A DNA stretch of 64,000 nt, taken from Paenarthrobacter aurescens TC1 (lineage in GTDB: Bacteria; Actinomycetota; Actinomycetes; Actinomycetales; Micrococcaceae). Positions within the stretch are counted from its first letter, which is position 1, and each line of letters opens with the position of its first letter. Under the pieces are notes generated by a model, which did not search any database, was not told the DNA's origin, and saw nothing but the letters and a program-made list of their open reading frames with translations. The DNA lies in NCBI GenBank assembly GCA_000014925.1, contig CP000474.1, forward strand, positions 4,278,001 through 4,342,000, read 5' to 3'. Positions 1-64,000 of the stretch are shown here, one piece after another. A program made the position numbers and the translations under genes.

Positions 1-1
1 C

Positions 2-232
2 GACCTGGTGGAGATGGGGCTTACCGCGAAGCGCTTCGGTCGCACGTCCCTGACCATGCGCGCCGAGGTCCGCAATATGATCACACGGGAGGCGATCCTG
101 ACCATCGAGGAAATCGTCTTCGTGAACCTCGGGCCCGATGGCCGCCCGCAACCGCACGGCTACACGGAGATCACGTATGACCGCGACCGCATCCCCACGC
201 ACCACCTAACCGAAACGCTCGACGAAGACTGA
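2..232 (+). CDS. Acyl-CoA thioesterase-like (hotdog) protein, C-terminal fragment
   Basis: This reading frame is already open at the left edge, so only about the last 76 residues are present. The visible part, with GRTSLTMRAEVRN followed by EEIVFVNLGPDGRPQPHG, resembles the central strands and C-terminal tail of 4HBT/YciA-type acyl-CoA thioesterases. Those enzymes hydrolyse acyl-CoA thioesters in the cytoplasm as hotdog-fold oligomers. The residues that would settle the subfamily, including the N-terminal catalytic helix, lie outside the window. The gene ends with TGA and is followed by a convergent small gene, so no operon partner is visible. The family call is moderate and the substrate is unknown. 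Confidence 0.55.
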   Translation, partial: DLVEMGLTAKRFGRTSLTMRAEVRNMITREAILTIEEIVFVNLGPDGRPQPHGYTEITYDRDRIPTHHLTETLDED

Positions 233-255
233 ACCACCCGGCGTCGGGCGCTTTA

Positions 256-489
256 TCACTGCAGGTACCGGAACACAGTCCATGTGCGGGAATTCAGGCG
301 GCAGTCGGGGGTGTGCCGCGCACTGAATGTCGCCTTCCGGCCGGCCCCTGCCGAGCGAAACATTGCCTTGCCCCCACATGCCAGGCAGACCAACTGCTGC
401 CGCCGTGGCTCCTGCCAGTATTCGTCGTGGTTATCAAAGTCCTCGGCATCCCAGTCTTTCCGGTCGGCGAGGCACAGTGCCCTTCTCAT
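256..489 (-). CDS. Small zinc-finger-like hypothetical protein
   Basis: I do not recognise a named family. The 77-residue product is charged at its N-terminus (MRRALCLADRKDWDAEDFD) and then carries a CLACGGKA motif, with HTPDC further on, which could make a Cys/His metal site. The layout resembles the zinc-ribbon seen at the start of CoiA-like proteins, but the match is weak. I chose the ATG at 489. A GTG at 519 is in frame, but a TATAAG -10-like element at 525-520 would place the transcription start downstream of it. No strong ribosome binding site is visible. The gene is convergent with the upstream thioesterase fragment and appears monocistronic. Confidence 0.5.
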   Translation of the reverse strand: MRRALCLADRKDWDAEDFDNHDEYWQEPRRQQLVCLACGGKAMFRSAGAGRKATFSARHTPDCRLNSRTWTVFRYLQ

Positions 490-529
490 CGGCTGTGGCT
501 TTCGAGTAGTAAACAGCACTTATACGGGT

Positions 530-595
530 GCTGGCGGCCGCGATCAACGCGGCCGCCAGCCTATATATCCGGTGACGGGAGTGTGTGTCACCGGA
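530..595. terminator. Two consecutive intergenic hairpins
   Basis: A perfect 13-bp stem (530-542 with 548-560, loop ATCAA) is followed by a perfect 9-bp stem (568-576 with 587-595, 10-nt loop). They lie in the gap downstream of the leftward SDR gene. They could end that transcript, and the second has a short T-run on the + side as well. Confidence 0.55.
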
Positions 596-622
596 ACTTT
601 TGGGGCGCCTGAACCGAAGGCG

Positions 623-1372
623 TTAGCGCCGGTCGAACGTCAGCCCACCGGGCACTTGGAACGTCGGCATAAGTTCGAGCATGCCCACATTCACGTGCCG
701 CGGCGTTTCGATGGCGTAGTCCAAGGCGTTGACGATGTCGTCCGTGGTCAGCGACTCGTAGCCCTCGTAGTAGGTCTGCCAGGCCTCTTGCATGGCCTCG
801 GGCGTGCCGCCCATGTTGCGGCCGAAGATCTCGGTTTCCACACGGCCCGGGCAGATCTCGGTGACGCGGATGCGCTTGCCCACGGTGTCGTTGCGGAGCT
901 GGCGGGAGATCTGGTGCACGGCGGCCTTGGTGGCGTGGTAGACCGTGTGGCCGTAGAAGTTGTAGGTGCCGGCGATCGAGCTGATGTTGATGACGTGGCC
1001 GAGGTCGCGTTCCACCATGCCTGGCAGCACCAGGCGCGTGAGCTGCAGCAGGCCGCGAAGGTTTACGTCCACCAGTTCGTCGATGTCGGCTTCGGAGGAA
1101 TCCAGGATGTTGCCCGGGCGGGAGACGCCGGCGCAGTTCACCAGAACGTCCACCTGGAGGTCATTTACGACGGCGGCCAGCGCGGCCGTGTCCGTCAGGT
1201 CCACTACGTGCGGGATGGCTCCGGTGCGGTCCGCCAGCTCGGCGAGGCGTTCCTCGTTGCGGGCCACGGCGTGAACCGTCAGTCCGCGCTTGGAGAGGCG
1301 CTCGGCGATGGCTGCACCCATGCCGGTTGATGCTCCGGTGACGAGGGCGGTGGTGTAATCGGAAAAAGTCAT
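623..1372 (-). CDS. SDR family oxidoreductase
   Basis: This is a classical short-chain dehydrogenase of 249 residues. It has the nucleotide-binding motif TGASTGMG at residues 12-19, the NCAG motif at 79-82, catalytic Ser131/132 and the Tyr145-x3-Lys149 pair (YHATK). The start at 1372 was chosen over longer in-frame starts because a strong GGAGG ribosome binding site lies just upstream and the Rossmann fold begins directly. It should reduce or oxidise a hydroxyl/carbonyl substrate with NAD(P) in the cytoplasm; the substrate is not deducible. It is the last gene of a leftward run pxpA-pxpB-pxpC-transporter-SDR, so a role in the same catabolic programme is possible but unproven. Confidence 0.88.
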   Translation of the reverse strand: MTFSDYTTALVTGASTGMGAAIAERLSKRGLTVHAVARNEERLAELADRTGAIPHVVDLTDTAALAAVVNDLQVDVLVNCAGVSRPGNILDSSEADIDELVDVNLRGLLQLTRLVLPGMVERDLGHVINISSIAGTYNFYGHTVYHATKAAVHQISRQLRNDTVGKRIRVTEICPGRVETEIFGRNMGGTPEAMQEAWQTYYEGYESLTTDDIVNALDYAIETPRHVNVGMLELMPTFQVPGGLTFDRR

Positions 1373-1465
1373 TGGGTCCTCCAAAAGGTGGGGATCGGTG
1401 GGGCTCAGTGCGCCGGACCCGGAAGCCCGGCGCACTGGCCGCAGGTATGCCGCAGTGGGTGGGGG

Positions 1466-2806
1466 CTAGGCGTCGCGCAGTGGTTCGTGCGCCCGGTCCT
1501 TGACCGTGCTGACAGCGATCAGTGTGCCGAGGGCGGTGACCACTGCGTAGAACGCGGGCATGTAGATGTTGCCGGTACTGCCGATCAGCCAGGTCATGAG
1601 CAGCGGTGCGGTGCCGCCGAACAGGGCCGAGGAGATGTTGTAGCCGAGGCCGTATGCGGAATAACGGACGCGGGTGGGGAACAGCTCGACGATCAGGATG
1701 TGGATGACCGCTGTGTGGCCGGCGAAGACGATTGCCATGATGCAGGCGCCGAGGATGGCCAGGCCCATTTCGCCGGTGGCGATGAGGGCGTAGGACGGGA
1801 TGCCTAGGACTGCCATGGCGATCGCGGAACCGGCAATGACCTTCTTGCGGCCAACACGGTCGGACAGGGCGCCCATGAACGGGATGGCGATGCAGATAAC
1901 CACCAGGCTGCAGGCCGTCACCAGGAGGGCTTCGCCGATGGTGAAGTTCAGCTGCTTGCCCTTAAGGAACGTGGGCATGTAGGAGAAGAGGACGTAGTAG
2001 CCGGAGCCATTCATCAGCGGGATGAAGAGAGCCAGGAGCATGGCGCGGCGGTGTTCCTTGGACTGGAAGGCTTCCTTGAGCGGGTTCTTGGAGAGACCGC
2101 CCTCTTCCTTCAGCTTCTCGAAGTTGGGGGTGTCGCTGATGGCCTTGCGGATGTACCAACCGATGATGCCCATGGGGATGGCCACCAGGAACGGGATACG
2201 CCATGCGAAGGAGCCGAAGCCGCCGCCGTCGATAGCTGCTTGGGTGAGCCAGGGCGACATGGAGAAGGCTACCAAGGTACCCGTGAGCAGTGCTGCGAAG
2301 GAGGCGATCTGCGCGTACGAGGTGATGATGCCGCGCTTGCCTTCCGGGGCGTGCTCAGCAAGGAAGGTCATGGCGCCGGCAGCCTCGCCGCCAACGGAGA
2401 AGCCCTGGAGGAGCCGCATGAGGACCAGGAGGATCGGAGCCGCGATGCCGATGACTGCATAAGGGGGCAGCAGACCGATACCGGCGGTGGCAACACTGAT
2501 CAGGAGGATGACGAAGACCAGGAGCTTTTGCCTGCCGATCCGGTCCCCGAGGTAGCCACAAACCACCGCACCGAGCGGGCGGACAAAAAACGAAACCGCG
2601 TATCCGGCGAACACGAAGAGCAAGGCGTTGTCCGGATTGCCCGGGGCCAGGAAGACGAGAGCCAGCGTTCCCGCCATGAAGGCGAAAATGCCGTTGTCGT
2701 ACAGTTCCACGAAGATGCCAACACAACCTGCGGTGACAACCTTGCGGGTTTGGCGGCTCGTGAGCCGCTCATGCTGCACTGGTGCAGCGTTGGTGCTTGC
2801 GGTCAT
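1466..2806 (-). CDS. MHS-family MFS transporter (proton symporter)
   Basis: This 446-residue membrane protein has about twelve hydrophobic segments. Signatures of the metabolite:H+ symporter branch of the MFS (relatives of KgtP, ShiA and ProP) are visible: FVRPLGAVVCGYLGDRIGR in the loop after helix 2, LLQGFSVGGEAAGA in helix 4, and ALSDRVGRKKV after helix 8. It should import a small organic acid or zwitterion across the cytoplasmic membrane. Its position 55 nt downstream of pxpC on the same strand suggests 5-oxoproline or a related acid as substrate; this is inferred from context only. The ATG is preceded by an AAGGAAAAG ribosome binding site. Confidence 0.88.
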   Translation of the reverse strand: MTASTNAAPVQHERLTSRQTRKVVTAGCVGIFVELYDNGIFAFMAGTLALVFLAPGNPDNALLFVFAGYAVSFFVRPLGAVVCGYLGDRIGRQKLLVFVILLISVATAGIGLLPPYAVIGIAAPILLVLMRLLQGFSVGGEAAGAMTFLAEHAPEGKRGIITSYAQIASFAALLTGTLVAFSMSPWLTQAAIDGGGFGSFAWRIPFLVAIPMGIIGWYIRKAISDTPNFEKLKEEGGLSKNPLKEAFQSKEHRRAMLLALFIPLMNGSGYYVLFSYMPTFLKGKQLNFTIGEALLVTACSLVVICIAIPFMGALSDRVGRKKVIAGSAIAMAVLGIPSYALIATGEMGLAILGACIMAIVFAGHTAVIHILIVELFPTRVRYSAYGLGYNISSALFGGTAPLLMTWLIGSTGNIYMPAFYAVVTALGTLIAVSTVKDRAHEPLRDA

Positions 2807-2861
2807 GACTTTTCCTTACTGAGATGAGCGTAGCAACGCCTACTGGTATGACGACAGGGTT

Positions 2862-3875
2862 TTAGCTGCATGCCGCAACTGGTAGGTCCTGCCACTGGGG
2901 ACGGCATCCGATGCCAAGGAGTCCGAAGACGGCGTTGACGGATTCGCGGAGGGTCTCAAGTTGGGCCCGCGACCGCCTATGGGCGGCAGTTGCTTCTGCC
3001 ACTGTGGTTTTCCGAAAACGGACCTTGTCCCCTGGCCTTGCTTGGGCCAGGACATCCAGTCCGGTGCTGGTGACCACTGCAAGGACCGGGTACCCGGCCG
3101 TGACGCCGCGTCCCCGGTGCAGTACCAGCAGTTCTTCCCTTGAGGGAACCTCGACGGCGCCCACTGGCACGCCGCGGGAAAGGACCTCATCGCTTGAGGT
3201 TCTTTCCGGAAGTTCTCCGCCGAGCCGCAGGCCAATGTGGTTGCTACGGCCGCTTACGACATACTCCGAGGTGAAGAGCAATTCACCGGATTCGCCAAAC
3301 TCTGCGACGTCCGGGCCGTCGGTCACATCGACCGAAAGGTCTGATCCCATGCTTGGGCGTTCAAGGCCCAGCCGGAAGAGGGGAAGGTCGAAGTACGGCT
3401 GGCGTACAGGACTTACGCTGCGCCGGCTAAGGAGCGTGGTTCCTTCCTGAAGCTGAAGTCCGAAGCCCACCACGGTGTCCGGGGCTGCACTGCCAAGCAG
3501 TGTCCCTGCCTCGATGGAGCCGTGGATGGCCAGGTAGGCACGGAGCCCACGGTGGATTCCCCGGATGGACACGGATTCGCCTGCCCTGACAGATACGGGT
3601 TCCCACTGGCTGCAGGGGCGTCCACCGACTGTCAGCGTGAGCGGAGCACCAGTAACGGCGATCAGGACGTCGCTGTTCGCTTTCATCCGGAAGTCGAGGG
3701 CCGTGATCTCCAGGAGGGGATGGTTGTCCAGATTTCCGGCCAAAATGTTTGCAGCGCGGGCCGAGTATTGGTCCAAGGCACCGTTGACTGGAAGTCCAAA
3801 GCGGGGTCCGCGGAACCTGCCAAGGTCCGTGACAACCGAGTTGCCGGGCTGCTGGATCAGGATCTCGCCGCTCAC
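2862..3875 (-). CDS. pxpC: 5-oxoprolinase subunit PxpC
   Basis: PxpC acts with PxpA and PxpB in the bacterial ATP-dependent 5-oxoprolinase that opens 5-oxoproline to glutamate. The 337-residue product matches the biotin-dependent carboxyltransferase-like PxpC family: it opens with a GEILIQQPGNSVVTDLGRFR-type strand and contains GPRFGLPVNGALDQYSARAAN, SVRAGESVSIRG and LAIHGSIEAGTLLGS-type segments. The start is a GTG at 3875 that overlaps the pxpB stop as GTGA, so the two genes are translationally coupled. A much longer in-frame extension overlapping pxpB was rejected. Context of three adjacent pxp genes makes the assignment firm. Confidence 0.9.
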   Translation of the reverse strand: MSGEILIQQPGNSVVTDLGRFRGPRFGLPVNGALDQYSARAANILAGNLDNHPLLEITALDFRMKANSDVLIAVTGAPLTLTVGGRPCSQWEPVSVRAGESVSIRGIHRGLRAYLAIHGSIEAGTLLGSAAPDTVVGFGLQLQEGTTLLSRRSVSPVRQPYFDLPLFRLGLERPSMGSDLSVDVTDGPDVAEFGESGELLFTSEYVVSGRSNHIGLRLGGELPERTSSDEVLSRGVPVGAVEVPSREELLVLHRGRGVTAGYPVLAVVTSTGLDVLAQARPGDKVRFRKTTVAEATAAHRRSRAQLETLRESVNAVFGLLGIGCRPQWQDLPVAACS

Positions 3876-4609
3876 GGCAGGGGCTCCAATTCCATGGGTT
3901 CCAGTTCCATGCCCACGAACTCGTGGAAGTCTTCGGAGCGGATCTGCCGGAACCGCAGGATGTCGCCCGGCTTGTAGGGGACCAACGGTTCGCGGCGGAT
4001 ATTGAGGACTGACAGCGGCGTCTGACCGATCACGCACCACCCTCCGGGAGCGGCTGCCGGCGCGATGACTGCCTGGCGTCCGGCTACTGCCACCGCACCC
4101 GCAGGCACACTGAGCCGGGGATCCTTGAGGCGGGGTACAGGCTTGGGGAACGCGGGACCGTCCATCATGGGCGAACCCGCGGGGGCACCCAGACAGCGCA
4201 CGGTGTAGGTCTTTTCGGTGTGGAGGCGGATGACTTCTTCGAGGTCAATCCCCTGATGCTGTGCAACGCGTTCCAGGTCGGGACCGTAGTCGCCCCCATA
4301 AACCACCGGAACGTCGAATTCCCGAGGCGCCTGCGTAACATCGCCGGCGTGGCCGAGTTCCAGAAGCCCGAGCTTGACGAAGGCGCGCACTTGACGGGCC
4401 GAAACCAGGATGGGATCGAACTCCACCAGCACGGAGTCATACGTAGGAACCGCGCCCTGGAGACCCTCGGCACCGCAGCTTTCCAGCCAGTCAGCCAATC
4501 GGTGGACTGTTAGCCAGTTGTCTTCACGGGCTTCAGAAATGGCGACGACGCGAAGCGCGGAGTCTCCGGATTCGTGGACTTCGGTGGGAGCCACTGCCAG
4601 GACCGACAT
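3872..4609 (-). CDS. pxpB: 5-oxoprolinase subunit PxpB
   Basis: PxpB is the second subunit of bacterial 5-oxoprolinase (formerly KipI/allophanate hydrolase subunit 1). The 245-residue protein begins MSVLAVAPTEVHESGDSALR, includes YGGDYGPDLERVAQHQGID, and contains the hallmark YTVRCLGAPAGSPMMDG segment and a C-terminal PGGWCVIGQTP stretch. The ATG at 4609 follows the pxpA stop with a single base between, and its end overlaps pxpC by 4 nt. An upstream extension of about 120 codons is only an antisense-like run through pxpA and was excluded. The C-terminus contains a short duplication (MELEPMELEP). Confidence 0.9.
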   Translation of the reverse strand: MSVLAVAPTEVHESGDSALRVVAISEAREDNWLTVHRLADWLESCGAEGLQGAVPTYDSVLVEFDPILVSARQVRAFVKLGLLELGHAGDVTQAPREFDVPVVYGGDYGPDLERVAQHQGIDLEEVIRLHTEKTYTVRCLGAPAGSPMMDGPAFPKPVPRLKDPRLSVPAGAVAVAGRQAVIAPAAAPGGWCVIGQTPLSVLNIRREPLVPYKPGDILRFRQIRSEDFHEFVGMELEPMELEPLP

Positions 4610-4610
4610 G

Positions 4611-5399
4611 TCAGGCCGCCTTCCTCTTGGCATCCATGACCTCAGCCAGCGGGGCGATGCGGACGCCAGCGGAGATGAGTTCCGAACGGATCTGCCGAGC
4701 CAGCTCAACAGCACCGGGGTTGTCCCCGTGGAGGAGCAGCGTATCGACGTCGATATTAATGTCGTCGCCGGTGGCGCAACGGATCTTTCCGTCAACCACC
4801 ATGCGCAGCGTGCGGTCCACGATCTCTGTTGGATCGTGCAGCACGGCGCCGGACTGGCTGCGGGGAAGCAGCGTGCCGTCTTCCTGGTACGCCCTGTCCA
4901 CGATGCCGACGATTGCGACATCCAGCCCGGCTTTCCGAGCGGCGGTGGCGAGTTCGCCGTCCTGGGCGACAACAATGAGTTCGTTGTCGACGCGGGCTGC
5001 GGCGTCAGCCACAGCCTGGGCGTAGTCGGCGCGGACAGCCACGAGGTTGCCGAGCCGTCCGTGCGGCGCGAGGTGCGTGACCTTAGTGCCGTGGAAAGCG
5101 GCGAAGCCGTTCAGTGCACCCAGCTGGTAAAGCACGTCGTTCTGTACCTCGCTGGCAGAGAGGCCCATGTCGCGCCGACCAAACCCACGCAAGTCGGGGA
5201 AGCTCGGGTGCGCTCCGATGCCCACGCCGCGGCGAACGCATTCTGCAACGGTGGCCGCCATGATGTCCGGATCACCGGCGTGGAACCCACATGCGATATT
5301 GGCGCTTGAGACGATCTCCAGGAGCTCGGAATCGTCGCCAATGGTGTAGGCGCCAAATCCCTCTCCGAGATCCGCTACAAGATCAATTGTGGACGTCAC
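4611..5399 (-). CDS. pxpA: 5-oxoprolinase subunit PxpA (LamB/YcsF family)
   Basis: PxpA is the LamB/YcsF-family subunit of 5-oxoprolinase. The 262-residue protein shows the family signatures near the N-terminus: DLVADLGEGFGAYTIGDD, SANIACGFHAGDPDIM, GIGAHPSFPDLRGFGRR, and later THLAPHGRLGN and DTLLLHGDNPGAV. Length and order are normal. It starts at a GTG preceded by an A/G-rich GGAAAGAGAA ribosome binding site and is the first gene of a tightly packed leftward operon. The divergent LysR regulator 300 nt away is the obvious candidate controller. The product would feed glutamate metabolism from 5-oxoproline, a common spontaneous breakdown product of glutamine. Confidence 0.92.
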   Translation of the reverse strand: MTSTIDLVADLGEGFGAYTIGDDSELLEIVSSANIACGFHAGDPDIMAATVAECVRRGVGIGAHPSFPDLRGFGRRDMGLSASEVQNDVLYQLGALNGFAAFHGTKVTHLAPHGRLGNLVAVRADYAQAVADAAARVDNELIVVAQDGELATAARKAGLDVAIVGIVDRAYQEDGTLLPRSQSGAVLHDPTEIVDRTLRMVVDGKIRCATGDDINIDVDTLLLHGDNPGAVELARQIRSELISAGVRIAPLAEVMDAKRKAA

Positions 5400-5699
5400 G
5401 TGGTTCTCTTTCCGTGGTTTAGCATTCGGGGCTGGAAATGCAACAAATAGTCCGCCGGACGATTAGTTGAATTCCCGGAGAATGGCAGTCGCTTCTGGAA
5501 ACCAAAGCGTTGCCTGAAGTTCTTTCTAGAAGTCTCGCACCGGTCAACCACGTTGCACAAAGACCTAATAGCTATCCCGTGATAGCTCTCCGTTATGACC
5601 TGCACCACCCTGTACTGTGTCTTGGGTCCCAGTGGTGCCCGGATAGAATTTCCCTTACGCATGCCACCCGGGGACGTGGCCCTCCAGGAAGGCAGACCC
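5400..5699. promoter_or_regulatory. Divergent pxpA/LysR regulatory region
   Basis: This 300-nt gap separates the leftward pxp operon from the rightward LysR gene and should hold both promoters. A perfect 7-4-7 inverted repeat, AGCTATC-CCGT-GATAGCT at 5570-5587, is a plausible LysR-type binding site. I see no gene here. Confidence 0.45.
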
Positions 5700-6644
5700 A
5701 TGGATACGCGCAAACTCTCATACTTCGTGCAGATCGTTGATTCAGGCAGCATCACCAAGGCTGCGGCCGCGCTGCACGTGGCCCAGCCCGCCCTCAGCCA
5801 GCAGGTGTCAGCACTGGAGAACGACCTCAAGCAGCGCCTCCTGATCCGCAGCAAGCAGGGCGTTGAACCGACAGCGGCCGGGCACACCCTCTACCGCCAC
5901 GCGCAATCGATCCTGCGGCTGGTGGAACAAGCCCGGCAGGACGTGGCCACCTCCGGAGCTGCTCCCTCCGGCCGGGTCTCCATTGCGATCGCGCCCTACA
6001 GCATGGCTTCAAGCCTGACGCCCCAGATCATCAGGGAAGTAGGGCGCCGCTACCCGGATATCGTGGTGCACCTGACAGAGATTTTTGGTGGCGTGTTGAG
6101 CGAGGCCATCAAGAACGGCCGCCTCGATATGGCGCTCATCTACGAGCCTGGAAAGATCCGCGGCGTTCAGTTCACCACCATGATCGTGGAGGATCTCCAT
6201 CTTGTGGTTCACCCTGACGTGGACATCGAGCACGGCAAGGACACGATTACGCTCGCGGAAGCGAGCACAGTGGGCCTGTTCCTTCCGGAAAAGAACCACA
6301 CACTGCGACAGCTCATCGAGAAGGGCTTGGCGGACCAAAAACTGCCGCTCCGGCTGGTGGGCGAAGTGGAATCGGTGCCTTCGCTGACCCGGCTCATCCG
6401 CGCCAACCTGGGTGGCACCGTCCTGCCGAAGTCGGCCGCAGATGCCCTCTTCCCCGACCAGGACTTCAAAGTGTTGCGGATCATTGAGCCTGGGCTCCAG
6501 AGCAAGATCGCACTCTGCACCCCTGACCACGAGCCACTGTCAGAGGCCGCGTCGGCCGTGCTCATGGTCGTCAAGGAGATGCTGCACCAACAGCTGATCA
6601 GCAAATACGGGACGGACCCCGTGCAACTGCCGGCCCATCCATAA
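5700..6644 (+). CDS. LysR-family transcriptional regulator
   Basis: The 314-residue protein starts with the LysR winged-helix domain: MDTRKLSYFVQIVDSGSIT, then the recognition helix AAAALHVAQPALSQQVSALE. It continues into an effector-binding domain of normal length (about residues 90-295). The ATG at 5700 sits after an AGGAAGG ribosome binding site; earlier in-frame starts lack the fold and were rejected. The N-terminal domain resembles the Nac-like branch of LysR proteins. It is transcribed away from the pxp operon and probably controls it in response to 5-oxoproline or a nitrogen signal. That link rests on gene arrangement only. Confidence 0.88.
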   Translation: MDTRKLSYFVQIVDSGSITKAAAALHVAQPALSQQVSALENDLKQRLLIRSKQGVEPTAAGHTLYRHAQSILRLVEQARQDVATSGAAPSGRVSIAIAPYSMASSLTPQIIREVGRRYPDIVVHLTEIFGGVLSEAIKNGRLDMALIYEPGKIRGVQFTTMIVEDLHLVVHPDVDIEHGKDTITLAEASTVGLFLPEKNHTLRQLIEKGLADQKLPLRLVGEVESVPSLTRLIRANLGGTVLPKSAADALFPDQDFKVLRIIEPGLQSKIALCTPDHEPLSEAASAVLMVVKEMLHQQLISKYGTDPVQLPAHP

Positions 6645-7065
6645 CAATCCCTTATCCGGACAGACAGCTTTGGTCTTATTCACAACCGATTTAATTTCCT
6701 AATATCGAATTATCAAGAAATTCGAAAGCAGCTCACGGATTCCGCGGGCACGTTCAAAGGAAACAACGGTGAAAAAGATCAGCACGGCCGGATGGGTTTC
6801 AAATCCAACCCGCGGAACGATCAGCGCACGAACCGGATTTCACTGCCCACGGAATGGCTTTTGGCGTCCGATAGGCGGCATAGGCGAACCCCTGTTTGTC
6901 TTCGAGGGGAGCCTCATGCCCGCCCACGCCGGCAGCAGCATCGAATGGCATCTGGTGGACACGCGTCCGGGGCACTCTGGACTCGACTGACCGGTCCCGG
7001 AACCGGGCGGACCGCGCAACCCGGCCACACGCCGTCGTACTTCACCCCCTCAGCTGCACCATCCA
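6645..7065 (+). other. Gap with a gene-start-like remnant
   Basis: No convincing gene spans this gap. An AT-rich stretch (6660-6740) contains a small inverted repeat (6705-6711 with 6719-6725). It is followed by an AAAGGAAAC ribosome binding site and a GTG at 6769 opening with MKKISTAG, which looks like the start of a secretion signal. The frame then loses any recognisable character and ends at 6990. A good terminator follows at 7066. This could be the 5' end and terminator of a gene whose body has been deleted. Confidence 0.3.
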
Positions 7066-7094
7066 AGGCGTCCTGCCACCGCAGGGCGCCTTTT
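7066..7094 (+). terminator. Rho-independent terminator
   Basis: A 10-bp stem (7066-7075 with 7082-7091, one G:T pair) closes a 6-nt loop and is followed by TTTT. It points rightward, yet no clear rightward gene lies between it and the LysR stop at 6644. Confidence 0.6.
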
Positions 7095-7131
7095 CTGTGC
7101 CTGGATACCACCTGGATGCAGCCGGTCTGCC

Positions 7132-7165
7132 GTCAAAACAGCACACCAGTCAAAACAGCACACCA
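7132..7165. repeat. Two exact tandem copies of a 17-bp unit
   Basis: The unit GTCAAAACAGCACACCA occurs twice in immediate succession (7132-7148 and 7149-7165), between two terminator hairpins. It is probably a local slippage duplication; no function is evident. Confidence 0.8.
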
Positions 7166-7167
7166 AA

Positions 7168-7209
7168 GGGGCCGGCCTCAGCGTCTTTTAAAGACGTGCC
7201 ACCGGCCCC
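7168..7209 (-). terminator. Nested hairpin terminator of the leftward aldolase/aminotransferase pair
   Basis: An outer 8-bp stem (7168-7175 with 7202-7209) encloses a second palindrome, CGTCTTTTAAAGACG, at 7182-7196. Read leftward it follows the stop of the RraA-type gene at 7221 and ends in CCCCTTT, so it probably stops that transcript. Confidence 0.55.
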
Positions 7210-7220
7210 CGGAACAGCGA

Positions 7221-7895
7221 TCAGTCTTCGACCAGGAGGCCTTTCTCCTTGAGCTTCTCCGTCAGCCCGCAGAGCTCAATGGTGTTTCCGCCGTCGTGGT
7301 AGAGCTTGATGAGTTCGCGCTCGTGGTCGTCGCGGGCCTGGGACAGTGCGATGACTTCCTCGGCCTCCTCGCGGCGGACCACCACCACGCCGTCAGCGTC
7401 ACCACGGAGGATATCGCCCGGGTAAATGATTTCGTCACCGAAAACGATCGGGTGGTTGATCGGACCGAGGGTTTCCTTGACTGTGCCCTTGATGCTGACG
7501 CTGCCGGAGAAGACGGGCAGTCCCAGCTCAATCAGGTCCTGGGTGTCGCGCACGCCTGAATCGGTGACCATGGCGGCGATGCCCTTGGCCTTCATGGCAT
7601 TGCCCAAGACGTCGCCGAACGTGCCGGCTTCGGCCATCTCCTGCGCTCCGACCAGGACGACGTCGCCTGCCTGGGCGTAGTGGATGGCCACCTGGAGCAT
7701 GAGGTTGTCCTGCGGTGCGCAGGCGACCGTGACGGCAGGGCCGCAGAAGGACATGGAGCGGTCGATCGGCTTGATCCTGGAGCTCAGGGCGCCGCGGCGG
7801 CCCTGTGCTTCGTGGATGGTTGCGGAAGAGAAGGCCGCGAGGCGGCTGACGACGTCAGCCTCGGGGCGCTCGAACTTGGTCTTGACGTGGATCAT
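7221..7895 (-). CDS. RraA-type aldolase / decarboxylase (HMG aldolase family)
   Basis: This 224-residue protein belongs to the RraA-like fold used by 4-carboxy-4-hydroxy-2-oxoadipate (HMG/CHA) aldolases, which also decarboxylate oxaloacetate. Visible hallmarks are FSSATIHEAQGRRGAL near the N-terminus, GDVVLVGAQEMAEAGTFGDVL, and the catalytic TDSGVRDTQDL loop with its Arg-Asp pair for substrate and divalent metal. The C-terminal part (GDEIIYPGDILRGDADGVVVV) is also typical. It lies 28 nt downstream of an aminotransferase gene on the same strand, so they probably form an operon. The exact substrate cannot be read from sequence; ring-cleavage-derived hydroxy-oxo acids are the likeliest. Confidence 0.82.
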   Translation of the reverse strand: MIHVKTKFERPEADVVSRLAAFSSATIHEAQGRRGALSSRIKPIDRSMSFCGPAVTVACAPQDNLMLQVAIHYAQAGDVVLVGAQEMAEAGTFGDVLGNAMKAKGIAAMVTDSGVRDTQDLIELGLPVFSGSVSIKGTVKETLGPINHPIVFGDEIIYPGDILRGDADGVVVVRREEAEEVIALSQARDDHERELIKLYHDGGNTIELCGLTEKLKEKGLLVED

Positions 7896-7923
7896 TTTCG
7901 GGTTCCTTCAGTTTTTGGGGAGG

Positions 7924-9132
7924 CTAGTTGAGTGCGTTGACGGCATCGCTGATGGAGTCCACGCCGGCGTTGATGGTCTCCAGCGAGGTGGCGAAGGAGA
8001 TCCGGAAGTACGGGCCCAGGCCGTAGGCCGAACCCTGGATGACGGCCACGCGGGCAGCGTCCAACAGGTAAAGGGTGAAGTCTTGGTCGTTCTCGATGAC
8101 CTTGCCGTCGGGCGCGGTCTTGCCGATCACGCCACTGCAGTTCACGTACGCGTAGAAGGCGCCTTCCGCCGGCGCAACGGTCAGCCCGTTGATGGCGTTG
8201 AGGCCCTCGACGGCGGCGTCCCGGCGCTTGCGGTACACCTCCACGCTGTCGCGGACGAAGGACTGGTCGCCGTTCAGCGCCGCCACTGCGGCGGCTTGGC
8301 TGATGGACGACGGGCACGACGACGTCTGGGACTGCAGCTTGTTCATGGCCGCAATCAGGGGCGCGGGTCCCACGCCGTATCCGAGCCGCCAACCGGTCAT
8401 CGCGTACGCCTTGGACACGCCGTTGACCAGCAAGATGCGGTCTTTGAGCGCCGGGGCAGCAGTGACCAAGCTGGTGACGCGGCCGTCTCCGAAGTGGATC
8501 TCATCGTAGATCTCGTCGGTGAGGATGAAGACGTTCGGGTGCTCCTCAAGGACCGCGCCCAATGCCTGCAGTTCCTCCCTGGTGTACACAGCGCCGGTCG
8601 GGTTGGAAGGGGCGTTAAGGATGAGCCATTTTGTGTTGGGGGTGATGGCCTTTTCCAGGGCGTCCGGGGTGAGTTTGAAGCCTGTGTCTTCGCCGCACGG
8701 GACGATCACCGGGGTGCCATCGTTGGCAAGGACCATGTCCGGGTAGGAAACCCAGTAAGGTGCGGGGACAATCACCTCATCGCCCTCGTTGAGCGACGCC
8801 ATCAGGGCTACGTACAGAACCTGTTTGGCTCCGCCGCCAATGGTCAGTTGGTTCCGCTCGTAGTGGTGTCCCGTGTGGCTTTCGATCTTGCGAAGGATCG
8901 CGGTCTGGAGCTCCGGCGTACCGGTCACCGAGGTGTACTTGGTCTCTCCATCTCTGATGGCAGCGACTGCTGCTTCTTTGATGTGGTCCGGGGTGTCGAA
9001 GTCCGGCTCGCCGACGGTCAGGTCGATGATCGGGATGCCTTCAGCTTTAAGTTCGCGGACGCGGGCGGCCGCGGCGACGCTCGCTGAGGACTTGATGCGG
9101 GTGACCCTCGACGCCGGCAGGTAGTCGGACAT
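7924..9132 (-). CDS. PLP-dependent aminotransferase, class I (aspartate aminotransferase-like)
   Basis: The 402-residue protein is a fold-type I aminotransferase. It shows IIDLTVGEPDFDTPDHI at the N-terminus, GGGAKQVLYVALMA, the substrate motif LNAPSNPTGAVYTREEL, LTDEIYDEIHF, and the pyridoxal-phosphate lysine in VSKAYAMTGWRLGYG. It should move an amino group between an amino acid and a 2-oxo acid in the cytoplasm. The downstream RraA-type aldolase suggests a joint catabolic task in which pyruvate or oxaloacetate is the meeting point; this is inferred. The ATG at 9132 follows a GGAGGAGAC ribosome binding site. Confidence 0.9.
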   Translation of the reverse strand: MSDYLPASRVTRIKSSASVAAAARVRELKAEGIPIIDLTVGEPDFDTPDHIKEAAVAAIRDGETKYTSVTGTPELQTAILRKIESHTGHHYERNQLTIGGGAKQVLYVALMASLNEGDEVIVPAPYWVSYPDMVLANDGTPVIVPCGEDTGFKLTPDALEKAITPNTKWLILNAPSNPTGAVYTREELQALGAVLEEHPNVFILTDEIYDEIHFGDGRVTSLVTAAPALKDRILLVNGVSKAYAMTGWRLGYGVGPAPLIAAMNKLQSQTSSCPSSISQAAAVAALNGDQSFVRDSVEVYRKRRDAAVEGLNAINGLTVAPAEGAFYAYVNCSGVIGKTAPDGKVIENDQDFTLYLLDAARVAVIQGSAYGLGPYFRISFATSLETINAGVDSISDAVNALN

Positions 9133-9439
9133 GTCTCCTCCAGGAAAGTGGGACTCAGGACGCGCGGATTCGCGTATCCCCTTTTTCGAGACTAGGGATT
9201 CGCACGCCCTGTGGATAAGACCTAATGTGCGTGGATCTATAAGGGGCTCTTATGACGCGGATCTCTTTGTGGGGTTCCGGAACCCATTCGGCGCACAGAA
9301 TGCGTATGGACGCACTCTGGGGCACATCTTCCATGCACTTTGCTTATGGGTTCACGCGGTATTGGTATTTCCTTGGACCGGTGAACACTGCCTAGATTCG
9401 AGGGATCAGAAGTGCTGTTCCGAAACTGAAAGGGAGCCA

Positions 9440-9982
9440 ATGACAGCCCAAACCAGCTCAGCCCCCACTGTTTCAGGCCAAGCCCGCTCGGCCACCGGAC
9501 GATATACCTACCGGGCCAAGGCCCTACGTCCGCAGCACACGGATCACACGGATCACGCCAAGCTGGCGCATGCCCTCGGCGTGCATCGGCAACTGCTGTC
9601 CCACGCAACGAGCGCCATCCGTACCCTGACCGCTGCCAGAAACGAGCTGATGGCGCAGGCGATTGAGGATGGGCTCACCATCGCCACTGTTTCAGCGGCC
9701 ACCGGGGAGAACATGAAGGCGGTCAGGACCATCGCTTTGGCTTATGACGATCTCCACCCGAGCGGGCTCCCCCGCAACGTCCATTTGTCAGCAATGAAGC
9801 AGAAGAGCGACGAACTCAGGGCCGCCGAACGTCATCGGGCCCAGATCACCGAACGACGCGAAGCCCTGATTGTGATGGCCCTCCGCAACCAGGTCTGCGA
9901 TGACCTGGAGCTTGCCTCGCTGACCGGACTCACTCCGGACCACATCCGCCGGTCAACGCGGGGAATCGCCCGTCCTGCCTAG
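9440..9982 (+). CDS. Helical hypothetical protein with HTH-like segments
   Basis: I do not recognise this 180-residue, mainly helical protein. Two segments look like helix-turn-helix units: DGLTIATVSAATGENMKAVR near residue 80 and DDLELASLTGLTPDHIRRS close to the C-terminus. The region between is rich in Lys, Glu and Arg. The ATG follows AAGGGAG at suitable distance. It is divergent from the aminotransferase gene, with about 300 nt between the two starts, so a local regulatory role is conceivable. That is a guess; no ligand-binding domain is visible. Confidence 0.6.
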   Translation: MTAQTSSAPTVSGQARSATGRYTYRAKALRPQHTDHTDHAKLAHALGVHRQLLSHATSAIRTLTAARNELMAQAIEDGLTIATVSAATGENMKAVRTIALAYDDLHPSGLPRNVHLSAMKQKSDELRAAERHRAQITERREALIVMALRNQVCDDLELASLTGLTPDHIRRSTRGIARPA

Positions 9983-9989
9983 CTTTCGC

Positions 9990-10006
9990 AACGCACCCTG
10001 TGCGTT
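9990..10006 (+). terminator. Short hairpin after the HTH-like gene
   Basis: AACGCAC-CCT-GTGCGTT forms a perfect 7-bp stem immediately after the stop codon at 9982. There is no long T-run, so its terminator function is uncertain. The rest of the gap up to 10173 shows nothing I can identify. Confidence 0.35.
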
Positions 10007-10173
10007 CCCTCCCGGTTGGCTCGCCCGGCACTGCGGGTCACATCAGCCAAGGACCCGAACGACGCGGGATCACGCGAGCCGTGCACAACCATCCGGCGTG
10101 CGCCTCCGGGCAACTGGGAAGGAAGGACCGCCCGATCGTTGAACCCCGGAGCCACGGAGGGTAGAACGGATAA

Positions 10174-10551
10174 ATGAGCAACGACGTGAACTCTTGGATG
10201 GATCAGTACATACGCGCGTGGACCTCGAACAACCCTGAGGACATCAAGGCCCTCTTTACCGAAGATGCCGTCTATTGCGACAGGCCGAACACTGAAAAAC
10301 AATGGAACGGCCACGAGGAGATCGTCAAAGCGTGGGCTGATGCTGGGGACAAACCCGAGGACTGGACCTTCGAGTGGACGCTCCTTGGCCGGGACGGTGA
10401 CACCGCTTTTGTGCAGGGCCTGACCACGTACCTCAACGGGGAGCCCACCTATGACAACCTCTGGGTGATCCGTTTCGCCGAGGACGGCCGAGCCCGCGAA
10501 TTCACCGAATGGTACATGGCCCGCAAGCACACCCCGCCCGCACCCAACTGA
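10174..10551 (+). CDS. NTF2-like / SnoaL-like small protein
   Basis: The 125-residue product fits the cone-shaped NTF2/SnoaL fold. It has an N-terminal helix WMDQYIRAWTSNNPEDIKALF, then TEDAVYCDRP, a helix HEEIVKAWADAGD, and four terminal strands ending WVIRFAEDGRAREFTEWYM. Members are small ligand-binding proteins or enzymes (isomerases, hydrolases), often of unknown substrate. The ATG is preceded by GGAGGGTAG. It ends 1 nt before the convergent stop of hpaI, so the two genes share a tail-to-tail boundary without a terminator. A role in aromatic catabolism is possible only by proximity. Confidence 0.78.
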   Translation: MSNDVNSWMDQYIRAWTSNNPEDIKALFTEDAVYCDRPNTEKQWNGHEEIVKAWADAGDKPEDWTFEWTLLGRDGDTAFVQGLTTYLNGEPTYDNLWVIRFAEDGRAREFTEWYMARKHTPPAPN

Positions 10552-10552
10552 G

Positions 10553-11356
10553 TCAGTAGCTTTCGCGCTCAACCGTTTCAGCTACGGGAATGAACTTGTC
10601 GGCAAAGCCCTCGGAAGCCCGGGCGAGCACAGCAACGTCCGCGCCGACCAAGACAAAGGAGGCACCGGCGTCGAGATAGGCGCGGGCTGTCGCCTCGTTG
10701 AAGGCATTCACGCCGGCAGGCTTGCCCGCTGCTTTGGCGGCGGCGAGGCAGTGCTCGACGACGGCCCTTACCAAAGGATTTTCCTGCTGTCCCAGCAGCC
10801 CCATGGAGGCGGCGAGGTCCGAGGGGCCCAGGAAGATGCCGTCCACGCCGTCGACGGCCAGGATCTCCTCCACCGCCGATGCCGCAGCCTCCGATTCAAT
10901 TTGGACCGTGAGGCTGATGGACTCGGAGGCATTGGCCAAGTAGTCCGGGACGCGGTTCCAACGCGACGCGCGGGCCAAAGCCGAACCAACTCCCCGGACC
11001 CCGAGTGGCGGGTACCTTACCGCAGCAACGGCGGTGGCTGCCTCGAAGGCTGAGTTCACCATGGGGATCAGCAGGTTCTGCACACCGAGGTCAAGGTATT
11101 GCTTGATGACCACGGTGTCATTGACCGGCGGCCGGACCATGACTTTCAACGGGTATCCACTCACGGCATGAAGCTGCGCCACGATGGATTCCAAGCCGTT
11201 GGGGCTGTGCTCTGCGTCGATCAGCAGCCAGTCCAGCCCTGAACCCGCACAAATTTCTGCCACCAGGGGACTACCGGAACAAACCCACATTCCAGCCAAT
11301 GGACGGCCGGCCTCGGAGAGGGCCGAATAGAAGGTGGGGCTCAGCTGAAGTGACAT
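10553..11356 (-). CDS. hpaI: HpaI-type 4-hydroxy-2-oxoheptanedioate aldolase
   Basis: This class II pyruvate aldolase of 267 residues should split 4-hydroxy-2-oxoheptane-1,7-dioate into pyruvate and succinate semialdehyde, the last step of the homoprotocatechuate meta-cleavage route. Family signatures are GMWVCSGSPLVAEICAGSG, the catalytic-base region LLIDAEHSPNG, VMVRPPVND, the metal-binding VQIESEAA and the GIFLGPSDLAASMG loop. It overlaps the upstream hpaH gene by 16 nt, which indicates coupled translation. It is the final gene of a leftward catabolic operon and meets a convergent NTF2-like gene. Confidence is high on family and pathway because hpaH, hpaD and hpaE are adjacent. Confidence 0.9.
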   Translation of the reverse strand: MSLQLSPTFYSALSEAGRPLAGMWVCSGSPLVAEICAGSGLDWLLIDAEHSPNGLESIVAQLHAVSGYPLKVMVRPPVNDTVVIKQYLDLGVQNLLIPMVNSAFEAATAVAAVRYPPLGVRGVGSALARASRWNRVPDYLANASESISLTVQIESEAAASAVEEILAVDGVDGIFLGPSDLAASMGLLGQQENPLVRAVVEHCLAAAKAAGKPAGVNAFNEATARAYLDAGASFVLVGADVAVLARASEGFADKFIPVAETVERESY

Positions 11357-12126
11357 GTCACAACTCCCAACGGTCCGTAGTCCGCGTGCACGGTATCACC
11401 TTTGTACACCCATAGGGGGCGTGTAAACGAGCCTGCCAGGATGATATCTCCGGCTTTCATTGAGTCTCCGTGAGCAGCGATCTTGTTGGCCAGCCAATGG
11501 ACTCCGTTGGCTGGGTGATCGAGCACTCCGGCGGCCACCCCGGTCTCCTCCACGGTCTGGTTTTTGTAGAGGATGGCAGAGACCCAGCGGAGGTCGACGG
11601 CGTCCGGCCGCACCGGGCGGCCGCCCACCACCATGGCGCCCATCGCGGCGTTGTCCGAGATGGTGTCCACGATGGTCCGGCCCTCCATTTCGATCCTGGA
11701 GTCCAGGATCTCGAGGGCCGGAACCACGTAGTCGGTCGCGTTGAGCACGTCGAAGATGGTGCAGCCCGGGCCCTTCAAGGCGGACTTCAGCACGAAGGCC
11801 AACTCCACTTCGACCCGCGGGTGCGTGTACTGGTCCCACGCGACCGAGCACCCGGTCTCCAGTACCATGTCATCGAAAATGGCGCCGTAATCCGGTTCCG
11901 TAATGCCCGTGGCGGCCTGCATGGCCTTGGACGTGAGGCCGATCTTGCGCCCCACCAACGTGCGCCCGGCTTCCTCGTTCCGCCGCATCCACAACTGCTG
12001 CACGGCGTAGGAATCCTCCACCGTCATGTCGGGGTAGCGGGCGGTGAGGCGCGGGACCGGTTTGCGGTTCCGGCCGGCTTCGAGGAGCTCGTCGGCAATG
12101 GCTTCGATCGTCTTCGCGTCCAACAT
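11341..12126 (-). CDS. hpaH: 2-oxohept-3-enedioate hydratase
   Basis: The 261-residue protein matches the HpaH/HpcG hydratases of the FAH-related fold, which add water to 2-oxohept-3-ene-1,7-dioate using a divalent metal. Visible signatures include GRKIGLTSKAMQAATGITEP, the metal-ligand region HPRVEVELAFVLK, and MGAMVVGGRPVRPDAVDLRW. Its start lies 3 nt after the hpaD stop, and its end overlaps hpaI by 16 nt. The position between the ring-cleavage dioxygenase and the aldolase is exactly what the homoprotocatechuate pathway requires. Related vanillate/catechol-pathway hydratases (MhpD/DmpE) are the main alternative, but context favours HpaH. Confidence 0.9.
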   Translation of the reverse strand: MLDAKTIEAIADELLEAGRNRKPVPRLTARYPDMTVEDSYAVQQLWMRRNEEAGRTLVGRKIGLTSKAMQAATGITEPDYGAIFDDMVLETGCSVAWDQYTHPRVEVELAFVLKSALKGPGCTIFDVLNATDYVVPALEILDSRIEMEGRTIVDTISDNAAMGAMVVGGRPVRPDAVDLRWVSAILYKNQTVEETGVAAGVLDHPANGVHWLANKIAAHGDSMKAGDIILAGSFTRPLWVYKGDTVHADYGPLGVVTCHFS

Positions 12127-12129
12127 GGT

Positions 12130-13227
12130 TTAGACCTGCGCCCCCAGCTTGAACCCCTCGGCAGCTTCGCCGGATGCACCCTCGGGACGGGTGTAAGAGA
12201 AGCCATCGGCGCCGACCGTGACTGCCATCTCGGACTTGTCCTCGCGTTCAATGATGGGCTGCGGGTTGCCGTCCAAGTCCAGGACCAGGGAGGCCTCGGT
12301 GTACCAGGAGGGGACTACGGGGTTGCCCCACCAGTCGCGGCGCTGGTTGTCGTGGACGTCCCAGGTGACGGTGGGGTTGTCGGGGTCGCCGGTGTAGTAG
12401 TCCTGGGTGTAGATCTCCACGCGGTGGCCGTCCGGGTCCAGGATGTAGAGGTAGAACGCGTTGGACACACCGTGGCGTCCGGGGCCGCGTTCGATGCGGT
12501 CGGAGATGCGGAGGGCGCCCATCTTGTCGCAGATCTGGATGATGTTGTGCTTCTCGTGCGTGGAGAACGCGATGTGGTGCAGGCGGGGACCGTTGCCGCC
12601 GGTCAGGGCGGTGTCGTGCACGGTCTGCTTGCGGTGCATCCACGCGGCGTACGTGACGCCGTCAGAATCCTTGATGTCCTCGGAGACGCGGAAGCCGAGG
12701 TCCTCCAGGTACTTGCGTCCGCGCGGGACGTCCGGGGTGACCTGGTTGAAGTGGTCCAGGCGGACCAGTTCGCCGGCGGAGTAGAGGTCGTAGCGCTGGG
12801 TGAGGCGTTCCACGTGCTCCACGTCGTAGAAGAACTCGTACGGGAAGCCTAGCGGGTCTTCCACACGGACGGAGTCGCCAACACCCTTGGTGAATCCTTC
12901 CTTGCGGCGCTCCACCCGGCAGCCCAGTTCGCGGTAATAGGCCTCGGCTGCGTCCACCTCGGCCGGGGATTTCACCCGGTAGGCGAATGCTGCAGCGGCA
13001 GCAACGGGGCCCTTGCGGAGGACCAGGTTGTGGTGGATGAACTCCTCGAAGGAGCGCAGGTAGATGGTGTTCTCGTCTTCTTCGGTGACGTGCAGGCCCA
13101 GGAGGTCCACGTAGAACGCGCGGGACTTCTCAAGGTCCGTGACCACGAGTTCCAGGTAGGCGCAGCGGACGATGTCCGGAGCAGGAACCGTAGGAGTTGG
13201 GATCGGGCCGGTGAAAGGGTTGCTCAT
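12130..13227 (-). CDS. hpaD: 3,4-dihydroxyphenylacetate (homoprotocatechuate) 2,3-dioxygenase
   Basis: This extradiol dioxygenase opens the ring of homoprotocatechuate. The 365-residue sequence closely resembles, from memory, the Brevibacterium Fe-dependent HPCD and the Arthrobacter Mn-dependent MndD. Two vicinal-oxygen-chelate modules are visible. With a constant offset of +4 from HPCD numbering, the metal ligands are His159 (RLDHFNQV), His218 (LHHIAF) and Glu271 (HRVEIYTQ), with acid-base His204 and Tyr261 in place. The metal cannot be told from the ligands, since Fe and Mn enzymes share them. The gene starts at an ATG 37 nt after hpaE and is followed 3 nt later by hpaH. Confidence 0.94.
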   Translation of the reverse strand: MSNPFTGPIPTPTVPAPDIVRCAYLELVVTDLEKSRAFYVDLLGLHVTEEDENTIYLRSFEEFIHHNLVLRKGPVAAAAAFAYRVKSPAEVDAAEAYYRELGCRVERRKEGFTKGVGDSVRVEDPLGFPYEFFYDVEHVERLTQRYDLYSAGELVRLDHFNQVTPDVPRGRKYLEDLGFRVSEDIKDSDGVTYAAWMHRKQTVHDTALTGGNGPRLHHIAFSTHEKHNIIQICDKMGALRISDRIERGPGRHGVSNAFYLYILDPDGHRVEIYTQDYYTGDPDNPTVTWDVHDNQRRDWWGNPVVPSWYTEASLVLDLDGNPQPIIEREDKSEMAVTVGADGFSYTRPEGASGEAAEGFKLGAQV

Positions 13228-13264
13228 GATGGTCTCTCTTCGTTGAAAGGGGTAGGTGGGGAGC

Positions 13265-14776
13265 TTAGGCGCCGAATTTGGGCGTGTGGACTGAGCCGAG
13301 CGTGATGTGCACGGCCTGCTGGTCGGTGTAGAAGTCGATGGAGCGGTAGCCGCCCTCGTGGCCCAGGCCGGAAGCTTTGACGCCGCCGAAAGGGGTGCGG
13401 AGGTCGCGGACGTTGTGGCTGTTGAGCCACACCATGCCGGCCTCCACGTTCTGGGAGAAGTTGTGGGCCCGTGTCAGGTTCTGGGTCCAGATGTAGGCCG
13501 CCAGGCCGTACTTGGTGTTGTTCGCCAAGGCGAGGGCTTCGTCGTCGTTCTCGAAAGGCGTGATGGCCACGACGGGACCGAAGATTTCCTCCTGGAAGAT
13601 CCGGGCATCAGGCGCGACGTCGGCAAACACCGTAGGTGCGATGTAGTTGCCTTCGGGCAGGTGGTCGGGTCGGCCGCCGCCGGCCAGGAGGCGACCCTCG
13701 GACTTGCCGATCTCCACGTACGACGCCACCTTTTGGTAGTGCTCGGGGTGGACCAGCGCGCCCACTTGGGTCTTGGGATCGTGGGGATCGCCCACCACGA
13801 TGTTCTTGGCCCGGGCGGCGTACTTTTCGCAGAATTCGTCGTAGATTGCCCGTTCCACCAGGATGCGGGAGCCGGCCGTGCAGCGTTCGCCGTTGAGGGA
13901 GAACACGCCGAACAGAGCCGAATCAATGGCTGCGTCCAGGTCGGCATCGGCGAACACGACGCACGGGGACTTGCCGCCGAGCTCCATGGACAGGCCCTTG
14001 AGGTTGGCGGCTGCGTTGCGGAAGATCGTCTGGCCCGTGGTGGTCTCGCCGGTGAAGGAAATCAGCGGAACGTCCGGGTGCTTCACCAATGCGTCGCCGG
14101 CTTCTTCGCCCAAGCCGTTGACCAGGTTGAACACACCGTCAGGGAGGCCGGCGTCCTTGAAGATCTGCGCCCAGAGAGACGCGGACAACGGCGTGAACTC
14201 GGCCGGCTTGAGGACCACAGTGTTGCCGGTGGCCAGAGCCGGGGCGAGCTTCCAGGACTCCAGCATGAACGGGGTGTTCCACGGCGTGATCAGGCCCGCA
14301 ACGCCGATCGGCTTGCGGTTCACGTAGTTGATCTGCGAACCGGGGACCTTCATGGCGTCATCGAACTGGGCCACGATCAGGTCCGCGAAGAAACGGAAGT
14401 TCTCGGCAGCGCGCAGCGCCTGGCCCTTGGCCTGAGTGATCGGCAGGCCGGTATCGAACGTTTCCAGCTCGGCGAGGCGGGCTTCCTGTGCCTCCACCGC
14501 ATCAGCGATCTTGTTCAACACCCGGGCACGCTCACGCGGCTTCATCTTCGGCCACGGACCGTTGACGAACGCTTCGCGGGCAGCGGCGACAGCAAGATCG
14601 ATGTCTTCCTTCTGGCCGGCCGCAGCAGTGGCGTAGTTGCCGCTGGATACAGGGTCCAGGACATCAAACGTCTTGCCGGACAGAGAGTCAACGAACTCGC
14701 CGTTGATGAAGTGCTGGATGTGGGACGGCAGGTTTTCGGGGATGTAATGCTTGGCGGTCTCTACTGAGGTCGTCAT
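13265..14776 (-). CDS. hpaE: 5-carboxymethyl-2-hydroxymuconate semialdehyde dehydrogenase
   Basis: This 503-residue aldehyde dehydrogenase has the full family set: TPWNTPFMLESWKLAPALA, the NAD-binding FTGETTTGQ, the general-base Glu in LSMELGGKSPCVVF, the catalytic Cys in GERCTAGSRI, and EEIFGPVVAITPF. In context it oxidises the ring-opened semialdehyde from HpaD to 5-carboxymethyl-2-hydroxymuconate with NAD. It lies in order GntR regulator, hpaE, hpaD, hpaH, hpaI, all leftward with short gaps. The ATG is preceded by AGGACTTCAACG. Sequence alone does not exclude a betaine-aldehyde-type enzyme, but the neighbours make HpaE the best call. Confidence 0.9.
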   Translation of the reverse strand: MTTSVETAKHYIPENLPSHIQHFINGEFVDSLSGKTFDVLDPVSSGNYATAAAGQKEDIDLAVAAAREAFVNGPWPKMKPRERARVLNKIADAVEAQEARLAELETFDTGLPITQAKGQALRAAENFRFFADLIVAQFDDAMKVPGSQINYVNRKPIGVAGLITPWNTPFMLESWKLAPALATGNTVVLKPAEFTPLSASLWAQIFKDAGLPDGVFNLVNGLGEEAGDALVKHPDVPLISFTGETTTGQTIFRNAAANLKGLSMELGGKSPCVVFADADLDAAIDSALFGVFSLNGERCTAGSRILVERAIYDEFCEKYAARAKNIVVGDPHDPKTQVGALVHPEHYQKVASYVEIGKSEGRLLAGGGRPDHLPEGNYIAPTVFADVAPDARIFQEEIFGPVVAITPFENDDEALALANNTKYGLAAYIWTQNLTRAHNFSQNVEAGMVWLNSHNVRDLRTPFGGVKASGLGHEGGYRSIDFYTDQQAVHITLGSVHTPKFGA

Positions 14777-14790
14777 CGTTGAAGTCCTAA

Positions 14791-15468
14791 CTAGTGATCA
14801 GGGTTTGCTTGGGCGAGGTAGGCGTCCAGGGTGGCGGCGCGGTGTTGGCGGGCCGCTTTCTCGATGGTGTCGGCGTCTGCTGCGTTCTCGATGAGCCGCA
14901 GCAGTGCCTCATGTTCGCGCACCGATTCCTGGGCTCGGCCGGGGACAAAACGGAACGTCGACGAGCGTAGCGACGCCAGCCGGTTCCACCCCCGATGCAC
15001 GAGGTCCAGAATGTGCGGGTTGGGGCAGTGTTCAAAAAGGACGCTGTGGAAGTCCTGGTTCAGCGCGGTGAAGCGGACGGGATCGAAGTGCTCCAGGCAC
15101 TCACGCATTTCCTCATTCACGGCACGGGCGCGGGCAATGGCTACCGAATCGATCAGCGGTGCGGACAACGCGGTGGCTGCGCCCTCCACGATGCTCAGAG
15201 TCTGCATCGTGTACAGGTACTCGGTGGGGTCGATGCCGGACACTGTAGCGCCCACATTCCGCTCGAACTTCACCAGCCCTTCGGCCTCCAGCCGGCGGAT
15301 CGCTTCCCGGACAGGGACCACACTGAAGCCCAGGTCTTCGGCGATTTTGGCGAGCACCAGCCGGTAACCCGGCGTGTACGTCCCCTCCACGATCCGCGCC
15401 TTCACGGCGGCGTAGGCTTGCTGGGACTTGCTTTGGGCGGCGGCGCTTTCGACGGCGGTTTCAGTCAC
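14791..15468 (-). CDS. GntR-family regulator with FCD domain
   Basis: The 225-residue protein has an N-terminal GntR winged helix (SKSQQAYAAVKARIVEGTYTP, then VPVREAIRRLEAEGLV) and a C-terminal FCD domain. The FCD domain shows the likely metal-ligand set Asp/His in ALNQDFHSVLFEH, His in SVREHEALLR and His in RQHRAAT, as in the VanR subgroup. It overlaps the upstream FAH-RraA fusion gene by 8 nt and is followed 14 nt later by hpaE, so it is embedded in the operon it presumably controls. A perfect palindrome with a GTATAC core, typical of FCD operators, lies upstream of the first gene. It most likely represses until a pathway acid binds. Confidence 0.88.
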   Translation of the reverse strand: MTETAVESAAAQSKSQQAYAAVKARIVEGTYTPGYRLVLAKIAEDLGFSVVPVREAIRRLEAEGLVKFERNVGATVSGIDPTEYLYTMQTLSIVEGAATALSAPLIDSVAIARARAVNEEMRECLEHFDPVRFTALNQDFHSVLFEHCPNPHILDLVHRGWNRLASLRSSTFRFVPGRAQESVREHEALLRLIENAADADTIEKAARQHRAATLDAYLAQANPDH

Positions 15469-16969
15469 TGTGGGCTCCTTGCCGGCTTTGCCACTCCTGG
15501 AAGCGTGCCTGCCATTCCTTATTCATCGGATACAGCCCATCAACGCTGTTGCCTTCCTGGACCATCTGGAAAATAAACGTCTCTTCCTTTTCCTGCTGGA
15601 TGCAGTCGTCCACCAGTTCTTCGGCGATAGCCGGCGGGATCACCAGGATGCCGTCCGAGTCGGCCACGATGATGTCCCCGGGCTGCACGGTGGCTCCGCC
15701 GCAGGCGATGGTGATGTCCGTGTCCCACGGAATGTGCCGGCGTCCCAGGACTGCAGGGTGCGGGTTGGCGAAGTAGGTGGGCATTTCCAGGTCGGCCACG
15801 GCCGAGTAGTCGCGGACGCCGCCGTCGGTAATGATTGCAGCGGCCCCACGGACCTGGGCACGCAACGCGAGGATGTCACCGACCGTGCCGGTACCCTTCT
15901 CCCCGCGGGCTTCCATCACCAGGATTTCGCCTTCGTTCACGGAGTCGATGGCCCGCTTCTGGGCGTTGAATCCGCCGCCGTGGGTCTTGAACAGGTCCTC
16001 GCGGTTGGGAACGTAACGCAGGGTCCGGGCCAGGCCCACCACCTTGCGGTCCGGGCGCGTGGCCTGCAGGCCGTCGATGCTCACGTTGTTCAGTCCGCGC
16101 TTGCGGAGCTGGGAGGAAAGGGTTGCGGTAGCGACGGATTCCAGCTTCGCCTTGAGCTCCGGACTCAGCACCGAAGCGGCGACGGCGGCCGGGACTGGCA
16201 GGCCCGCCGCTTCGCGCGATCCGTACGCCTCCTCCCGCTGGGTGTCATCAGTCTTGGGCCGGGCACCAAAGTCCGCGAACGGCGTCGTACCTTCCGTTAC
16301 TTTGGTGGCCAGGCGGCCGCTGCTGAAGTCACCGCCGGTGACCTCAATTTCGACGACGTCACCCGGCTTGGCCACGGAGGCGCCGGCGGGGGTGCCGGTG
16401 AGGATGATGTCGCCCTCTTCGAGCGTGAGCAGCTGGGAAAGGTCCGCGACGAGCTGCGCGAACGGGAAGAGGAGGTCCTCGGTGGTGTCGTCCTGGACGA
16501 GGTTCCCGTTGTGCCACGTCCGGATTCTCAACTGCGTGGGGTCAACGGCGTCGGCCGGAATCAGTGCGGGACCAACGGGAGTGAAGCCGTCGCCACCCTT
16601 GGACCGAACGTTGGAGCCCTTGTCCGCGTACCGGAGATCGTAGACGCCGAGGTCGTTGGACGCGGTGACCCATTCGACGTGGCTCCATGCATCGTCCAAT
16701 CCGACGCGACGGGCGGACTTGCCGATGACCAAGGCGATCTCGCCCTCGTACCCGAGCAGTTCACAACCGGCTGGGCGCTCAACGGTGCCGGGGGCGTCCG
16801 CGGATCCGAGTGCCAGCGAAGACGACGGCTTCAGAAAGTACGACGGCTGCTCGGGAGTGCGCCCACGCTGGGCCGCGCGGCTGGGGTAGTTGATGTGGAC
16901 GGCAATAACTTTGCGCGTCCGGGCCAGCATGTCCTGGCTGACTTCCTGGGTCCGGAACTCCAGTGTCAC
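15461..16969 (-). CDS. Two-domain FAH-family isomerase fused to an RraA-type aldolase/decarboxylase domain
   Basis: This 502-residue protein joins two enzyme folds. Residues about 1-215 are an FAH-family domain (SYFLKPSSSLALG, ELLGYEGEIALVIGKSARRV, LTGTPAGASVAKPGDVVEIEV), as in HpaG isomerases. Residues about 260-500 are an RraA-type domain with GTVGDILALRAQVRGAAAII, TDGGVRDYSAV and GDIIVADSDGILVIPP. In E. coli, HpaG is a tandem FAH protein that does both OPET decarboxylation and HHDD isomerisation. Here the RraA half may do the decarboxylation, filling the step between HpaE and HpaH. That division of labour is inferred. It starts at a GTG behind a GAGGAGG ribosome binding site and is first in the operon. 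Confidence 0.85.
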   Translation of the reverse strand: MTLEFRTQEVSQDMLARTRKVIAVHINYPSRAAQRGRTPEQPSYFLKPSSSLALGSADAPGTVERPAGCELLGYEGEIALVIGKSARRVGLDDAWSHVEWVTASNDLGVYDLRYADKGSNVRSKGGDGFTPVGPALIPADAVDPTQLRIRTWHNGNLVQDDTTEDLLFPFAQLVADLSQLLTLEEGDIILTGTPAGASVAKPGDVVEIEVTGGDFSSGRLATKVTEGTTPFADFGARPKTDDTQREEAYGSREAAGLPVPAAVAASVLSPELKAKLESVATATLSSQLRKRGLNNVSIDGLQATRPDRKVVGLARTLRYVPNREDLFKTHGGGFNAQKRAIDSVNEGEILVMEARGEKGTGTVGDILALRAQVRGAAAIITDGGVRDYSAVADLEMPTYFANPHPAVLGRRHIPWDTDITIACGGATVQPGDIIVADSDGILVIPPAIAEELVDDCIQQEKEETFIFQMVQEGNSVDGLYPMNKEWQARFQEWQSRQGAHSD

Positions 16970-17006
16970 GGCGCCTCCTCCTGATCAAACATTTATCAAG
17001 TACGAA

Positions 17007-17018
17007 ATCGTATACGAT
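17007..17018. promoter_or_regulatory. Palindromic operator candidate for the hpa operon
   Basis: ATCGTATACGAT is a perfect 12-bp palindrome 38 nt upstream of the GTG of the first hpa gene. Its GTATAC core matches the usual operator style of FCD-type GntR regulators, one of which is encoded in this operon. Confidence 0.55.
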
Positions 17019-17061
17019 AACTATGGACCTGGAACGTGATCCGCGTCAACCCCCTCATCAA

Positions 17062-17129
17062 ACCCAACTGACTCGCAATAGTGGTTGTCATGAGCGCCCA
17101 AAACAACCACTATTGCGAGTTAGTTGGGT
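17062..17129. repeat. Long near-perfect inverted repeat
   Basis: The arms 17062-17088 and 17103-17129 pair over 27 bp with one mismatch, around a 14-nt loop. There is no T-run, so it is not a standard terminator. It lies in the divergent gap between the hpa operon and the YdeI-like gene and may be a mobile palindromic element. Confidence 0.75.
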
Positions 17130-17152
17130 AGTCAGGAGGGGCGGGCGTCGCT

Positions 17153-17725
17153 TTGGGAGATGAGCAGGAGCAAGGGGAGCCGTTGAGGTTCGCCGATGGC
17201 CCGGAATGGGAACACTGGCTCTCCGAGAACCATGCCACCCGGACCGAAGCCTGGCTGGTCATCGGGAAGAAGAACTCGGGCGCTGGCCTCATTGAGATCC
17301 AAGACGCCCTGGACGGAGCCCTCTGTTTCGGCTGGATCGATGGCCAGCGCAAGGGCTACGACGAGACGACTTTCCTGCAGAGGTACTCCCGCCGCCGGAC
17401 TCGAAGTTCGTGGTCCCAAGTGAATGTAGGCAAAGCGGAGACGCTGATAGATGCAGGCCGCATGCGTCCGGCCGGATATGAGGAAATAGACGCAGCCAAA
17501 GCCGATGGCCGTTGGGATGCGGCCTACGTTTCCCAAGCCAACGCCGAGGTGCCGGAAGATCTGGAAGCTGCACTGGCACGTGACCCCGCGGCCCGCGAGG
17601 CTTTCCAGCGGCTCGGCAAGACCAGGCGTTACCTCGTCATCCTCCAGGTACTTAAAGCCCGCACTCCCGAGTCGCGTGCCAACGTCCTGTTCAAGGCAAT
17701 GGAGAAGTTGGCGAAGGGAAACTAG
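17153..17725 (+). CDS. YdeI/OmpD-associated family protein
   Basis: The 190-residue protein matches the YdeI/OmpD-associated family of small cytoplasmic proteins. It carries FADGPEWEHWLSENHATRTEAW, WLVIGKKNSG, the highly conserved CFGWIDGQRKGYDETTFLQR and RYSRRRTRSSWSQVN, and a C-terminal helix ending AMEKLAKGN. The molecular function is not established; members have been linked to peptide or bacteriocin resistance. I chose a TTG start at 17153 because CAGGAGGGG lies about 11 nt upstream and no ATG or GTG fits; this start is uncertain by a few codons. The downstream alpha/beta hydrolase on the same strand is 42 nt away and may be co-transcribed. Confidence 0.8.
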   Translation: MGDEQEQGEPLRFADGPEWEHWLSENHATRTEAWLVIGKKNSGAGLIEIQDALDGALCFGWIDGQRKGYDETTFLQRYSRRRTRSSWSQVNVGKAETLIDAGRMRPAGYEEIDAAKADGRWDAAYVSQANAEVPEDLEAALARDPAAREAFQRLGKTRRYLVILQVLKARTPESRANVLFKAMEKLAKGN

Positions 17726-17767
17726 CCACTCTTACAAACTGTCGGTGGGCTCCCGTAGGGTACCGGC

Positions 17768-18472
17768 ATGGACATCATCCTTGTACCCGGTTTCTGGTTG
17801 GACGCGTCGTCATGGGAGGAGGTGACGCCGCCCCTGAAAGCAGCTGGCCACAGGGTTCATCCGCTGACGCTGCCAGGGCTGGAGTCTGTGGATGCACCAC
17901 GTGCAGGTATCGGCCTCCGTACCCACATCGACGCCGTAGTGGCGAAGGTAGATTCCCTGGACGGCAAGGTGGTCCTGGTGGGCCACTCAGGTGGCGGCGC
18001 CATCATCCATGGCGTGGCCGATGCCCGCCCTGACCGAGTGGCGCGCGCCGTATACGTTGACAGCGGACCGCTCGGTGAGGGCGGGGTCATCAATGATGAA
18101 CTGCCCGACGACGGCGACGACCTCCCGCTGCCGCCTTGGGAACTGTTCGAAGACGAAGACCTGGTTGACCTGACGGATGAACTGAAGGAAGCCTTCCGTG
18201 CGCGGGCCATCCCGGAGCCTAAAGGCGTTGCCGTCGAGCAGCAACACCTGGGCGACGTCCGGCGCTACGACGTGCCGGCCACGATTATCGCCTGCCAGTT
18301 CCCCTCGTCGCTCCTCAAGGAATGGATGGATGCCGGACACCCGTTCACGGCGGAACTCGCCAGGATCCGGGACGTGGACTATATCGATCTCCCCACGGGA
18401 CACTGGCCGCAATTCACCAAACCCAAGCAACTGGGCGAGGCGATTTTGACCGCGGTGGAACGCGTCAGCTAG
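17768..18472 (+). CDS. Alpha/beta-fold hydrolase
   Basis: This 234-residue protein is a compact alpha/beta hydrolase. It starts MDIILVPGFWLDASSWEEV (oxyanion-hole region), has the nucleophile elbow VGHSGGGAII near residue 75, and ends with DLPTGHWPQFTKP, whose His would complete the triad. It resembles the family often annotated as esterase or salicylate-esterase-like in actinobacteria. The substrate is unknown. It follows the YdeI-like gene on the same strand and is convergent with the next gene, whose stop codon is only 4 nt away. Confidence 0.85.
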   Translation: MDIILVPGFWLDASSWEEVTPPLKAAGHRVHPLTLPGLESVDAPRAGIGLRTHIDAVVAKVDSLDGKVVLVGHSGGGAIIHGVADARPDRVARAVYVDSGPLGEGGVINDELPDDGDDLPLPPWELFEDEDLVDLTDELKEAFRARAIPEPKGVAVEQQHLGDVRRYDVPATIIACQFPSSLLKEWMDAGHPFTAELARIRDVDYIDLPTGHWPQFTKPKQLGEAILTAVERVS

Positions 18473-18476
18473 CTAC

Positions 18477-18926
18477 TTAGTGGCGGGGCGGCGTATTAGT
18501 CGCCGGCCCTTCCGGCGCGGCGCCGCCCTCGTCAGTCCAGTCGCTTCCCGTGGTGTCATCCAAGGCAGGATCGGACACAACATCCGACTTGATGGTGGGC
18601 ACGGTGGTGACGGTTGGCTTGGTAACGGCGGGCTTGCCGTCGGAAGAGGAACCGGGATGTTCGCTGCCCTTCGGGGACGTGATGCCCGGGAACATGGTCT
18701 CGGCCTTTTCCATCAGCTTCTTGCCGGCCTCATACAGGTTGTCCAAAATGTCCGGCACCGACTCTTGGACGGCTTCCGTGGCCTGGTGGACGTTCTCTTG
18801 AACCTCAGGGTTCTTCCAAAGCTTCTCAGTGCCTCCCCGCACGCGGCGATACACCTCCGGCCAGGATTTGGATCCCCACACGTAACCGACAGCCACGCCA
18901 ACGGCGAACAATGCTTTGCCTTTCAC
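18477..18926 (-). CDS. YtxH-like membrane-anchored hypothetical protein
   Basis: The 149-residue protein starts with a short hydrophobic segment (KGKALFAVGVAVGYVWGSKS) typical of YtxH-like small stress proteins. An amphipathic, coiled-coil-prone region follows (YRRVRGGTEKLWKNPEVQEN and on), and the C-terminal third is a disordered Pro/Thr/Asp-rich tail. It is probably anchored in the membrane with the bulk in the cytoplasm. The GTG at 18926 is preceded by GGAAGGAG, which decides the start over longer frames. It is divergent from the csbD-like gene. No enzymatic motif is present and the function is unknown, perhaps envelope stress. Confidence 0.7.
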   Translation of the reverse strand: MKGKALFAVGVAVGYVWGSKSWPEVYRRVRGGTEKLWKNPEVQENVHQATEAVQESVPDILDNLYEAGKKLMEKAETMFPGITSPKGSEHPGSSSDGKPAVTKPTVTTVPTIKSDVVSDPALDDTTGSDWTDEGGAAPEGPATNTPPRH

Positions 18927-19111
18927 AGCAATCACTCCTTCCGAGGTGTTTGTCCTTCGACAGTAGTCCCGCTGGCCGCACCATGTCACCTGCGCCTTGA
19001 CCGCGAACCAGTTAATCCGGATTTGCCGAAATAAAACTACCAACTAAACTCTTATGCCAACCAACGGATAACGCAGGAAGTAACCGCATCACAACCCGAG
19101 GAGTGAAAACC

Positions 19112-19309
19112 ATGGGACTGGGCGACAAGATTAAGAACGCTGCTGAAGAAGCAGTTGGCAAGGTCAAGGAAAAGACCGGCGAAACCACCGGCGACAGGGA
19201 CCTGCAGGCCGAGGGCCTTGGCGAGCAATCGAGGGCAAACCTCAAGCAGTCCGGGGAGAAGATCAACGACGCCGCCAAGGGAGTCGCGGACTCTTTCAAG
19301 GGTCACTAG
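19112..19309 (+). CDS. CsbD-family stress protein
   Basis: This 65-residue protein is a typical CsbD-like hydrophilin: MGLGDKIKNAAEEAVGKVKE, then a GETTGDRDLQAEGLGEQSRA segment and helix-forming repeats to the end. CsbD proteins are general-stress products in many bacteria, but no biochemical activity is established. The ATG at 19112 is chosen because GAGGAG lies 9 nt upstream; a GTG three codons earlier overlaps that site. A 25-residue protein related to its N-terminus is encoded at 28741. Confidence 0.88.
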   Translation: MGLGDKIKNAAEEAVGKVKEKTGETTGDRDLQAEGLGEQSRANLKQSGEKINDAAKGVADSFKGH

Positions 19310-19613
19310 ACCGCGAATCCGCGGCATTCCGGGGCTGCAAGCAAGGACGGACTAATAGTCAGGTTACTTGCTACTAGCCCCGGGAGCCGCTAGCGTTGCT
19401 TGTGTAGTACCGAGTCTGACCCAATCAGCAGGAGTGCTTTATTGGCTATATTTCATAAATTCATCGGGGTTGCATAAATAGTTCCACTCCCCCACATTCC
19501 ATAGGGCCTCCAGGGCCCCATCACGGTGCCTACACCTTGGAACAGGCACCCGGTGAACTTACTCGCTTCATCACGTTCATGGAATTTCCATCAACAAGAA
19601 AGTAGGAGCAAAA
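19310..19613. promoter_or_regulatory. Intergenic region upstream of the GlsB gene
   Basis: This 304-nt gap has no credible gene. It holds a small hairpin (GGTGCCT at 19525-19531 with AGGCACC at 19544-19550) and an AT-rich stretch around 19437-19475 that could carry the promoter of the next gene. Confidence 0.35.
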
Positions 19614-19883
19614 ATGGGTTTCTTTGGTTTTCTTCTGCTCGGTCTTTTGGCCGGCGCTATCGCAAAGCTTATTCTTCCCGGCCGCCAGGGTGGCGGCTGG
19701 CTGATCACCCTCCTCTTGGGCGTCGTCGGCGCTCTTCTGGGCGGTTGGATCGGCGGCCTCATCTTCGGCACCGGCCTCCAGGAATTCTTCTCCCTCACCA
19801 CGTGGCTCCTGGCCATCGGCGGCTCAATCATCGTGCTGCTGATTTACGGCCTGGTCACCGGCCGCAAGGCACACCATGGCTAA
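19614..19883 (+). CDS. GlsB/YeaQ/YmgE family stress-response membrane protein
   Basis: The 89-residue protein is almost entirely hydrophobic, with three glycine-rich membrane segments. It carries the family hallmark GLLAGAIAKLILPGRQGGGW followed by LLGVVGALLGGWIGG. Such transglycosylase-associated or GlsB proteins sit in the cytoplasmic membrane and are induced by general stress; their activity is not known. The ATG follows AGTAGGAGC. The next gene overlaps its end by 8 nt. Confidence 0.9.
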   Translation: MGFFGFLLLGLLAGAIAKLILPGRQGGGWLITLLLGVVGALLGGWIGGLIFGTGLQEFFSLTTWLLAIGGSIIVLLIYGLVTGRKAHHG

Positions 19884-20136
19884 CAACCAGAACCGCGACG
19901 CCAACGGCGAGGAACTCGACGGCCAGTACACCGAAGGTGATTACGGAGACGCAGGGGCGTCACCGGAAACCCTGGAGGATGACGCCGGCGGTGACTACAC
20001 GGAGGGTGACTACGCAGAAAAGACAGTGCCCTCGGCGGATGCCGAGCTCGACGAAAAGAACACGGAAGACACCCCACGGGATCGTCCGTTCTCATCCGAA
20101 CCGGATGACGAAGCGTCGGGCACCAGCCGCCCGTAA
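19876..20136 (+). CDS. Acidic, probably disordered protein
   Basis: I do not recognise a family. The 86-residue product is strongly acidic and low in hydrophobic residues, with two copies of a Y-T-E-G-D-Y motif (GQYTEGDYGDAG and GDYTEGDYAEKT). It is likely to be intrinsically disordered. It overlaps the GlsB gene by 8 nt and precedes a clear terminator, so the two form one transcript. A role in dehydration or salt stress would fit its composition and neighbour but is only inferred. Confidence 0.62.
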   Translation: MANNQNRDANGEELDGQYTEGDYGDAGASPETLEDDAGGDYTEGDYAEKTVPSADAELDEKNTEDTPRDRPFSSEPDDEASGTSRP

Positions 20137-20151
20137 CATCTAAATACAGCC

Positions 20152-20190
20152 AAGAACCCGGAGGACTGCAACCGCAGCTCCGGGTTCTTG
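20152..20190 (+). terminator. Terminator of the GlsB/acidic-protein transcript
   Basis: AAGAACCCGGA (20152-20162) pairs with TCCGGGTTCTT (20179-20189), and an inner CTGC/GCAG stem extends it. It follows the stop at 20136. Confidence 0.75.
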
Positions 20191-20280
20191 CGTTGTCCGG
20201 GGCCTGATACTTTCGGGCATGGATTGTTGGGGCATTGGAGCGGAGGTCCGCGTAGCGTCGGTGAAAAGAATGGAGACAGG

Positions 20281-21144
20281 ATGCAGGGCTGGAACCGGGC
20301 CATTGAACTCATCGAGCAGGATCTCACCGCGGAGATCGAAGTGGCAGATTTGGCGCGTGCCGCTTTAACCTCCGAATACCACTTCCGGCGGATGTTTTCC
20401 TCCCTGGCAGGCCTGCCGATCTCCGAGTACATCCGCAGGCGGCGCCTGACAGCGGCCACTGCGGAAATCCTGGAGGGCAGGGCTGTGCTGGACGTTGCCT
20501 TTCGCTACGGGTACGGATCGGCGGAAGCATTCACCCGCGCGTTCAAGGCCATGCACGGGCTCAACCCATCCCAAGCCCGATTGCCGGGAGCGGTTCTCCA
20601 TTCCCAGCCTCAACTGAGGTTCCACGTCCGAGTCGAAGGAAATACCGACATGAAGCACCGCATAGAAGACAAACCTGCTTTCCGCCTTATCGGACTGAAA
20701 GCCCGTGTTCCGCTGGTCCACGAAGGACCCAATCACGCCATCATCGAGTTTCAACGGGGCCTGGACCCCGCCGTCACCGCACGCATGCTCGAGTTGGCGG
20801 ATGCGGATCCGGCCGGGCCCTTGTCAGTCACTGACAACATGGAAGAACAGCGCACCGAGGGAAGCGAACTGGATTACTGGCACGCAGTGGCTTCTACCAA
20901 GCCTGCCCCTCCGGGCTTCGATTCCCTTGAGGTCCCGGCAGGGCTGTGGGTGGTCTTTGAAACCGAGGGAAAGTTCCCGGAAGTCCTGCAGGGTATGTGG
21001 GCAGACGCCGCCACGGAATGGTTTCCGGCCAACCCCTACAGGTGGGCGCCGGGACCGGAAATGCTCAGTGTTCAGGTGGAACCAGGCCGGACGCATGGCC
21101 GCGGCCAATTGTGGATCCCTATTGAAAGGGAAGATCTACCCTGA
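20281..21144 (+). CDS. AraC-family regulator with GyrI-like effector domain
   Basis: The 287-residue protein has an N-terminal AraC DNA-binding domain with two helix-turn-helix units (AEIEVADLARAALTSEYHFR and AVLDVAFRYGYGSAEAFTRAF). A C-terminal GyrI-like small-molecule-binding domain begins near residue 120 (MKHRIEDKPAFRLIGLKARV). This Rob/SoxS-with-GyrI layout is common in Gram-positive regulators of drug or stress responses. The ATG at 20281 follows GGAGACAGG; upstream in-frame codons run through the promoter gap. Its end overlaps the convergent isochorismatase gene by 9 nt. The target genes are unknown. Confidence 0.9.
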   Translation: MQGWNRAIELIEQDLTAEIEVADLARAALTSEYHFRRMFSSLAGLPISEYIRRRRLTAATAEILEGRAVLDVAFRYGYGSAEAFTRAFKAMHGLNPSQARLPGAVLHSQPQLRFHVRVEGNTDMKHRIEDKPAFRLIGLKARVPLVHEGPNHAIIEFQRGLDPAVTARMLELADADPAGPLSVTDNMEEQRTEGSELDYWHAVASTKPAPPGFDSLEVPAGLWVVFETEGKFPEVLQGMWADAATEWFPANPYRWAPGPEMLSVQVEPGRTHGRGQLWIPIEREDLP

Positions 21145-21699
21145 CGGAGCTGATTCGAGGAGCTGGTAGATCTCGGCCAGGGGCAGCACGTTCTGCCGGT
21201 ACTCACGAATAAGAACCCGCAGCACTGACTCGGCAGCCTCTGCATCCTCCGTTCCAATGGCCTCGGCTGCGTAAACCGCCTTGATGTTGTGCGCAAAGGC
21301 ATCGGCGGCCGTTTGGGCAATGCAGTTATGGGCAGAAATGCCGGCGAGAATGACCGTGTCGACGCCCCAATTCCTCAGGCGCATCGCAAGATCAGTTCCA
21401 AAAAAGGCACTGTCCCGGGTCTTGATCAACCGTGGAAGATCGGCAGTGAGCAGCCCGGGAACAAACTCGGCCTGCTCACTGCCCCTGAAGATGAAGCCCT
21501 GATCATCCTCAAGCATGTTGAGGCTCCACGTGGATTTATCCCGTTCGTGAACGGTTTCCACCAGGAGGACTTTGGACCCGGCTTGGAGCGCGGCGTTGGT
21601 CAGCGAATTACAGGCAGCAACAATTTCCTGCCGACGCCCCTTCAAAGAAGGGTCTTCGAAGTAGGCGTTCTGCATGTCGATCACCAACACAGCGATCAT
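21136..21699 (-). CDS. Isochorismatase-family cysteine hydrolase
   Basis: The 187-residue protein has the isochorismatase/nicotinamidase fold and catalytic triad: Asp in LVIDMQNAYFE (residue 8), Lys in LIKTRDSAFFGTDL, and Cys in GISAHNCIAQTAADAF. Members hydrolyse amide or enol-ether bonds of small molecules in the cytoplasm. The segment before the cysteine (ISAHNC) differs from the more usual G-x-x-T-x-x-C, so the substrate group is unclear. The gene is convergent with the AraC-type regulator, overlapping it by 9 nt. Confidence 0.85.
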   Translation of the reverse strand: MIAVLVIDMQNAYFEDPSLKGRRQEIVAACNSLTNAALQAGSKVLLVETVHERDKSTWSLNMLEDDQGFIFRGSEQAEFVPGLLTADLPRLIKTRDSAFFGTDLAMRLRNWGVDTVILAGISAHNCIAQTAADAFAHNIKAVYAAEAIGTEDAEAAESVLRVLIREYRQNVLPLAEIYQLLESAPSG

Positions 21700-21750
21700 T
21701 GGCTGTCCCCCTACTTAAAACTCAACCTCATTGAAACGCTCCGCCGCAGC

Positions 21751-22686
21751 TCAGAGTGCCTTGCCACCCGTGACGGGAAGGACGGCGCCTGACATGTAGG
21801 ATCCTTCGTCGGATGCCAGCAGCACGTAGGCAGGTGCCAGCTCAGCCGGCTGGCCGGCCCGGCCCAGCGGGGTGTCCTGCCCGAAGGTGGGGAGCTTGTC
21901 CGGCCATTCGGTGGCAGGAATCAGCGGGGTCCAGATAGGGCCCGGCGCCACTGCGTTGACGCGAATGCCCTTGGGACCGAGTTCCTCGGCCATGGCCTTG
22001 GTGAAAGCCACTTGGGCTGCCTTGGTCATGGCGTAGTCGATCAATTGCGCGGAAGGATTGAAGGCCTGGATGGATGCCGTGACAATGATCGAGGCACCCG
22101 GACGGAGATGTGGAATGGCTGCCTGCGCAGTCCATATAAGGGAATACAGATTGGTCTTGAAGACCCTGTCGAACTCCTCAGTGGGGATGGTCTCCAAGCC
22201 TTCGCGGTTCTTCTGGTAGGCCGCGTTCAACACCACCACGTTGAGCCCACCAAGCTCCTGCACGGTTCGTTCCACAATCTCAGCCGCAAAGCCCTCATCC
22301 CGCGCATCCCCGGGCAACAGCAGGACCTGCGCTCCGCACTCACGGATCCATTCCGCCGTCGACTGTGCGTCTTCCTCTTCCTCAGGCAGGTAGCTGATAG
22401 CCACGTTGGCACCCTCTCGCGCGTAGGCGATGGCTACCGCGGCGCCGATGCCGGAGTCGCCTCCGGTGATGAGGGCGGTCTTGCCCTGAAGGCGCCCGTG
22501 CCCCACGTAGCTCTTCTCGCCATGGTCCGGTTGCGGATCCAGCGGCTTGGTGAGGCCCGGCTGTTCCTGTTCCTGCTGGGGGAATTTGCCCGAGTGGTAC
22601 CCGCTGCGGGGATCCGATGGCGCGGAGGTGAGGCGGTTCCCGTCGGTTCGCTGCTTGTCTGTCTGGTTCGGATCACCTTGAGTCAT
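21751..22686 (-). CDS. SDR oxidoreductase of the general-stress (YdaD/YhxC-like) group
   Basis: This 311-residue SDR carries a hydrophilic N-terminal extension of about 65 residues rich in Gln, Pro and Asp. The Rossmann domain follows with TGGDSGIG, NAAYQ, TASIQAFNPS and the active-site pair YAMTK. That architecture is typical of the stress-induced SDRs known from Bacillus as general stress protein 39 and relatives. The substrate is unknown; NAD(P)H is expected. The ATG lies close behind a GGGGCAG ribosome binding site. It sits among other small stress-type genes, which agrees with a stress role. Confidence 0.88.
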   Translation of the reverse strand: MTQGDPNQTDKQRTDGNRLTSAPSDPRSGYHSGKFPQQEQEQPGLTKPLDPQPDHGEKSYVGHGRLQGKTALITGGDSGIGAAVAIAYAREGANVAISYLPEEEEDAQSTAEWIRECGAQVLLLPGDARDEGFAAEIVERTVQELGGLNVVVLNAAYQKNREGLETIPTEEFDRVFKTNLYSLIWTAQAAIPHLRPGASIIVTASIQAFNPSAQLIDYAMTKAAQVAFTKAMAEELGPKGIRVNAVAPGPIWTPLIPATEWPDKLPTFGQDTPLGRAGQPAELAPAYVLLASDEGSYMSGAVLPVTGGKAL

Positions 22687-22786
22687 GGTTCTGCCCCTTT
22701 TTCAGATTTCACTGCATGGCACTGATTCTCTACACGGTACTTTTTGCTCTGTACCCCGCTTCCCAAGCTCCTAAACGCCGTCAGAA

Positions 22787-23635
22787 CTAGGTCCGCAGAG
22801 TCCTCGCTTTGACCATGAGGAACAACCCATAGGAGATGAGCCCGAGTGCCACAGCAGCCAGCAAATACGGACCATAAGGCTGCTCCCTCAGGGCTTTCAA
22901 ACTGCCGTCAAGCCCGGTTGATTGCTCGGGCTGGGCGCGAACCGCTGCAATGACCACCAGCAATCCAACGAGGAACAGGGCGATCCCCTTGGCGATGTAG
23001 CCCACCACGCCGACCCAGAGTTGGAACTTGTGCACGGCCTGGCTGGACGACAGAGAGAGGTCCTTCGTGAACGTCTGCCGGAAGCCCCTCACCGCAAAAA
23101 CGATGCCGGTGATCGCTACTCCGGCGCCGATGGCGACCAGCAGGAATACGCCGAACGGCGCCTTCATGAGAGTGACAGTGAAGTCGCTGCTGGATTCACG
23201 GCTGTTCTGGCCCTGTCCTACGACGAAGGACATGATGGTGGCAGCCAAAGCAGCGAACACAAGGGCCTGCCCCAGGGCCGAGAGCCTCTTGGTCAGTTTG
23301 TTGTCCGAGGCGTTCCGGTAGCCCAGGATGGCATTTCCCAATTGCCATAAGGCCAACGCCGCACAGGCTGCGAAGCAGGCCCAGAGCAGGAAGGGGCCGG
23401 CTGGCTTGTTGGCCAATTCGGTCACCGCACCACTGACATCGGCCTCACCGCCGCGGCCCACCGCGAGTTGGACTGCGATGACGCCGATCAGCACGTGCAG
23501 CAGCCCGCTCACGGCGTAACCGGCCCGGGCAACAGCTGCGAAAGTTCGCGAGTTCGCGGCTTCCTCGGCCACATCAGCGGCCTTCCTCATCTCTTCCTTG
23601 ATGGCAAGCCTCCTTATTTTCGCGTTGGACTCCAT
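22787..23635 (-). CDS. DUF1206 membrane protein
   Basis: The 282-residue protein is an integral membrane protein with about six transmembrane segments in three repeated pairs, each starting with a motif such as ARAGYAVSGLLHVLIGVIAV, SALGQALVFAALAAT or VGVVGYIAKGIALFLVG. This is the DUF1206 pattern; no function is known for the family. The start at 23635 has its A/G-rich site only about 2 nt upstream, and an AGGAGG lies inside codons 8-9, so translation may begin further in (the next Met is residue 16). It is followed leftward by the stress-type SDR and preceded by a hairpin. Confidence 0.82.
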   Translation of the reverse strand: MESNAKIRRLAIKEEMRKAADVAEEAANSRTFAAVARAGYAVSGLLHVLIGVIAVQLAVGRGGEADVSGAVTELANKPAGPFLLWACFAACAALALWQLGNAILGYRNASDNKLTKRLSALGQALVFAALAATIMSFVVGQGQNSRESSSDFTVTLMKAPFGVFLLVAIGAGVAITGIVFAVRGFRQTFTKDLSLSSSQAVHKFQLWVGVVGYIAKGIALFLVGLLVVIAAVRAQPEQSTGLDGSLKALREQPYGPYLLAAVALGLISYGLFLMVKARTLRT

Positions 23636-23650
23636 CGTCCCTTAAACGAC

Positions 23651-23680
23651 GTCGGGCAGGCCCCTTGGTGCCTGCCCGAC
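23651..23680. terminator. Hairpin between the DUF1206 gene and a small gene
   Basis: GTCGGGCAGGC (23651-23661) pairs perfectly with GCCTGCCCGAC (23670-23680). The right arm and its flank are repeated imperfectly at 23689-23703. Read leftward it follows the stop of the small gene at 23718. Confidence 0.6.
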
Positions 23681-23717
23681 TCAAAGGGTGCCCGCCCGAC
23701 TCAAAACTTGAAGGGAC

Positions 23718-23921
23718 TTAGAATCCGACGACCGACTGTGGCCAGATGCTCCGGAGACCCGCGCCCAGGGGATTGAACGGCTCGCGGACGATCACCACGG
23801 CACGGGCCTGGCCTGGAAGTTCCCCTGACTGGTGGGCAGCCTCCGCTGCGCCTGCATGGGCATCGGACTTTACGTGGGTAGCGCCGGTGTTCATGGACTT
23901 GGCGGTGATCTGCTCGGTCAT
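23718..23921 (-). CDS. Small hypothetical protein
   Basis: This 67-residue product is not recognised. It begins MTEQITAKSMNTGATHVKSD, is Ala- and Gly-rich in the middle, and ends with a short hydrophobic tail (LGAGLRSIWPQSVVGF). The ATG is preceded by GGAAGGA at ideal spacing, and a hairpin follows the stop. Those two signals are the main reason to accept it as real. No domain or membrane segment is clear. Confidence 0.5.
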   Translation of the reverse strand: MTEQITAKSMNTGATHVKSDAHAGAAEAAHQSGELPGQARAVVIVREPFNPLGAGLRSIWPQSVVGF

Positions 23922-24041
23922 TTCGGTGGTCCTTCCTGGAAGTTCCCGTCAGCTCCATTGGCTGATGTTTCAACCATCGGACGGGCTCCTCAAGAAGGAC
24001 GCCGGGTCATCTCAAGATTTCCTCAAGATTCCGAGCGGGCG

Positions 24042-25949
24042 TCAGAAAGCGAGCAGCACCTCCAAAAGCGGCCCGGATTCCAAGGCGAGGCACGCGCTCA
24101 CGCGGGTGCCGTCGTCGAGCAGTTCGATGGAAGGCCCGACGGCGGGCGGAACCCAAGCCGGCGGCTCACCGCCGAGGTACACCAGCGAAGCGAAGCAGCT
24201 GCGTTCCCCGGACAGCGTGCCCTCCAGGTAGCCGCAGGCTGCCTGCTGACCAAGGGGTGAAACGCCTTCCGCCCGGTAGACGCCGCTGCCGGAGTACCCG
24301 TGCAGCGGCCACATGGCTGTGTGAAGCCCACCGGCCGTGAGCACGCCGTGGTGTTCCTCTACAAGGAGTGCATCGGCCAGCGCGTAACCGCCGTCGCGGA
24401 CGGCGGTTACGCGCTGGCCGGAGCCAGCCTGCGCCACCACAACGTGTACCCGAAGCTCATACCCGCATGCTGCGGCGGTTCCCGTCGCCACCCGCCAGGG
24501 CGACTTGGCGGGATCATCGTTGTCACTCCACACGGGGGCGTGCCAGCTGGCCCCTTGCCGGTGCCGTGCCCCGAGCCGGTGGATTCTTGCCCTGCGGCTG
24601 GGCGTTGCGGAGCCGTTGAGAATCGCGAAGTGGTTATCCACAGGATGCCCGGTAAACAGGGGCGCTGTGTGGCTTGAATACGCGAGTCGGCGGTAGAGGG
24701 GATCGTCCGGGCCCGGTGCGTAGTATTTGTCGCTGCCGTGGTTGAGCAGCCGGGCGATGCCGTCCGAGGCGGTGGAGTGAAGCAGGTAGTTGGGTGCCTC
24801 AGCGTACTGGAGGCCATCGCTGACTTCCACAGGTGACTCCTCCTCCACAGCAGTCCACACAGGATGCTCCGCGGGCAAAAGGAGGCCGACGAACGCCTTG
24901 GATGTCCAGTATGGCGATGCGGGACCCGAGTATTCCTGCGTCATTGGTTCAAAAGCGCCGAGCCAGCCGAGGGACGGCAGGCCGCCGTCGTAAGCGCCGC
25001 CGTCGAGGAAGTACTTCGCTGCGCCGCTGGCGGTCCGGCGGGTCTGCCCGGGGTTGAGCGGCGTCGCGGCGATCGCCTCGCCCAAGAACAAAGGCGCGAC
25101 GGCGGCGTAGCGGTAGATGAGCGAGCGGCCTTGGAAAACAGGGGCACCGTTCGAGCCAAAGAACCGGACATGGTCCTCAAGGAATGCAGCAAGCCGGGTC
25201 CGGTAGACCTCCAGCCGGTCATCAGCCCCGGGGTGCCTGCCGGAGGCGAACTCCGCCCACAGGATCGGGTACAGATGCATAGCCCAACCGCAGTAATAGT
25301 CGAAGAAATCGCCGGTGCCGTCGTTATCCCCGTCCCTGTACCACCCGCCGCCCACGTACCAGTCTTCAAGCCGCTGCAGACCGTGCTCAATCTGCTCCGC
25401 GTTGTGCTCAAACCCGGCACCGGCCAGGAATTCGGCGATCATCACCTGGAAGAGCACCCAGTTGTTGTCCACGCAAGTGCTCCGCGAGGAACCCTGCAAC
25501 CATGCTGCAACCTGCTCTTGCTGCGCAGCGGAAAGCGTGTCCCACAGCCATGGCTTGGTGAGCTGGAGGCCCAGGACGATGGACGCCGCTTCCACCATCG
25601 GCTGAGAACGGTCGGTAATCGGCAACCACGCTTCCGGGCTGTCGGTCCGCGTTCCTTCCAAGAGCCCCTGCCGGTAAAGGTCCACATGGCTGTGGGGATC
25701 TCGGCCGTGCTCACCCGCAACCCGGAACGCCATCATCAGGAAGGTCCGGGCAAAGCCCTCCATGCCATCGGATAAAACCCCCGACGACGACGGACGGCCG
25801 CCCAGCCGGATCAGCGCCTTTCGTGGGGAAAAGAAGGGGCGCACCGCGAGCAACTGCTGATCGGCGAAGGCAACCCAGTGCTCCCGTGTCCACCCGGTCA
25901 TGGGGCTGAGCTCAAAATCCGGGGCGGGCATGGTGAAGGCGGTTGCCAT
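24042..25949 (-). CDS. DUF2264 family protein (glycosidase-like alpha/alpha toroid)
   Basis: The 635-residue protein matches DUF2264, large proteins with an (alpha/alpha)6-type N-terminal half, suspected to act on carbohydrates. Visible segments are HWVAFADQQLLAVRPFFSP, GGRPSSSGVLSDGMEGFART, CVDNNWVLFQVMIAEFL, GDNDGTGDFFDYYCGWAMH, GRSLIYRYAAVAP and YSGPASPYWTSKAFVGLLLP. No signal peptide is seen, so it is probably cytoplasmic. Two Met codons (residues 1 and 7) compete as start. The coding sequence contains a perfect 22-bp inverted repeat at 24374-24420. It appears monocistronic. Confidence 0.85.
   Translation of the reverse strand: MATAFTMPAPDFELSPMTGWTREHWVAFADQQLLAVRPFFSPRKALIRLGGRPSSSGVLSDGMEGFARTFLMMAFRVAGEHGRDPHSHVDLYRQGLLEGTRTDSPEAWLPITDRSQPMVEAASIVLGLQLTKPWLWDTLSAAQQEQVAAWLQGSSRSTCVDNNWVLFQVMIAEFLAGAGFEHNAEQIEHGLQRLEDWYVGGGWYRDGDNDGTGDFFDYYCGWAMHLYPILWAEFASGRHPGADDRLEVYRTRLAAFLEDHVRFFGSNGAPVFQGRSLIYRYAAVAPLFLGEAIAATPLNPGQTRRTASGAAKYFLDGGAYDGGLPSLGWLGAFEPMTQEYSGPASPYWTSKAFVGLLLPAEHPVWTAVEEESPVEVSDGLQYAEAPNYLLHSTASDGIARLLNHGSDKYYAPGPDDPLYRRLAYSSHTAPLFTGHPVDNHFAILNGSATPSRRARIHRLGARHRQGASWHAPVWSDNDDPAKSPWRVATGTAAACGYELRVHVVVAQAGSGQRVTAVRDGGYALADALLVEEHHGVLTAGGLHTAMWPLHGYSGSGVYRAEGVSPLGQQAACGYLEGTLSGERSCFASLVYLGGEPPAWVPPAVGPSIELLDDGTRVSACLALESGPLLEVLLAF
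24374..24420. repeat. Perfect 22-bp inverted repeat inside the DUF2264 gene
   Basis: Positions 24374-24395 are the exact reverse complement of 24399-24420, with a 3-nt loop. In the protein the repeat encodes GQRVTAVRDGGYALA. Such a long perfect hairpin inside a coding region is unexpected. Confidence 0.95.
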
Positions 25950-26044
25950 GAGTCTCCTGCGGGGGCACGTAGTAATAGCCCCTCAACCGTAGGCGCCGCA
26001 TCGATAGACCGGGGCGAGGTGAACAGAAATGAACCCTTTCCGGG

Positions 26045-26221
26045 CTACCTCAGGAGCCGCTCTATGGCGTCGAAGCTCAGCCCGGATGCGATCGCGAGGT
26101 CGGGAAGGCCTGCTCCTGCTGCCGTCGCGCATCGCACGGCGCGCACCAGGCCATCTTCTGCCTGGTCCATTTCCCATCGGAGCCCCTCAGCCCGGGCCGC
26201 CGCCGTCCCTACGTCATCCAA
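26045..26221 (-). CDS. Short HTH-like protein in the gap upstream of the Asp23 cluster
   Basis: A frame open from 26257 to 26047 encodes protein-like sequence. From a TTG at 26221 it gives 58 residues, and from an ATG at 26170 it gives 41 (MDQAEDGLVRAVRCATAAGA, continuing GLPDLAIASGLSFDAIERLL). The second half reads like a helix-turn-helix (LPDLAIASGLSFDAIERLL). Neither start has a strong ribosome binding site. A 22-bp palindrome with a TATAAC -10-like arm lies just upstream, so it may be a small autoregulator. I give it moderate-to-low confidence. The rest of 25950-26412 shows no other gene. Confidence 0.42.
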   Translation of the reverse strand: MDDVGTAAARAEGLRWEMDQAEDGLVRAVRCATAAGAGLPDLAIASGLSFDAIERLLR

Positions 26222-26258
26222 CAGACTGATTCTTTTCGAGGACGTGGAGGCGGAGAAC

Positions 26259-26280
26259 TAGTTATATGGCCATATAACTA
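26259..26280. promoter_or_regulatory. Perfect 22-bp palindrome, probable operator
   Basis: The sequence is exactly self-complementary, centred on TATATGGCCATATA at 26263-26276. It is AT-rich in a GC-rich region and separates the small HTH-like frame (leftward) from the Asp23 operon (rightward). The size and symmetry fit a dimeric regulator site. Confidence 0.6.
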
Positions 26281-26412
26281 AATATGCCAGCTCATGCCTT
26301 GCGGAAAAGTGACACACATCACGTGAGTGTGCGCGTGAGAATACCCGGTCCACCACGTCTTATACATGACGGCGCACAAGAACGCCGCAACCCACGGACA
26401 GGAGCTATCGCC

Positions 26413-26901
26413 ATGACGATCCAAACGCACACCCCCGCAGACGTACCGGCCAAGAACACGCAGACTCCCTCACCAGCCCTTTTGGGCGCACCTTCACCCA
26501 ACAAGGGCAAGGACGGACGCGGCGCCACCACCGTTGCCGACGGCGTAGTAGCAAAGATCGCCGGAATCGCCATCCAGGAAATCCCCGGCGTGCACGCCCT
26601 CGGCGGCGGCGCTGCCCGCGCAATCGGCAACCTCCGGGAAAAAGTCGGCCAAAAGGACCTTACCCAGGGTGTCAGCGTAGAGGTCGGCCAAACCCAGGTG
26701 GCTGTTGACGTAACCCTGGTAGTTGAATACCCCCACCCCCTCCAGGAAGTGGCCGACAACGCCCGTGACGCCGTTTATACAGCGATCGAGGACCTGGTTG
26801 GCATGGAAGTCACCGAGGTCAACGTCACCATCACGGACATCCACGTACCGTCCGAGGACGCAGGCGCTGATGACGCCGAGCGCGAGCCGAGGGTGGCATG
26901 A
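26413..26901 (+). CDS. Asp23/Gls24 family envelope stress protein
   Basis: The 162-residue protein has a flexible, Pro-rich N-terminus of about 40 residues and then the Asp23 domain: VADGVVAKIAGIAIQEIPGV, VEVGQTQVAVDVTLVVEYP, and the closing strand VTEVNVTITDIHV. Asp23 proteins are abundant cytoplasmic proteins that bind the membrane through AmaP in Staphylococcus and are induced by cell-envelope stress. The ATG at 26413 follows ACAGGAGC. It heads a run of five genes joined by 4-nt ATGA overlaps, all of Asp23 or membrane-anchor type. Confidence 0.92.
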   Translation: MTIQTHTPADVPAKNTQTPSPALLGAPSPNKGKDGRGATTVADGVVAKIAGIAIQEIPGVHALGGGAARAIGNLREKVGQKDLTQGVSVEVGQTQVAVDVTLVVEYPHPLQEVADNARDAVYTAIEDLVGMEVTEVNVTITDIHVPSEDAGADDAEREPRVA

Positions 26902-27089
26902 GCCCCACCATCGCAGGTTTGGCGATCGGCGCCGCCCTGGCGCTCGCCGGACTGGCGTTCGGTTTTTGGGGCCTCCTACTGACGGCCTTGTTCATGGGAA
27001 TCGGGGCTGTGTTGGGCCGTTCCGCCGAGGGAAAGCTTGACCTTCACGGGGTGCTGGATGCCCTGCGGGGTAAGCGCTCCTCCTCATGA
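26898..27089 (+). CDS. Small DUF2273-like membrane protein
   Basis: This 63-residue protein consists of two closely spaced membrane segments (IAGLAIGAALALAGLAFGFW and LLLTALFMGIGAVLG) followed by a basic cytoplasmic tail (HGVLDALRGKRSSS). That size and layout match the DUF2273 proteins that accompany Asp23 and AmaP genes in other Gram-positive bacteria. It starts in an ATGA overlap with the Asp23 gene and ends in another with the next gene. It probably helps to anchor Asp23-type proteins at the membrane. Confidence 0.8.
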   Translation: MSPTIAGLAIGAALALAGLAFGFWGLLLTALFMGIGAVLGRSAEGKLDLHGVLDALRGKRSSS

Positions 27090-27463
27090 GCGGGACCATT
27101 TCCGGCCTACCGGTCCATGCCACTGCCGGAGCCCGGCTGGGCCACAACCGCATCACCCACACTGCGATTCGAACCACCCTGGAGGCGCTCACCGCCCGCG
27201 CCTTTCGGGTGGACAGGAGCAACGTGTCGGCAGAGTTGAAGGACGACGCCGGAAAGCTCGGGGTCAGCGTCTCGGTCAAGTTGGCACTCCCGCCGCTCCT
27301 GGAGCCGCGCATCGGTTCAGGCACGGTCTTTGACATGGCACAGTCTGCCCGCGCTGACGTTGTGTCCCGCGGTGTGGAACTGACCGGATTGGAAATCGGC
27401 CGGGTAGACATCCGCCTCGTCGGCGGCCACCAGGAACAGCAAAGGAAAAGGAGGGTGGCATGA
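27086..27463 (+). CDS. Asp23-like protein
   Basis: The 125-residue product is not a standard Asp23 match by eye, but its secondary-structure order is the same: a helical stretch (RITHTAIRTTLEALTARAF), strand pairs around SAELKDDAGKLGVSVSVKL, a helix ARADVVSRGVELTG, and a terminal strand IGRVDIRLVGG. It is soluble, with a basic C-terminal end (QQRKRRVA). ATGA overlaps on both sides place it firmly in the operon. The Asp23 kinship is inference; a structure prediction would settle it. Confidence 0.7.
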   Translation: MSGTISGLPVHATAGARLGHNRITHTAIRTTLEALTARAFRVDRSNVSAELKDDAGKLGVSVSVKLALPPLLEPRIGSGTVFDMAQSARADVVSRGVELTGLEIGRVDIRLVGGHQEQQRKRRVA

Positions 27464-28041
27464 GCAAGGATCCAGCAGTCCGGCGTCTGGTCCGCAGGGA
27501 AACGCACTCTTCCAGGGCGGTCCCGTCCATAGTGGCTGCTTCGATCCTGCTTGTTGCTTTCCTTTGGCTGACACTCGAATTCATCCTATGGCTGCTCAAG
27601 GACCAGCCCTTGCTGGCCAGCCCTGCCCAGCTCTTCCGGTGGCTTTTGGAACTTCCCCGCACCACGATCCCGCTGGGCATGACAGGGGCCGGCGCCGGAC
27701 TTGTACTCCTGGGGCTGGTGCTTCTCGGACTCGCTCTGGGGAAGGGACGCAAACGTCGCCGGGCTTTTGGCAGCGACCGCGCGGCAGTAGTGGTGGACGA
27801 CGAAGTAGTCGCGGCAGCCGTCTCCGGCAAGGTAAGGCTGGCTGCCGGTCTTTCGCCTGGACAGGCGACCACCACCGTCAGCGCGCGCTCCGTCCTCATC
27901 CGGGTACGTCCGACGTCGGGCCATCCGCTGGTGGGCGAGGACATCCGGGCAGTTGCCGACAGCGAACTGGCCTCCTACGGACTGGGACGCAAAGTAATGA
28001 CCAACGTCCAGATACTGCACGAAGGAGCGGTCGGGCAATGA
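27460..28041 (+). CDS. DUF6286/AmaP-like membrane protein with Asp23-like C-terminal domain
   Basis: The 193-residue protein has two predicted membrane segments (IVAASILLVAFLWLTLEFIL near residues 24-45 and GAGAGLVLLGLVLLGLALG near 75-95), then a basic linker KGRKRRR. The cytoplasmic domain contains DDEVVAAAVSGKVRLAAGLS, SVLIRVRP and GLGRKVMTNVQIL. This is the layout of AmaP, the membrane anchor of Asp23 in Staphylococcus, although sequence identity is low. It is flanked by ATGA overlaps. Its job is probably to recruit soluble Asp23-like partners. Confidence 0.75.
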   Translation: MSKDPAVRRLVRRETHSSRAVPSIVAASILLVAFLWLTLEFILWLLKDQPLLASPAQLFRWLLELPRTTIPLGMTGAGAGLVLLGLVLLGLALGKGRKRRRAFGSDRAAVVVDDEVVAAAVSGKVRLAAGLSPGQATTTVSARSVLIRVRPTSGHPLVGEDIRAVADSELASYGLGRKVMTNVQILHEGAVGQ

Positions 28042-28643
28042 GGAACACCAATCGGGCGCTCAACCGCAGCCTTCTCTCCCTCTTGGGCATCGTCCTGCTG
28101 GGCGCCGGCGCCGCACTCATCGCGGCCGGAACCCTCCCCGGCGCGGCAGAGCTGTGGGCCACCACAGCATCTTCGATACGGGACAACGCACGCAATCTGA
28201 CAAGCACCGCGACGCTGCCGGAACCCGTCCGAAGCTGGTGGATGGTGGCGGGTGTAGCCGTGCTGCTGGCAGGTGCCGGACTCGGTGCAGCATGGTTGGC
28301 CTCCCAAGGGGGCGGCCGGACACCGCGTCTGGCCGAGCATTCAGATGGCATGGCCGGCCGCACCGTGATAGATGCCGGGCTGGTCTCCGCCGCCGTCCGT
28401 GAAGCCCTTGCCGGTCACCCCGACGTGCTGGCGACTTCAGTCTCCGCATGGGAATCACCGCGAGGCACGGCACTCCGGCTCCGCTTGGAAGCACGCAAAG
28501 GAGCGTCCCCCAAGGACCTCACGGACACGGCAGAACAGCTCCTCCAACAACTGGATGCCTGGCTGGGACGTCCAATGCCCGTCCTGGTCCGAATTACCAG
28601 CGGCACCCGCACACAAGTGTCCGGAACAAGACGCGCCCGGTAA
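28038..28643 (+). CDS. AmaP-like alkaline-shock membrane anchor
   Basis: The 201-residue protein repeats the anchor layout of its upstream neighbour: a first membrane segment (LLSLLGIVLLGAGAALIAAG), an extracytoplasmic loop of about 35 residues, and a second segment (WMVAGVAVLLAGAGLGAAWL). The cytoplasmic domain has RTVIDAGLVSAAVREALAGH and VLVRITSG as helix and final strand. I take it as a second AmaP-type anchor. The ATG at 28038 overlaps the preceding stop as ATGA; longer frames through the upstream gene were rejected. It is the last gene of this part of the cluster. Confidence 0.75.
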   Translation: MRNTNRALNRSLLSLLGIVLLGAGAALIAAGTLPGAAELWATTASSIRDNARNLTSTATLPEPVRSWWMVAGVAVLLAGAGLGAAWLASQGGGRTPRLAEHSDGMAGRTVIDAGLVSAAVREALAGHPDVLATSVSAWESPRGTALRLRLEARKGASPKDLTDTAEQLLQQLDAWLGRPMPVLVRITSGTRTQVSGTRRAR

Positions 28644-28683
28644 TCACAGCTCCAAGGCTTTCACGTAAGTCACGCAGGGCACC

Positions 28684-28729
28684 ACAGTGCAGTGCACCGA
28701 AAAGAAACAGTGCAGTGCACCGAAAAGAA
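28684..28729. repeat. Two exact tandem copies of a 23-bp unit
   Basis: The unit at 28684-28706 is repeated exactly at 28707-28729. It begins ACAGTGCAGTGCACC and ends CGAAAAGAA, and lies directly upstream of the ribosome binding site of the 25-codon gene. It contains the palindrome GTGCAC. Confidence 0.9.
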
Positions 28730-28740
28730 AAGGGAACACC

Positions 28741-28818
28741 ATGGGAATCAGCGACAAGATCAACAATGCAGCCGCCGACATCAGCGAGAACATCAAGGAC
28801 GGCTTCACCAAAAAGTAG
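28741..28818 (+). CDS. 25-residue CsbD-like microprotein
   Basis: This very small gene encodes MGISDKINNAAADISENIKD plus GFTKK. It matches the N-terminus of the CsbD protein at 19112 (MGLGDKIKNAAEEAVGKVKE) in spacing of Gly, Asp, Lys, Ile and the Asn-Ala-Ala core. It has an AAGGGAAC ribosome binding site, an ATG, and a perfect terminator 11 nt after the stop. The clear start, stop and terminator argue that it is a real transcript. It would be a single amphipathic helix. Whether it is functional or a truncated CsbD copy is open. Confidence 0.6.
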   Translation: MGISDKINNAAADISENIKDGFTKK

Positions 28819-28829
28819 GCCGGCGTCCG

Positions 28830-28859
28830 GGACGGTTCCGTCGCGAGACGGAACCGTCC
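28830..28859 (+). terminator. Rho-independent-type hairpin
   Basis: A perfect 13-bp stem (28830-28842 with 28847-28859) with a GCGA tetraloop follows the microprotein gene and separates the anchor genes from the sigma-factor genes. It is followed only by TTCGT. Confidence 0.75.
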
Positions 28860-28911
28860 TTCGTCATCAGGGGATCAAAGTGCCGGACTCACCGCACTGG
28901 AAAGGCAGAAC

Positions 28912-29511
28912 GTGACTGGTTCACCCCCGGCGCAGCACAACGTGGCGCAGCAGCACCTGGACCTCGTACCGGATGCGCTGCTGGCCGGCCGCGCAGCAGA
29001 TGGTGATACTGCCGCCTTCGAAGCACTCGCCCGACGCTACGGCCCCTTGATGCGGGCAACGGCGCGCCGCCTGACCGGCACAATGGCTGACGCCGATGAC
29101 GTGGTCCAGGAAACGCTGATGCAGGCTTGGAAACAGCTGGACAGCCTCCGGGAACCCGCTGCCGTCAAGGGCTGGTTTCTTCGCATCGTGGCTACCCGCA
29201 GCATCGACCATCTGCGGAAGCGCCGCAGCCATGAGGCTTTGGATGACATGGAAAACCGCAACGGCGCCCCTGGCGGACCAAGAACGCAGGATCCGGAAAG
29301 CAGCGCCGTCAACGCTTCGCGGGTGGCCGCATTAAAGTCGGCGCTCGCGCAGCTTCCCGAGGAACAACGGCGGTGTTGGGTACTGAAGGAATTCAATGAG
29401 ATGAGCTATGAGGAGATTGCGCTGACATTGAATATCAGCCCGACCAGCGTCCGCGGCCGTCTGGCCCGGGCACGGATTGCCCTTGCACGCACAATGGAGG
29501 AGTGGCGATGA
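28912..29511 (+). CDS. ECF-type RNA polymerase sigma factor
   Basis: The 199-residue protein is a group IV sigma factor. Region 2 is visible as ALARRYGPLMRATARRLTGT, DADDVVQETLMQAWKQL and KGWFLRIVATRSIDHLRKRR. Region 4 is LAQLPEEQRRCWVLKEFNEM, SYEEIALTLNISPTSVRGRL and ARARIAL. It binds core RNA polymerase to direct transcription of a stress regulon. The GTG start at 28912 lacks a strong ribosome binding site. It overlaps the anti-sigma gene by an ATGA, the usual cotranslated pair. Its own operon and the Asp23 operon upstream are the likeliest targets. Confidence 0.93.
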   Translation: MTGSPPAQHNVAQQHLDLVPDALLAGRAADGDTAAFEALARRYGPLMRATARRLTGTMADADDVVQETLMQAWKQLDSLREPAAVKGWFLRIVATRSIDHLRKRRSHEALDDMENRNGAPGGPRTQDPESSAVNASRVAALKSALAQLPEEQRRCWVLKEFNEMSYEEIALTLNISPTSVRGRLARARIALARTMEEWR

Positions 29512-30119
29512 AAATCCCCGGCGACACCCTGGAGTGCGGGCACAGTCTCGCGGAACTGAGCACCTACTTGGACACGGGAGAGATTGAGGATCCCACCCAT
29601 GTGGAGGGTTGCCCCGAGTGCCAGTCGGGATTGGCCGCACTGCGGAGACTCTCCGAACTTGGCAGCGAATTGCTGACATCCGATGTTGCCGATGCCGGAT
29701 CCGGCAACGACGACTGGATGCAGTCCATCCTGGACAACCTTCGCTTGGAACTTCGGCCGGGACGCATCATCCCCCTCCGTCCCGGAAACCCCATGGACTC
29801 CCTCGGGGAGACGGAAGGCTCAGTGTCGGCCCTGATCCGTTCAGTGGCCGACGCCCTCCCCGGAACAGCCGTTGGCAGGTGCCGCCTGAACGGCGATGTC
29901 ACAGTGCCAGGTGCCGGCATCACCGTGGAGGTGGACCTGGCGGTGGTCTTCGGACATTCCATCGAAGAGCGCGCCGCAACCCTGCGCGACGAGCTGGCTG
30001 AGGTCCTGGCCGTCCAGACGGAACTGAATATCCAATCGATCAACATCACCGTAACTGACGTGCTGGAGCCACCCGCCCCTGCCCGGCACACCACACCCAC
30101 CACGGAGGAACAGCCATGA
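29508..30119 (+). CDS. ZAS anti-sigma domain fused to an Asp23-like domain
   Basis: The 203-residue protein opens with a zinc-binding anti-sigma domain: His31-x3-Cys35-x2-Cys38, the ZAS H-x3-C-x2-C signature, with an earlier Cys10. After a linker it continues into an Asp23-like domain of about residues 100-190: ALPGTAVGRCRLNGDV, ITVEVDLAVVFGHSIEERAA, and the final strands NIQSINITVTDVLEP. The last strand matches NVTITDIHV of the Asp23 protein at 26413. No membrane segment is present. This joins sigma-factor control directly to Asp23-type envelope sensing. The ATG at 29508 has GGAGG 7 nt upstream; a GTG two codons earlier is also in frame. Confidence 0.85.
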   Translation: MKIPGDTLECGHSLAELSTYLDTGEIEDPTHVEGCPECQSGLAALRRLSELGSELLTSDVADAGSGNDDWMQSILDNLRLELRPGRIIPLRPGNPMDSLGETEGSVSALIRSVADALPGTAVGRCRLNGDVTVPGAGITVEVDLAVVFGHSIEERAATLRDELAEVLAVQTELNIQSINITVTDVLEPPAPARHTTPTTEEQP

Positions 30120-30466
30120 CGGAGCCTGCGGAAACTGCCAACCACTCCCACGCCGTCATCTCAGCTGACGTGGCCAAGGAACTGCTCGGCATTGTCCAGG
30201 CGGTGGCAGGAGTGGTGTCGGTCTACCCAGCCCAGCCCCTGTGGCAGTCCATTGCCGGGGCAGCGGTGGCGGCAATCACGGGAGAGGCTCTTCCGCTGAT
30301 CGGCGTAACGGTCAGCCCGGACGGCGTGGCAGTCAAGGCCAGGATCGGCGTGGGCACCGTCCGTCCCGCGCCGGAAGTAGCCCGCGAAGCAGCCGCTGCC
30401 GTCCGTCAGCATCTGCACCCCGCATCAGCCGCCGTCGAGATCCTGGTGGTCAAAATAGGTCCGTAG
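30116..30466 (+). CDS. Asp23-like protein, last gene of the sigma operon
   Basis: The 116-residue protein has a short disordered N-terminus and a domain that follows the Asp23 order: helix VISADVAKELLGIVQAVAGV, a strand pair around LIGVTVSPDGVAVKARIGV, helix PEVAREAAAAVRQHLHP and end strand AVEILVVKIG. It starts in an ATGA overlap with the ZAS-Asp23 gene, so sigma factor, anti-sigma and this protein are coupled. It may compete with or bind the Asp23 half of the anti-sigma factor; this is a hypothesis. No other family is suggested. Confidence 0.7.
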   Translation: MTEPAETANHSHAVISADVAKELLGIVQAVAGVVSVYPAQPLWQSIAGAAVAAITGEALPLIGVTVSPDGVAVKARIGVGTVRPAPEVAREAAAAVRQHLHPASAAVEILVVKIGP

Positions 30467-30480
30467 TCACCTGGGCATCG

Positions 30481-30526
30481 TCAAGTTCTGGTTCATAATG
30501 AACAAACTGAACACAAGTGAACTTGA
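30481..30526. promoter_or_regulatory. Nested inverted repeats upstream of the DeoR/LacI-type regulator
   Basis: An inner palindrome GTTCATAATGAAC (30491-30503) lies within an outer pair TCAAGTTC (30481-30488) and GAACTTGA (30519-30526), together with AAGTGAAC half-sites. The same AAGTGAACA/TGTTCACTT element recurs upstream of the transporter genes, so the regulator probably binds both. Confidence 0.6.
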
Positions 30527-30540
30527 TAGGTGGAACCTGC

Positions 30541-31644
30541 ATGCTTGCCGAGGATCGTCAACAGCTCATCCTCCGAGAACTGGCCCTCCACGGCTCCCTG
30601 AATGCCGGCGAATTCGCGGCCAAGCTTGGAACGTCGGGGATGACAGTGCGGCGCGATTTGGCGGTGCTTGCGGAGCAGGGGCTGCTGGAGCGGGTCCACG
30701 GCGGTGCCATCGCAGTCGGGGGAAAGCCCACGGCCAGTCCAAGCGCTCAGCCGTCAACGTCGTGGCGTCCGGGCGGAAGGCGGCCCTTGGCGACGATCGG
30801 CATGATCGTACCGTCGGCGTCGTACTATTTCCCGGGCGTGATCCGCGGTGCCGAAGCGGCCGCGCAGGAATCCGGGGTGCGGTTGGTGCTGGGGGTTTCC
30901 AACTATTCGGGCGCCGAAGAGCGGCGGCAGTTGCGCAGACTCTACGAACACGGTGTGGACGGCATCCTGGTCACGCCAAGTGAGCAGTCGTTGGCCGGCA
31001 CTGAGACCTTGGATCTGCTCGCGGAGGCTGAGGTTCCCGTGGTGGTGGTGGAGCGTTCAATCGACGACGCCCTGGACCACGGCCGGCTCGAATCGGTGCG
31101 GAGCGACCATGTCCGCGGCTCGGAGATCGCAGTCAACCACCTGCTGGGGCTTGGGCATCGGAAGATCGCGATTTGCCTTCGCGAGAACAGCCCCACCGCG
31201 CCGCAGCTGATCGATGGCTTCCATGTGGCAATGCAGCGGGCCGGGCATGCGCGCGACGATTCGATGGTCCGCGCCATGTCCCGCGCCCAAAACGATCCGC
31301 AGGCCCACCGTGAGCTGGTGGACGGGATCCTGAACTGGTGTGCCGATTACGAGGTGACTGCCGTGGTTGTTCATACCGACGAGGACGCGCTCCAGTTTGT
31401 GAGCGCTTGCCTGGAACGCCAGATACGCGTCCCGGAGGACTTTGCGATCGTCTCCTACGACGACGAGATCGCAGCCCTTGGCGCTGTCCCGCTCACCGCT
31501 GTGGCACCACCGAAGTACGACGTCGGCCACCAGGCTTTGGTGATGTGCCTCAACCGGATCGGCGGCAAGCGTGGAAGCACGTCCGCGTTGCAGCGCGTGA
31601 ATCTCTCCCCGGCGCTGGTGGTGCGGGACTCGACGCAACCGTAG
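30541..31644 (+). CDS. Regulator with DeoR-type HTH and LacI-type sugar-binding domain
   Basis: The 367-residue protein combines a DeoR-type winged helix at its N-terminus (DRQQLILRELALHGSLNAGE, FAAKLGTSGMTVRRDLAVLAE, LERVHGGAIA) with a periplasmic-binding-protein-like sensor domain from about residue 80 (LATIGMIVPSASYYFPGVIR, DGILVTPS, FAIVSYDDEIAAL). That combination is less common than LacI HTH plus the same sensor. The ATG at 30541 follows AGGTGG. It is upstream of, and co-oriented with, a sugar ABC importer, and shared TGTTCACTT/AAGTGAACA elements flank it. It is probably a sugar-responsive repressor of that importer. Confidence 0.88.
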   Translation: MLAEDRQQLILRELALHGSLNAGEFAAKLGTSGMTVRRDLAVLAEQGLLERVHGGAIAVGGKPTASPSAQPSTSWRPGGRRPLATIGMIVPSASYYFPGVIRGAEAAAQESGVRLVLGVSNYSGAEERRQLRRLYEHGVDGILVTPSEQSLAGTETLDLLAEAEVPVVVVERSIDDALDHGRLESVRSDHVRGSEIAVNHLLGLGHRKIAICLRENSPTAPQLIDGFHVAMQRAGHARDDSMVRAMSRAQNDPQAHRELVDGILNWCADYEVTAVVVHTDEDALQFVSACLERQIRVPEDFAIVSYDDEIAALGAVPLTAVAPPKYDVGHQALVMCLNRIGGKRGSTSALQRVNLSPALVVRDSTQP

Positions 31645-31660
31645 CGCTGCCCTCGCAGCC

Positions 31661-31697
31661 TGTTTACTTCTGTTCACTTCATTGATGATGTTCACTT
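31661..31697. promoter_or_regulatory. Three TGTTCACTT-type direct repeats upstream of the ABC importer
   Basis: TGTTTACTTC (31661), TGTTCACTTC (31671) and TGTTCACTT (31689) lie in the gap before the solute-binding protein gene. They are the reverse complement of half-sites near the regulator's own start and are likely operator elements. Confidence 0.55.
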
Positions 31698-31779
31698 TTG
31701 TGGATTTCATAGTGCCTAGTCAAAGGTGCCCCCCAGGGCACGCCACGACTTCGCATCGTGAACTTCAAAGGAGAACAGA

Positions 31780-33093
31780 ATGAAGCGTCGCCAGCTTCTG
31801 CTTGGAGCAGTCAGCCTCATGGCCAGTGCTGCCCTCGTCACCGGCTGTGGGAGTACCCCGGCAGCCACGCCAACCCCCACTCTCACCGAAGACCCCAGCG
31901 GCACCATCACTTTCTGGTCCTCCATGGCCGGGATGGACAAGGTGGCCGAGGCGTTCAACGCCAGCCAGAGCAAGATCAAGGTCAACTTCGAGACCATCCC
32001 CAACGGCGGGGCCGGCGGGTACGCCAAGCTCTCCACCGCGATCACAGCAGGCAACGGCCCGGACGTTGCCACCATCGAATACCCGCAGCTGCCGCAGTTC
32101 GTCAGCAACGGCCAACTGCAGCCGCTGGACGGATACATCAACAAAGCCGAAACCGTGGACAAGCTCACGGATGAGACCAAGGCATTGGTGCAGTTCGGCG
32201 ATCAGACCTACGCCCTTCCCTACGATGCCGCCCCCATGATCATGTGGTACCGCAAGGACATGCTGGACAAGGCCGGTGTCTCCACGCCCAAGACCTGGCA
32301 GGAATTTGAAGAAGCGGGCAAGAAGATCAAGGCAGTTGCCCCGGAAGCACACCTCGCCAGCTTCAACCCTAACGAGGCCGCGCTGACTGCGGCTCTCTCC
32401 TGGCAGGCCGGTGCCAAGTGGTTCGGCACAGAAGGTGATAGCTGGAAGATCGGCGTCAACGACCAAGCAACCAAGAAGGTGGGCACCTACTGGCAGAAGC
32501 TGATCGACCAGAAGATCGTCAAGGTTCAGCAGTCCTTCAGCGACGAGTGGTCCGCAGATCTGGCGAGTGGCGCCGTCGTGGGTGTCCTGGGTGCCAACTG
32601 GAGCGCAACCGGCATCCAGAAGCGTACGGAAGCAAGCGGCCAGAAGGGGCAGTGGATCGCTGCCGAGGTGCCCAACTGGGGCTCACCCGCGGACGCGTTC
32701 TACGGCGGTTCCAGCTTCAACATCACCAAGAGCAGCAAGAACCCGGCAGCCGCCGCCAAGTTCATCGAGTTCCTGGCCACCAGCAAGGACGCCATCACCG
32801 CCCGCGGAAACACCGGCTCCGCCTACCTCGCCTTCCCCGGCCTGACCCCGGTTGCGCAGGAGGCATTCGACGCCAGCTACTTCGGCAACGACATCTACTC
32901 CGTCTTCGACAAGGCCTACGCCTCGATCACGCCGGGATGGCAGTGGGGTCCCAATTGGGACATCACCAACACCGCTCTCAAGGACGCCTACGGCACGCTG
33001 ACCAGCGGCGGCAAGGTGCTGGACGCCGTTGACACGGCCCAGGGCGCCACGGTGGCCGGACTCAAGCAGAACGGCCTCTCCGTCAAGGAGTAG
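31780..33093 (+). CDS. Sugar ABC transporter solute-binding lipoprotein
   Basis: The 437-residue protein has a lipoprotein signal ending in the lipobox LVTGC (Cys23) and then a class-I carbohydrate-binding protein. Segments such as GTITFWSSMAGMDKVAEAFN, GPDVATIEYPQLPQFVSNG, YALPYDAAPMIMWYRKDML and GGSSFNITKSSKNPAAAAKF identify the CUT1 sugar-binding family. It captures a mono- or oligosaccharide outside the membrane and delivers it to the two permeases that follow. The sugar is unknown. The ATG follows AAAGGAGAAC, and a stable hairpin lies between this gene and the first permease gene. Confidence 0.92.
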   Translation: MKRRQLLLGAVSLMASAALVTGCGSTPAATPTPTLTEDPSGTITFWSSMAGMDKVAEAFNASQSKIKVNFETIPNGGAGGYAKLSTAITAGNGPDVATIEYPQLPQFVSNGQLQPLDGYINKAETVDKLTDETKALVQFGDQTYALPYDAAPMIMWYRKDMLDKAGVSTPKTWQEFEEAGKKIKAVAPEAHLASFNPNEAALTAALSWQAGAKWFGTEGDSWKIGVNDQATKKVGTYWQKLIDQKIVKVQQSFSDEWSADLASGAVVGVLGANWSATGIQKRTEASGQKGQWIAAEVPNWGSPADAFYGGSSFNITKSSKNPAAAAKFIEFLATSKDAITARGNTGSAYLAFPGLTPVAQEAFDASYFGNDIYSVFDKAYASITPGWQWGPNWDITNTALKDAYGTLTSGGKVLDAVDTAQGATVAGLKQNGLSVKE

Positions 33094-33101
33094 GCCCGCA
33101 C

Positions 33102-33135
33102 GGAAGGACGGCCCGTATCCACGGGCCGTCCTTCC
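33102..33135 (+). terminator. Intra-operon 15-bp hairpin after the solute-binding protein gene
   Basis: A perfect 15-bp stem (33102-33116 with 33121-33135, loop ATCC) starts 9 nt after the stop codon and abuts the next ribosome binding site. It lacks a T-run, so it more likely protects the upstream mRNA or attenuates than fully terminates. Confidence 0.75.
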
Positions 33136-33151
33136 AGCGAGGAGATTAATC

Positions 33152-34111
33152 ATGGCTACCCCAGCACCCACCAAGCAGTCCACCACAGTGGAATCAAACC
33201 CCCGGGCACACTCCAAACCCCGCGCAATGTCCGGAACCGGGGGCCGCACGGCTGCACTGTTCCTGACCCCGTTCTTCATTATTTTCGCCCTCGCAATGGT
33301 TGCGCCGGTCATCTACGCGATTGTGCTGAGCTTCTTCGCACAGCAAAAGTCCGGATTGGGCTTTGGCGAGGCAAAGACCGCTTTCGTTGGCTTGGAGAAC
33401 TACCTGCAGGTCCTGCAGTCCGAGAGTTTCGTGGGCGGCATCGGACGCCTCGCGTTGTACTGCCTGCTCTACATCCCCTGCATGGTGGGCGGTGCCCTGG
33501 CCTTCGCGCTCCTGCTGGATGCCGCCGTGGCCCGTGCACGCAAGCTCTTCCAGCTTCTGGTCTTCCTCCCCCATGCGGTTCCGGGCGTCATTGCCGCACT
33601 CATCTGGGCGTACCTTTACACCCCTGGCGTCAGCCCGATCGTCTCAGCATTGGAAACCGGCGGGATCTCCCTGAACTTCCTGGACAATCAACTGATCCTG
33701 CCGTCAATCGTGAACATCGCTGTGTGGGAGTGGACGGGCTACAACGTGATTGTGCTCTTCACCGCCCTCCAAGCCGTTCCCCGGGAAATTTTGGAAGCCG
33801 CACGCGTGGACGGTGCCGGTGAAGTCCGGGCGGCCATCAGCATCAAGCTGCCCCTGATCCTTCCGGCGTTGAGCGTCATCATGCTCTTCACCGTGATTGG
33901 CACGCTCCAGCTGTTCACCGAGCCCTCCATCATTTCCAAGGCCACGGCCTCCGTCACCAGCACCTGGGTGCCGAACATGTGGGCCTACGACGCCGCGTTC
34001 AACCGGCACAACCTCAACCAGGCCGCGGCTGCCTCCATCATCATCGCGCTCATGGCCGCCGTGCTGTCCTGGGCCGTAACCCGCTTCAGCTCAAGGATGA
34101 ACAAAGCATGA
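33152..34111 (+). CDS. ABC sugar transporter permease (MalF-like)
   Basis: The 319-residue protein has six membrane segments and the permease EAA loop (VPREILEAARVDGAGEVRAAI, then IKLPLILPAL) that contacts the ATPase. The N-terminal 30 residues are a hydrophilic cytoplasmic extension. It is the first of two CUT1 permeases. The ATG at 33152 has a GAGGAG site just downstream of the intergenic hairpin; longer frames through the hairpin were rejected. It overlaps the next permease gene by an ATGA. Confidence 0.92.
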   Translation: MATPAPTKQSTTVESNPRAHSKPRAMSGTGGRTAALFLTPFFIIFALAMVAPVIYAIVLSFFAQQKSGLGFGEAKTAFVGLENYLQVLQSESFVGGIGRLALYCLLYIPCMVGGALAFALLLDAAVARARKLFQLLVFLPHAVPGVIAALIWAYLYTPGVSPIVSALETGGISLNFLDNQLILPSIVNIAVWEWTGYNVIVLFTALQAVPREILEAARVDGAGEVRAAISIKLPLILPALSVIMLFTVIGTLQLFTEPSIISKATASVTSTWVPNMWAYDAAFNRHNLNQAAAASIIIALMAAVLSWAVTRFSSRMNKA

Positions 34112-35019
34112 GCACCTCAACGTTGTCGCGCCCCAGGGCCTCAACTCCCGCCGGGCCGCCGAAGAGGCGTCGGGTTGCCCGCAACGGCGGCTTCGCCAGT
34201 TCGTTTACCGTGAACGCCCTGCTGATACTGGGCTGCGCCTACATGGTCCTTCCAGTGGTGTGGCTGTTCTTCGCCTCCACCAAGAACACTGCGGACCTCT
34301 ATGGAACGGCCGCCTACGCTTTCGGTGAGCCGGCGTTCATGGACAACATCAGTGCTGTCCTGAATCAAGACGGCGGACTGTTCCTCCGGTGGATGGCCAA
34401 CTCCATGTTCTATGCGGCGTTCGGGGCGATCTTTGGCGGCCTGATCTCGGTCATGGCCGGCTACGCGTTCGATAAGTTCCAGTTCCGCGGGAAGGACTCT
34501 TTCTTCGGCATAGTCCTGGTGGGCGTCCTGATTCCCAACACCGCAACTGTGCTCCCGATGTACCTCCTGGCCTCCGTCTTCGGCATCACCAACACCATCT
34601 GGGCCATCCTCATCCCAGTGCTGTGCAACCCGTTCGGTGTGTACCTGGCCAGGGTCTACTCCGCCGCTTACGTTCCGGCAGAAACGCTGGAAGCAGCCCG
34701 CGTTGACGGTGCCGGCCCCATCCGTTCCTTCTTCTCCTTGGGCCTGCCCATGATGATGCCCGGCTACATCACCATTGCCCTGTTCCAATTCGTGGGTGTG
34801 TGGAACAACTTCATGCTCCCGCTGGTCATGCTCCAGGATCAGCAATTGTTGCCTGTCAGCGTCGGCATCTCCATCTGGCAGGGTTACTCCATCCCCCAGC
34901 CCGAGTTCACGCCCATGGTCATCACTGGCTCGTTGCTTTCGATCATCCCGCTGTTGGTGGCCTTCATCATGCTGCAGCGCTTCTGGAAGTCCGGACTAAC
35001 CGCAGGAAGTGTTAAGTGA
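34108..35019 (+). CDS. ABC sugar transporter permease (MalG-like)
   Basis: The 303-residue protein is the second CUT1 permease, with six membrane segments and an EAA loop (VPAETLEAARVDGAGPIRSF, then LGLPMMMPGYI). It starts in an ATGA overlap with the MalF-like gene and ends in a GTGA overlap with a dehydrogenase gene. No ATP-binding subunit is encoded nearby, so the importer probably relies on a shared MsiK-type ATPase, as is common in actinobacteria. Confidence 0.92.
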   Translation: MSTSTLSRPRASTPAGPPKRRRVARNGGFASSFTVNALLILGCAYMVLPVVWLFFASTKNTADLYGTAAYAFGEPAFMDNISAVLNQDGGLFLRWMANSMFYAAFGAIFGGLISVMAGYAFDKFQFRGKDSFFGIVLVGVLIPNTATVLPMYLLASVFGITNTIWAILIPVLCNPFGVYLARVYSAAYVPAETLEAARVDGAGPIRSFFSLGLPMMMPGYITIALFQFVGVWNNFMLPLVMLQDQQLLPVSVGISIWQGYSIPQPEFTPMVITGSLLSIIPLLVAFIMLQRFWKSGLTAGSVK

Positions 35020-36020
35020 GCTTGAATGTTGCCTTGGCCATGCCGTCCCATACCGCGCGGGCGGTGTTTCCACCCAGGAGCCTGGAGCCGTTGGAGCCCG
35101 GCCTAAACCTGCTAAGCCGGGAGCCGATCCAGGACTTCACTACACCGGAAGGCAGTTCGTTGCTCGCAGAGGCGGACATTCTCATCACCGGTTGGGGCTG
35201 TCCGATGATCGACCACGACGTCCTCGATGCCGCACCCCGCCTCCGTTACGTCCTTCACGCCGCGGGCAGCGTGAAGCACCACATCGGTGACGCCTGCTGG
35301 GAACGCGGCATCCACATCAGCTCAGCCGCGGACGCCAACGCCATCCCGGTGGCCGAGTACACCGTTGCCATGATCGTCCTGGCCAACAAGCGCATTCTTC
35401 AGATCGCGCGCGCCCTGCACACCACCAGGACGGATGTCCTTGCGGAGCAGCTTTTTCCGGATATGGGCAACTACCGGAAGCGCGTCGGCATTATTGGTGC
35501 GTCAAAGATCGGCCGGCATGTCATCCGCCTGCTTGCCCCCTACGACCTGGACGTAGTGGTTGCCGACCCCTACCTGTCCCCCGCTGAAGCGGCCGGTCTC
35601 GGCGTCGGGCTTGTCAGCCTTGACGATCTTGTGGCGGGCTGTGACGTGGTCAGTCTCCACGCGCCGTCGTTGCCCTCCACAAAGAACCTCATCGACGCCG
35701 GGCAGATCGAGCGGATGCGGCCCGGCGCCACCTTCATCAACACTTCCCGCGGCGAGTTGGTGGACCAGGATGCGCTGCTCGCCCGAGTAGAAAATGGCGA
35801 TCTTTACGCCGTCCTGGACGTGACCACGCCGTGGGTGCTGCCTGCCGAGTCCCGCCTGTATACGCACCCCAATGTGCTGCTCACTCCCCACGTGGCGGGG
35901 TCGTTGGGCAACGAACTTGAGCGTATGGCGGCGAGCGCGGTGGACGAGGCCTTGCGGTTGTCCCGCGGGGAGGAGTTGCGGTTTCGGGTGAAGGAAGAGG
36001 ACCTGGCGTTTACGGCTTAG
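35016..36020 (+). CDS. D-isomer-specific 2-hydroxyacid dehydrogenase
   Basis: The 334-residue protein is a member of the D-2-hydroxyacid dehydrogenase family. It has the nucleotide-binding fold GIIGASKIGRHVIRLLAPYD near residues 150-170, where the usual G-x-G-x-x-G reads GASKIG, then the catalytic Arg in INTSRGELVDQDAL, a Glu/Asp in VLDVTTPWVLP, and the catalytic His in LTPHVAGSLG. It should interconvert a 2-oxo acid and 2-hydroxy acid with NAD(P). Its GTG overlaps the permease stop, so it is part of the sugar operon and may act on a product of the imported compound. Confidence 0.88.
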   Translation: MSLNVALAMPSHTARAVFPPRSLEPLEPGLNLLSREPIQDFTTPEGSSLLAEADILITGWGCPMIDHDVLDAAPRLRYVLHAAGSVKHHIGDACWERGIHISSAADANAIPVAEYTVAMIVLANKRILQIARALHTTRTDVLAEQLFPDMGNYRKRVGIIGASKIGRHVIRLLAPYDLDVVVADPYLSPAEAAGLGVGLVSLDDLVAGCDVVSLHAPSLPSTKNLIDAGQIERMRPGATFINTSRGELVDQDALLARVENGDLYAVLDVTTPWVLPAESRLYTHPNVLLTPHVAGSLGNELERMAASAVDEALRLSRGEELRFRVKEEDLAFTA

Positions 36021-36043
36021 GCGGTCTGGCAGCATGTGGACAT

Positions 36044-36077
36044 AACGCACGACGGCGACCTCCCGCCGTCGTGCGTT
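36044..36077 (+). terminator. Gene-end hairpin, family A (loop ACCTCC)
   Basis: A perfect 14-bp stem, AACGCACGACGGCG (36044-36057) with its complement (36064-36077), encloses the loop ACCTCC. It follows the dehydrogenase stop. The same stem core and identical loop recur at 48871-48904. Confidence 0.75.
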
Positions 36078-36178
36078 TGCCGCTTTTTCGCTTGTGGCCG
36101 GCTTAGCGTGCGTCCTTCTTGGCTAGGCGTTGGGCGCCTTGCGAGAGGCTGGAAGCGGACAGGAGCGCCTCGGACTCG

Positions 36179-36207
36179 GTTGCCACCCGGCGCGGCCGGG
36201 TGGCAAC
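36179..36207. repeat. Perfect 12-bp hairpin
   Basis: GTTGCCACCCGG (36179-36190) pairs with CCGGGTGGCAAC (36196-36207) around CGCGG. It lies in the convergent gap, 38 nt beyond the stop of the leftward STAS-like gene, and may terminate that transcript. Confidence 0.65.
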
Positions 36208-36245
36208 TGGAGGGGGTTTTGTTCTCCTCACCGCCCGCGTGGTCA

Positions 36246-36671
36246 CTACGGAGATCCTCCACGGCCCGTTTGACAATCCTTGACCTGCCGATCATCGCTT
36301 TGCTGATCCGGTTCCAGGAGCCAGGCCATTGCCTCCGCTTCGGACGTAAAGAAACGGGTGGGGCAGGGTGCCGGTTGGGCGGCCAATTGGTAATCGACAA
36401 GGATGCGGTCAACGGCGTTTTCACCCAGCAACGCGATTCTGGAAGCCGCACAGGGTTCGATGAAAACGTCACGTGCCTCGCGGCTCAGGTGGCTGGCGTT
36501 AGCCATCCTGACCAGTAAGGGATAACGATTGCCGGCAGCGACTTGGTTGACCGCGTCCACGGCTGCACGGGCATTGCCCGCTTCGATTCTGGCCCCAGCG
36601 TCCCACGCCAACAACAAGACGTTGTCCGGCTCGAGACGGAGGGTGTAATCCACGTCTTCTGCCTCAGCCAT
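36246..36671 (-). CDS. STAS/SEC14-like (DUF7793-type) hypothetical protein
   Basis: The 141-residue protein resembles small actinobacterial STAS-like proteins: an initial hairpin YTLRLEPDNVLLLAWDAG, a helix AAVDAVNQVAAGNRYPLLVR, MANASHLSREARDVFIEPCA and a last helical part FTSEAEAMAWLLEPDQQ. Such proteins bind no known cofactor and may act in regulatory partner-switching. The start at 36671 was preferred over a longer frame because GGAGCAG precedes it and the upstream residues look random. It appears monocistronic and leftward. The assignment is tentative. Confidence 0.65.
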   Translation of the reverse strand: MAEAEDVDYTLRLEPDNVLLLAWDAGARIEAGNARAAVDAVNQVAAGNRYPLLVRMANASHLSREARDVFIEPCAASRIALLGENAVDRILVDYQLAAQPAPCPTRFFTSEAEAMAWLLEPDQQSDDRQVKDCQTGRGGSP

Positions 36672-36899
36672 AGAACTGCTCCATCTCTGCAGGATTGCAG
36701 GATTGCCCGCGTTCCACGGACTGACTCCACCCTGCACCACGCTCAATGACGCCGTCTCATCCGAAACGAGTGATTTTTGGCGTAAATCGAGCGTGGCGTC
36801 CGGGCAGCCTCTGGGAAGGAGCGCTCCGGGCAGCCCTGCCACGGGCAGGAGCGGCCCTTTACGCAGCGTCCTGATCAGGTGCGGATTGTCGTCACTCCC

Positions 36900-38312
36900 T
36901 TAGTGGGACGGCGACTCCGCACCTTCACTTTCGGTTTCTTCCGCGCCGGCCTGCGCGTACGAGGCAGACACGCGACGGTAGACCGGTGTCAGGAATGCGA
37001 TCAGTGCCACCACAATCATGATGAGTCCGGCCACCAGGAACACCAACGCTATGCCGCGGGAGATTCCCTCACCCAGCAGGGGTTCAAGTTGGGCTGCCCC
37101 TTCTGTGGAGCGGGCATAGGGGATGATCCAGAATTGGGCGATGGGGGCAATAAGGAACGCGGTGATGGGCGCTGCGGCCGATTCGAACGCCATGGCGAAG
37201 CCGAACACCCGGCCTTGCCGAGGAAGTGGCACCACTTTTTGGATGACTGTTTGCTCGGCGGCCTCCACTACGGGAACCAGTGCCAGGTAGAGCCAAATGC
37301 CCACAATGTAGAGCCAGGCCCATTCCCGCAGTGTGAACACCGCGCCGAGGAGCCCCATCAGGGCCACCGCGATCAGCATGGTCCGCAAAGGGTTGGAGCC
37401 GAGCCCGAACTTTCCGATCAGTGCGCCGCCCACAATGAATCCGGTGGCACCCACCGCAAAGACAGTTCCCCAGATTTCCACCGAGAACATCTCCAGGCCG
37501 TAGGGGTCCATTAACGCCATGTAGACGCCGCCAATGAAGTTGTTGAACGTGGAGAAGAGGATCAGCGCGAACAACCCGGATATTGCCATGACGGCTGCCC
37601 AAGACCCACGCAGGTCGAATCCGCCTTGCGCGTCGGAGGCAGCTGCCCGCACTTCCTCCGGCAAACGCAGTGTGAGCAGGTGTAAGAACGCCAACGCAGT
37701 GAGGACCAAGGCGACCACTACAGTCCAGCCCATGCCCAGCAACCCCACAGACAACCCGGACAGCACCGAGGTGACGATGAACGTGAGCCCCTGCACCATG
37801 CCCACGAGTCCGTTGGCGTTGGCTCGTCGATCAGGTTCCACCAGGATGGTGACCGTAGTGGAAAGGGCAATATTGCGCATGTTCTCCACCACCGCGCCGA
37901 TCAGGATGATCATGGTGAAGATCCAGAACCACGGCTGCGTCAGGTCGAGTAGCGCCTGCTCAGGTGTCAGGAGAAACATGATGCCGGAAAGGACGAACAT
38001 CACCAGGGTGAAAATCGCGGCGAAACGCATCACCGCCAGTTTGCGATAGCGGTCCACGAGAGTGCCAAAGCTGATGCTGGAGAGGGCGATCAGCAACATG
38101 TAGGCGCCACCGATCACGCCTGTAGCAATGACGTTGCGCGTTTCCAAGTACACCCAGAACGTCAAGGCGTACCAAAGGTAGCTGGTGGTGATGTTGGCGA
38201 GGGCGGTATTCACCAGGATCCCGGTGAACGTACGGGACCTTTGCGCGGGAGTTCGTTGAGATAGATCGATAGTGTCAGTAGACGCGGCCGGGGCCGGTTC
38301 CTGCTCGGTCAT
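36900..38312 (-). CDS. MFS transporter (multidrug-efflux-like)
   Basis: The 470-residue membrane protein has about twelve transmembrane segments, with the MFS loop SFGTLVDRYRKLAVMRF after helix 2 and GLVGMVQGLTFIVTSVLSG in helix 5. The inter-half loop is short and charged (RLPEEVRAAASDAQGG). Its overall shape resembles the MFS group of putative exporters with unknown substrate. The start at 38312 was chosen because the preceding frame overlaps the promoter gap; its N-terminal cytoplasmic tail is rich in Ala, Pro and Glu. It is divergent from the GAF histidine kinase. Confidence 0.85.
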   Translation of the reverse strand: MTEQEPAPAASTDTIDLSQRTPAQRSRTFTGILVNTALANITTSYLWYALTFWVYLETRNVIATGVIGGAYMLLIALSSISFGTLVDRYRKLAVMRFAAIFTLVMFVLSGIMFLLTPEQALLDLTQPWFWIFTMIILIGAVVENMRNIALSTTVTILVEPDRRANANGLVGMVQGLTFIVTSVLSGLSVGLLGMGWTVVVALVLTALAFLHLLTLRLPEEVRAAASDAQGGFDLRGSWAAVMAISGLFALILFSTFNNFIGGVYMALMDPYGLEMFSVEIWGTVFAVGATGFIVGGALIGKFGLGSNPLRTMLIAVALMGLLGAVFTLREWAWLYIVGIWLYLALVPVVEAAEQTVIQKVVPLPRQGRVFGFAMAFESAAAPITAFLIAPIAQFWIIPYARSTEGAAQLEPLLGEGISRGIALVFLVAGLIMIVVALIAFLTPVYRRVSASYAQAGAEETESEGAESPSH

Positions 38313-38390
38313 GCGTCCCAGTAAACCACTGCATCCAAGCTCCCGGTAGTATCGGCAGGGAATCCTAGAGACGCTTGGGGGAAATGTTTT

Positions 38391-39620
38391 ATGACGCGTG
38401 CACAAGGGCAGCTCGCCTTTACCGACGACGTTAGCCGGGACCTGGAATTACAGGAATATGGCCTGGACCCTACAGTGGATTCGACTCTTCTTCCCAATGC
38501 CGCCGTGATGAGCGCTCTGCAGAACCTCGTGCGGCTGGCCACGGAGCTGTGTGGCGCTCCTTTCGGCGTGGTCAATATCATCAGCGCGGAGTACCAGCAC
38601 CAGATCGGTGCCTGGGGTGTGGACCCCGGCGTTTGCTCGCGCGAGGATTCCATGTGCGCCAAGGTCTTCCTCTCCCGCGAGAGGACCGTAGTGGAAGATG
38701 CCTCCAAAGATCCCCGTTTTGCGGACAATCCCTTTGTCACAGGGGAGATTGGCAATGTTCGCTTTTATGCGTCCGTCCCGCTGCAGACAGAATCGGGCTT
38801 CGTCCCGGGAACGTTGTGCGTATTCTCGGACAAGACCAAAGAACTGCGCCCCGAACAAATCAGCATGCTGGAGGTCTTGGCAAAACAGGTAGTGGAGTTG
38901 CTGGAACTCCAGCATCGAACGGTCCAACTCGACCGAACGTATGCCGAGCTCAAAGACAGCAATGCGAAACTTGCCGCATTCGCCGGACGCGTCAGCCACG
39001 ATCTCCGCGTTCCCCTCACCACCATCCTCGGCTACGTGGAACTAGTGGAGGACGACCCCGATGTGGAGCCTGCCAGCACCGCGGCCAAGTACCTGGACCG
39101 CATCGGCTCCAGCGGTCGGCGGATGCTGGGCATGCTTGAAGATGTTCTGAGCTATTCCCGGGTGGGCGGCGCAATTCAGCCGGCCAACGTTTCACTCCGC
39201 CAGGTCACCGAAGAAGTTGTCCGCGATTTGGGCATCGAAAACGACGGCATCGTGGACGTTGAAGATCTGACGCTCCATGCAGACAGCGGCCAGCTCCGGA
39301 CGCTGTTGCAGAACCTGCTTTCCAACGCCATGAACTACCGCAGCCCCGATCGCGATCTCCGCGTCCGGATCGGCGGGGTTGCCAACTATCATGGCGCCAC
39401 GATCTTTGTGGCAGACAACGGCAAGGGCATCAAACCCGAGGACCGTGCCAAAGTACTGGAACCCTTGGTGCGTCTGCGGCGGCAGGGTGACGGCCCGGGC
39501 TCCGGGCTGGGCCTGGCCACCTGCAGCAGCATCGCCAAAGCCCACGGAGGCGAGCTCTCCTTGGCTGAAACCCCCAACGGCGGAACCACCGTGACAGTCA
39601 GCTTTCCAGCCGGTCTTTAG
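38391..39620 (+). CDS. GAF-domain sensor histidine kinase
   Basis: This 409-residue soluble kinase has a GAF domain (about residues 45-175: GVVNIISAEYQHQIGAWGVD, SMCAKVFL, ASVPLQTESGFVPGTLCVF). A coiled-coil linker follows, then the HisKA box with phospho-acceptor His in RVSHDLRVPLTTILG, and an HATPase domain with N-box LLQNLLSNAMNYRSPD, G1 VADNGKGI and G2 GSGLGLATCSSI. No membrane segment is present. No response regulator is adjacent, so it is an orphan kinase. The GAF type resembles those in redox- or light-responsive kinases, but no cofactor-binding residue can be assigned. It is divergent from the MFS gene. Confidence 0.9.
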   Translation: MTRAQGQLAFTDDVSRDLELQEYGLDPTVDSTLLPNAAVMSALQNLVRLATELCGAPFGVVNIISAEYQHQIGAWGVDPGVCSREDSMCAKVFLSRERTVVEDASKDPRFADNPFVTGEIGNVRFYASVPLQTESGFVPGTLCVFSDKTKELRPEQISMLEVLAKQVVELLELQHRTVQLDRTYAELKDSNAKLAAFAGRVSHDLRVPLTTILGYVELVEDDPDVEPASTAAKYLDRIGSSGRRMLGMLEDVLSYSRVGGAIQPANVSLRQVTEEVVRDLGIENDGIVDVEDLTLHADSGQLRTLLQNLLSNAMNYRSPDRDLRVRIGGVANYHGATIFVADNGKGIKPEDRAKVLEPLVRLRRQGDGPGSGLGLATCSSIAKAHGGELSLAETPNGGTTVTVSFPAGL

Positions 39621-39704
39621 CCGCTCCGGGGTGTCTCCAAGTACTTGGGCGTTGCACCTGCCATCATTCGAGGCATGACCACCTGGTACGCCTGGTAGGA
39701 AAGC

Positions 39705-41162
39705 ATGAAGCGGCCCGTCCCAGTCCGCTTACTGTTCACGATCCCGCTCGTAGTCATCGTGTTCTTCATGGCCGCCTGCGTGCCCATGCCCATCCAAGCG
39801 GCGCCCACCGCACCAATCGCTGTAATCGGGACGGCTCCGTCCAAGGTCGGCCCGGGGAGTCCGTCCATCGTGGACATGACAACGCGCACGGCCGGGGCTT
39901 CCCCCACGGTCGCGACGTGGCAATACATCAGCGGTGCCGAGGCCTTCAACAGCAAACTCGACGCCAGGCTGCTCAGCATCTTCGATGCCCGAGGCGGCGG
40001 ACGCCATGAACCCGCGGCACTGCCGGCCACCCCCGGCGCCCTCCTGGCCGACGGGGTCTCGGTCATCCATGGAATTGTGCTGGCCACCGGGAGCGTTGTG
40101 GGGTCCAGGTTCATGCAAACAACCATGAACGGAGGCGTCCGCACCGCCCGCATCGACGAAATCACCTACGAGGACCTCGGCACCGGCGTTGTCAGTGGCA
40201 GTGCCACCCTGATCCACCCCGCCATGACCGGCACCTTGCGGACAATACTTGGCGAAGCAATCGGCCACCCGCCCCCTACCCAGCCTCCAGCAGCAGTTTC
40301 CGATGCTGAGCTGCTCACCGCCGTCGCCTTTACCTATAGCGGGGATCTCAGCGTCACCGTTCACCGGGACCCCGGAACAGGCGCCGATCTGCCCGACACC
40401 GTCACAGTGGTCTTGAATGCGGACGCCACAGACGATGTCATTTCGCCTGCTGGCCAAGCCCTTCGCACCGCCGTCATCGCCGATGCACCGTTCAACGCCC
40501 CTTCGCCCGCCCCGGGCGGTCTGGCCCACATCAACTGCGACCTCGTGGCCTGCGCTGCACTCACTTACGACGACGGGCCCAATGCGCAAACCACCCGGCT
40601 CTTGGGGATCCTCGAAAAGCACAAAGTGTTTGCCACGTTCTTCCAGCAGGGTGGCTACGTCCGGGCAAATCCGGGAGTCGCGAAAGCCGTGGCAGCAGCG
40701 GGCCACACCATCGCAAATCACACCATGAGCCACCCGTATCTGACCAAATTGGCGCCGGCCAGCATCCAGGGCGAGGTAAGAGGGGCTCAGGACGCCATTG
40801 AAAAAGCGACAGGAGTGGTGCCGGCTTACATGCGGCCGCCCTACGGAGCGAGCAACACGACGGTTGCGGCTTCCGTGGGGCTCCCGCAGATTATCTGGGA
40901 TGTCGATTCCCTGGATTGGCAGTCAAAGAACAAGGCGGTTTTCCTCCCCAGGATCATGGGCCTGGTCAAGCCGGGATCGGTCATCCTCCTGCACGACGTC
41001 CACGCGTCCACCGTGGACGGCCAGGACCAACTCATCACCCAGCTCAAAGGCAAGGGCTTCTACTTGGTCACCCTCCCACAGCTTTTCGCCGGGATCGAAC
41101 TGAAGGCGGGCGCCTCCTACAAGTGCCGCGGTGCCGCACCGGGGTGCGTTGCCGGACGCTGA
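39705..41162 (+). CDS. Secreted polysaccharide deacetylase (NodB/CE4)
   Basis: The 485-residue protein has an N-terminal hydrophobic segment (LLFTIPLVVIVFFMAACVP) that may be a lipoprotein signal. A region of about 240 residues of unknown function follows, and then a C-terminal CE4 deacetylase domain. All five CE4 motifs are present: TYDDGP, the metal-binding HTMSHP, RPPYG, DVDSLDW and LLHDVH. It should remove acetyl groups from peptidoglycan or another glycan at the cell surface. The ATG follows AGGAAAGC. The N-terminal half resembles the RsiV/PdaC-like DUF3298 type of extension, but I am unsure. Confidence 0.9.
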   Translation: MKRPVPVRLLFTIPLVVIVFFMAACVPMPIQAAPTAPIAVIGTAPSKVGPGSPSIVDMTTRTAGASPTVATWQYISGAEAFNSKLDARLLSIFDARGGGRHEPAALPATPGALLADGVSVIHGIVLATGSVVGSRFMQTTMNGGVRTARIDEITYEDLGTGVVSGSATLIHPAMTGTLRTILGEAIGHPPPTQPPAAVSDAELLTAVAFTYSGDLSVTVHRDPGTGADLPDTVTVVLNADATDDVISPAGQALRTAVIADAPFNAPSPAPGGLAHINCDLVACAALTYDDGPNAQTTRLLGILEKHKVFATFFQQGGYVRANPGVAKAVAAAGHTIANHTMSHPYLTKLAPASIQGEVRGAQDAIEKATGVVPAYMRPPYGASNTTVAASVGLPQIIWDVDSLDWQSKNKAVFLPRIMGLVKPGSVILLHDVHASTVDGQDQLITQLKGKGFYLVTLPQLFAGIELKAGASYKCRGAAPGCVAGR

Positions 41163-41173
41163 ACTTCCGGACG

Positions 41174-41211
41174 TTAGCGCACGACGGCGGCAGGTGGCCG
41201 TGGTGCGTTAA
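41174..41211. repeat. Imperfect gene-end hairpin, related to family A
   Basis: Arms 41174-41188 and 41197-41211 pair with two mismatches, and the left arm contains GCGCACGACGGC as in the hairpins at 36044 and 54007. It lies between the convergent deacetylase and kinase genes. Confidence 0.55.
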
Positions 41212-41226
41212 TTCACGCCGGCGGGG

Positions 41227-42591
41227 CTACTTGCCCTCTCCGTTTCCCTTGGCTTTCTCAGGCTTGTTCTCGCTCTTGCCGCCGCTCTTGTCCTTGGCAA
41301 GGTCCTGGCCGGGCACCACAGCGGGGGCAGGCGCCGGGACTGGTGCCTGCACTGGTGCCTGTGCAGGGGCCTGCGCCGGCTCCTGCAGATTGACCGCCTC
41401 AGCGGGCTGGGCGTCGGCGGGGACAGCGTCGACGGGCGCCGGCGCGAGAGATACAGCGGGCACCACCGGCGCAGTGGGCTGCGGTTCGGCCTGGGAAATG
41501 CCGGTGTCTGCAGGCTGGGAGGGATCCGCCGTGTTGCCTGTAGGAGTAAGCCCCTGGGAGAGGATCAGCAAAGCGAGCGGTATGGTGACCGCCGCTGCGG
41601 CCACGCTCCTGACGGTCTTAGGCCGGCGTTTACTGAAGCCCCTGAGACTGGTAACAGTGGCTTGCCGCTTGGTTGGCGTGCGGAGTGGTGGCCGGGACGG
41701 AACGGAAGGAAGCAGCGCGGTCCTTCGCCCCGACTGGATCCCTTCTTCGGCGAGAGCCTGTTCAACGTGCTGCGCTGTGGGGCGCTTTTCGGGGTCCATG
41801 TCCGTCATGGCTTCGAGGAGCTCACGCAGCGGGCCGGGCAGTTCCACGGGGACCTGCGGCGCCCGGTGGAGGCGGGCTGATGCCGTTTCAATAGGTGTCC
41901 CGGGGTACTCAGCCCGCCCGGTGAGGCATTCGAGGAGTACCAGCCCCAGCGAGTAGATGTCGCTTGCGGGGGTCAGCGAAAGACCCTGTGCCTGCTCCGG
42001 GCTGAGGTATTGGGCGGTGCCAACGGTGAAGCCTGTTGCGGTGAGGCGGTTATCGTTCATCACCAGCGCGACGCCAAAGTCCGCCAACTTCACTGTTTGC
42101 GCCAACCCGTCGTCGTCGGAGACCAGGATGTTGGCAGGCTTGATATCCCGGTGGATGACGCCGTGTTCGTGGACCTGGGACAACGCTCCGGCAATCCGGA
42201 TGCCAATGCGGGCAGTCTCCGGAACGGTGAGTGGCCCGTCGGACAGCACGGCTCGCAGGTCGCGGCCCTCAGCGAGTTCCATCACCAGAAAGGCGCGTTC
42301 TTCGTCGTTCCGGGTATCGACGCCAGCATCGAAGGCTGCGACGAGTCCGGGATGGTCAAACCCTGCCAGAAGCCGCATTTCGTTTTCCTGCCGGCCGCGG
42401 AAGGAGTCATCTCCGGAGCCCGGGAGGAATATCTTGATGGCCACTTCGCGGCCCAGCAGCAGGTCCTTTGCCCGGTAGACAGTGGACATGGCGCCCCTGC
42501 CCAGCACGGGTCCCAGCTGGTAGCGCCCGTCAAGTGTGTCGTCGATGGAATCGGGGACGCGGGAGTCCACGGCCTCTTCATTGTTGCCCAC
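41227..42591 (-). CDS. PknB-type serine/threonine protein kinase
   Basis: The 454-residue protein has an N-terminal Hanks-type kinase domain (about residues 24-280). It carries the glycine-rich loop LGRGAMSTVY, the ATP lysine in VAIKIF, the catalytic HRDIKPAN, DFGVAL and the activation segment with GTAQYLSPEQ. A basic juxtamembrane region, one transmembrane helix (about residues 330-348) and a Pro/Ala/Gln-rich extracellular tail of about 100 residues follow; there are no PASTA repeats. It probably senses something at the envelope. The GTG start has only a weak ribosome binding site. Confidence 0.9.
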   Translation of the reverse strand: MGNNEEAVDSRVPDSIDDTLDGRYQLGPVLGRGAMSTVYRAKDLLLGREVAIKIFLPGSGDDSFRGRQENEMRLLAGFDHPGLVAAFDAGVDTRNDEERAFLVMELAEGRDLRAVLSDGPLTVPETARIGIRIAGALSQVHEHGVIHRDIKPANILVSDDDGLAQTVKLADFGVALVMNDNRLTATGFTVGTAQYLSPEQAQGLSLTPASDIYSLGLVLLECLTGRAEYPGTPIETASARLHRAPQVPVELPGPLRELLEAMTDMDPEKRPTAQHVEQALAEEGIQSGRRTALLPSVPSRPPLRTPTKRQATVTSLRGFSKRRPKTVRSVAAAAVTIPLALLILSQGLTPTGNTADPSQPADTGISQAEPQPTAPVVPAVSLAPAPVDAVPADAQPAEAVNLQEPAQAPAQAPVQAPVPAPAPAVVPGQDLAKDKSGGKSENKPEKAKGNGEGK

Positions 42592-42819
42592 GAATGGTCA
42601 CGCCCTTCAGGCCCACTTGGATGCCCCGGACCAACCCGCCGTCCGACGCACCAAGCAATGCCGTCAATCAAACTCACGATGGCCGCGGGGCCGACTGCTT
42701 CAGCCCCTTACGGCCCAGGCAAACAGCCCAAGCAGCATCATCCGGTTACACCAGATAAGTCATCAGGATACTGATTAACCAGCGGGGAGGGCAATGCGGA
42801 GTATCGGCGAACGCCGGAA

Positions 42820-43467
42820 TCAGGCGCTGCGAACCCGATCCACGGCCCTGCGAAGTACCCCGGATTGAACACCCAACGACCATTCAGCCACGTCAGTGAC
42901 GAACCGGGTAAATGCCTCGTAATCAAAGGATGCTGGATTGTTGACATAAGAGCCCACGCCGTCGATGGCCACCCAGATCCGGATGCATGCAGAGAACGGG
43001 TCATCCACCGCGAAGTCACCGGAGGTAACACCATCCTCAATGAGTGCTGTCAGCCGTGACCTATCCAGGTATTCCTGCGCCAGCAGCGCCTCGGACAAGG
43101 CCGGAATGAAGCGGGACAGGTGCCGGGCATTGAGCCATAGCCTGGTGAGCTCGAAGGCGCCATTTCCCTCTATGCGTCCGATGAGGTGGGCCATTCGCTC
43201 CAGGGGAGTCCCGCCGTCGGGGAACAACTCTTCCCGCTCCTCCGAAACGGCGAGGACGAAGGCCGCGATCACCAGGTCCTCGGCGGCCGGGTAGTAGTGG
43301 CTGATCAGCCCGGGGCGCACACCCAGCCGGTCAGCTACGGCGCGGAGGGTGATCCGCTCCAGCCCCTCATTCAGGGCGATCGAAGCAGCTTCGGCCAGAA
43401 TTTCGGCGCGGCGCTCGTCAGGTAATTTTCGAACACGTTGGGACGTGGGGCTTGACACCATGCCCAT
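42820..43467 (-). CDS. TetR-family regulator of the NCS1/NylB-like operon
   Basis: The 215-residue protein has an N-terminal TetR helix-turn-helix (RRAEILAEAASIALNEGLER, ITLRAVADRLGVRPGLISHYY) and a helical ligand domain, including LTRLWLNARHLSRF and DPFSACIRIWVAIDGVGSYV. It resembles BetI-like members. It is divergent from the permease-hydrolase-amidohydrolase operon, and two inverted repeats fill the intergenic gap. The first begins 5 nt from its ATG, so the gene may be leaderless or start at Met3. It probably represses both itself and the operon. Confidence 0.88.
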   Translation of the reverse strand: MGMVSSPTSQRVRKLPDERRAEILAEAASIALNEGLERITLRAVADRLGVRPGLISHYYPAAEDLVIAAFVLAVSEEREELFPDGGTPLERMAHLIGRIEGNGAFELTRLWLNARHLSRFIPALSEALLAQEYLDRSRLTALIEDGVTSGDFAVDDPFSACIRIWVAIDGVGSYVNNPASFDYEAFTRFVTDVAEWSLGVQSGVLRRAVDRVRSA

Positions 43468-43471
43468 CAGT

Positions 43472-43513
43472 CTATTGGATTAGTGACCAATAGCACGTTG
43501 GTCATGCGACCAA
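43472..43513. promoter_or_regulatory. Two inverted repeats, probable TetR operators
   Basis: CTATTGG (43472-43478) pairs with CCAATAG (43487-43493), and TTGGTC-ATGC-GACCAA spans 43498-43513. GACCAATAG occurs twice. They sit between the divergent TetR and NCS1 permease genes. Confidence 0.65.
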
Positions 43514-43573
43514 TAGCGTTCCTGGGCCGGTATCCCAGCGTTGCGAACCGGTCCTTGCCCGAGAGGAACAGCG

Positions 43574-47864
<4,291 letters not shown>

Positions 47865-47903
47865 CCCGCCTGCCGATCCGGATTGCCCGCTGCTCCGAAT
47901 CAG

Positions 47904-47930
47904 TGTCAAAGGTGGATCACTGTCAAAGGT
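47904..47930. repeat. Direct repeat TGTCAAAGGT upstream of a hydrolase gene
   Basis: TGTCAAAGGT occurs at 47904-47913 and 47921-47930, 17 nt apart, just before the ribosome binding site of the next gene. It may be a regulatory direct repeat or a small duplication. Confidence 0.55.
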
Positions 47931-47947
47931 TAGGAGCAGCGGGTCGC

Positions 47948-48871
47948 ATGGAATTTCTGCAGGAAGCGTCGCGGTCGGGCAGCGCAGCGTTATCGGGCGT
48001 TGCTTCGCCGCGGCGCGAGGTGATCGCCACGGCCCTGGGGCCGTGTGTGGCACGCGTACAAGAATCCTCGGAAGGTGGCGGTGACTTCGCTGACGTTTAC
48101 CTGCACGGGGCCGCGGGGTCGTGGACAACTTTCCAGCCGCTGCTCTCCGATACTCCAGAACGCGACCGCGTCCTCATAGACCTGCCGGGCTGGGGCGATT
48201 CCACCCAAGGTGCGCAGCTGGAGACGGCCACGATCGAAGCCATGGCGGGTGCCGTCGTCGAGGTTTTGACTGCCTTGGGGAACAACAAGTGGAACATCGT
48301 GGGCCATTCCATGGGAGGTGTCCTGGCCCTGCATATTGCTGCGGCATGGCCCGGATCCACCGTCAGCGTCGTGGCGGTTTCGGCAACCACTCTTGGAGTT
48401 GCCGGATCGGTGAAGAGCCCGTGGCGTGGGCTTGCCAAGATGCCATGGTTCGTGGGCATGCTGCTGCTCATGAACACCACCGCAGTCTTCGGTAATGCGG
48501 GAAGAGCCTTGATCCGCGGGGTCGGGCACACGCCATTGATGCGGCTTCTGCTGTCACCACTTTTCGCGGACCCGGCGGCCGTCCCCTCGGGCCTCATCCG
48601 CAGGCTGGCACAGGAAGCCCGGCCAGCCAGCTTCAGTGCAGCCGCGCGAGCCATTGCACTGTACGACTTTGGCCAGTGGCGCCGTATCAGCTGCCCCGTG
48701 CTGGCGATGCGTGGCGACCACGACGCCTTCACGCCAGCATCCGACCATTCCCAGCTGGCCTCGCTCGGCCCGCATGTCCAGATCGTGACGGTAACGGAGT
48801 GCGGACACTTCGCGATCGCCGAGCAGACCGCCGTCGTAAAGCAACTGATAGAGGAACTGCGGCAACGCTGA
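47948..48871 (+). CDS. Alpha/beta-fold hydrolase
   Basis: The 307-residue protein has an alpha/beta hydrolase domain: the VYLHGAAGSWTTFQPLL oxyanion region, LIDLPGWGDST, the nucleophile elbow VGHSMGGVLALHIA near residue 120, Asp in AMRGDHDAFTPAS and the catalytic His in ECGHFAIAEQ. The lid region includes a hydrophobic stretch (FVGMLLLMNTTAVFG). It is related to esterases and haloperoxidase-like hydrolases; substrate unknown. The ATG at 47948 follows AGGAGC. It may be a separate unit from the preceding operon, 83 nt away, because direct repeats fill the gap. Confidence 0.85.
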   Translation: MEFLQEASRSGSAALSGVASPRREVIATALGPCVARVQESSEGGGDFADVYLHGAAGSWTTFQPLLSDTPERDRVLIDLPGWGDSTQGAQLETATIEAMAGAVVEVLTALGNNKWNIVGHSMGGVLALHIAAAWPGSTVSVVAVSATTLGVAGSVKSPWRGLAKMPWFVGMLLLMNTTAVFGNAGRALIRGVGHTPLMRLLLSPLFADPAAVPSGLIRRLAQEARPASFSAAARAIALYDFGQWRRISCPVLAMRGDHDAFTPASDHSQLASLGPHVQIVTVTECGHFAIAEQTAVVKQLIEELRQR

Positions 48872-48904
48872 ACGCCCGACGGCGACCTCCCGCCGTCGGG
48901 CGTT
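48871..48904 (+). terminator. Gene-end hairpin, family A (loop ACCTCC)
   Basis: A perfect 14-bp stem, AACGCCCGACGGCG (48871-48884) with its complement (48891-48904), has the same ACCTCC loop as the hairpin at 36044. Its left arm overlaps the last base of the hydrolase gene. Confidence 0.75.
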
Positions 48905-48962
48905 TGCCTTACGTGACGTAGCGAACTGCGGCCCGGCAGGACCTCAGGGCACAATGGAGAGC

Positions 48963-49547
48963 ATGACCCTCACAACTTTCGCCCTCGTCCGCCATGGCCA
49001 GACCGATTGGAACGCGGAGCGCCGGTTGCAAGGGTCCACTGACATTCCGCTGAACGACGTCGGTCGCGGCCAGGCGCGCGACGCCGTCGCCTTCCTGTCG
49101 GACCAGCCTTGGGACACCGTGGTGTCCTCGCCCCTGGGCCGCGCCGCCGAAACTGCCGAGATCATCGCCGATGGACTGGGGCTGAAAGTTGCTCGGCTGG
49201 TTCCGGAGCTCACAGAGCGCAGCTTTGGTCCTGCCGAAGGACTTCAGGCCGGGCCTGAGCTGGAGGCTTTGCGCATCCCCGGAGGTTTCCGCGGCGGCGA
49301 AACTGACGAGGCCGCCGCTGATCGCGGCATTGCTGCCTTGGAAGAGCTGGCCGAGGAGTTCGCCGGCAAGCGCGTCCTGGTGGTGGCTCACGGCACTTTG
49401 ATTCGGCTGACCCTGAGCCGGGCCATCGGACGCACCTTGGACAGCGTGCAGAACGCGGTCCTCAACCTGGCCCATCACCATGTCACGGACGGCTGGCAGC
49501 TGGAGTACTTCAACGGCGAGCGGGTCACGGCCGGCGTCGAGTCCTGA
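48963..49547 (+). CDS. Histidine phosphatase family protein
   Basis: The 194-residue protein is a phosphoglycerate-mutase-like histidine phosphatase. The phospho-acceptor motif LVRHGQTDWN is at residues 8-17, then LNDVGRGQAR, VSSPLGRAAETAEIIA, and the second catalytic His in VVAHGTLIRLTL. It removes phosphate from a small molecule; the target is unknown. The ATG at 48963 was preferred over one at 48954 because GGAG lies just upstream. It follows the family A hairpin and precedes a convergent small gene by 9 nt. Confidence 0.88.
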   Translation: MTLTTFALVRHGQTDWNAERRLQGSTDIPLNDVGRGQARDAVAFLSDQPWDTVVSSPLGRAAETAEIIADGLGLKVARLVPELTERSFGPAEGLQAGPELEALRIPGGFRGGETDEAAADRGIAALEELAEEFAGKRVLVVAHGTLIRLTLSRAIGRTLDSVQNAVLNLAHHHVTDGWQLEYFNGERVTAGVES

Positions 49548-49556
49548 GCTAGGCTG

Positions 49557-49841
49557 CTACCGCGCTTCGAGGCGCGCCTTCAGCTGCTCCGCGTAGTCCG
49601 TGTACGCGGCGGCGATCTCTTCCAGGTCAACCGTTTGGGGGAAGTCGATCACGGGCTGGTGTTCCGCCAGGTAGGTGGTGGTTTCTTCGACCACGAGTTG
49701 CTCGTCGAAGCCCTCCAGCCCAACCTCAGCAAGGAATTCCGGGTTGGTGTGGACCAGGGATTCCCCGGTTTGTCCTTCGGATGCCCAACGCACCAAGTAC
49801 TCGTTCTGGTTGACCATTTCAATGTCGAATGACTTCTCCAT
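49557..49841 (-). CDS. Small conserved hypothetical protein
   Basis: The 94-residue acidic protein is not recognised. It starts MEKSFDIEMVNQNEYLVRW, which looks like a strand pair, and continues with a helix-rich part (PEFLAEVGLEGFDEQLVVEE, LEEIAAAYTDYAEQLKARL). No membrane segment or cofactor motif is seen. Its stop is 9 nt from the stop of the convergent histidine phosphatase, and its start is 17 nt from the end of the TetR gene on the same strand, so it may be co-transcribed with that regulator. Confidence 0.6.
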   Translation of the reverse strand: MEKSFDIEMVNQNEYLVRWASEGQTGESLVHTNPEFLAEVGLEGFDEQLVVEETTTYLAEHQPVIDFPQTVDLEEIAAAYTDYAEQLKARLEAR

Positions 49842-49858
49842 GGCAGCAGCCTACGCCG

Positions 49859-50503
49859 TTACGTGGCGGCTGCCGGCACACCGCGGGCAGCGATGAGGTC
49901 CAGCAGAGTCTCGGCCTCAAGGCCCAAAAGTGCGGCCGCCAGGCTCCCCATCAGGTCCAGCACATACTCACTGCCGGCACTTCCGGCCAGCACATCCATG
50001 ACAAGTCCATCTTCCTGGGCAACCAGGGTGCGGGCGATCTTGGCCGGGTCCAGAAGGGGAGCGAACTCGCCGGAGCGGGTTCCGGCGTCGATGATTTCAC
50101 GGTAGACGCCTTCCTGCGCACGGGTGAGCTCGTCTTGGATCCGGCGCTGCTCGGGGTCTCGCAGCATGTGGGGCCAGTATTCGTAGAGGATCCGGGAGAC
50201 ATCATCGTCAAGCCCGGCAGTGGTTCCCGCGCTGATGACCGCGGCGAGCCTGGCTGTGGGGGTCATGCTCTGATCCACGGCTTCGGCGAGCTTCTCTAGA
50301 AATCTGCCGGAGGAAGCCTGCACGGCGGCAGCGATGATGTCGGCATGGCTGCCGAAGTAGTAGAGCACGGCGTTTGCGGCCATGCCTGCCTCCGCGGCAA
50401 TGGCGCGGAGTGTGGCCCCCTCAGCGCCGTCGCGCGCTGCAACAGCCTGGGCTGCCGCCACTATTTCACGGCGTCGAATTTCCTTTTTGTCTGCCTTGGC
50501 CAC
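49859..50503 (-). CDS. TetR-family regulator of the APC permease/nitrilase operon
   Basis: The 214-residue protein has a typical TetR DNA-binding domain (KKEIRRREIVAAAQAVAARD, GATLRAIAAEAGMAANAVLYY) and a ligand-binding helical domain with QEDGLVMDVLAGSAGSEYVL. It is divergent from the APC permease gene, and two inverted repeats of the TTGAAT...ATTCAA type occupy the promoter gap. It should act as a repressor released by the transported compound. A GTG start with GGGGGAGCGG upstream was chosen. Confidence 0.9.
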   Translation of the reverse strand: MAKADKKEIRRREIVAAAQAVAARDGAEGATLRAIAAEAGMAANAVLYYFGSHADIIAAAVQASSGRFLEKLAEAVDQSMTPTARLAAVISAGTTAGLDDDVSRILYEYWPHMLRDPEQRRIQDELTRAQEGVYREIIDAGTRSGEFAPLLDPAKIARTLVAQEDGLVMDVLAGSAGSEYVLDLMGSLAAALLGLEAETLLDLIAARGVPAAAT

Positions 50504-50559
50504 TACCGCTCCCCCGGGGACTCTTGAAAATTCCTGTTGACATTGACTCTAGACCGGTA

Positions 50560-50592
50560 TTGAATGGCATTCAAATTTGAATGTGATTCAAA
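50560..50592. promoter_or_regulatory. Two TTGAAT-type palindromes over the APC promoter
   Basis: TTGAATGGCATTCAA (50560-50574) and TTTGAATGTGATTCAAA (50576-50592) are adjacent inverted repeats. A TTGACA (50537-50542) and a weak -10 (TATTGA, 50558) overlap the first. This fits repression by the divergent TetR protein. Confidence 0.65.
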
Positions 50593-50616
50593 TTACTGAT
50601 TCAACGAGGAGTCTCC

Positions 50617-52179
50617 GTGTCCCATCCCCCTTCCCGCATCTCACTCGCCAAAGACCCAACCCCGAAGGACCCAACATCCAAGGGCCTGAAAGCCGGCTCC
50701 ATCGGCATCGGTCCAACAGTCGCCCTCGGACTGGCCGCCGTCGCCCCCGCCTACAGCCTGGCCGTGACCCTGGGCTTCGTGGTCCTTGCCGTTGGGGCGA
50801 GCACCCCTGCAGCGTTCCTGCTTGGCTTTGTCCCCATCCTCTTTACCGCCCTCGCGTTCAGGGACCTCAACAGGGAAATGCCTGACTGCGGCGGCGTTTT
50901 CGTCTGGATCACCCGCGTTTTCGGACCGGTTGCAGGCTGGTTCCTTGGCGGATGGGTGCCACAGATGGCCACGTTCATTGCGAGCGCCGCACTAGCTCAA
51001 GTGGCCACAACCTATCTGCTCAACTTCCTTGGTTTGGCCTGGATCGCCGCGGAGCCTATCGCAGTAGCTGCCATCGCGTGTGGGCTGATCGTCCTGAGTG
51101 CTTGGATCGCGGCGAGGGGAATCGAACTATCCGCCTGGGTGCAGTATGCGCTGATTGCCCTCCAGCTGGTGGCGCTTGGCGGTTTCTGTGTCGCGGCTTT
51201 CGCGGCGATGGCCACGGGCACCTCCGTCGGAACGGCAGAAGGTGGCGCCGAACAGCCAAGCCTGGAGTGGTTCAACCCCTTTGCATCCGGCGACATGTCC
51301 GGGCTCGTGTCCGGCGTCATCCTGTGCCTGTTCATTTATTGGGGCTGGGATGCGCTGATAGCGGTGAACGAAGAAACCACGGACCGAAAGGGAACTCCCG
51401 GCAAGGCCGTAGTCATCACCACCGTCATCCTGCTGTTCTTCTACGTGGTGACGGCCACGGCCGCCGTGGGATTTGCCGGGACTGCGAGCATCACCGATCC
51501 TGAAACCGTCTCTGATGTCCTCTCGGTCCTCGGTCCGCAGGCGACAGGAGATGTGTTTGGCCAGGTCATCATCCTGGCCGTGGGCCTTTCAGCGTTGGCA
51601 GCACTGATGACAGTAGCTGTCAGTACGCCGCGGACCTGGCTCAGCATGGGCACCTATGGTGCGCTCCCCAAGGCGACAACCAAGATGCACTCCAAGCGAG
51701 GAACACCCACCACCTCCATCGCCTGCTGGGCGGTCATCACCATGGCCATAACCTTGGGACTAACGGCAATCAGCGCTGACTTCATCGGGCTGGCCATCCT
51801 CTCCGTGGGCCTGATGATCGCGGCTTACTACGCGGCCACCGCCTTGGCATCCGTGGTGTACTTCGCCCCGCTGATGCGCACCTCTGCATCCGCCCTGATC
51901 CTGAAGGGCCTCCTTCCTGGTTTGGGAGCACTTCTGATGATCGGAGCGTTCGCGTACAGCGCCGTGGACATGCTGTCCCCTGAATACGCGGGGCTGGCCT
52001 GGCTGGGCATCGGCTCGGTGTTCTGGATCGGCATCGGTGCGCTGGCCTTGGGCCTGGTGGTCACCGCGATCTTGAGGACCAGACTGCGCCGCTTCTTCTC
52101 CAGCAAAACCATCCCCCGCGGAAACGTCACCACCCGGCACCAACTTCCATCCATTCTCAGCAACGAAACCGAGGCATAA
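50617..52179 (+). CDS. APC-family amino acid/polyamine permease
   Basis: The 520-residue protein has about twelve to fourteen membrane segments. APC features are visible: GLKAGSIGIGPTVALGLAAV and APAYSLAVTLGFVVLAVGAS in helix 1, DLNREMPDCGGVFVWITRVF (the conserved P-x-x-G-G motif) in helix 2-3 and WGWDALIAVNEETTDRKGTPG in helix 6. It should import an amino acid, polyamine or amide. It starts at a GTG and is followed immediately by a nitrilase-family hydrolase, with the stop and next ATG adjacent (TAAATG). The divergent TetR gene probably controls it. Confidence 0.9.
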   Translation: MSHPPSRISLAKDPTPKDPTSKGLKAGSIGIGPTVALGLAAVAPAYSLAVTLGFVVLAVGASTPAAFLLGFVPILFTALAFRDLNREMPDCGGVFVWITRVFGPVAGWFLGGWVPQMATFIASAALAQVATTYLLNFLGLAWIAAEPIAVAAIACGLIVLSAWIAARGIELSAWVQYALIALQLVALGGFCVAAFAAMATGTSVGTAEGGAEQPSLEWFNPFASGDMSGLVSGVILCLFIYWGWDALIAVNEETTDRKGTPGKAVVITTVILLFFYVVTATAAVGFAGTASITDPETVSDVLSVLGPQATGDVFGQVIILAVGLSALAALMTVAVSTPRTWLSMGTYGALPKATTKMHSKRGTPTTSIACWAVITMAITLGLTAISADFIGLAILSVGLMIAAYYAATALASVVYFAPLMRTSASALILKGLLPGLGALLMIGAFAYSAVDMLSPEYAGLAWLGIGSVFWIGIGALALGLVVTAILRTRLRRFFSSKTIPRGNVTTRHQLPSILSNETEA

Positions 52180-53079
52180 ATGCGCATCCTGTCCATCGCA
52201 GCACTTCAGACCAACCCCGTCCCCCACGACCTCGAGGCCACGTGGGCCCGGTTCGAGGCCCAAGCCGAATCAGCCAAGAAGCTCGGCCCGGACGTGGACG
52301 TCATCGTGGTTCCGGAGCTGCTGCTGTCCGCGCCGGGCGAGTTCCTGCTCCCGGACCCCGACGGCGAAACGCGCTCTGCCGCACCCATCCCCAGCCCACT
52401 TACCCACCGCATCTCCGCACTGGCCCGCAGACTTAATGTCTGGCTCGTACCCGGTTCACTGCTGGAAACGGACAACGGGAACACTTACAACACAGCCATC
52501 GCCGTCTCCCCGCAAGGCGAGATCGCGGCCCGCTACCGGAAGCTCTTTCCGTGGCGCCCGTTCGAAACCACCACGCCCGGCGATTCCTTCGTCACTTTCG
52601 ACATCCCCGGCTGCGGACGGATCGGCCTGGCCATCTGCTTCGACGGCAGCTTCCCCGAAGTGGCCCGCCAGCTCGCGTGGCTAGGCGCAGAAGTCATCAT
52701 CCAGCCCACACTCACCACCACCCGGGACCGGGCCATGGAAATCGTCATGTCCCAGGCCAACGCCTTCGCCAACCAGGTGTATGTGGTGAACGTCAACGGC
52801 GCATCCCCCTCCGGCGTGGGCGAAAGCGTCATCGTCGACCCGGAGGGCACCATCATGCAGCAGGCTCGGGGCGGCGAAGAGATCCTGTTCGCCGTGCTGG
52901 ACTTGGACCGGGTCACCCAACTCCGCCGCTATGGAACGCATGGCATTAACCGTCCGTGGGCCCAGCTCCGGGACCAGGAAGGTATGCTGCGCTTCCCCAT
53001 GTTCGGGGGCGCACACTTCCAAGCGCCGGACTGGAGCGGGGATTCGGTGGACGCGCGACAAGCCAGCACTACGGCCTGA
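52180..53079 (+). CDS. Carbon-nitrogen hydrolase (nitrilase superfamily)
   Basis: The 299-residue protein has the nitrilase-superfamily catalytic triad Glu46 (VVPELLLS), Lys121 (RYRKLFPW) and Cys153 (LAICFDGSFPE). It hydrolyses a C-N bond, most likely an amide or carbamoyl group, in the cytoplasm. Related sequences include aliphatic amidases and N-carbamoylputrescine-type enzymes; I cannot choose between them. Its ATG directly follows the permease stop, so import and hydrolysis are coupled. The operon ends at the hairpin 19 nt downstream. Confidence 0.9.
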   Translation: MRILSIAALQTNPVPHDLEATWARFEAQAESAKKLGPDVDVIVVPELLLSAPGEFLLPDPDGETRSAAPIPSPLTHRISALARRLNVWLVPGSLLETDNGNTYNTAIAVSPQGEIAARYRKLFPWRPFETTTPGDSFVTFDIPGCGRIGLAICFDGSFPEVARQLAWLGAEVIIQPTLTTTRDRAMEIVMSQANAFANQVYVVNVNGASPSGVGESVIVDPEGTIMQQARGGEEILFAVLDLDRVTQLRRYGTHGINRPWAQLRDQEGMLRFPMFGGAHFQAPDWSGDSVDARQASTTA

Positions 53080-53097
53080 CGACGCACCCAAGGTGAG

Positions 53098-53133
53098 AAG
53101 CGTTCGACGGCGGGCTGCCGCCGTCGAACGCTT
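53098..53133 (+). terminator. Terminator hairpin with T-run
   Basis: A perfect 15-bp stem (53098-53112 with 53119-53133, loop GGCTGC) followed by TT ends the APC/nitrilase operon. Its core GACGGCG...CGCCGTC is shared with the other gene-end hairpins. Confidence 0.85.
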
Positions 53134-53169
53134 TTCCCTCACCCTAGAGAAGATCAGGTTACTTACTTC

Positions 53170-53175
53170 TATACT
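53170..53175 (+). promoter_or_regulatory. -10 element of a probable leaderless mRNA
   Basis: TATACT ends 6 nt before the GTG (53182) of the ZIP gene, and there is no ribosome binding site. Transcription would begin at or next to the start codon. Confidence 0.5.
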
Positions 53176-53181
53176 GGCGTT

Positions 53182-53979
53182 GTGATGGCATCACTGTGGT
53201 TCGGATTGATTGCCTCCAGCGCCTTGGTCATAGGCGCTTTCGTGGGCGTGCGCTTCGAGCTGCCGAAGCGGCTTCTGGCCATCCTGCTGTCGTTCGCGGC
53301 GGGGTCCCTTATTACCGCCCTGGCGTTCGAACTGTTCGAGGACGCCTACGAACAAGGCGGGATCGTGCGCGCGGCGTTGGGACTGCTGGCCGGCGCCATA
53401 GTGTTTACGGCCCTCAGCGCCTTGCTCGATCGTTGGGCGCAGCCCGGAGGCAAGTCCACAACCAAGGCCGCGGACGAAATACAGGGCAGCCCCAAACTGG
53501 ACACCGACGCCGCCGCTTCGGACAAAGCTGCCACCTCCGCCTCAACGCGCGGCGCGGCCGGCATGGCATTGCTCGCGGCCGTGACGTTGGATGGCGTGCC
53601 CGAAAACCTCGCCCTGGGCATCTCCCTGGGCGAAGGATCCGGCGGCCTGGCACTGCTGGCGGCCATCTTCGTTTCCAACCTGCCAGAGGCCTTGGTGGGC
53701 GCATCATCCATGAAGAGCCAAGGCCGGAAAGCCGGGCCCATCATGCTGCTTTGGAGCGTCTGCGCAGTGCTGCTGGTTGCCGCCGTGGTACTGGGCGCGG
53801 GGCCTTTGTCCTCCGCCGAGCCCGCAACCATCTCCCTGCCTTTGGCCTTTGCAGCGGGAGCCGTGATCGCGTCCCTCGCGGACACACTCATGCCCGAGGC
53901 CTACGAGCACGGCGGCCCGGCTGTGGCGCTAAGCACCGCAGCTGGATTTGTTTTGTCGTTCACGCTCTCGCTCGCCTGA
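53182..53979 (+). CDS. ZIP-family metal transporter
   Basis: The 265-residue protein has about eight membrane segments and the ZIP signature motifs LDGVPENLALGISLGEG (helix IV) and FVSNLPEALVGASSMK (helix V). The cytoplasmic loop between helices III and IV is long and hydrophilic, and is not His-rich. It should import a divalent metal such as Zn(II) or Mn(II). No ribosome binding site is seen; a TATACT -10 lies 6 nt before a GTG, with an ATG one codon later, suggesting a leaderless transcript. The gene stands alone between hairpins. Confidence 0.88.
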   Translation: MMASLWFGLIASSALVIGAFVGVRFELPKRLLAILLSFAAGSLITALAFELFEDAYEQGGIVRAALGLLAGAIVFTALSALLDRWAQPGGKSTTKAADEIQGSPKLDTDAAASDKAATSASTRGAAGMALLAAVTLDGVPENLALGISLGEGSGGLALLAAIFVSNLPEALVGASSMKSQGRKAGPIMLLWSVCAVLLVAAVVLGAGPLSSAEPATISLPLAFAAGAVIASLADTLMPEAYEHGGPAVALSTAAGFVLSFTLSLA

Positions 53980-54006
53980 GCCGCGGGAGGCAAACACAAG
54001 AAAAGA

Positions 54007-54031
54007 CACGACGGCGGAGGTCGCCGTCGTG
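54007..54031. terminator. Gene-end hairpin between convergent genes
   Basis: CACGACGGCG (54007-54016) pairs with CGCCGTCGTG (54022-54031) around GAGGT, 28 nt after the ZIP stop. It shares the GACGGCG core with hairpins at 36044, 48871 and 53098. Confidence 0.65.
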
Positions 54032-54055
54032 CGCTTTCTTCGCTGGTTGCGGCCG

Positions 54056-54286
54056 CTAGACCTCGGGGCGCCGCTCAACAACCGTGTGGGGATCGCCGCG
54101 GCGCTCAACAACGGTACGGCGGGTGCGGTTGGACATGGCGATGGAAATGATGAGGCCGATGATGCCTACGCCTATCAGGATGTAGCCAACCAGTACCTGG
54201 TCAAGGAAGGGAATGATTCCGGGGGCGAGCGCGAAAGCCAGAATAGCTCCGATGGCAATCAGGGCAATGGAAGAACCGATTCTCAT
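54056..54286 (-). CDS. DUF6458-like small membrane protein
   Basis: The 76-residue protein starts MRIGSSIALIAIGAILAFAL and has two membrane segments, the second being VLVGYILIGVGIIGLIISIA. It ends in an Arg-rich cytoplasmic tail with a duplicated VVERR motif. This matches the DUF6458 family of actinobacterial small membrane proteins of unknown role. The start at 54286 is supported by GAGGAG at good distance; a longer in-frame start upstream lacks one. It is convergent with the ZIP gene. Confidence 0.8.
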   Translation of the reverse strand: MRIGSSIALIAIGAILAFALAPGIIPFLDQVLVGYILIGVGIIGLIISIAMSNRTRRTVVERRGDPHTVVERRPEV

Positions 54287-54404
54287 AGCGTGCTCCTCAT
54301 GTTTGTTCGGCGCAGTCAGGGTCTGCAGCCGAATCTGTATCATCAGGATACTTATGACCTACCGCTCCGACCAGACATTGCCGCGCCGCATTAGTCAGTA
54401 TTAA

Positions 54405-55301
54405 TCAGTGGCCGTAGCGCTCAGCCACCCGGGCGATCGCGTCCTCAGGGGTGGGCGGGGGGCCGAAGACCTGCTCCTGGCGGGTGGTGTCCGCCACGTA
54501 CTTTCCGGTCTCGAACCACGCCACCATGCTCGCCATATCGGCCACCAGCGGAAGGACCTTTGACGTGACCTTGCCGAGTGCGGCGATCGCTCCGGAAGGT
54601 ATGGACACCACCTTGACCTGCTTGCCGGCCCGGCGACCAGCCAGTTCGGCGGCTTCATGAATGCTCAGGGGCCTGCTCCACCCAATGTCGATGCGCTCCC
54701 CCTCAACAATGTCGGCATCAACCGCCTCCGCAAGGTAAGCGGCGACATCGCTGGCCAGCACGAACGTGAGCCGGGCATCCTTGGATCCGAGCCACACGAA
54801 GCGCCCCTTCTCGAAGGGATCACCACCCATTCCCACCGCTTGGTCAAAGAAAGCACCCGGACGGAGGGCCACGAAGGGTACCCCGAGCTCCTCGAATTTG
54901 TCCTCGGCCAGTTTCTTGTTCCAGAAATGGGGAATCTGGGGAGTTTGGTCACTGGTGACGATGCTGATCAGCACAAAGCGAGGCACACGGGCATGCTTGG
55001 CCGCGACAGCCAGATTGCTATTGCCGAAGGTGTCTATGGCTTTGGCGTTCTTGTCATTCCGCGTGTAGCCGGCCGCCGTCGAAATGGCCGCGGAAACGCC
55101 CGTCATCGCTGTGACCAAGGAGGCGGCGTCCAGCATGTCACCCCGGGCGATCTCTACGCCTTTGGCCTCAAGTTTGGCGGCGTTGGACTTGGGCCTCACT
55201 AAAGCGCGAACCTTCTTTCCGCGCTTGAGAAGCTCGTCCACCACCTGGCCGCCCAGGAAACCCGTGGCGCCAACAACAAGGACAGGCAGGTCTTCGGCCA
55301 C
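54405..55301 (-). CDS. NAD(P)H-binding SDR (NmrA/atypical type)
   Basis: The 298-residue protein is an atypical SDR: the dinucleotide motif VVGATGFLGGQVVDELLKRG is at residues 7-26, followed by VRALVRPKSNAAKLEAKGVE. There is no usual Tyr-x3-Lys pair; VPFVALRPGAFFDQ is the conserved C-terminal motif. It resembles NmrA-like sensors or isoflavone-reductase-like proteins, so it may bind NADP without catalysis. The GTG at 55301 has GGAGGAG upstream. It is divergent from the XRE-cupin gene, with about 115 nt between the two starts. Confidence 0.85.
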   Translation of the reverse strand: MAEDLPVLVVGATGFLGGQVVDELLKRGKKVRALVRPKSNAAKLEAKGVEIARGDMLDAASLVTAMTGVSAAISTAAGYTRNDKNAKAIDTFGNSNLAVAAKHARVPRFVLISIVTSDQTPQIPHFWNKKLAEDKFEELGVPFVALRPGAFFDQAVGMGGDPFEKGRFVWLGSKDARLTFVLASDVAAYLAEAVDADIVEGERIDIGWSRPLSIHEAAELAGRRAGKQVKVVSIPSGAIAALGKVTSKVLPLVADMASMVAWFETGKYVADTTRQEQVFGPPPTPEDAIARVAERYGH

Positions 55302-55386
55302 AGTTTCTCCTCCAGGTTCGTTCCTAGGGTCAGTGGTAGCACGCGATGGGAACTGCGGGCTAGGGTGCGCCGCGCCTTCCCAGCTA

Positions 55387-55417
55387 TAGTGCACTCAAAG
55401 TGCAGTATGATGCACTA
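55387..55417. promoter_or_regulatory. AGTGCACT-type repeats and -10 of the XRE operon
   Basis: The palindrome AGTGCACT (55388-55395) lies in TAGTGCA...TGCACTA, an inverted pair spanning 55387-55417. A TATGAT -10 (55406-55411) is inside it and ends 6 nt before the ATG at 55418, so the XRE gene may be leaderless and self-regulated. Confidence 0.5.
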
Positions 55418-56020
55418 ATGGATGAAAGCACCACCACACTTTCCTTGGCCATCGGAGCCCGGGTTAGACAAGAACGCCAAAACCGCGGATGGACCCTTGA
55501 TCAGTTGGCTGAAGCTGCCGGCGTGAGTCGGCGGATGATCATCAACATGGAGCAGGGAGCCGCGAACCCCAGCGTCGGGACACTACTGCGCATCAGTGAT
55601 GCCCTAGGCGTCGGACTTCCCGCACTGGTTGAATCCCCACGCCCCAAGCCGGTCAAAGTGACCCGCAGCGGCGAAGGCGCAGCCTTATGGACCAGCGAGC
55701 AGGGCGGACGCGGAGTCCTGGTCGCCGGTACCGAATCTCCGGATGTGGTGGAACTGTGGGACTGGACCTTGGGCCCGGGAGACCAGCACGGCAGCGAAGC
55801 CCACGCCGCTGGAACCAAGGAACTCCTGCAGGTTCTCCACGGCACCCTGACCGTGGACGTTGACGGGCATATGAACACCCTTGAGGCGGGAGATTCCATG
55901 ACCTTCCCGGGCGACGTCGCCCACTCCTACGCAAACCCCGGCACAGATCCCGTCCGATTCTCCCTGGCAGTGTTCGGGCCTGGCGTGGGCTCAGGACACG
56001 TGCAGGAGGCTGGCTCATGA
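55418..56020 (+). CDS. XRE-family regulator with cupin domain
   Basis: The 200-residue protein has an N-terminal XRE/Cro helix-turn-helix (GARVRQERQNRGWTLDQLAE, AAGVSRRMIINMEQGAANPS) and a C-terminal cupin sensor domain (HGTLTVDVDGHMNTLEAGDS, then VAHSYANPG). This combination is common in regulators of amino acid or small-molecule catabolism. The ATG at 55418 is preceded by a -10 element and no ribosome binding site. It overlaps the EamA permease gene by an ATGA, and a DapA-like gene follows, so it probably controls these. Confidence 0.9.
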   Translation: MDESTTTLSLAIGARVRQERQNRGWTLDQLAEAAGVSRRMIINMEQGAANPSVGTLLRISDALGVGLPALVESPRPKPVKVTRSGEGAALWTSEQGGRGVLVAGTESPDVVELWDWTLGPGDQHGSEAHAAGTKELLQVLHGTLTVDVDGHMNTLEAGDSMTFPGDVAHSYANPGTDPVRFSLAVFGPGVGSGHVQEAGS

Positions 56021-56946
56021 AGACCCGCCAACGCATCCCCGTTCCACCGTGGGGGCTCGCGGTTGCGGCCATGATCTCCGTCCAGCTGAGCTCCGCTTTC
56101 TCCGTGGACCTCATCGCCGACGTGGGTCCGGCCGGTACCGCATGGCTGAGGTTGAGCATGGGTGCCATCATCTTCCTGGCCATTGCCCGCCCGCCGCTTC
56201 GCTCTGTACGCCGCCCTGACATCCTGCCCCTCCTGGGCCTCGGCGTAGCCACAGGCCTCATGACCATCATGTTCCTCGCCGCGATTGAGCGCATACCGCT
56301 GGGCACCACGGTGGCCATCGAGTTCCTCGGACCGCTGACGGTGGCAGCAATCCGGAGCCACAACCACAAGGCCCTGGCGTGGCCGGCGTTGGCGTTGGCC
56401 GGGGTCGTCCTTTTAACAGAACCCTGGCATGGCGAGATCGACGCCCTTGGTGTGATGTTCGCAGCCATCGCGGCCGCTGGCTGGGGTGCCTACATCCTGC
56501 TGACCCAACGAGTTGGTGATCGCTTCACGGGAACCGGAGCACTCTCACTCACAGTCCCGGTGGCAGCTGTTACGGCCGCAATCGTGGGCGTCCCACAGGC
56601 CGCCGGACACCTTAGCTGGGAAGTCCTGCTGGCTGCCCTCGGAGTCGCCGTACTGATGCCAGTGCTCCCCTTCATCCTGGAAATGATGGCCTTGCGACGC
56701 ATGACGTCCACCGCTTTCGGCACGCTGATGTCCCTGGAGCCGGCATTTGGCGTGCTTCTCGGGCTCCTGGTGTTGCATCAACAACCGTCCATCATCCAGT
56801 TCGTTGGCATCACACTGGTGGTGGTTGCGGGCGCTGCGGCCCAGCGTGGCGGGGACAGGCGCCCGTCGTCACCAGAACCCGTCACCGGCCTGGAACCGCC
56901 CCTTCCCCATGCTCTGCCTGCCACCAGCCCACGAAACGAGGTCTGA
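56017..56946 (+). CDS. EamA-family exporter (RhtA-like)
   Basis: The 309-residue protein has ten membrane segments in two EamA repeats, with stretches such as GPAGTAWLRLSMGAIIFLAI, ALGVMFAAIAAAGWGAYILL and LEPAFGVLLGLLVLHQQP. RhtA-type members export threonine/homoserine and other metabolites. It is coupled to the XRE-cupin regulator by an ATGA and followed by a DapA-like gene 2 nt later. The substrate is unknown. Confidence 0.88.
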   Translation: MKTRQRIPVPPWGLAVAAMISVQLSSAFSVDLIADVGPAGTAWLRLSMGAIIFLAIARPPLRSVRRPDILPLLGLGVATGLMTIMFLAAIERIPLGTTVAIEFLGPLTVAAIRSHNHKALAWPALALAGVVLLTEPWHGEIDALGVMFAAIAAAGWGAYILLTQRVGDRFTGTGALSLTVPVAAVTAAIVGVPQAAGHLSWEVLLAALGVAVLMPVLPFILEMMALRRMTSTAFGTLMSLEPAFGVLLGLLVLHQQPSIIQFVGITLVVVAGAAAQRGGDRRPSSPEPVTGLEPPLPHALPATSPRNEV

Positions 56947-56948
56947 GC

Positions 56949-57842
56949 ATGTTCACAGGACTGAGCGCCTTCCCCTTGACGCCGCTCACCAACGACTCCC
57001 TGGACGAACGGTCCTACGTTGGACTCATCGAACGCCTGCGTGATGCACGCGTGGACTCCATCACCGCACTGGGATCCACCGGCTCGTATGCCTACCTGAC
57101 ACATGAAGAACGACGCCGCGTAGCTCACCTCGCCGTTCGGCACGCCGGGAGCGTCCCTGTCTTCGTGGGTGTGGGGGCTCTCCGCACCTCGCACGTCCTG
57201 GCCAACGTCGAGGCTGCCGAAGAAGCGGGCGCCTCCGGGGTGTTGCTGGCGCCGATGACGTACCAACCGCTCACCGAGGATGACGTGTTCGAACTGTTTC
57301 ACACCGTCACCTTCCACTCCTCCCTTCCGGTGATCGTCTACGACAACCCCGCCACCACCCACTTCACCTTTCACCCAGGGCTATACGGCCGCATTGCCCA
57401 ATTGCCCGGGGTTGCCTCCATTAAGATTCCGGGCAGCCCGAACACCATGCACCTGGAGGAACGGGTGCGGGAGATGCGATCACTTGTGCCGGACCACGTG
57501 ACCCTCGGCATTTCCGGCGATGCCAACGCTGCCGCCGGATTGAGCGCTGGATGCGACGCCTGGTATTCGGTGATCGGAGGAACCTTGCCCGGCATCGCCC
57601 AACGCATCACACATGCTGCCATCAACGGACGGCCCGGCGAAGCGGCCTCCGAGTCCGAGCGCCTTGCGCCCTTGTGGCAACTTTTTGCGGATTTTGGTGG
57701 AAGCCTGAGAGTGGTCGCCGCCATCGCGGAACAGCTGGGACTGGCCTCCACCAAGAGCCTGCCGCTACCCATCCAAGGCCTGGGCCCTGAGCAGCGGGCC
57801 CGCGTTGCCGGGGTCATCGAGGAGCTTGGCCTGGGAACCTAG
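56949..57842 (+). CDS. DapA-family aldolase/lyase (dihydrodipicolinate synthase-like)
   Basis: The 297-residue protein is a class I aldolase of the DHDPS/NAL family. It has ALGSTGSYAYLTHEERRRV (the GxxGE-type region, here GSTGSYAYL), the tyrosine in VIVYDNPATT, and the Schiff-base lysine in VASIKIPGSP. The usual Glu after the GxxG motif is replaced, so a true lysine-pathway DapA is unlikely; a catabolic aldolase or lyase using pyruvate is more plausible. It is the third gene of the XRE/EamA operon and may make or break the compound the exporter handles. Confidence 0.85.
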   Translation: MFTGLSAFPLTPLTNDSLDERSYVGLIERLRDARVDSITALGSTGSYAYLTHEERRRVAHLAVRHAGSVPVFVGVGALRTSHVLANVEAAEEAGASGVLLAPMTYQPLTEDDVFELFHTVTFHSSLPVIVYDNPATTHFTFHPGLYGRIAQLPGVASIKIPGSPNTMHLEERVREMRSLVPDHVTLGISGDANAAAGLSAGCDAWYSVIGGTLPGIAQRITHAAINGRPGEAASESERLAPLWQLFADFGGSLRVVAAIAEQLGLASTKSLPLPIQGLGPEQRARVAGVIEELGLGT

Positions 57843-57889
57843 CGCAAGAAATCCAGCGCAATAATCCTGATTCGGGAATCCTGCCAGGC

Positions 57890-58942
57890 CTAGATGGCGA
57901 TGACCACCTTTCCGCGGGCCTTACCGGCATCGAGATACCGCATTGCGTCCGGGACCTCGGCCAGCGGATAAACGCGATCGATGGCCGGGGCAATGGTTCC
58001 CGATTCCAACAGTTCGGCAAGATATTCCAGGTCCGCTGCAGTTTGGGTGCCCACGACCATGGTGAGCCGCTGGCGAATGAACGGGGAAAGGGCCACAGCG
58101 CGGAATTGCCGGTCCAGGCTGCCGGTCCATGAGCCACCTTCCTCCCCACCGGTGATCACGGCCGTCCCCGTTGACGTGAGCGACCGGCGAAGACGGGAAA
58201 CGGAAGGATTGCCTGCGATGTCGATAATGACGTCGTAGGACTCAGCGCCGTCAGCAAAGTCCTGCTTGGTGTAGTCGATCACCCGGTCTGCACCGAGGGC
58301 TCGAACCAGCTCCACTTTGGCCGTACTGGCCACACCCGTGACTTCAGCGCCAGCCGCTTTAGCAAACTGCACCGCATAGCTGCCCACACCGCCCGAGGCG
58401 CCGGTAATCAAGACTTTTTGCCCCTTCGGCATCCGCCCAGCCGCGGGATCGATGCCGCCGGCGCGCACAGCGATCAGTGCCGTGCACGCAGACACTGGCA
58501 CTGCCGCTGCCTGCTCAAAGCTGATAGTGGCGGGCTTGAGGGCGAGCTGCTTTTCGCGGGCAGCGGCGAACTCGGCAAAAGTTCCCTTCCCTGAGCCGAA
58601 GACGTGGTCACCCACCGCAAACCGGGTCACCTTCGCGCCCACGGCTTCCACGGTGCCAGCGAGGTCCAGCCCGGGAACAGGGTTTTTCGGAGCCCGGAAA
58701 CCGTAGGCCAAGCGCAGCGCATACGGCAGGCCGGTTGTGACGTGCCACGTCCCCCGATCGAGCCCGGCAGCTCGCACCCTCACCAGTACTTCGTTGTCCG
58801 CGATGGCCGGGCGAGGGACCTGAGCCTCGTGCAGGACATCGGCGGAACCATAGGCTTCCTGGACGATGGCCCGCATAGTGGGACCGGGCAGGGACTGATC
58901 CCTGTGACGGCGCGAATCTTTGGCTTGCTGACCAGTGGTCAT
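57890..58942 (-). CDS. NAD(P)-dependent quinone-oxidoreductase-like dehydrogenase
   Basis: The 350-residue protein is a zinc-free medium-chain dehydrogenase: VPGLDLAGTVEAVGAKVTRF, VGDHVFGSGKGTFAEFA, the NADPH-binding VLITGASGGVGSYAVQFAKA, and a C-terminal substrate region ending in YLDAGKARGKVVI. It should reduce a quinone or enone with NADPH. The ATG at 58942 follows AAAGG; an internal Met about 24 residues in (MRAIVQEAYG) is a second candidate start and better matches family N-termini. It is divergent from a TetR gene that probably represses it. Confidence 0.88.
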   Translation of the reverse strand: MTTGQQAKDSRRHRDQSLPGPTMRAIVQEAYGSADVLHEAQVPRPAIADNEVLVRVRAAGLDRGTWHVTTGLPYALRLAYGFRAPKNPVPGLDLAGTVEAVGAKVTRFAVGDHVFGSGKGTFAEFAAAREKQLALKPATISFEQAAAVPVSACTALIAVRAGGIDPAAGRMPKGQKVLITGASGGVGSYAVQFAKAAGAEVTGVASTAKVELVRALGADRVIDYTKQDFADGAESYDVIIDIAGNPSVSRLRRSLTSTGTAVITGGEEGGSWTGSLDRQFRAVALSPFIRQRLTMVVGTQTAADLEYLAELLESGTIAPAIDRVYPLAEVPDAMRYLDAGKARGKVVIAI

Positions 58943-58984
58943 GGCCGGACCTTTCTAGTGTGGTGTTGTGCCTGACGAGTTTTT

Positions 58985-59024
58985 CGTACGCTGTACTAAA
59001 TACGCTACCGTACACTGTACTAAA
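58985..59024. promoter_or_regulatory. Two CGTAC-x-CTGTACTAAA direct repeats
   Basis: CGTACGCTGTACTAAA (58985-59000) and CGTACACTGTACTAAA (59009-59024) are 24 nt apart. GTAC-x-CTGTAC is nearly palindromic. They lie between the divergent dehydrogenase and TetR genes and are likely TetR operators. Confidence 0.65.
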
Positions 59025-59059
59025 CCGCTAGAGGGCAATATCGAACCGAGGGAGATCCC

Positions 59060-59725
59060 GTGACCACCGCAGCATCCCAGCGCCTGCCCCTCAGCAGGGA
59101 ACGAGTCCTGGAGTGCGCGGTTGCACTCGCCGACGAGTCCGGACTGGCCGCGCTGACCATCCGTACGCTTGCCCAGAGCATGGGCACCAAGCCCATGTCC
59201 CTGTACTACTACGTAGCCAACAAAGACGAGATCCTGGACGGCATCGTGGACATGGTTTTCAGCGAAATCGAGCTGCCGGCACCGCAAAGGGACTGGCGCG
59301 AGGAAATGCAGCGAAGGGCCCGCGGAGTGCGCTCAGCACTCAGGCGCCACCCGTGGGCAGTCGGGCTGCTCGAAAGCCGGTCCGCGCCGGGACCTGCCAC
59401 GCTGCGGCACCATGAAGCAACGCTTGCAACGCTGAGGGAGGCCGGGTTCTCCGTCCAGCTGACAGCACACGCCTACGCCCTCTTGGATAGCTACATCTAT
59501 GGCTTCGCCCTGCAGGAAGCAGCCCTTCCGTTCGAGGGGCGGGACACCGCGGCCGAGATCACCAACCCCATCATGGAGCGTTTCGCCACGGGTGAGTATC
59601 CGCGCATGGTGGAGATCGCCGTCGAGCATGTCCTCAAACCCGGCTACGACTTTGGCGACGAGTTCGAGTTCGGCCTGGACCTCATCCTTGACGGTCTCCA
59701 CCGACTGAAAGCCGGCGAGGAGTAG
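59060..59725 (+). CDS. TetR-family regulator (TetR_C type)
   Basis: The 221-residue protein has a TetR DNA-binding domain (LSRERVLECAVALADESGLA, LTIRTLAQSMGTKPMSLYYY) and a tetracycline-repressor-like C-terminal domain (TAHAYALLDSYIYGFALQEA). It starts at a GTG with GGGAG upstream. It is divergent from the quinone-oxidoreductase-like gene, with two operator-like direct repeats between. It probably represses that enzyme and itself, and responds to a small electrophile. Confidence 0.9.
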   Translation: MTTAASQRLPLSRERVLECAVALADESGLAALTIRTLAQSMGTKPMSLYYYVANKDEILDGIVDMVFSEIELPAPQRDWREEMQRRARGVRSALRRHPWAVGLLESRSAPGPATLRHHEATLATLREAGFSVQLTAHAYALLDSYIYGFALQEAALPFEGRDTAAEITNPIMERFATGEYPRMVEIAVEHVLKPGYDFGDEFEFGLDLILDGLHRLKAGEE

Positions 59726-59820
59726 AGGCCTTCCGGCTGGAGCTGCGAGTCTCATTGGAGGCACTCGGGCCAACGCGGTACGGTCAGGCATAGCCGACGC
59801 CGAGTGAGGGAGCTGAGTTC

Positions 59821-61680
59821 ATGGCCAAGATCGAGGACTATGCAATCATCGGGGACCTGAACACGGCTGCCCTGGTGGGGCGCAGCGGTTCCATCGACTG
59901 GATGTGCCTGCCGCGCTTCGACTCCCCTGCTTGCTTCGCATCGCTGCTGCACACGTCTGAGGCCGGCCGCTGGCTGCTGGCGCCCGCCGGGACACCGGAG
60001 GGCGGCAACTGCACGAGGCGCCAATACCGTGAGGACACCCTGATCCTGGAAACGGAATGGGAAGTGGACGGCGGCTCGGTCCGGGTCATCGACTTTATGC
60101 CCGTCCGTGACGACGCCGTGGATCTGGTGCGGATCGTCGAAGGACTGTCCGGCGAGGTCACCATGCAAATGGAACTGGTCCTGCGCTTCGATTACGGCCG
60201 GGTGGTGCCGTGGGTCCGGCACGGCGAGCACGGCATCAGCGCGGTGGCCGGCCCCGATTCGGCCTACCTCACCACCCCCGCACCCTTGGTGGGCCGGGAC
60301 AAACGCACCGTCAGCGAATTCACTGTCCGCGCCGGCGAGCGCGTTCCGTTCGTGCTGCGTTGGGCACCAAGCCACGAACGGGAGCCGCGCCGGATTAATC
60401 CGTTGCGGGCGCTGGAGGCGACGGAGGCGTTCTGGCTGGAATGGATCGGCCGCAGCGAAATGACCGGCAAATACAAGGAGCCGGTGGAGCGGTCCCTGAT
60501 CACCCTCAAGGCGCTGACGTACGCACCCACAGGCGGCATCGTGGCTGCTGCGACAACGTCCCTGCCCGAGCAAATCGGCGGACCCCGCAACTGGGATTAT
60601 CGATATTGCTGGTTGCGGGATGCCACTTTGACCCTGCAGTCGCTGCTCGCAGCGGGCTACACCGAGGAAGCTTCCGCTTGGCGCGACTGGCTGCTGCGCG
60701 CTATCGCCGGTGACCCGTCAGAACTCCAGATTGTGTACGGGCTCGACGGCGCCCGGAGACTCCCGGAAGCGGACATCCCTTGGTTGTCGGGTTACGAAGG
60801 TTCACTGCCCGTCCGCACCGGAAACGCCGCCGCTCCGCAGCTTCAATTGGATGTGTGGGGCGAAGTACTGGACGGGCTCTCGCTGACCCGGGCGGCCTCC
60901 CCTGATGGCAGCGTGGATAGCTCCTGGGATATCCAGGTCGCCTTGATGGAGTTCTTGGAAGGGGCTTGGGACCAGCCGGACAACGGGCTGTGGGAAATGC
61001 GCGGCCCGAGGCAGCACTTCACCCATTCCAAGGTGATGGCGTGGGTGGCTGCTGATCGAATGGTCAAAGCCGTTCGAACGTCAGGCTTGCCCGGCCCTGC
61101 CGATAGGTGGGCCGCCCTCCGCAGCGAGATCCATGCGGACGTCATGGCCAAGGGCTTCGACGAGAAACTCAACACCTTCGTCCAGTCCTACGGCAGCACG
61201 GAACTGGACGCGAGCCTCCTCCTGATTCCGCGCGTCGGCTTCCTGCCGCACCGGCATCCGCGGGTCGCAGGAACTGTGGACGCCATCCAGAGGGGACTCA
61301 CTGACGACGGACTGGTCCTTCGGTATCGCACGCAGTCCGGACATGACGGACTTCCGGGCGACGAAGGCGTTTTCCTGGCGTGCTCGTTTTGGCTGGTGGA
61401 TGCGCTGCTGGGAATCGGCCGCTCCGGCGAGGCGACCGAGCTGTTTGAGCGGCTGCTCAGCCTCCGCAACGATGTGGGCCTACTCAGCGAGGAGTGGGAT
61501 CCGCGGACGCAGCGGCACCTCGGCAACACTCCGCAAGCCTTCAGCCATTTCCCGCTGATTCACAGTGCCCTGCAGCTTCACCAGGGTGAAGCCCACAGCA
61601 GTGACACGCCGCTCCATAGACCCAAACATCCGGGCCGGGCCAGCGGCTCTACCCTTCGGAATGATCCTCGCCTTCGGTAG
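59821..61680 (+). CDS. Glycoside hydrolase family 15 protein (trehalase/glucoamylase-like)
   Basis: The 619-residue protein matches GH15 enzymes of the actinobacterial trehalase/glucoamylase type. The N-terminal half holds DYAIIGDLNTAALVGRSGSI, FDSPACFASLL and the super-beta-sandwich. The catalytic (alpha/alpha)6 half has GGPRNWDYRYCWLRDATLTL, SWDIQVALMEFLEG and the catalytic Glu in LLSEEWDPRTQRHLGNTPQA. No signal peptide is present, so it is cytoplasmic, probably cleaving trehalose or a maltooligosaccharide. The last 30 residues are a hydrophilic tail that overlaps a small antisense gene. Confidence 0.92.
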   Translation: MAKIEDYAIIGDLNTAALVGRSGSIDWMCLPRFDSPACFASLLHTSEAGRWLLAPAGTPEGGNCTRRQYREDTLILETEWEVDGGSVRVIDFMPVRDDAVDLVRIVEGLSGEVTMQMELVLRFDYGRVVPWVRHGEHGISAVAGPDSAYLTTPAPLVGRDKRTVSEFTVRAGERVPFVLRWAPSHEREPRRINPLRALEATEAFWLEWIGRSEMTGKYKEPVERSLITLKALTYAPTGGIVAAATTSLPEQIGGPRNWDYRYCWLRDATLTLQSLLAAGYTEEASAWRDWLLRAIAGDPSELQIVYGLDGARRLPEADIPWLSGYEGSLPVRTGNAAAPQLQLDVWGEVLDGLSLTRAASPDGSVDSSWDIQVALMEFLEGAWDQPDNGLWEMRGPRQHFTHSKVMAWVAADRMVKAVRTSGLPGPADRWAALRSEIHADVMAKGFDEKLNTFVQSYGSTELDASLLLIPRVGFLPHRHPRVAGTVDAIQRGLTDDGLVLRYRTQSGHDGLPGDEGVFLACSFWLVDALLGIGRSGEATELFERLLSLRNDVGLLSEEWDPRTQRHLGNTPQAFSHFPLIHSALQLHQGEAHSSDTPLHRPKHPGRASGSTLRNDPRLR

Positions 61681-61849
61681 CTGATGGTTCACCCTTGTGG
61701 CTCGCTTCCTCCAAGTGGAGGTCCAGCTTGCGTTCGGCTTCACGCCGACGCTGGCCGACGGTCCGCATCTGCTGTGTGTTCGGGTCACCCCGATCTTCTG
61801 ACGCTGCGCCCAAGGGCGCGGCGGGCTGCACATTCTCTTGTTCGCCCAT
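61649..61849 (-). CDS. Small charged hypothetical protein
   Basis: The 66-residue product (starting MGEQENVQPAAPLGAASEDR) is very hydrophilic, with a basic helix (MRTVGQRRREAERKLDLHLE) and an acidic end. It is probably disordered. Its 3' end overlaps the convergent GH15 gene by 32 nt, and it has no clear ribosome binding site, so it may not be real. Composition resembles the small actinobacterial proteins of unknown role found near stress genes. Confidence 0.4.
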   Translation of the reverse strand: MGEQENVQPAAPLGAASEDRGDPNTQQMRTVGQRRREAERKLDLHLEEASHKGEPSATEGEDHSEG

Positions 61850-61898
61850 ACAAACAATGGTCCCATCACCAGTTCGTCAGCGATAGCTCAGCGGACGT

Positions 61899-61956
61899 TG
61901 TGAGGCCCGCCCTGCGCACTCTTCCGAGTTTTTTGGGGCGCAGAGCGGGCCTCACA
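61899..61956. terminator. Long two-part hairpin upstream of the small gene
   Basis: TGTGAGGCCCGC (61899-61910) pairs perfectly with GCGGGCCTCACA (61945-61956), and CTGCGC/GCGCAG extends it inward. A TTTTTT run lies in the loop. It is downstream of the leftward PRC-barrel gene and likely terminates it. Confidence 0.7.
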
Positions 61957-61964
61957 CCATGCAA

Positions 61965-62813
61965 CTAGCGGCGCGTCTCGCCCGTACCGGTTCCTTCAGT
62001 TTCAATGCGTTCCTTGCGGACTTCCTCGTCCACCTGGACTTCATCAGTGACGGTGTCCTTTTCCAGGCGTACGCGCTCCACCGGAACGGTTTCCTTCTGC
62101 ACCACGGGCCGCTCCTCATGGAGGGTGACCTCGTGTTCGCTCTCGGTCAACTCCGCCCCGGACATGGCGTCCCCGGCGTTCGCATCCGTGATGGGCTCGC
62201 GTTCCAGGCGGACCTCCTCGCGCTGCACCGGAACCGTGGTGGTGACGTTCTCCGTGGTGATGTATTTGCGCAGCCGCGCCCGGCCAGTGGCTTGCTTTTC
62301 CGTGCCCACGTTCAGCCGTTCTTCCGAACGGGTCATGGCATCATCGCCGCGGCTGGTGTCCGTATCCCGGGTGTAGCTGGCGTCCGTATCCACGGCGTCC
62401 CTGTCCACCGTGTCCCTGGTGCCGGTTGTGCCTGCAGTCCCCACTGTTCCGGTGGTGGTGCCGGCGTAGTCATCGTGACCGCTGAAGCCACTCTCGCCCT
62501 CAAGTCCATAGTGGTTGTATAGGCGACTCTCCTCGCCCGGATCCAAGTGCCCGTCCTCGGCAACACGCGGTGCGTCCTTGATGTGGTCCTTGCTGAACGG
62601 GACCACCACATCGTCGCCTTCGACTGTGGCTTCTTGAAGCGGAATGAACGATTCCGAACTGCCGAAAAGACCTGTCTTGACGGTCACCCAGGTAGGTTCA
62701 CCCGTGTCATCGTCGGTGTAAAACGTGCCGATGGAGCCCACCTTGTCACCTTCAGTGGTGCGGACGTTTCCGTTGAGGCCCATCAGACGGTCAATGTTTT
62801 CCCTCGCGAGCAT
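61965..62813 (-). CDS. PRC-barrel and DUF2382 stress protein
   Basis: The 282-residue protein begins with a PRC-barrel domain (MLARENIDRLMGLNGNVRTT, WVTVKTGLFGSSESFIPL). A Gly/Thr/Asp-rich linker with repeated TGT and RDT motifs follows, and then a DUF2382 domain (RSEERLNVGTEKQATGRARL, TVPVQREEVRLEREPI, RLEKDTVTDEVQVDEEVRKE). DUF2382/YsnF-like proteins are general-stress products of unknown mechanism. The ATG at 62813 has AAGGAGAC upstream; a longer frame begins earlier but lacks a site. It is soluble. Confidence 0.88.
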   Translation of the reverse strand: MLARENIDRLMGLNGNVRTTEGDKVGSIGTFYTDDDTGEPTWVTVKTGLFGSSESFIPLQEATVEGDDVVVPFSKDHIKDAPRVAEDGHLDPGEESRLYNHYGLEGESGFSGHDDYAGTTTGTVGTAGTTGTRDTVDRDAVDTDASYTRDTDTSRGDDAMTRSEERLNVGTEKQATGRARLRKYITTENVTTTVPVQREEVRLEREPITDANAGDAMSGAELTESEHEVTLHEERPVVQKETVPVERVRLEKDTVTDEVQVDEEVRKERIETEGTGTGETRR

Positions 62814-63087
62814 GATGTCTCCTTGGAATGCGGTTCTCTTACTGTGGAGTGCCAAGCGGGCTGCATCACCGGGCGTGGTTTCCGGATGCCGGAGCGGGGA
62901 GCAAGTTTCAACCCGTCGACTTTAAGGAACACCAATACAGTAAGCATGCTTAGTGTTTGCTTGGCAAGCCCTAATTATGGAGAACGAGTGGCGCTTGCCA
63001 CACTGCCCGCTGGCCCGTAGGCTCGAAGCGGAGAAATCAGTACTTGTGCCCAAAGGTATCCATTCTCCCTTCCCGCCAGGGTTCATC

Positions 63088-63333
63088 ATGTCTGCTCAGC
63101 CAGAACACTTCCCCCTTCCAAGCCAAACCCCCGCGCCCGCTCCGCTCCACCTCCTCCAGCTCGGCAACCATTACCTCCACTGCGGAGTTCCCATGCATGC
63201 AGGCCTCGGGAAGCAACACGTTTTTATGGTCGAAACCACCGGCCAATCCATTGACCCTGAGCTGGAGGTCTACCTCAGCACCAGGGTTCTGCACTGCGAC
63301 GAGTGCGGATTCCAGATGGAGATCCCCGACTAA
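63088..63333 (+). CDS. Small hypothetical protein with CxxC motif
   Basis: The 81-residue product has a Pro-rich start (MSAQPEHFPLPSQTPAPAPL), then LHLLQLGNHYLHCGVPMHAG, and ends VLHCDECGFQMEIPD. One Cys and the CDEC pair plus nearby His residues could bind zinc. I do not recognise a family. The ATG at 63088 is preceded by CCAGGG and was chosen over a longer frame without a site. It lies 106 nt upstream of the glutamate decarboxylase gene. Confidence 0.55.
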   Translation: MSAQPEHFPLPSQTPAPAPLHLLQLGNHYLHCGVPMHAGLGKQHVFMVETTGQSIDPELEVYLSTRVLHCDECGFQMEIPD

Positions 63334-63439
63334 TCTCCACTTGGTCTGCGGAGCTTGGGTGGGCGGGCCGTCCCGGGTAGCGTGAGCCAAAGACAGGTTG
63401 CGCCCCGCCGCGAGCGGACGATTTCCAAGGAGCTGGCCC

Positions 63440-64000
63440 ATGAGCAGATCCCACCGAGCGTCACAGCATGAACCGGACACCGCCGTCGAACTCAATCCCC
63501 TGTTCAGCAGGCCCGGAGAATCCACCATCTTTCCCCGTTTCACCCTGCCGGACGGTGAATCCTTACCGGCCACGGCCTACCAGGTTGTGCACGATGAAGC
63601 GATGCTGGACGGCAACTCGCGGCTGAACCTGGCCACGTTCGTTGGAACGTGGATGGAGACGGAAGCCTCCAAGCTCTACGCCGAGACGTTCGACAAGAAC
63701 ATGATCGACAAGGACGAGTACCCCCAAACGGCTCTGATCGAAACCCGTTGCTGGCGGATGCTCGCGGATCTGTGGAACGCTCCGGATCCCGAGAAGAGCA
63801 TCGGCACCTCCACCATCGGATCGTCGGAGGCCTGCATGCTGGGTGGCTTAGCCTTGAAGCGACGGTGGCAACACGCAAGGCGCGCAGCGGGCAAGTCCAC
63901 GGAGAAACCCAATCTCATCCTCAGCTCCGCCGTTCAAGTGTGCTGGGAGAAGTTCTGCAATTACTGGGATGTGGAGCCCCGTTTTGTCCCGGTCTCAGCC
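63440..64000 (+). CDS. gadB: Glutamate decarboxylase, N-terminal part
   Basis: The gene runs off the right edge; 187 codons are present. The sequence matches PLP-dependent glutamate decarboxylases: STIFPRFTLPDGESLPATAY, LDGNSRLNLATFVGTWME, KNMIDKDEYPQTALIETRCW, and IGSSEACMLGGLALKRRW, which leads into the cofactor-binding core. The active-site lysine lies outside the window. The enzyme would convert glutamate to 4-aminobutyrate and consume a proton, giving acid tolerance. The ATG at 63440 has AAGGAG upstream. No antiporter gene (GadC) is visible in the window. Confidence 0.92.
   Translation, partial: MSRSHRASQHEPDTAVELNPLFSRPGESTIFPRFTLPDGESLPATAYQVVHDEAMLDGNSRLNLATFVGTWMETEASKLYAETFDKNMIDKDEYPQTALIETRCWRMLADLWNAPDPEKSIGTSTIGSSEACMLGGLALKRRWQHARRAAGKSTEKPNLILSSAVQVCWEKFCNYWDVEPRFVPVSA

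Follow-up and report, generated by a model that had tools for sequence, protein, structure and literature searches.

The window analysed here is a 64,000-nucleotide stretch of the Paenarthrobacter aurescens TC1 genome (CP000474.1), within which the genes of interest are labeled A to I. These genes and the associated control features are as follows, with transmembrane (TM)-like segments called by a hydropathy scan:

26308..26323, + strand: CRP/GlxR-like box AGTGACACACATCACG, agreeing with TGTGA-N6-TCACA at 8/10 positions and lying 26 nt upstream of the -35-like element
26334..26362, + strand: putative bipartite ECF-like promoter CGTGAG-N16-CGTCTTA, upstream of A and conserved across loci
26413-30466, + strand: whole gene set A-I
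26413..26901, + strand: A, Asp23 family, 162 aa (PF03780 93.9 bits, cut-off 28); no TM-like segment
26898..27089, + strand: B, small membrane protein of the DUF2273 family, 63 aa (PF10031 26.8 bits, cut-off 25.4); one TM-like segment
27086..27463, + strand: C, Asp23-like, 125 aa (by profile matches to A and H); no TM-like segment
27460..28041, + strand: D, membrane anchor of the DUF6286 type, 193 aa; two TM-like segments and a probable Asp23-like C-terminus (by the D-H profile match)
28038..28643, + strand: E, AmaP-like membrane anchor, 201 aa; two TM-like segments and a predicted Asp23-like C-terminus (by the E-H profile match)
28741..28818, + strand: F, shortened CsbD-like gene, 25 aa; CsbD occupies the same slot in relatives
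28829..28860, + strand: hairpin with a 14-bp stem, lying between F and G (-33.1 kcal/mol, z -3.9)
28912..29511, + strand: G, ECF sigma factor, 199 aa (Sigma70_r2 62.5 bits, r4_2 55.6 bits, and tree)
29508..30119, + strand: H, predicted soluble anti-sigma factor, 203 aa, with a ZAS-like N-terminus (C10, H31, C35, C38) and a C-terminal Asp23 domain
30116..30466, + strand: I, Asp23-fold protein, 116 aa (by profile matches to H and A, and a model with the PDB fold of the Asp23 domain of H)

Genes A to E are linked by ATGA overlaps, and G, H and I form a separate ATGA chain, so the gene set, order and coupling described in an earlier sequence-only reading were borne out by the gene calls; an alternative start for H is a GTG at 29502. 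A Pfam screen of the window proteins, in which matches at E<=1 were listed and curated cut-offs applied, returned no match for C, D, F or I and none above cut-off for E. DUF6286 was matched by 8/12 members of the D family (E<=0.1), although not at that threshold by D of the window itself. The likeness of E to AmaP is weak, the equivalog model (NF033218) giving 19 bits under a cut-off of 55. That reading had also called F a CsbD-like microprotein; the kinship stands, and a 76-aa homolog in locus L031 scores 54.5 bits against CsbD (PF05532, cut-off 40), but F, which shows no match to this curated model, is a 25-aa form of a gene that measures 75-91 aa in most relatives retaining it.

A common ending had further been proposed for six proteins of the set, and we measured the kinship of A, C, D, E, H and I by all-pairs hhalign comparison of deep profiles. 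The stronger pairs were A-H (2.5e-14), D-E (1.5e-9), C-H (3.7e-9), A-C (2.6e-7) and E-H (2.2e-6), followed by H-I (5.6e-5), D-H (6.8e-5), A-E (1.2e-4) and A-I (1.5e-4), with weak values for C-E (3.5e-4), D-I (0.0013), C-D (0.01), E-I (0.013), A-D (0.053) and C-I (0.058). In a control with reversed profiles (30 comparisons), D and E still matched each other at 3.1e-5 and 6.5e-5, all other comparisons giving 0.0071 or worse; the D-E match is therefore partly an effect of hydrophobic helices, which leaves D-H as the one pair supporting membership of D. Against PF03780 itself, H passes marginally (28.3 bits, cut-off 28) and 21/24 of its homologs match (E<=0.1), while C, D, E and I of the window have no match and the listed members of their families match in 2/12 (C), 1/37 (I), 0/12 (D) and 0/12 (E) cases. 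As these four are similar by profile, and I also by model, they are classed as Asp23-like only. AlphaFold models cover H and I, two of the six Asp23-like proteins, and both match one common PDB fold, in line with the proposed kinship; that of A, C, D and E comes from profiles. The profiles and models argue firmly for a common Asp23 fold in A, C, H and I and reasonably well for its presence in E, with weaker backing for D; the proposed common ending holds, less firmly for D. The C-terminal domains of the CDF transporters MamM and YiiP resemble this fold, a likeness in fold only, with identities of 6-22% among the matches listed; beyond it nothing indicates a transporter.

The predicted anti-sigma factor H carries an H-x3-C-x2-C motif with an upstream Cys (C10, H31, C35, C38). 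The complete C-H-C-C tetrad is found in 86/104 H homologs and Cys38 in 104/104; in the remaining 18 the tetrad is incomplete, as in L036-L038, where Tyr replaces His31, or L040-L042, where Cys10 is missing. The top PDB profile matches over the zinc motif are both sub-threshold, the anti-sigma factor DdvA (E 0.052) and 3hug_B (E 0.21), which we take to be the ZAS protein RslA; Pfam zf-HC2 was matched by 1/24 H homologs, at 0.076, and the structure matches listed for the H model fall on its Asp23 half. H shares with the ZAS factors RsrA, ChrR and RslA the motif, the upstream Cys and the N-terminal helices, but differs from them in its Asp23-fold C-terminal domain and in the partial tetrad of some homologs. 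H seems to combine in one protein an N-terminus of ZAS-like type and a domain of the Asp23 family, as had been read from the sequence, and it would inhibit G. A membrane-bound anti-sigma factor released by proteolysis was rejected for H because the hydropathy scan revealed no TM-like segment.

Comparison across loci shows that the predicted sigma pair is conserved beside Asp23 genes, as the sequence-only reading had anticipated: among the fetched loci with full-length H, near-copies included, G is present in 112/112 and Asp23 in 103/112. Of the latter, 50 are colinear with A-E first, 45 divergent and 8 colinear with G-H first. I was recognized in 62/112 H loci, and none was recognized in the other 50. 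In a tree of 65 rows (49 G sequences and 16 sigma paralogs of the own genome), the G sequences cluster (2 label changes versus a shuffled mean of 14.4), the cluster being interrupted by one very long branch from the own genome. The same genome harbors a second Asp23 cluster (L051) with five genes, A-E, in identical order, in which both H and the promoter motif are absent; an ECF gene 1.7 kb downstream of it is a distant paralog of G.

The bipartite motif upstream of A was found in 44/72 held-out loci with H compared to 2/29 without full-length H (Fisher 3.8e-7; shuffles 0.4%), being missing from the other 27 of these Asp23 loci. Matches at A or G starts numbered 83/164 versus 3.0 expected by area, training loci counted in, and the exact pattern has a single match in the own 5.2-Mb genome; a reversed-pattern control in whole genomes gave more matches than the true pattern and so provides a poor estimate of chance. 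Before A, 28/72 held-out H loci fell below threshold. Three of these (L044, L098, L214) have a strong site beyond the scanned stretch, the ORF start being over-extended, 11 carry a GTGTCC-type variant before A or G, and four (L205, L207, L208, L211) score 7.9-9.5; in these scans neither motif nor variant was detected in the remaining ten (L049, L050, L130, L140, L143, L148, L156, L158, L159, L161). The motif is present in L217, where the sigma pair is absent from the fetched stretch and lies elsewhere in the genome (L049). Where G-H lead (L136-L138), the motif or its variant stands upstream of G and not of A. These comparisons show a promoter-like motif associated with the sigma pair, and CGTGAG-N16-CGTCTTA is probably the target promoter of G, which would read it at 26334-26362. 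In the arrangement of the window no motif lies directly upstream of G, so its expression would depend on an assumed read-through.

Counting boxes with a best score of at least 8/10 at 25-26 nt upstream of the promoter, a CRP-like box occurs in 32/43 promoter-bearing loci with the C gene compared to 4/21 others, and the own genome encodes a CRP-type regulator, its identity judged by eye. L031 has a hairpin as well (z -3.5), as does L032 (z -2.3), and the strong F-G hairpin possibly attenuates or processes the transcript ahead of the sigma genes.

Two sigma factor groups, ECF286 and ECF292, reportedly stem from the Casas-Pastor 2021 classification. As reviewed (PMC8999054), they are listed beside soluble Asp23-family predicted anti-sigma factors, with model members from Streptomyces and Mycolicibacterium; the ZAS-regulated groups ECF270/271 are named separately from them, and the Asp23-linked groups are set aside for lack of data. 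G-H resembles ECF286/ECF292 in that an ECF sigma factor adjoins a soluble Asp23-family protein, a likeness by description and not by group-model assignment, but differs from these groups as that review presents them in that the ZAS and Asp23 parts seem fused in one protein. The sigma-Asp23 linkage in Actinobacteria is therefore not new, being already in print in that account; what we propose here in addition is the conserved putative promoter, with the Asp23 operon as the target of the sigma factor.

The asp23-amaP operon of Staphylococcus aureus, which is under SigB control, also includes a DUF2273 partner and, to our knowledge, has no ECF pair. In that species Asp23 is described as tethered by AmaP and forming filaments, and, as in the present locus, an Asp23 scaffold and a membrane anchor belong to one operon (PMC6954212). 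The window anchors differ in falling far under the AmaP equivalog cut-off, as the value for E illustrates.

We favor, with some confidence, a self-contained loop in which a dedicated sigma factor, G, and its soluble anti-sigma factor, H, control their own Asp23 operon, the Asp23 domain of H joining the membrane assembly. The promoter before the Asp23 operon would be the main, perhaps sole, target of G, with a CRP-type regulator as second input; the transcript would cover A-E and F, and then G-H-I by read-through across the hairpin. The ZAS-like helices of H would grip G, and its C-terminal Asp23 domain probably docks into a membrane-anchored assembly, where D and E would anchor A and C, and I would be an additional partner. 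G activity would then track the amount or state of the Asp23 assembly. A more novel version, which we put forward tentatively, starts from the anti-sigma factor having a copy of the domain by which the scaffold assembles: by co-assembling into the Asp23 polymer at the membrane, H would report how much scaffold has been built and set the transcription of the scaffold operon alone, gated by CRP.

The strict form of the sequence-only reading, that membrane-bound Asp23 assemblies detect envelope damage and release H-G, appears somewhat doubtful. The anchors bear predicted Asp23-like domains, losing either Asp23 or AmaP switches on the cell-wall stress response of S. aureus (PMC6954212), and an Asp23 gene and a GlsB gene of Curtobacterium are reported up at all four drying stages (PMC12029717); a single-target promoter, on the other hand, is as compatible with supply control of the scaffold as with a response to stress, and an Asp23 gene of Streptomyces venezuelae is reported down after ethanol shock (PMC9769785).

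We regard as unlikely that H is an RsrA-type redox sensor, G being set free once the zinc-binding Cys residues are oxidised, with the Asp23 domain serving only to place or dimerise H. Many ZAS proteins bind zinc without redox sensing, and the partial loss of the tetrad in 18 homologs speaks against it, although its completeness in the other 86 and the constant Cys38 favor it. The ligand spacing is also that of RsrA, whose ligands are Cys11, His37, Cys41 and Cys44, with Cys11-Cys44 as the trigger disulfide (PMC4960319). The constancy of the Asp23 half is little informative, as that half was part of the search query.

A partner switch, with I as an anti-anti-sigma factor competing for the Asp23 domain of H, is distinctly improbable: I is ATGA-coupled to H, shares its fold and is recognizable in over half of the H loci, but it went unrecognized in the other 50, and the sigma factor is expected to be held by the ZAS half of H and not by its Asp23 half. 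Just as improbable is that a different sigma factor reads the promoter while G-H act elsewhere, their linkage being mere co-inheritance, since the motif, although identified by association and not biochemistry, not placed directly before G in the window and lacking in any form from ten held-out H loci, is missing in 27/29 Asp23 loci without full-length H, including the second cluster of the own genome, and shifts to G where G heads the operon.

Gram-positive bacteria are described as commonly carrying Asp23 proteins and expressing them at high levels (PMC5437119), and the molecular function of Asp23 as unclear (PMC6954212). With a named promoter, a very narrow predicted target, an anti-sigma factor built on the scaffold domain and a paralogous cluster without H, the favored loop offers a clean test system for the role of Asp23 assembly, and could show how a soluble anti-sigma factor senses Asp23 assemblies. 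If incorporation of H into the polymer proves true, this would be a closed loop from assembly to transcription acting on the scaffold operon.

All of the genes listed in the sequence-only reading are present at 26413-30466 of the window, and ATGA overlaps join A-B-C-D-E in one chain and G-H-I in another, as that reading described. Pfam searches identified A as a clear Asp23 protein, B as a DUF2273 protein, G as an ECF sigma factor and, barely above the cut-off, H as an Asp23-domain protein; no match was obtained at E<=1 for C (Asp23-like), D (a membrane anchor), F (CsbD-like) or I (Asp23-like), and nothing above a cut-off for E, the second anchor. Hydropathy analysis placed two transmembrane-like segments in D, two in E and one in B, none in A, C, G or H, and a single hydrophobic stretch (residues 46-64) in I that overlaps a model helix at 42-55. 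After the cluster, at 30517-33093, lie a DeoR/LacI-type regulator and the sugar-binding protein of an ABC importer (named by eye), both apparently unrelated to it.

The N-terminus of H carries C10, H31, C35 and C38, an H-x3-C-x2-C motif with a cysteine upstream, spaced like the zinc site of RsrA (Cys11, His37, Cys41, Cys44) in the accessible portion of PMC4960319. The tetrad is complete in 86 of the 104 rows of a deep alignment, with both cysteines of the CxxC present in 97 and Cys38 in all 104. The top two PDB profile matches, both below significance, were DdvA (E 0.052), annotated by name as an anti-sigma factor, and 3hug_B (E 0.21), which we take to be the ZAS protein RslA, and each alignment spans the Cys/His motif. 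Based on this motif, these matches and the lack of a transmembrane-like segment, H is predicted to be a soluble ZAS-type anti-sigma factor.

A single-sequence search for H in 100 genomes of the family gave matches at 1e-5 in 24 genomes and 12 of 32 genera, part of them spanning one half of the protein only. Of the 394 genomes searched across the class, 127 matched a 24-sequence profile at 1e-6. Among the matches listed in this class-wide search, most span the Asp23 half only, and full-length H (model position 25 or lower through 180 or higher) occurs in at least 40 of the 394 genomes. By record title, the named collection of 37 H loci comprises 35 under Micrococcaceae-type genera, which presumably all belong to that family, one Microbacterium and one Sporosarcina. 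The latter (L117, titled Sporosarcina beigongshangi) has an Arthrobacter-type cluster with an H 45% identical to that of the window, and the assembly is perhaps mislabelled. Among the named records, those nearest to the window belong to Arthrobacter and Paenarthrobacter.

Among 112 fetched loci with full-length H, a set that includes near-identical loci and some stretches ending at contig edges, G was found in all 112, Asp23 in 103 and a recognised I in 62. Genes A-E stand first and colinear in 50 of these loci, divergent in 45, and colinear behind G-H in 8; the other nine have no Asp23 within the fetched stretch. In a tree of 49 G proteins and 16 sigma paralogues from the window's own genome, two label changes suffice for the G group, into which a single own paralogue intrudes with a branch length of 3.39. 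Asp23 clusters without the G-H pair are common, neither gene being found in 26 of 40 hand-picked loci. The second Asp23 cluster of the window's genome (L051, G000:C1:456000-469000) has A-E in the same order without H; 1.7 kb downstream of it is a gene for a distant ECF sigma factor.

A CGTGAs box, followed after 16-17 nt by a CGTCyTA box, precedes A in many relatives. The elements located around the genes of the window were the following.

Non-coding elements of the cluster (window positions)
26308-26323: CRP-like box, 8/10 consensus matches
26334-26362: ECF-like promoter motif, before A
28829-28860: strong hairpin after F, -33.1 kcal/mol, z -3.9

A weight matrix built on 18 loci was run at a threshold of 10 on the remaining loci, near-copies removed, and detected the motif before A in 44 of the 72 held-out H loci versus 2 of the 29 without H (Fisher 3.8e-7, uncorrected for relatedness); shuffled sequences reached the threshold in 0.4% of cases. 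One of the two exceptions, L187, contains G together with an H-like protein that fell outside the full-length criterion. The other, L217 (G056:C2:112000-124500), is a lone Asp23 gene with a motif score of 18.7 in a genome that has the pair elsewhere (L049), and is a possible target in trans of that sigma pair. The 28 held-out H loci without the motif at threshold include three (L044, L098, L214) with strong sites outside the scanned stretch, 11 with a GTGTCC-type variant, four scoring 7.9-9.5 and 10 with neither. The variant (CGTGAs-N14-18 plus a GTGTCC-like second box), a pattern defined after some of its sites had been viewed, was found before A or G in 15 of the 28 loci from the class-wide set versus 0 of 26 loci without the pair, and appeared in 1/480 and 2/520 shuffles. 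In L136-L138, whose operons begin with G-H, the site precedes G, not A. Over 143 loci, training loci and near-copies included, 83 of 164 motif matches lie at A or G starts, with 3.0 expected by area. Searched for exactly, the pattern has a single occurrence in the genome of the window, against five for the reversed control, and the motif is absent from the H-less cluster L051. From these sequence patterns we infer that G reads the motif promoter and that its regulon would be very narrow.

Of the promoter-bearing loci, 32 of the 43 with a C gene and 4 of the 21 others have a CRP/GlxR-like palindrome (TGTGA-N6-TCACA) 25-26 nt 5' of the first box. In all 36 box loci, defined by a best box within 60 nt scoring at least 8/10, that box is at 25-26 nt; none at this score was present in the listed loci of Microbacterium's family (L121, L124-L129, L133-L135). 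A CRP-type protein, with a cNMP domain match of 98.3 bits, is encoded in the genome of the window, and such a regulator would provide a second input to the operon. Separately, a perfect 22-bp palindrome, tAGTTATATGGCCATATAACTa, is located at 26259-26280, 5' of the CRP-like box, with degenerate copies preceding A in L031 and L091, and is possibly the operator for another regulator.

Of the 37 named loci, 34 are colinear, and in their slot between E and G a simple pattern search called CsbD 24 times and a GlsB-type membrane protein 7 times; 3 of these loci have both and 6 have neither. Pfam confirmed one of each (CsbD, 54.5 bits, L031; Transgly_assoc, 25.7 bits, L034). F (28741-28818) has 25 codons, versus 76 in most named relatives retaining the gene, and is similar to the N- and C-terminal portions of the longer CsbD proteins. 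Because of the hairpin behind F, G-H-I may be produced by read-through at a lowered level. E and G overlap by ATGA in L039, making a single operon plausible there.

Soluble Asp23-family proteins adjoining ECF286 and ECF292 are predicted anti-sigma factors according to the accessible portion of PMC8999054, which sets both groups aside for want of experimental data; judged by its description of the gene neighbourhood, G-H is very likely a system of this kind. A literature search of partly accessible sources turned up no earlier account of ZAS and Asp23 parts combined in one protein, of the promoter and its narrow target, of the CRP box, or of how H-less clusters differ.

In Staphylococcus aureus, AmaP holds the filament-forming Asp23 at the membrane, and loss of either turns on the wall stress response (PMC6954212, in part). 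In Curtobacterium, all four stages of drying show raised expression of one gene each for Asp23 and GlsB (PMC12029717, in part), by analogy with which drying is a possible cue for the system. On the other hand, the accessible text of PMC9769785 reports that ethanol shock lowers the expression of an Asp23 gene in Streptomyces venezuelae, which counts against a general stress role. The best-supported reading of the sequence evidence is a dedicated loop in which G would drive the Asp23 operon and H would restrain G, while the Asp23 domain of H would link it to the Asp23 assembly made by that operon.
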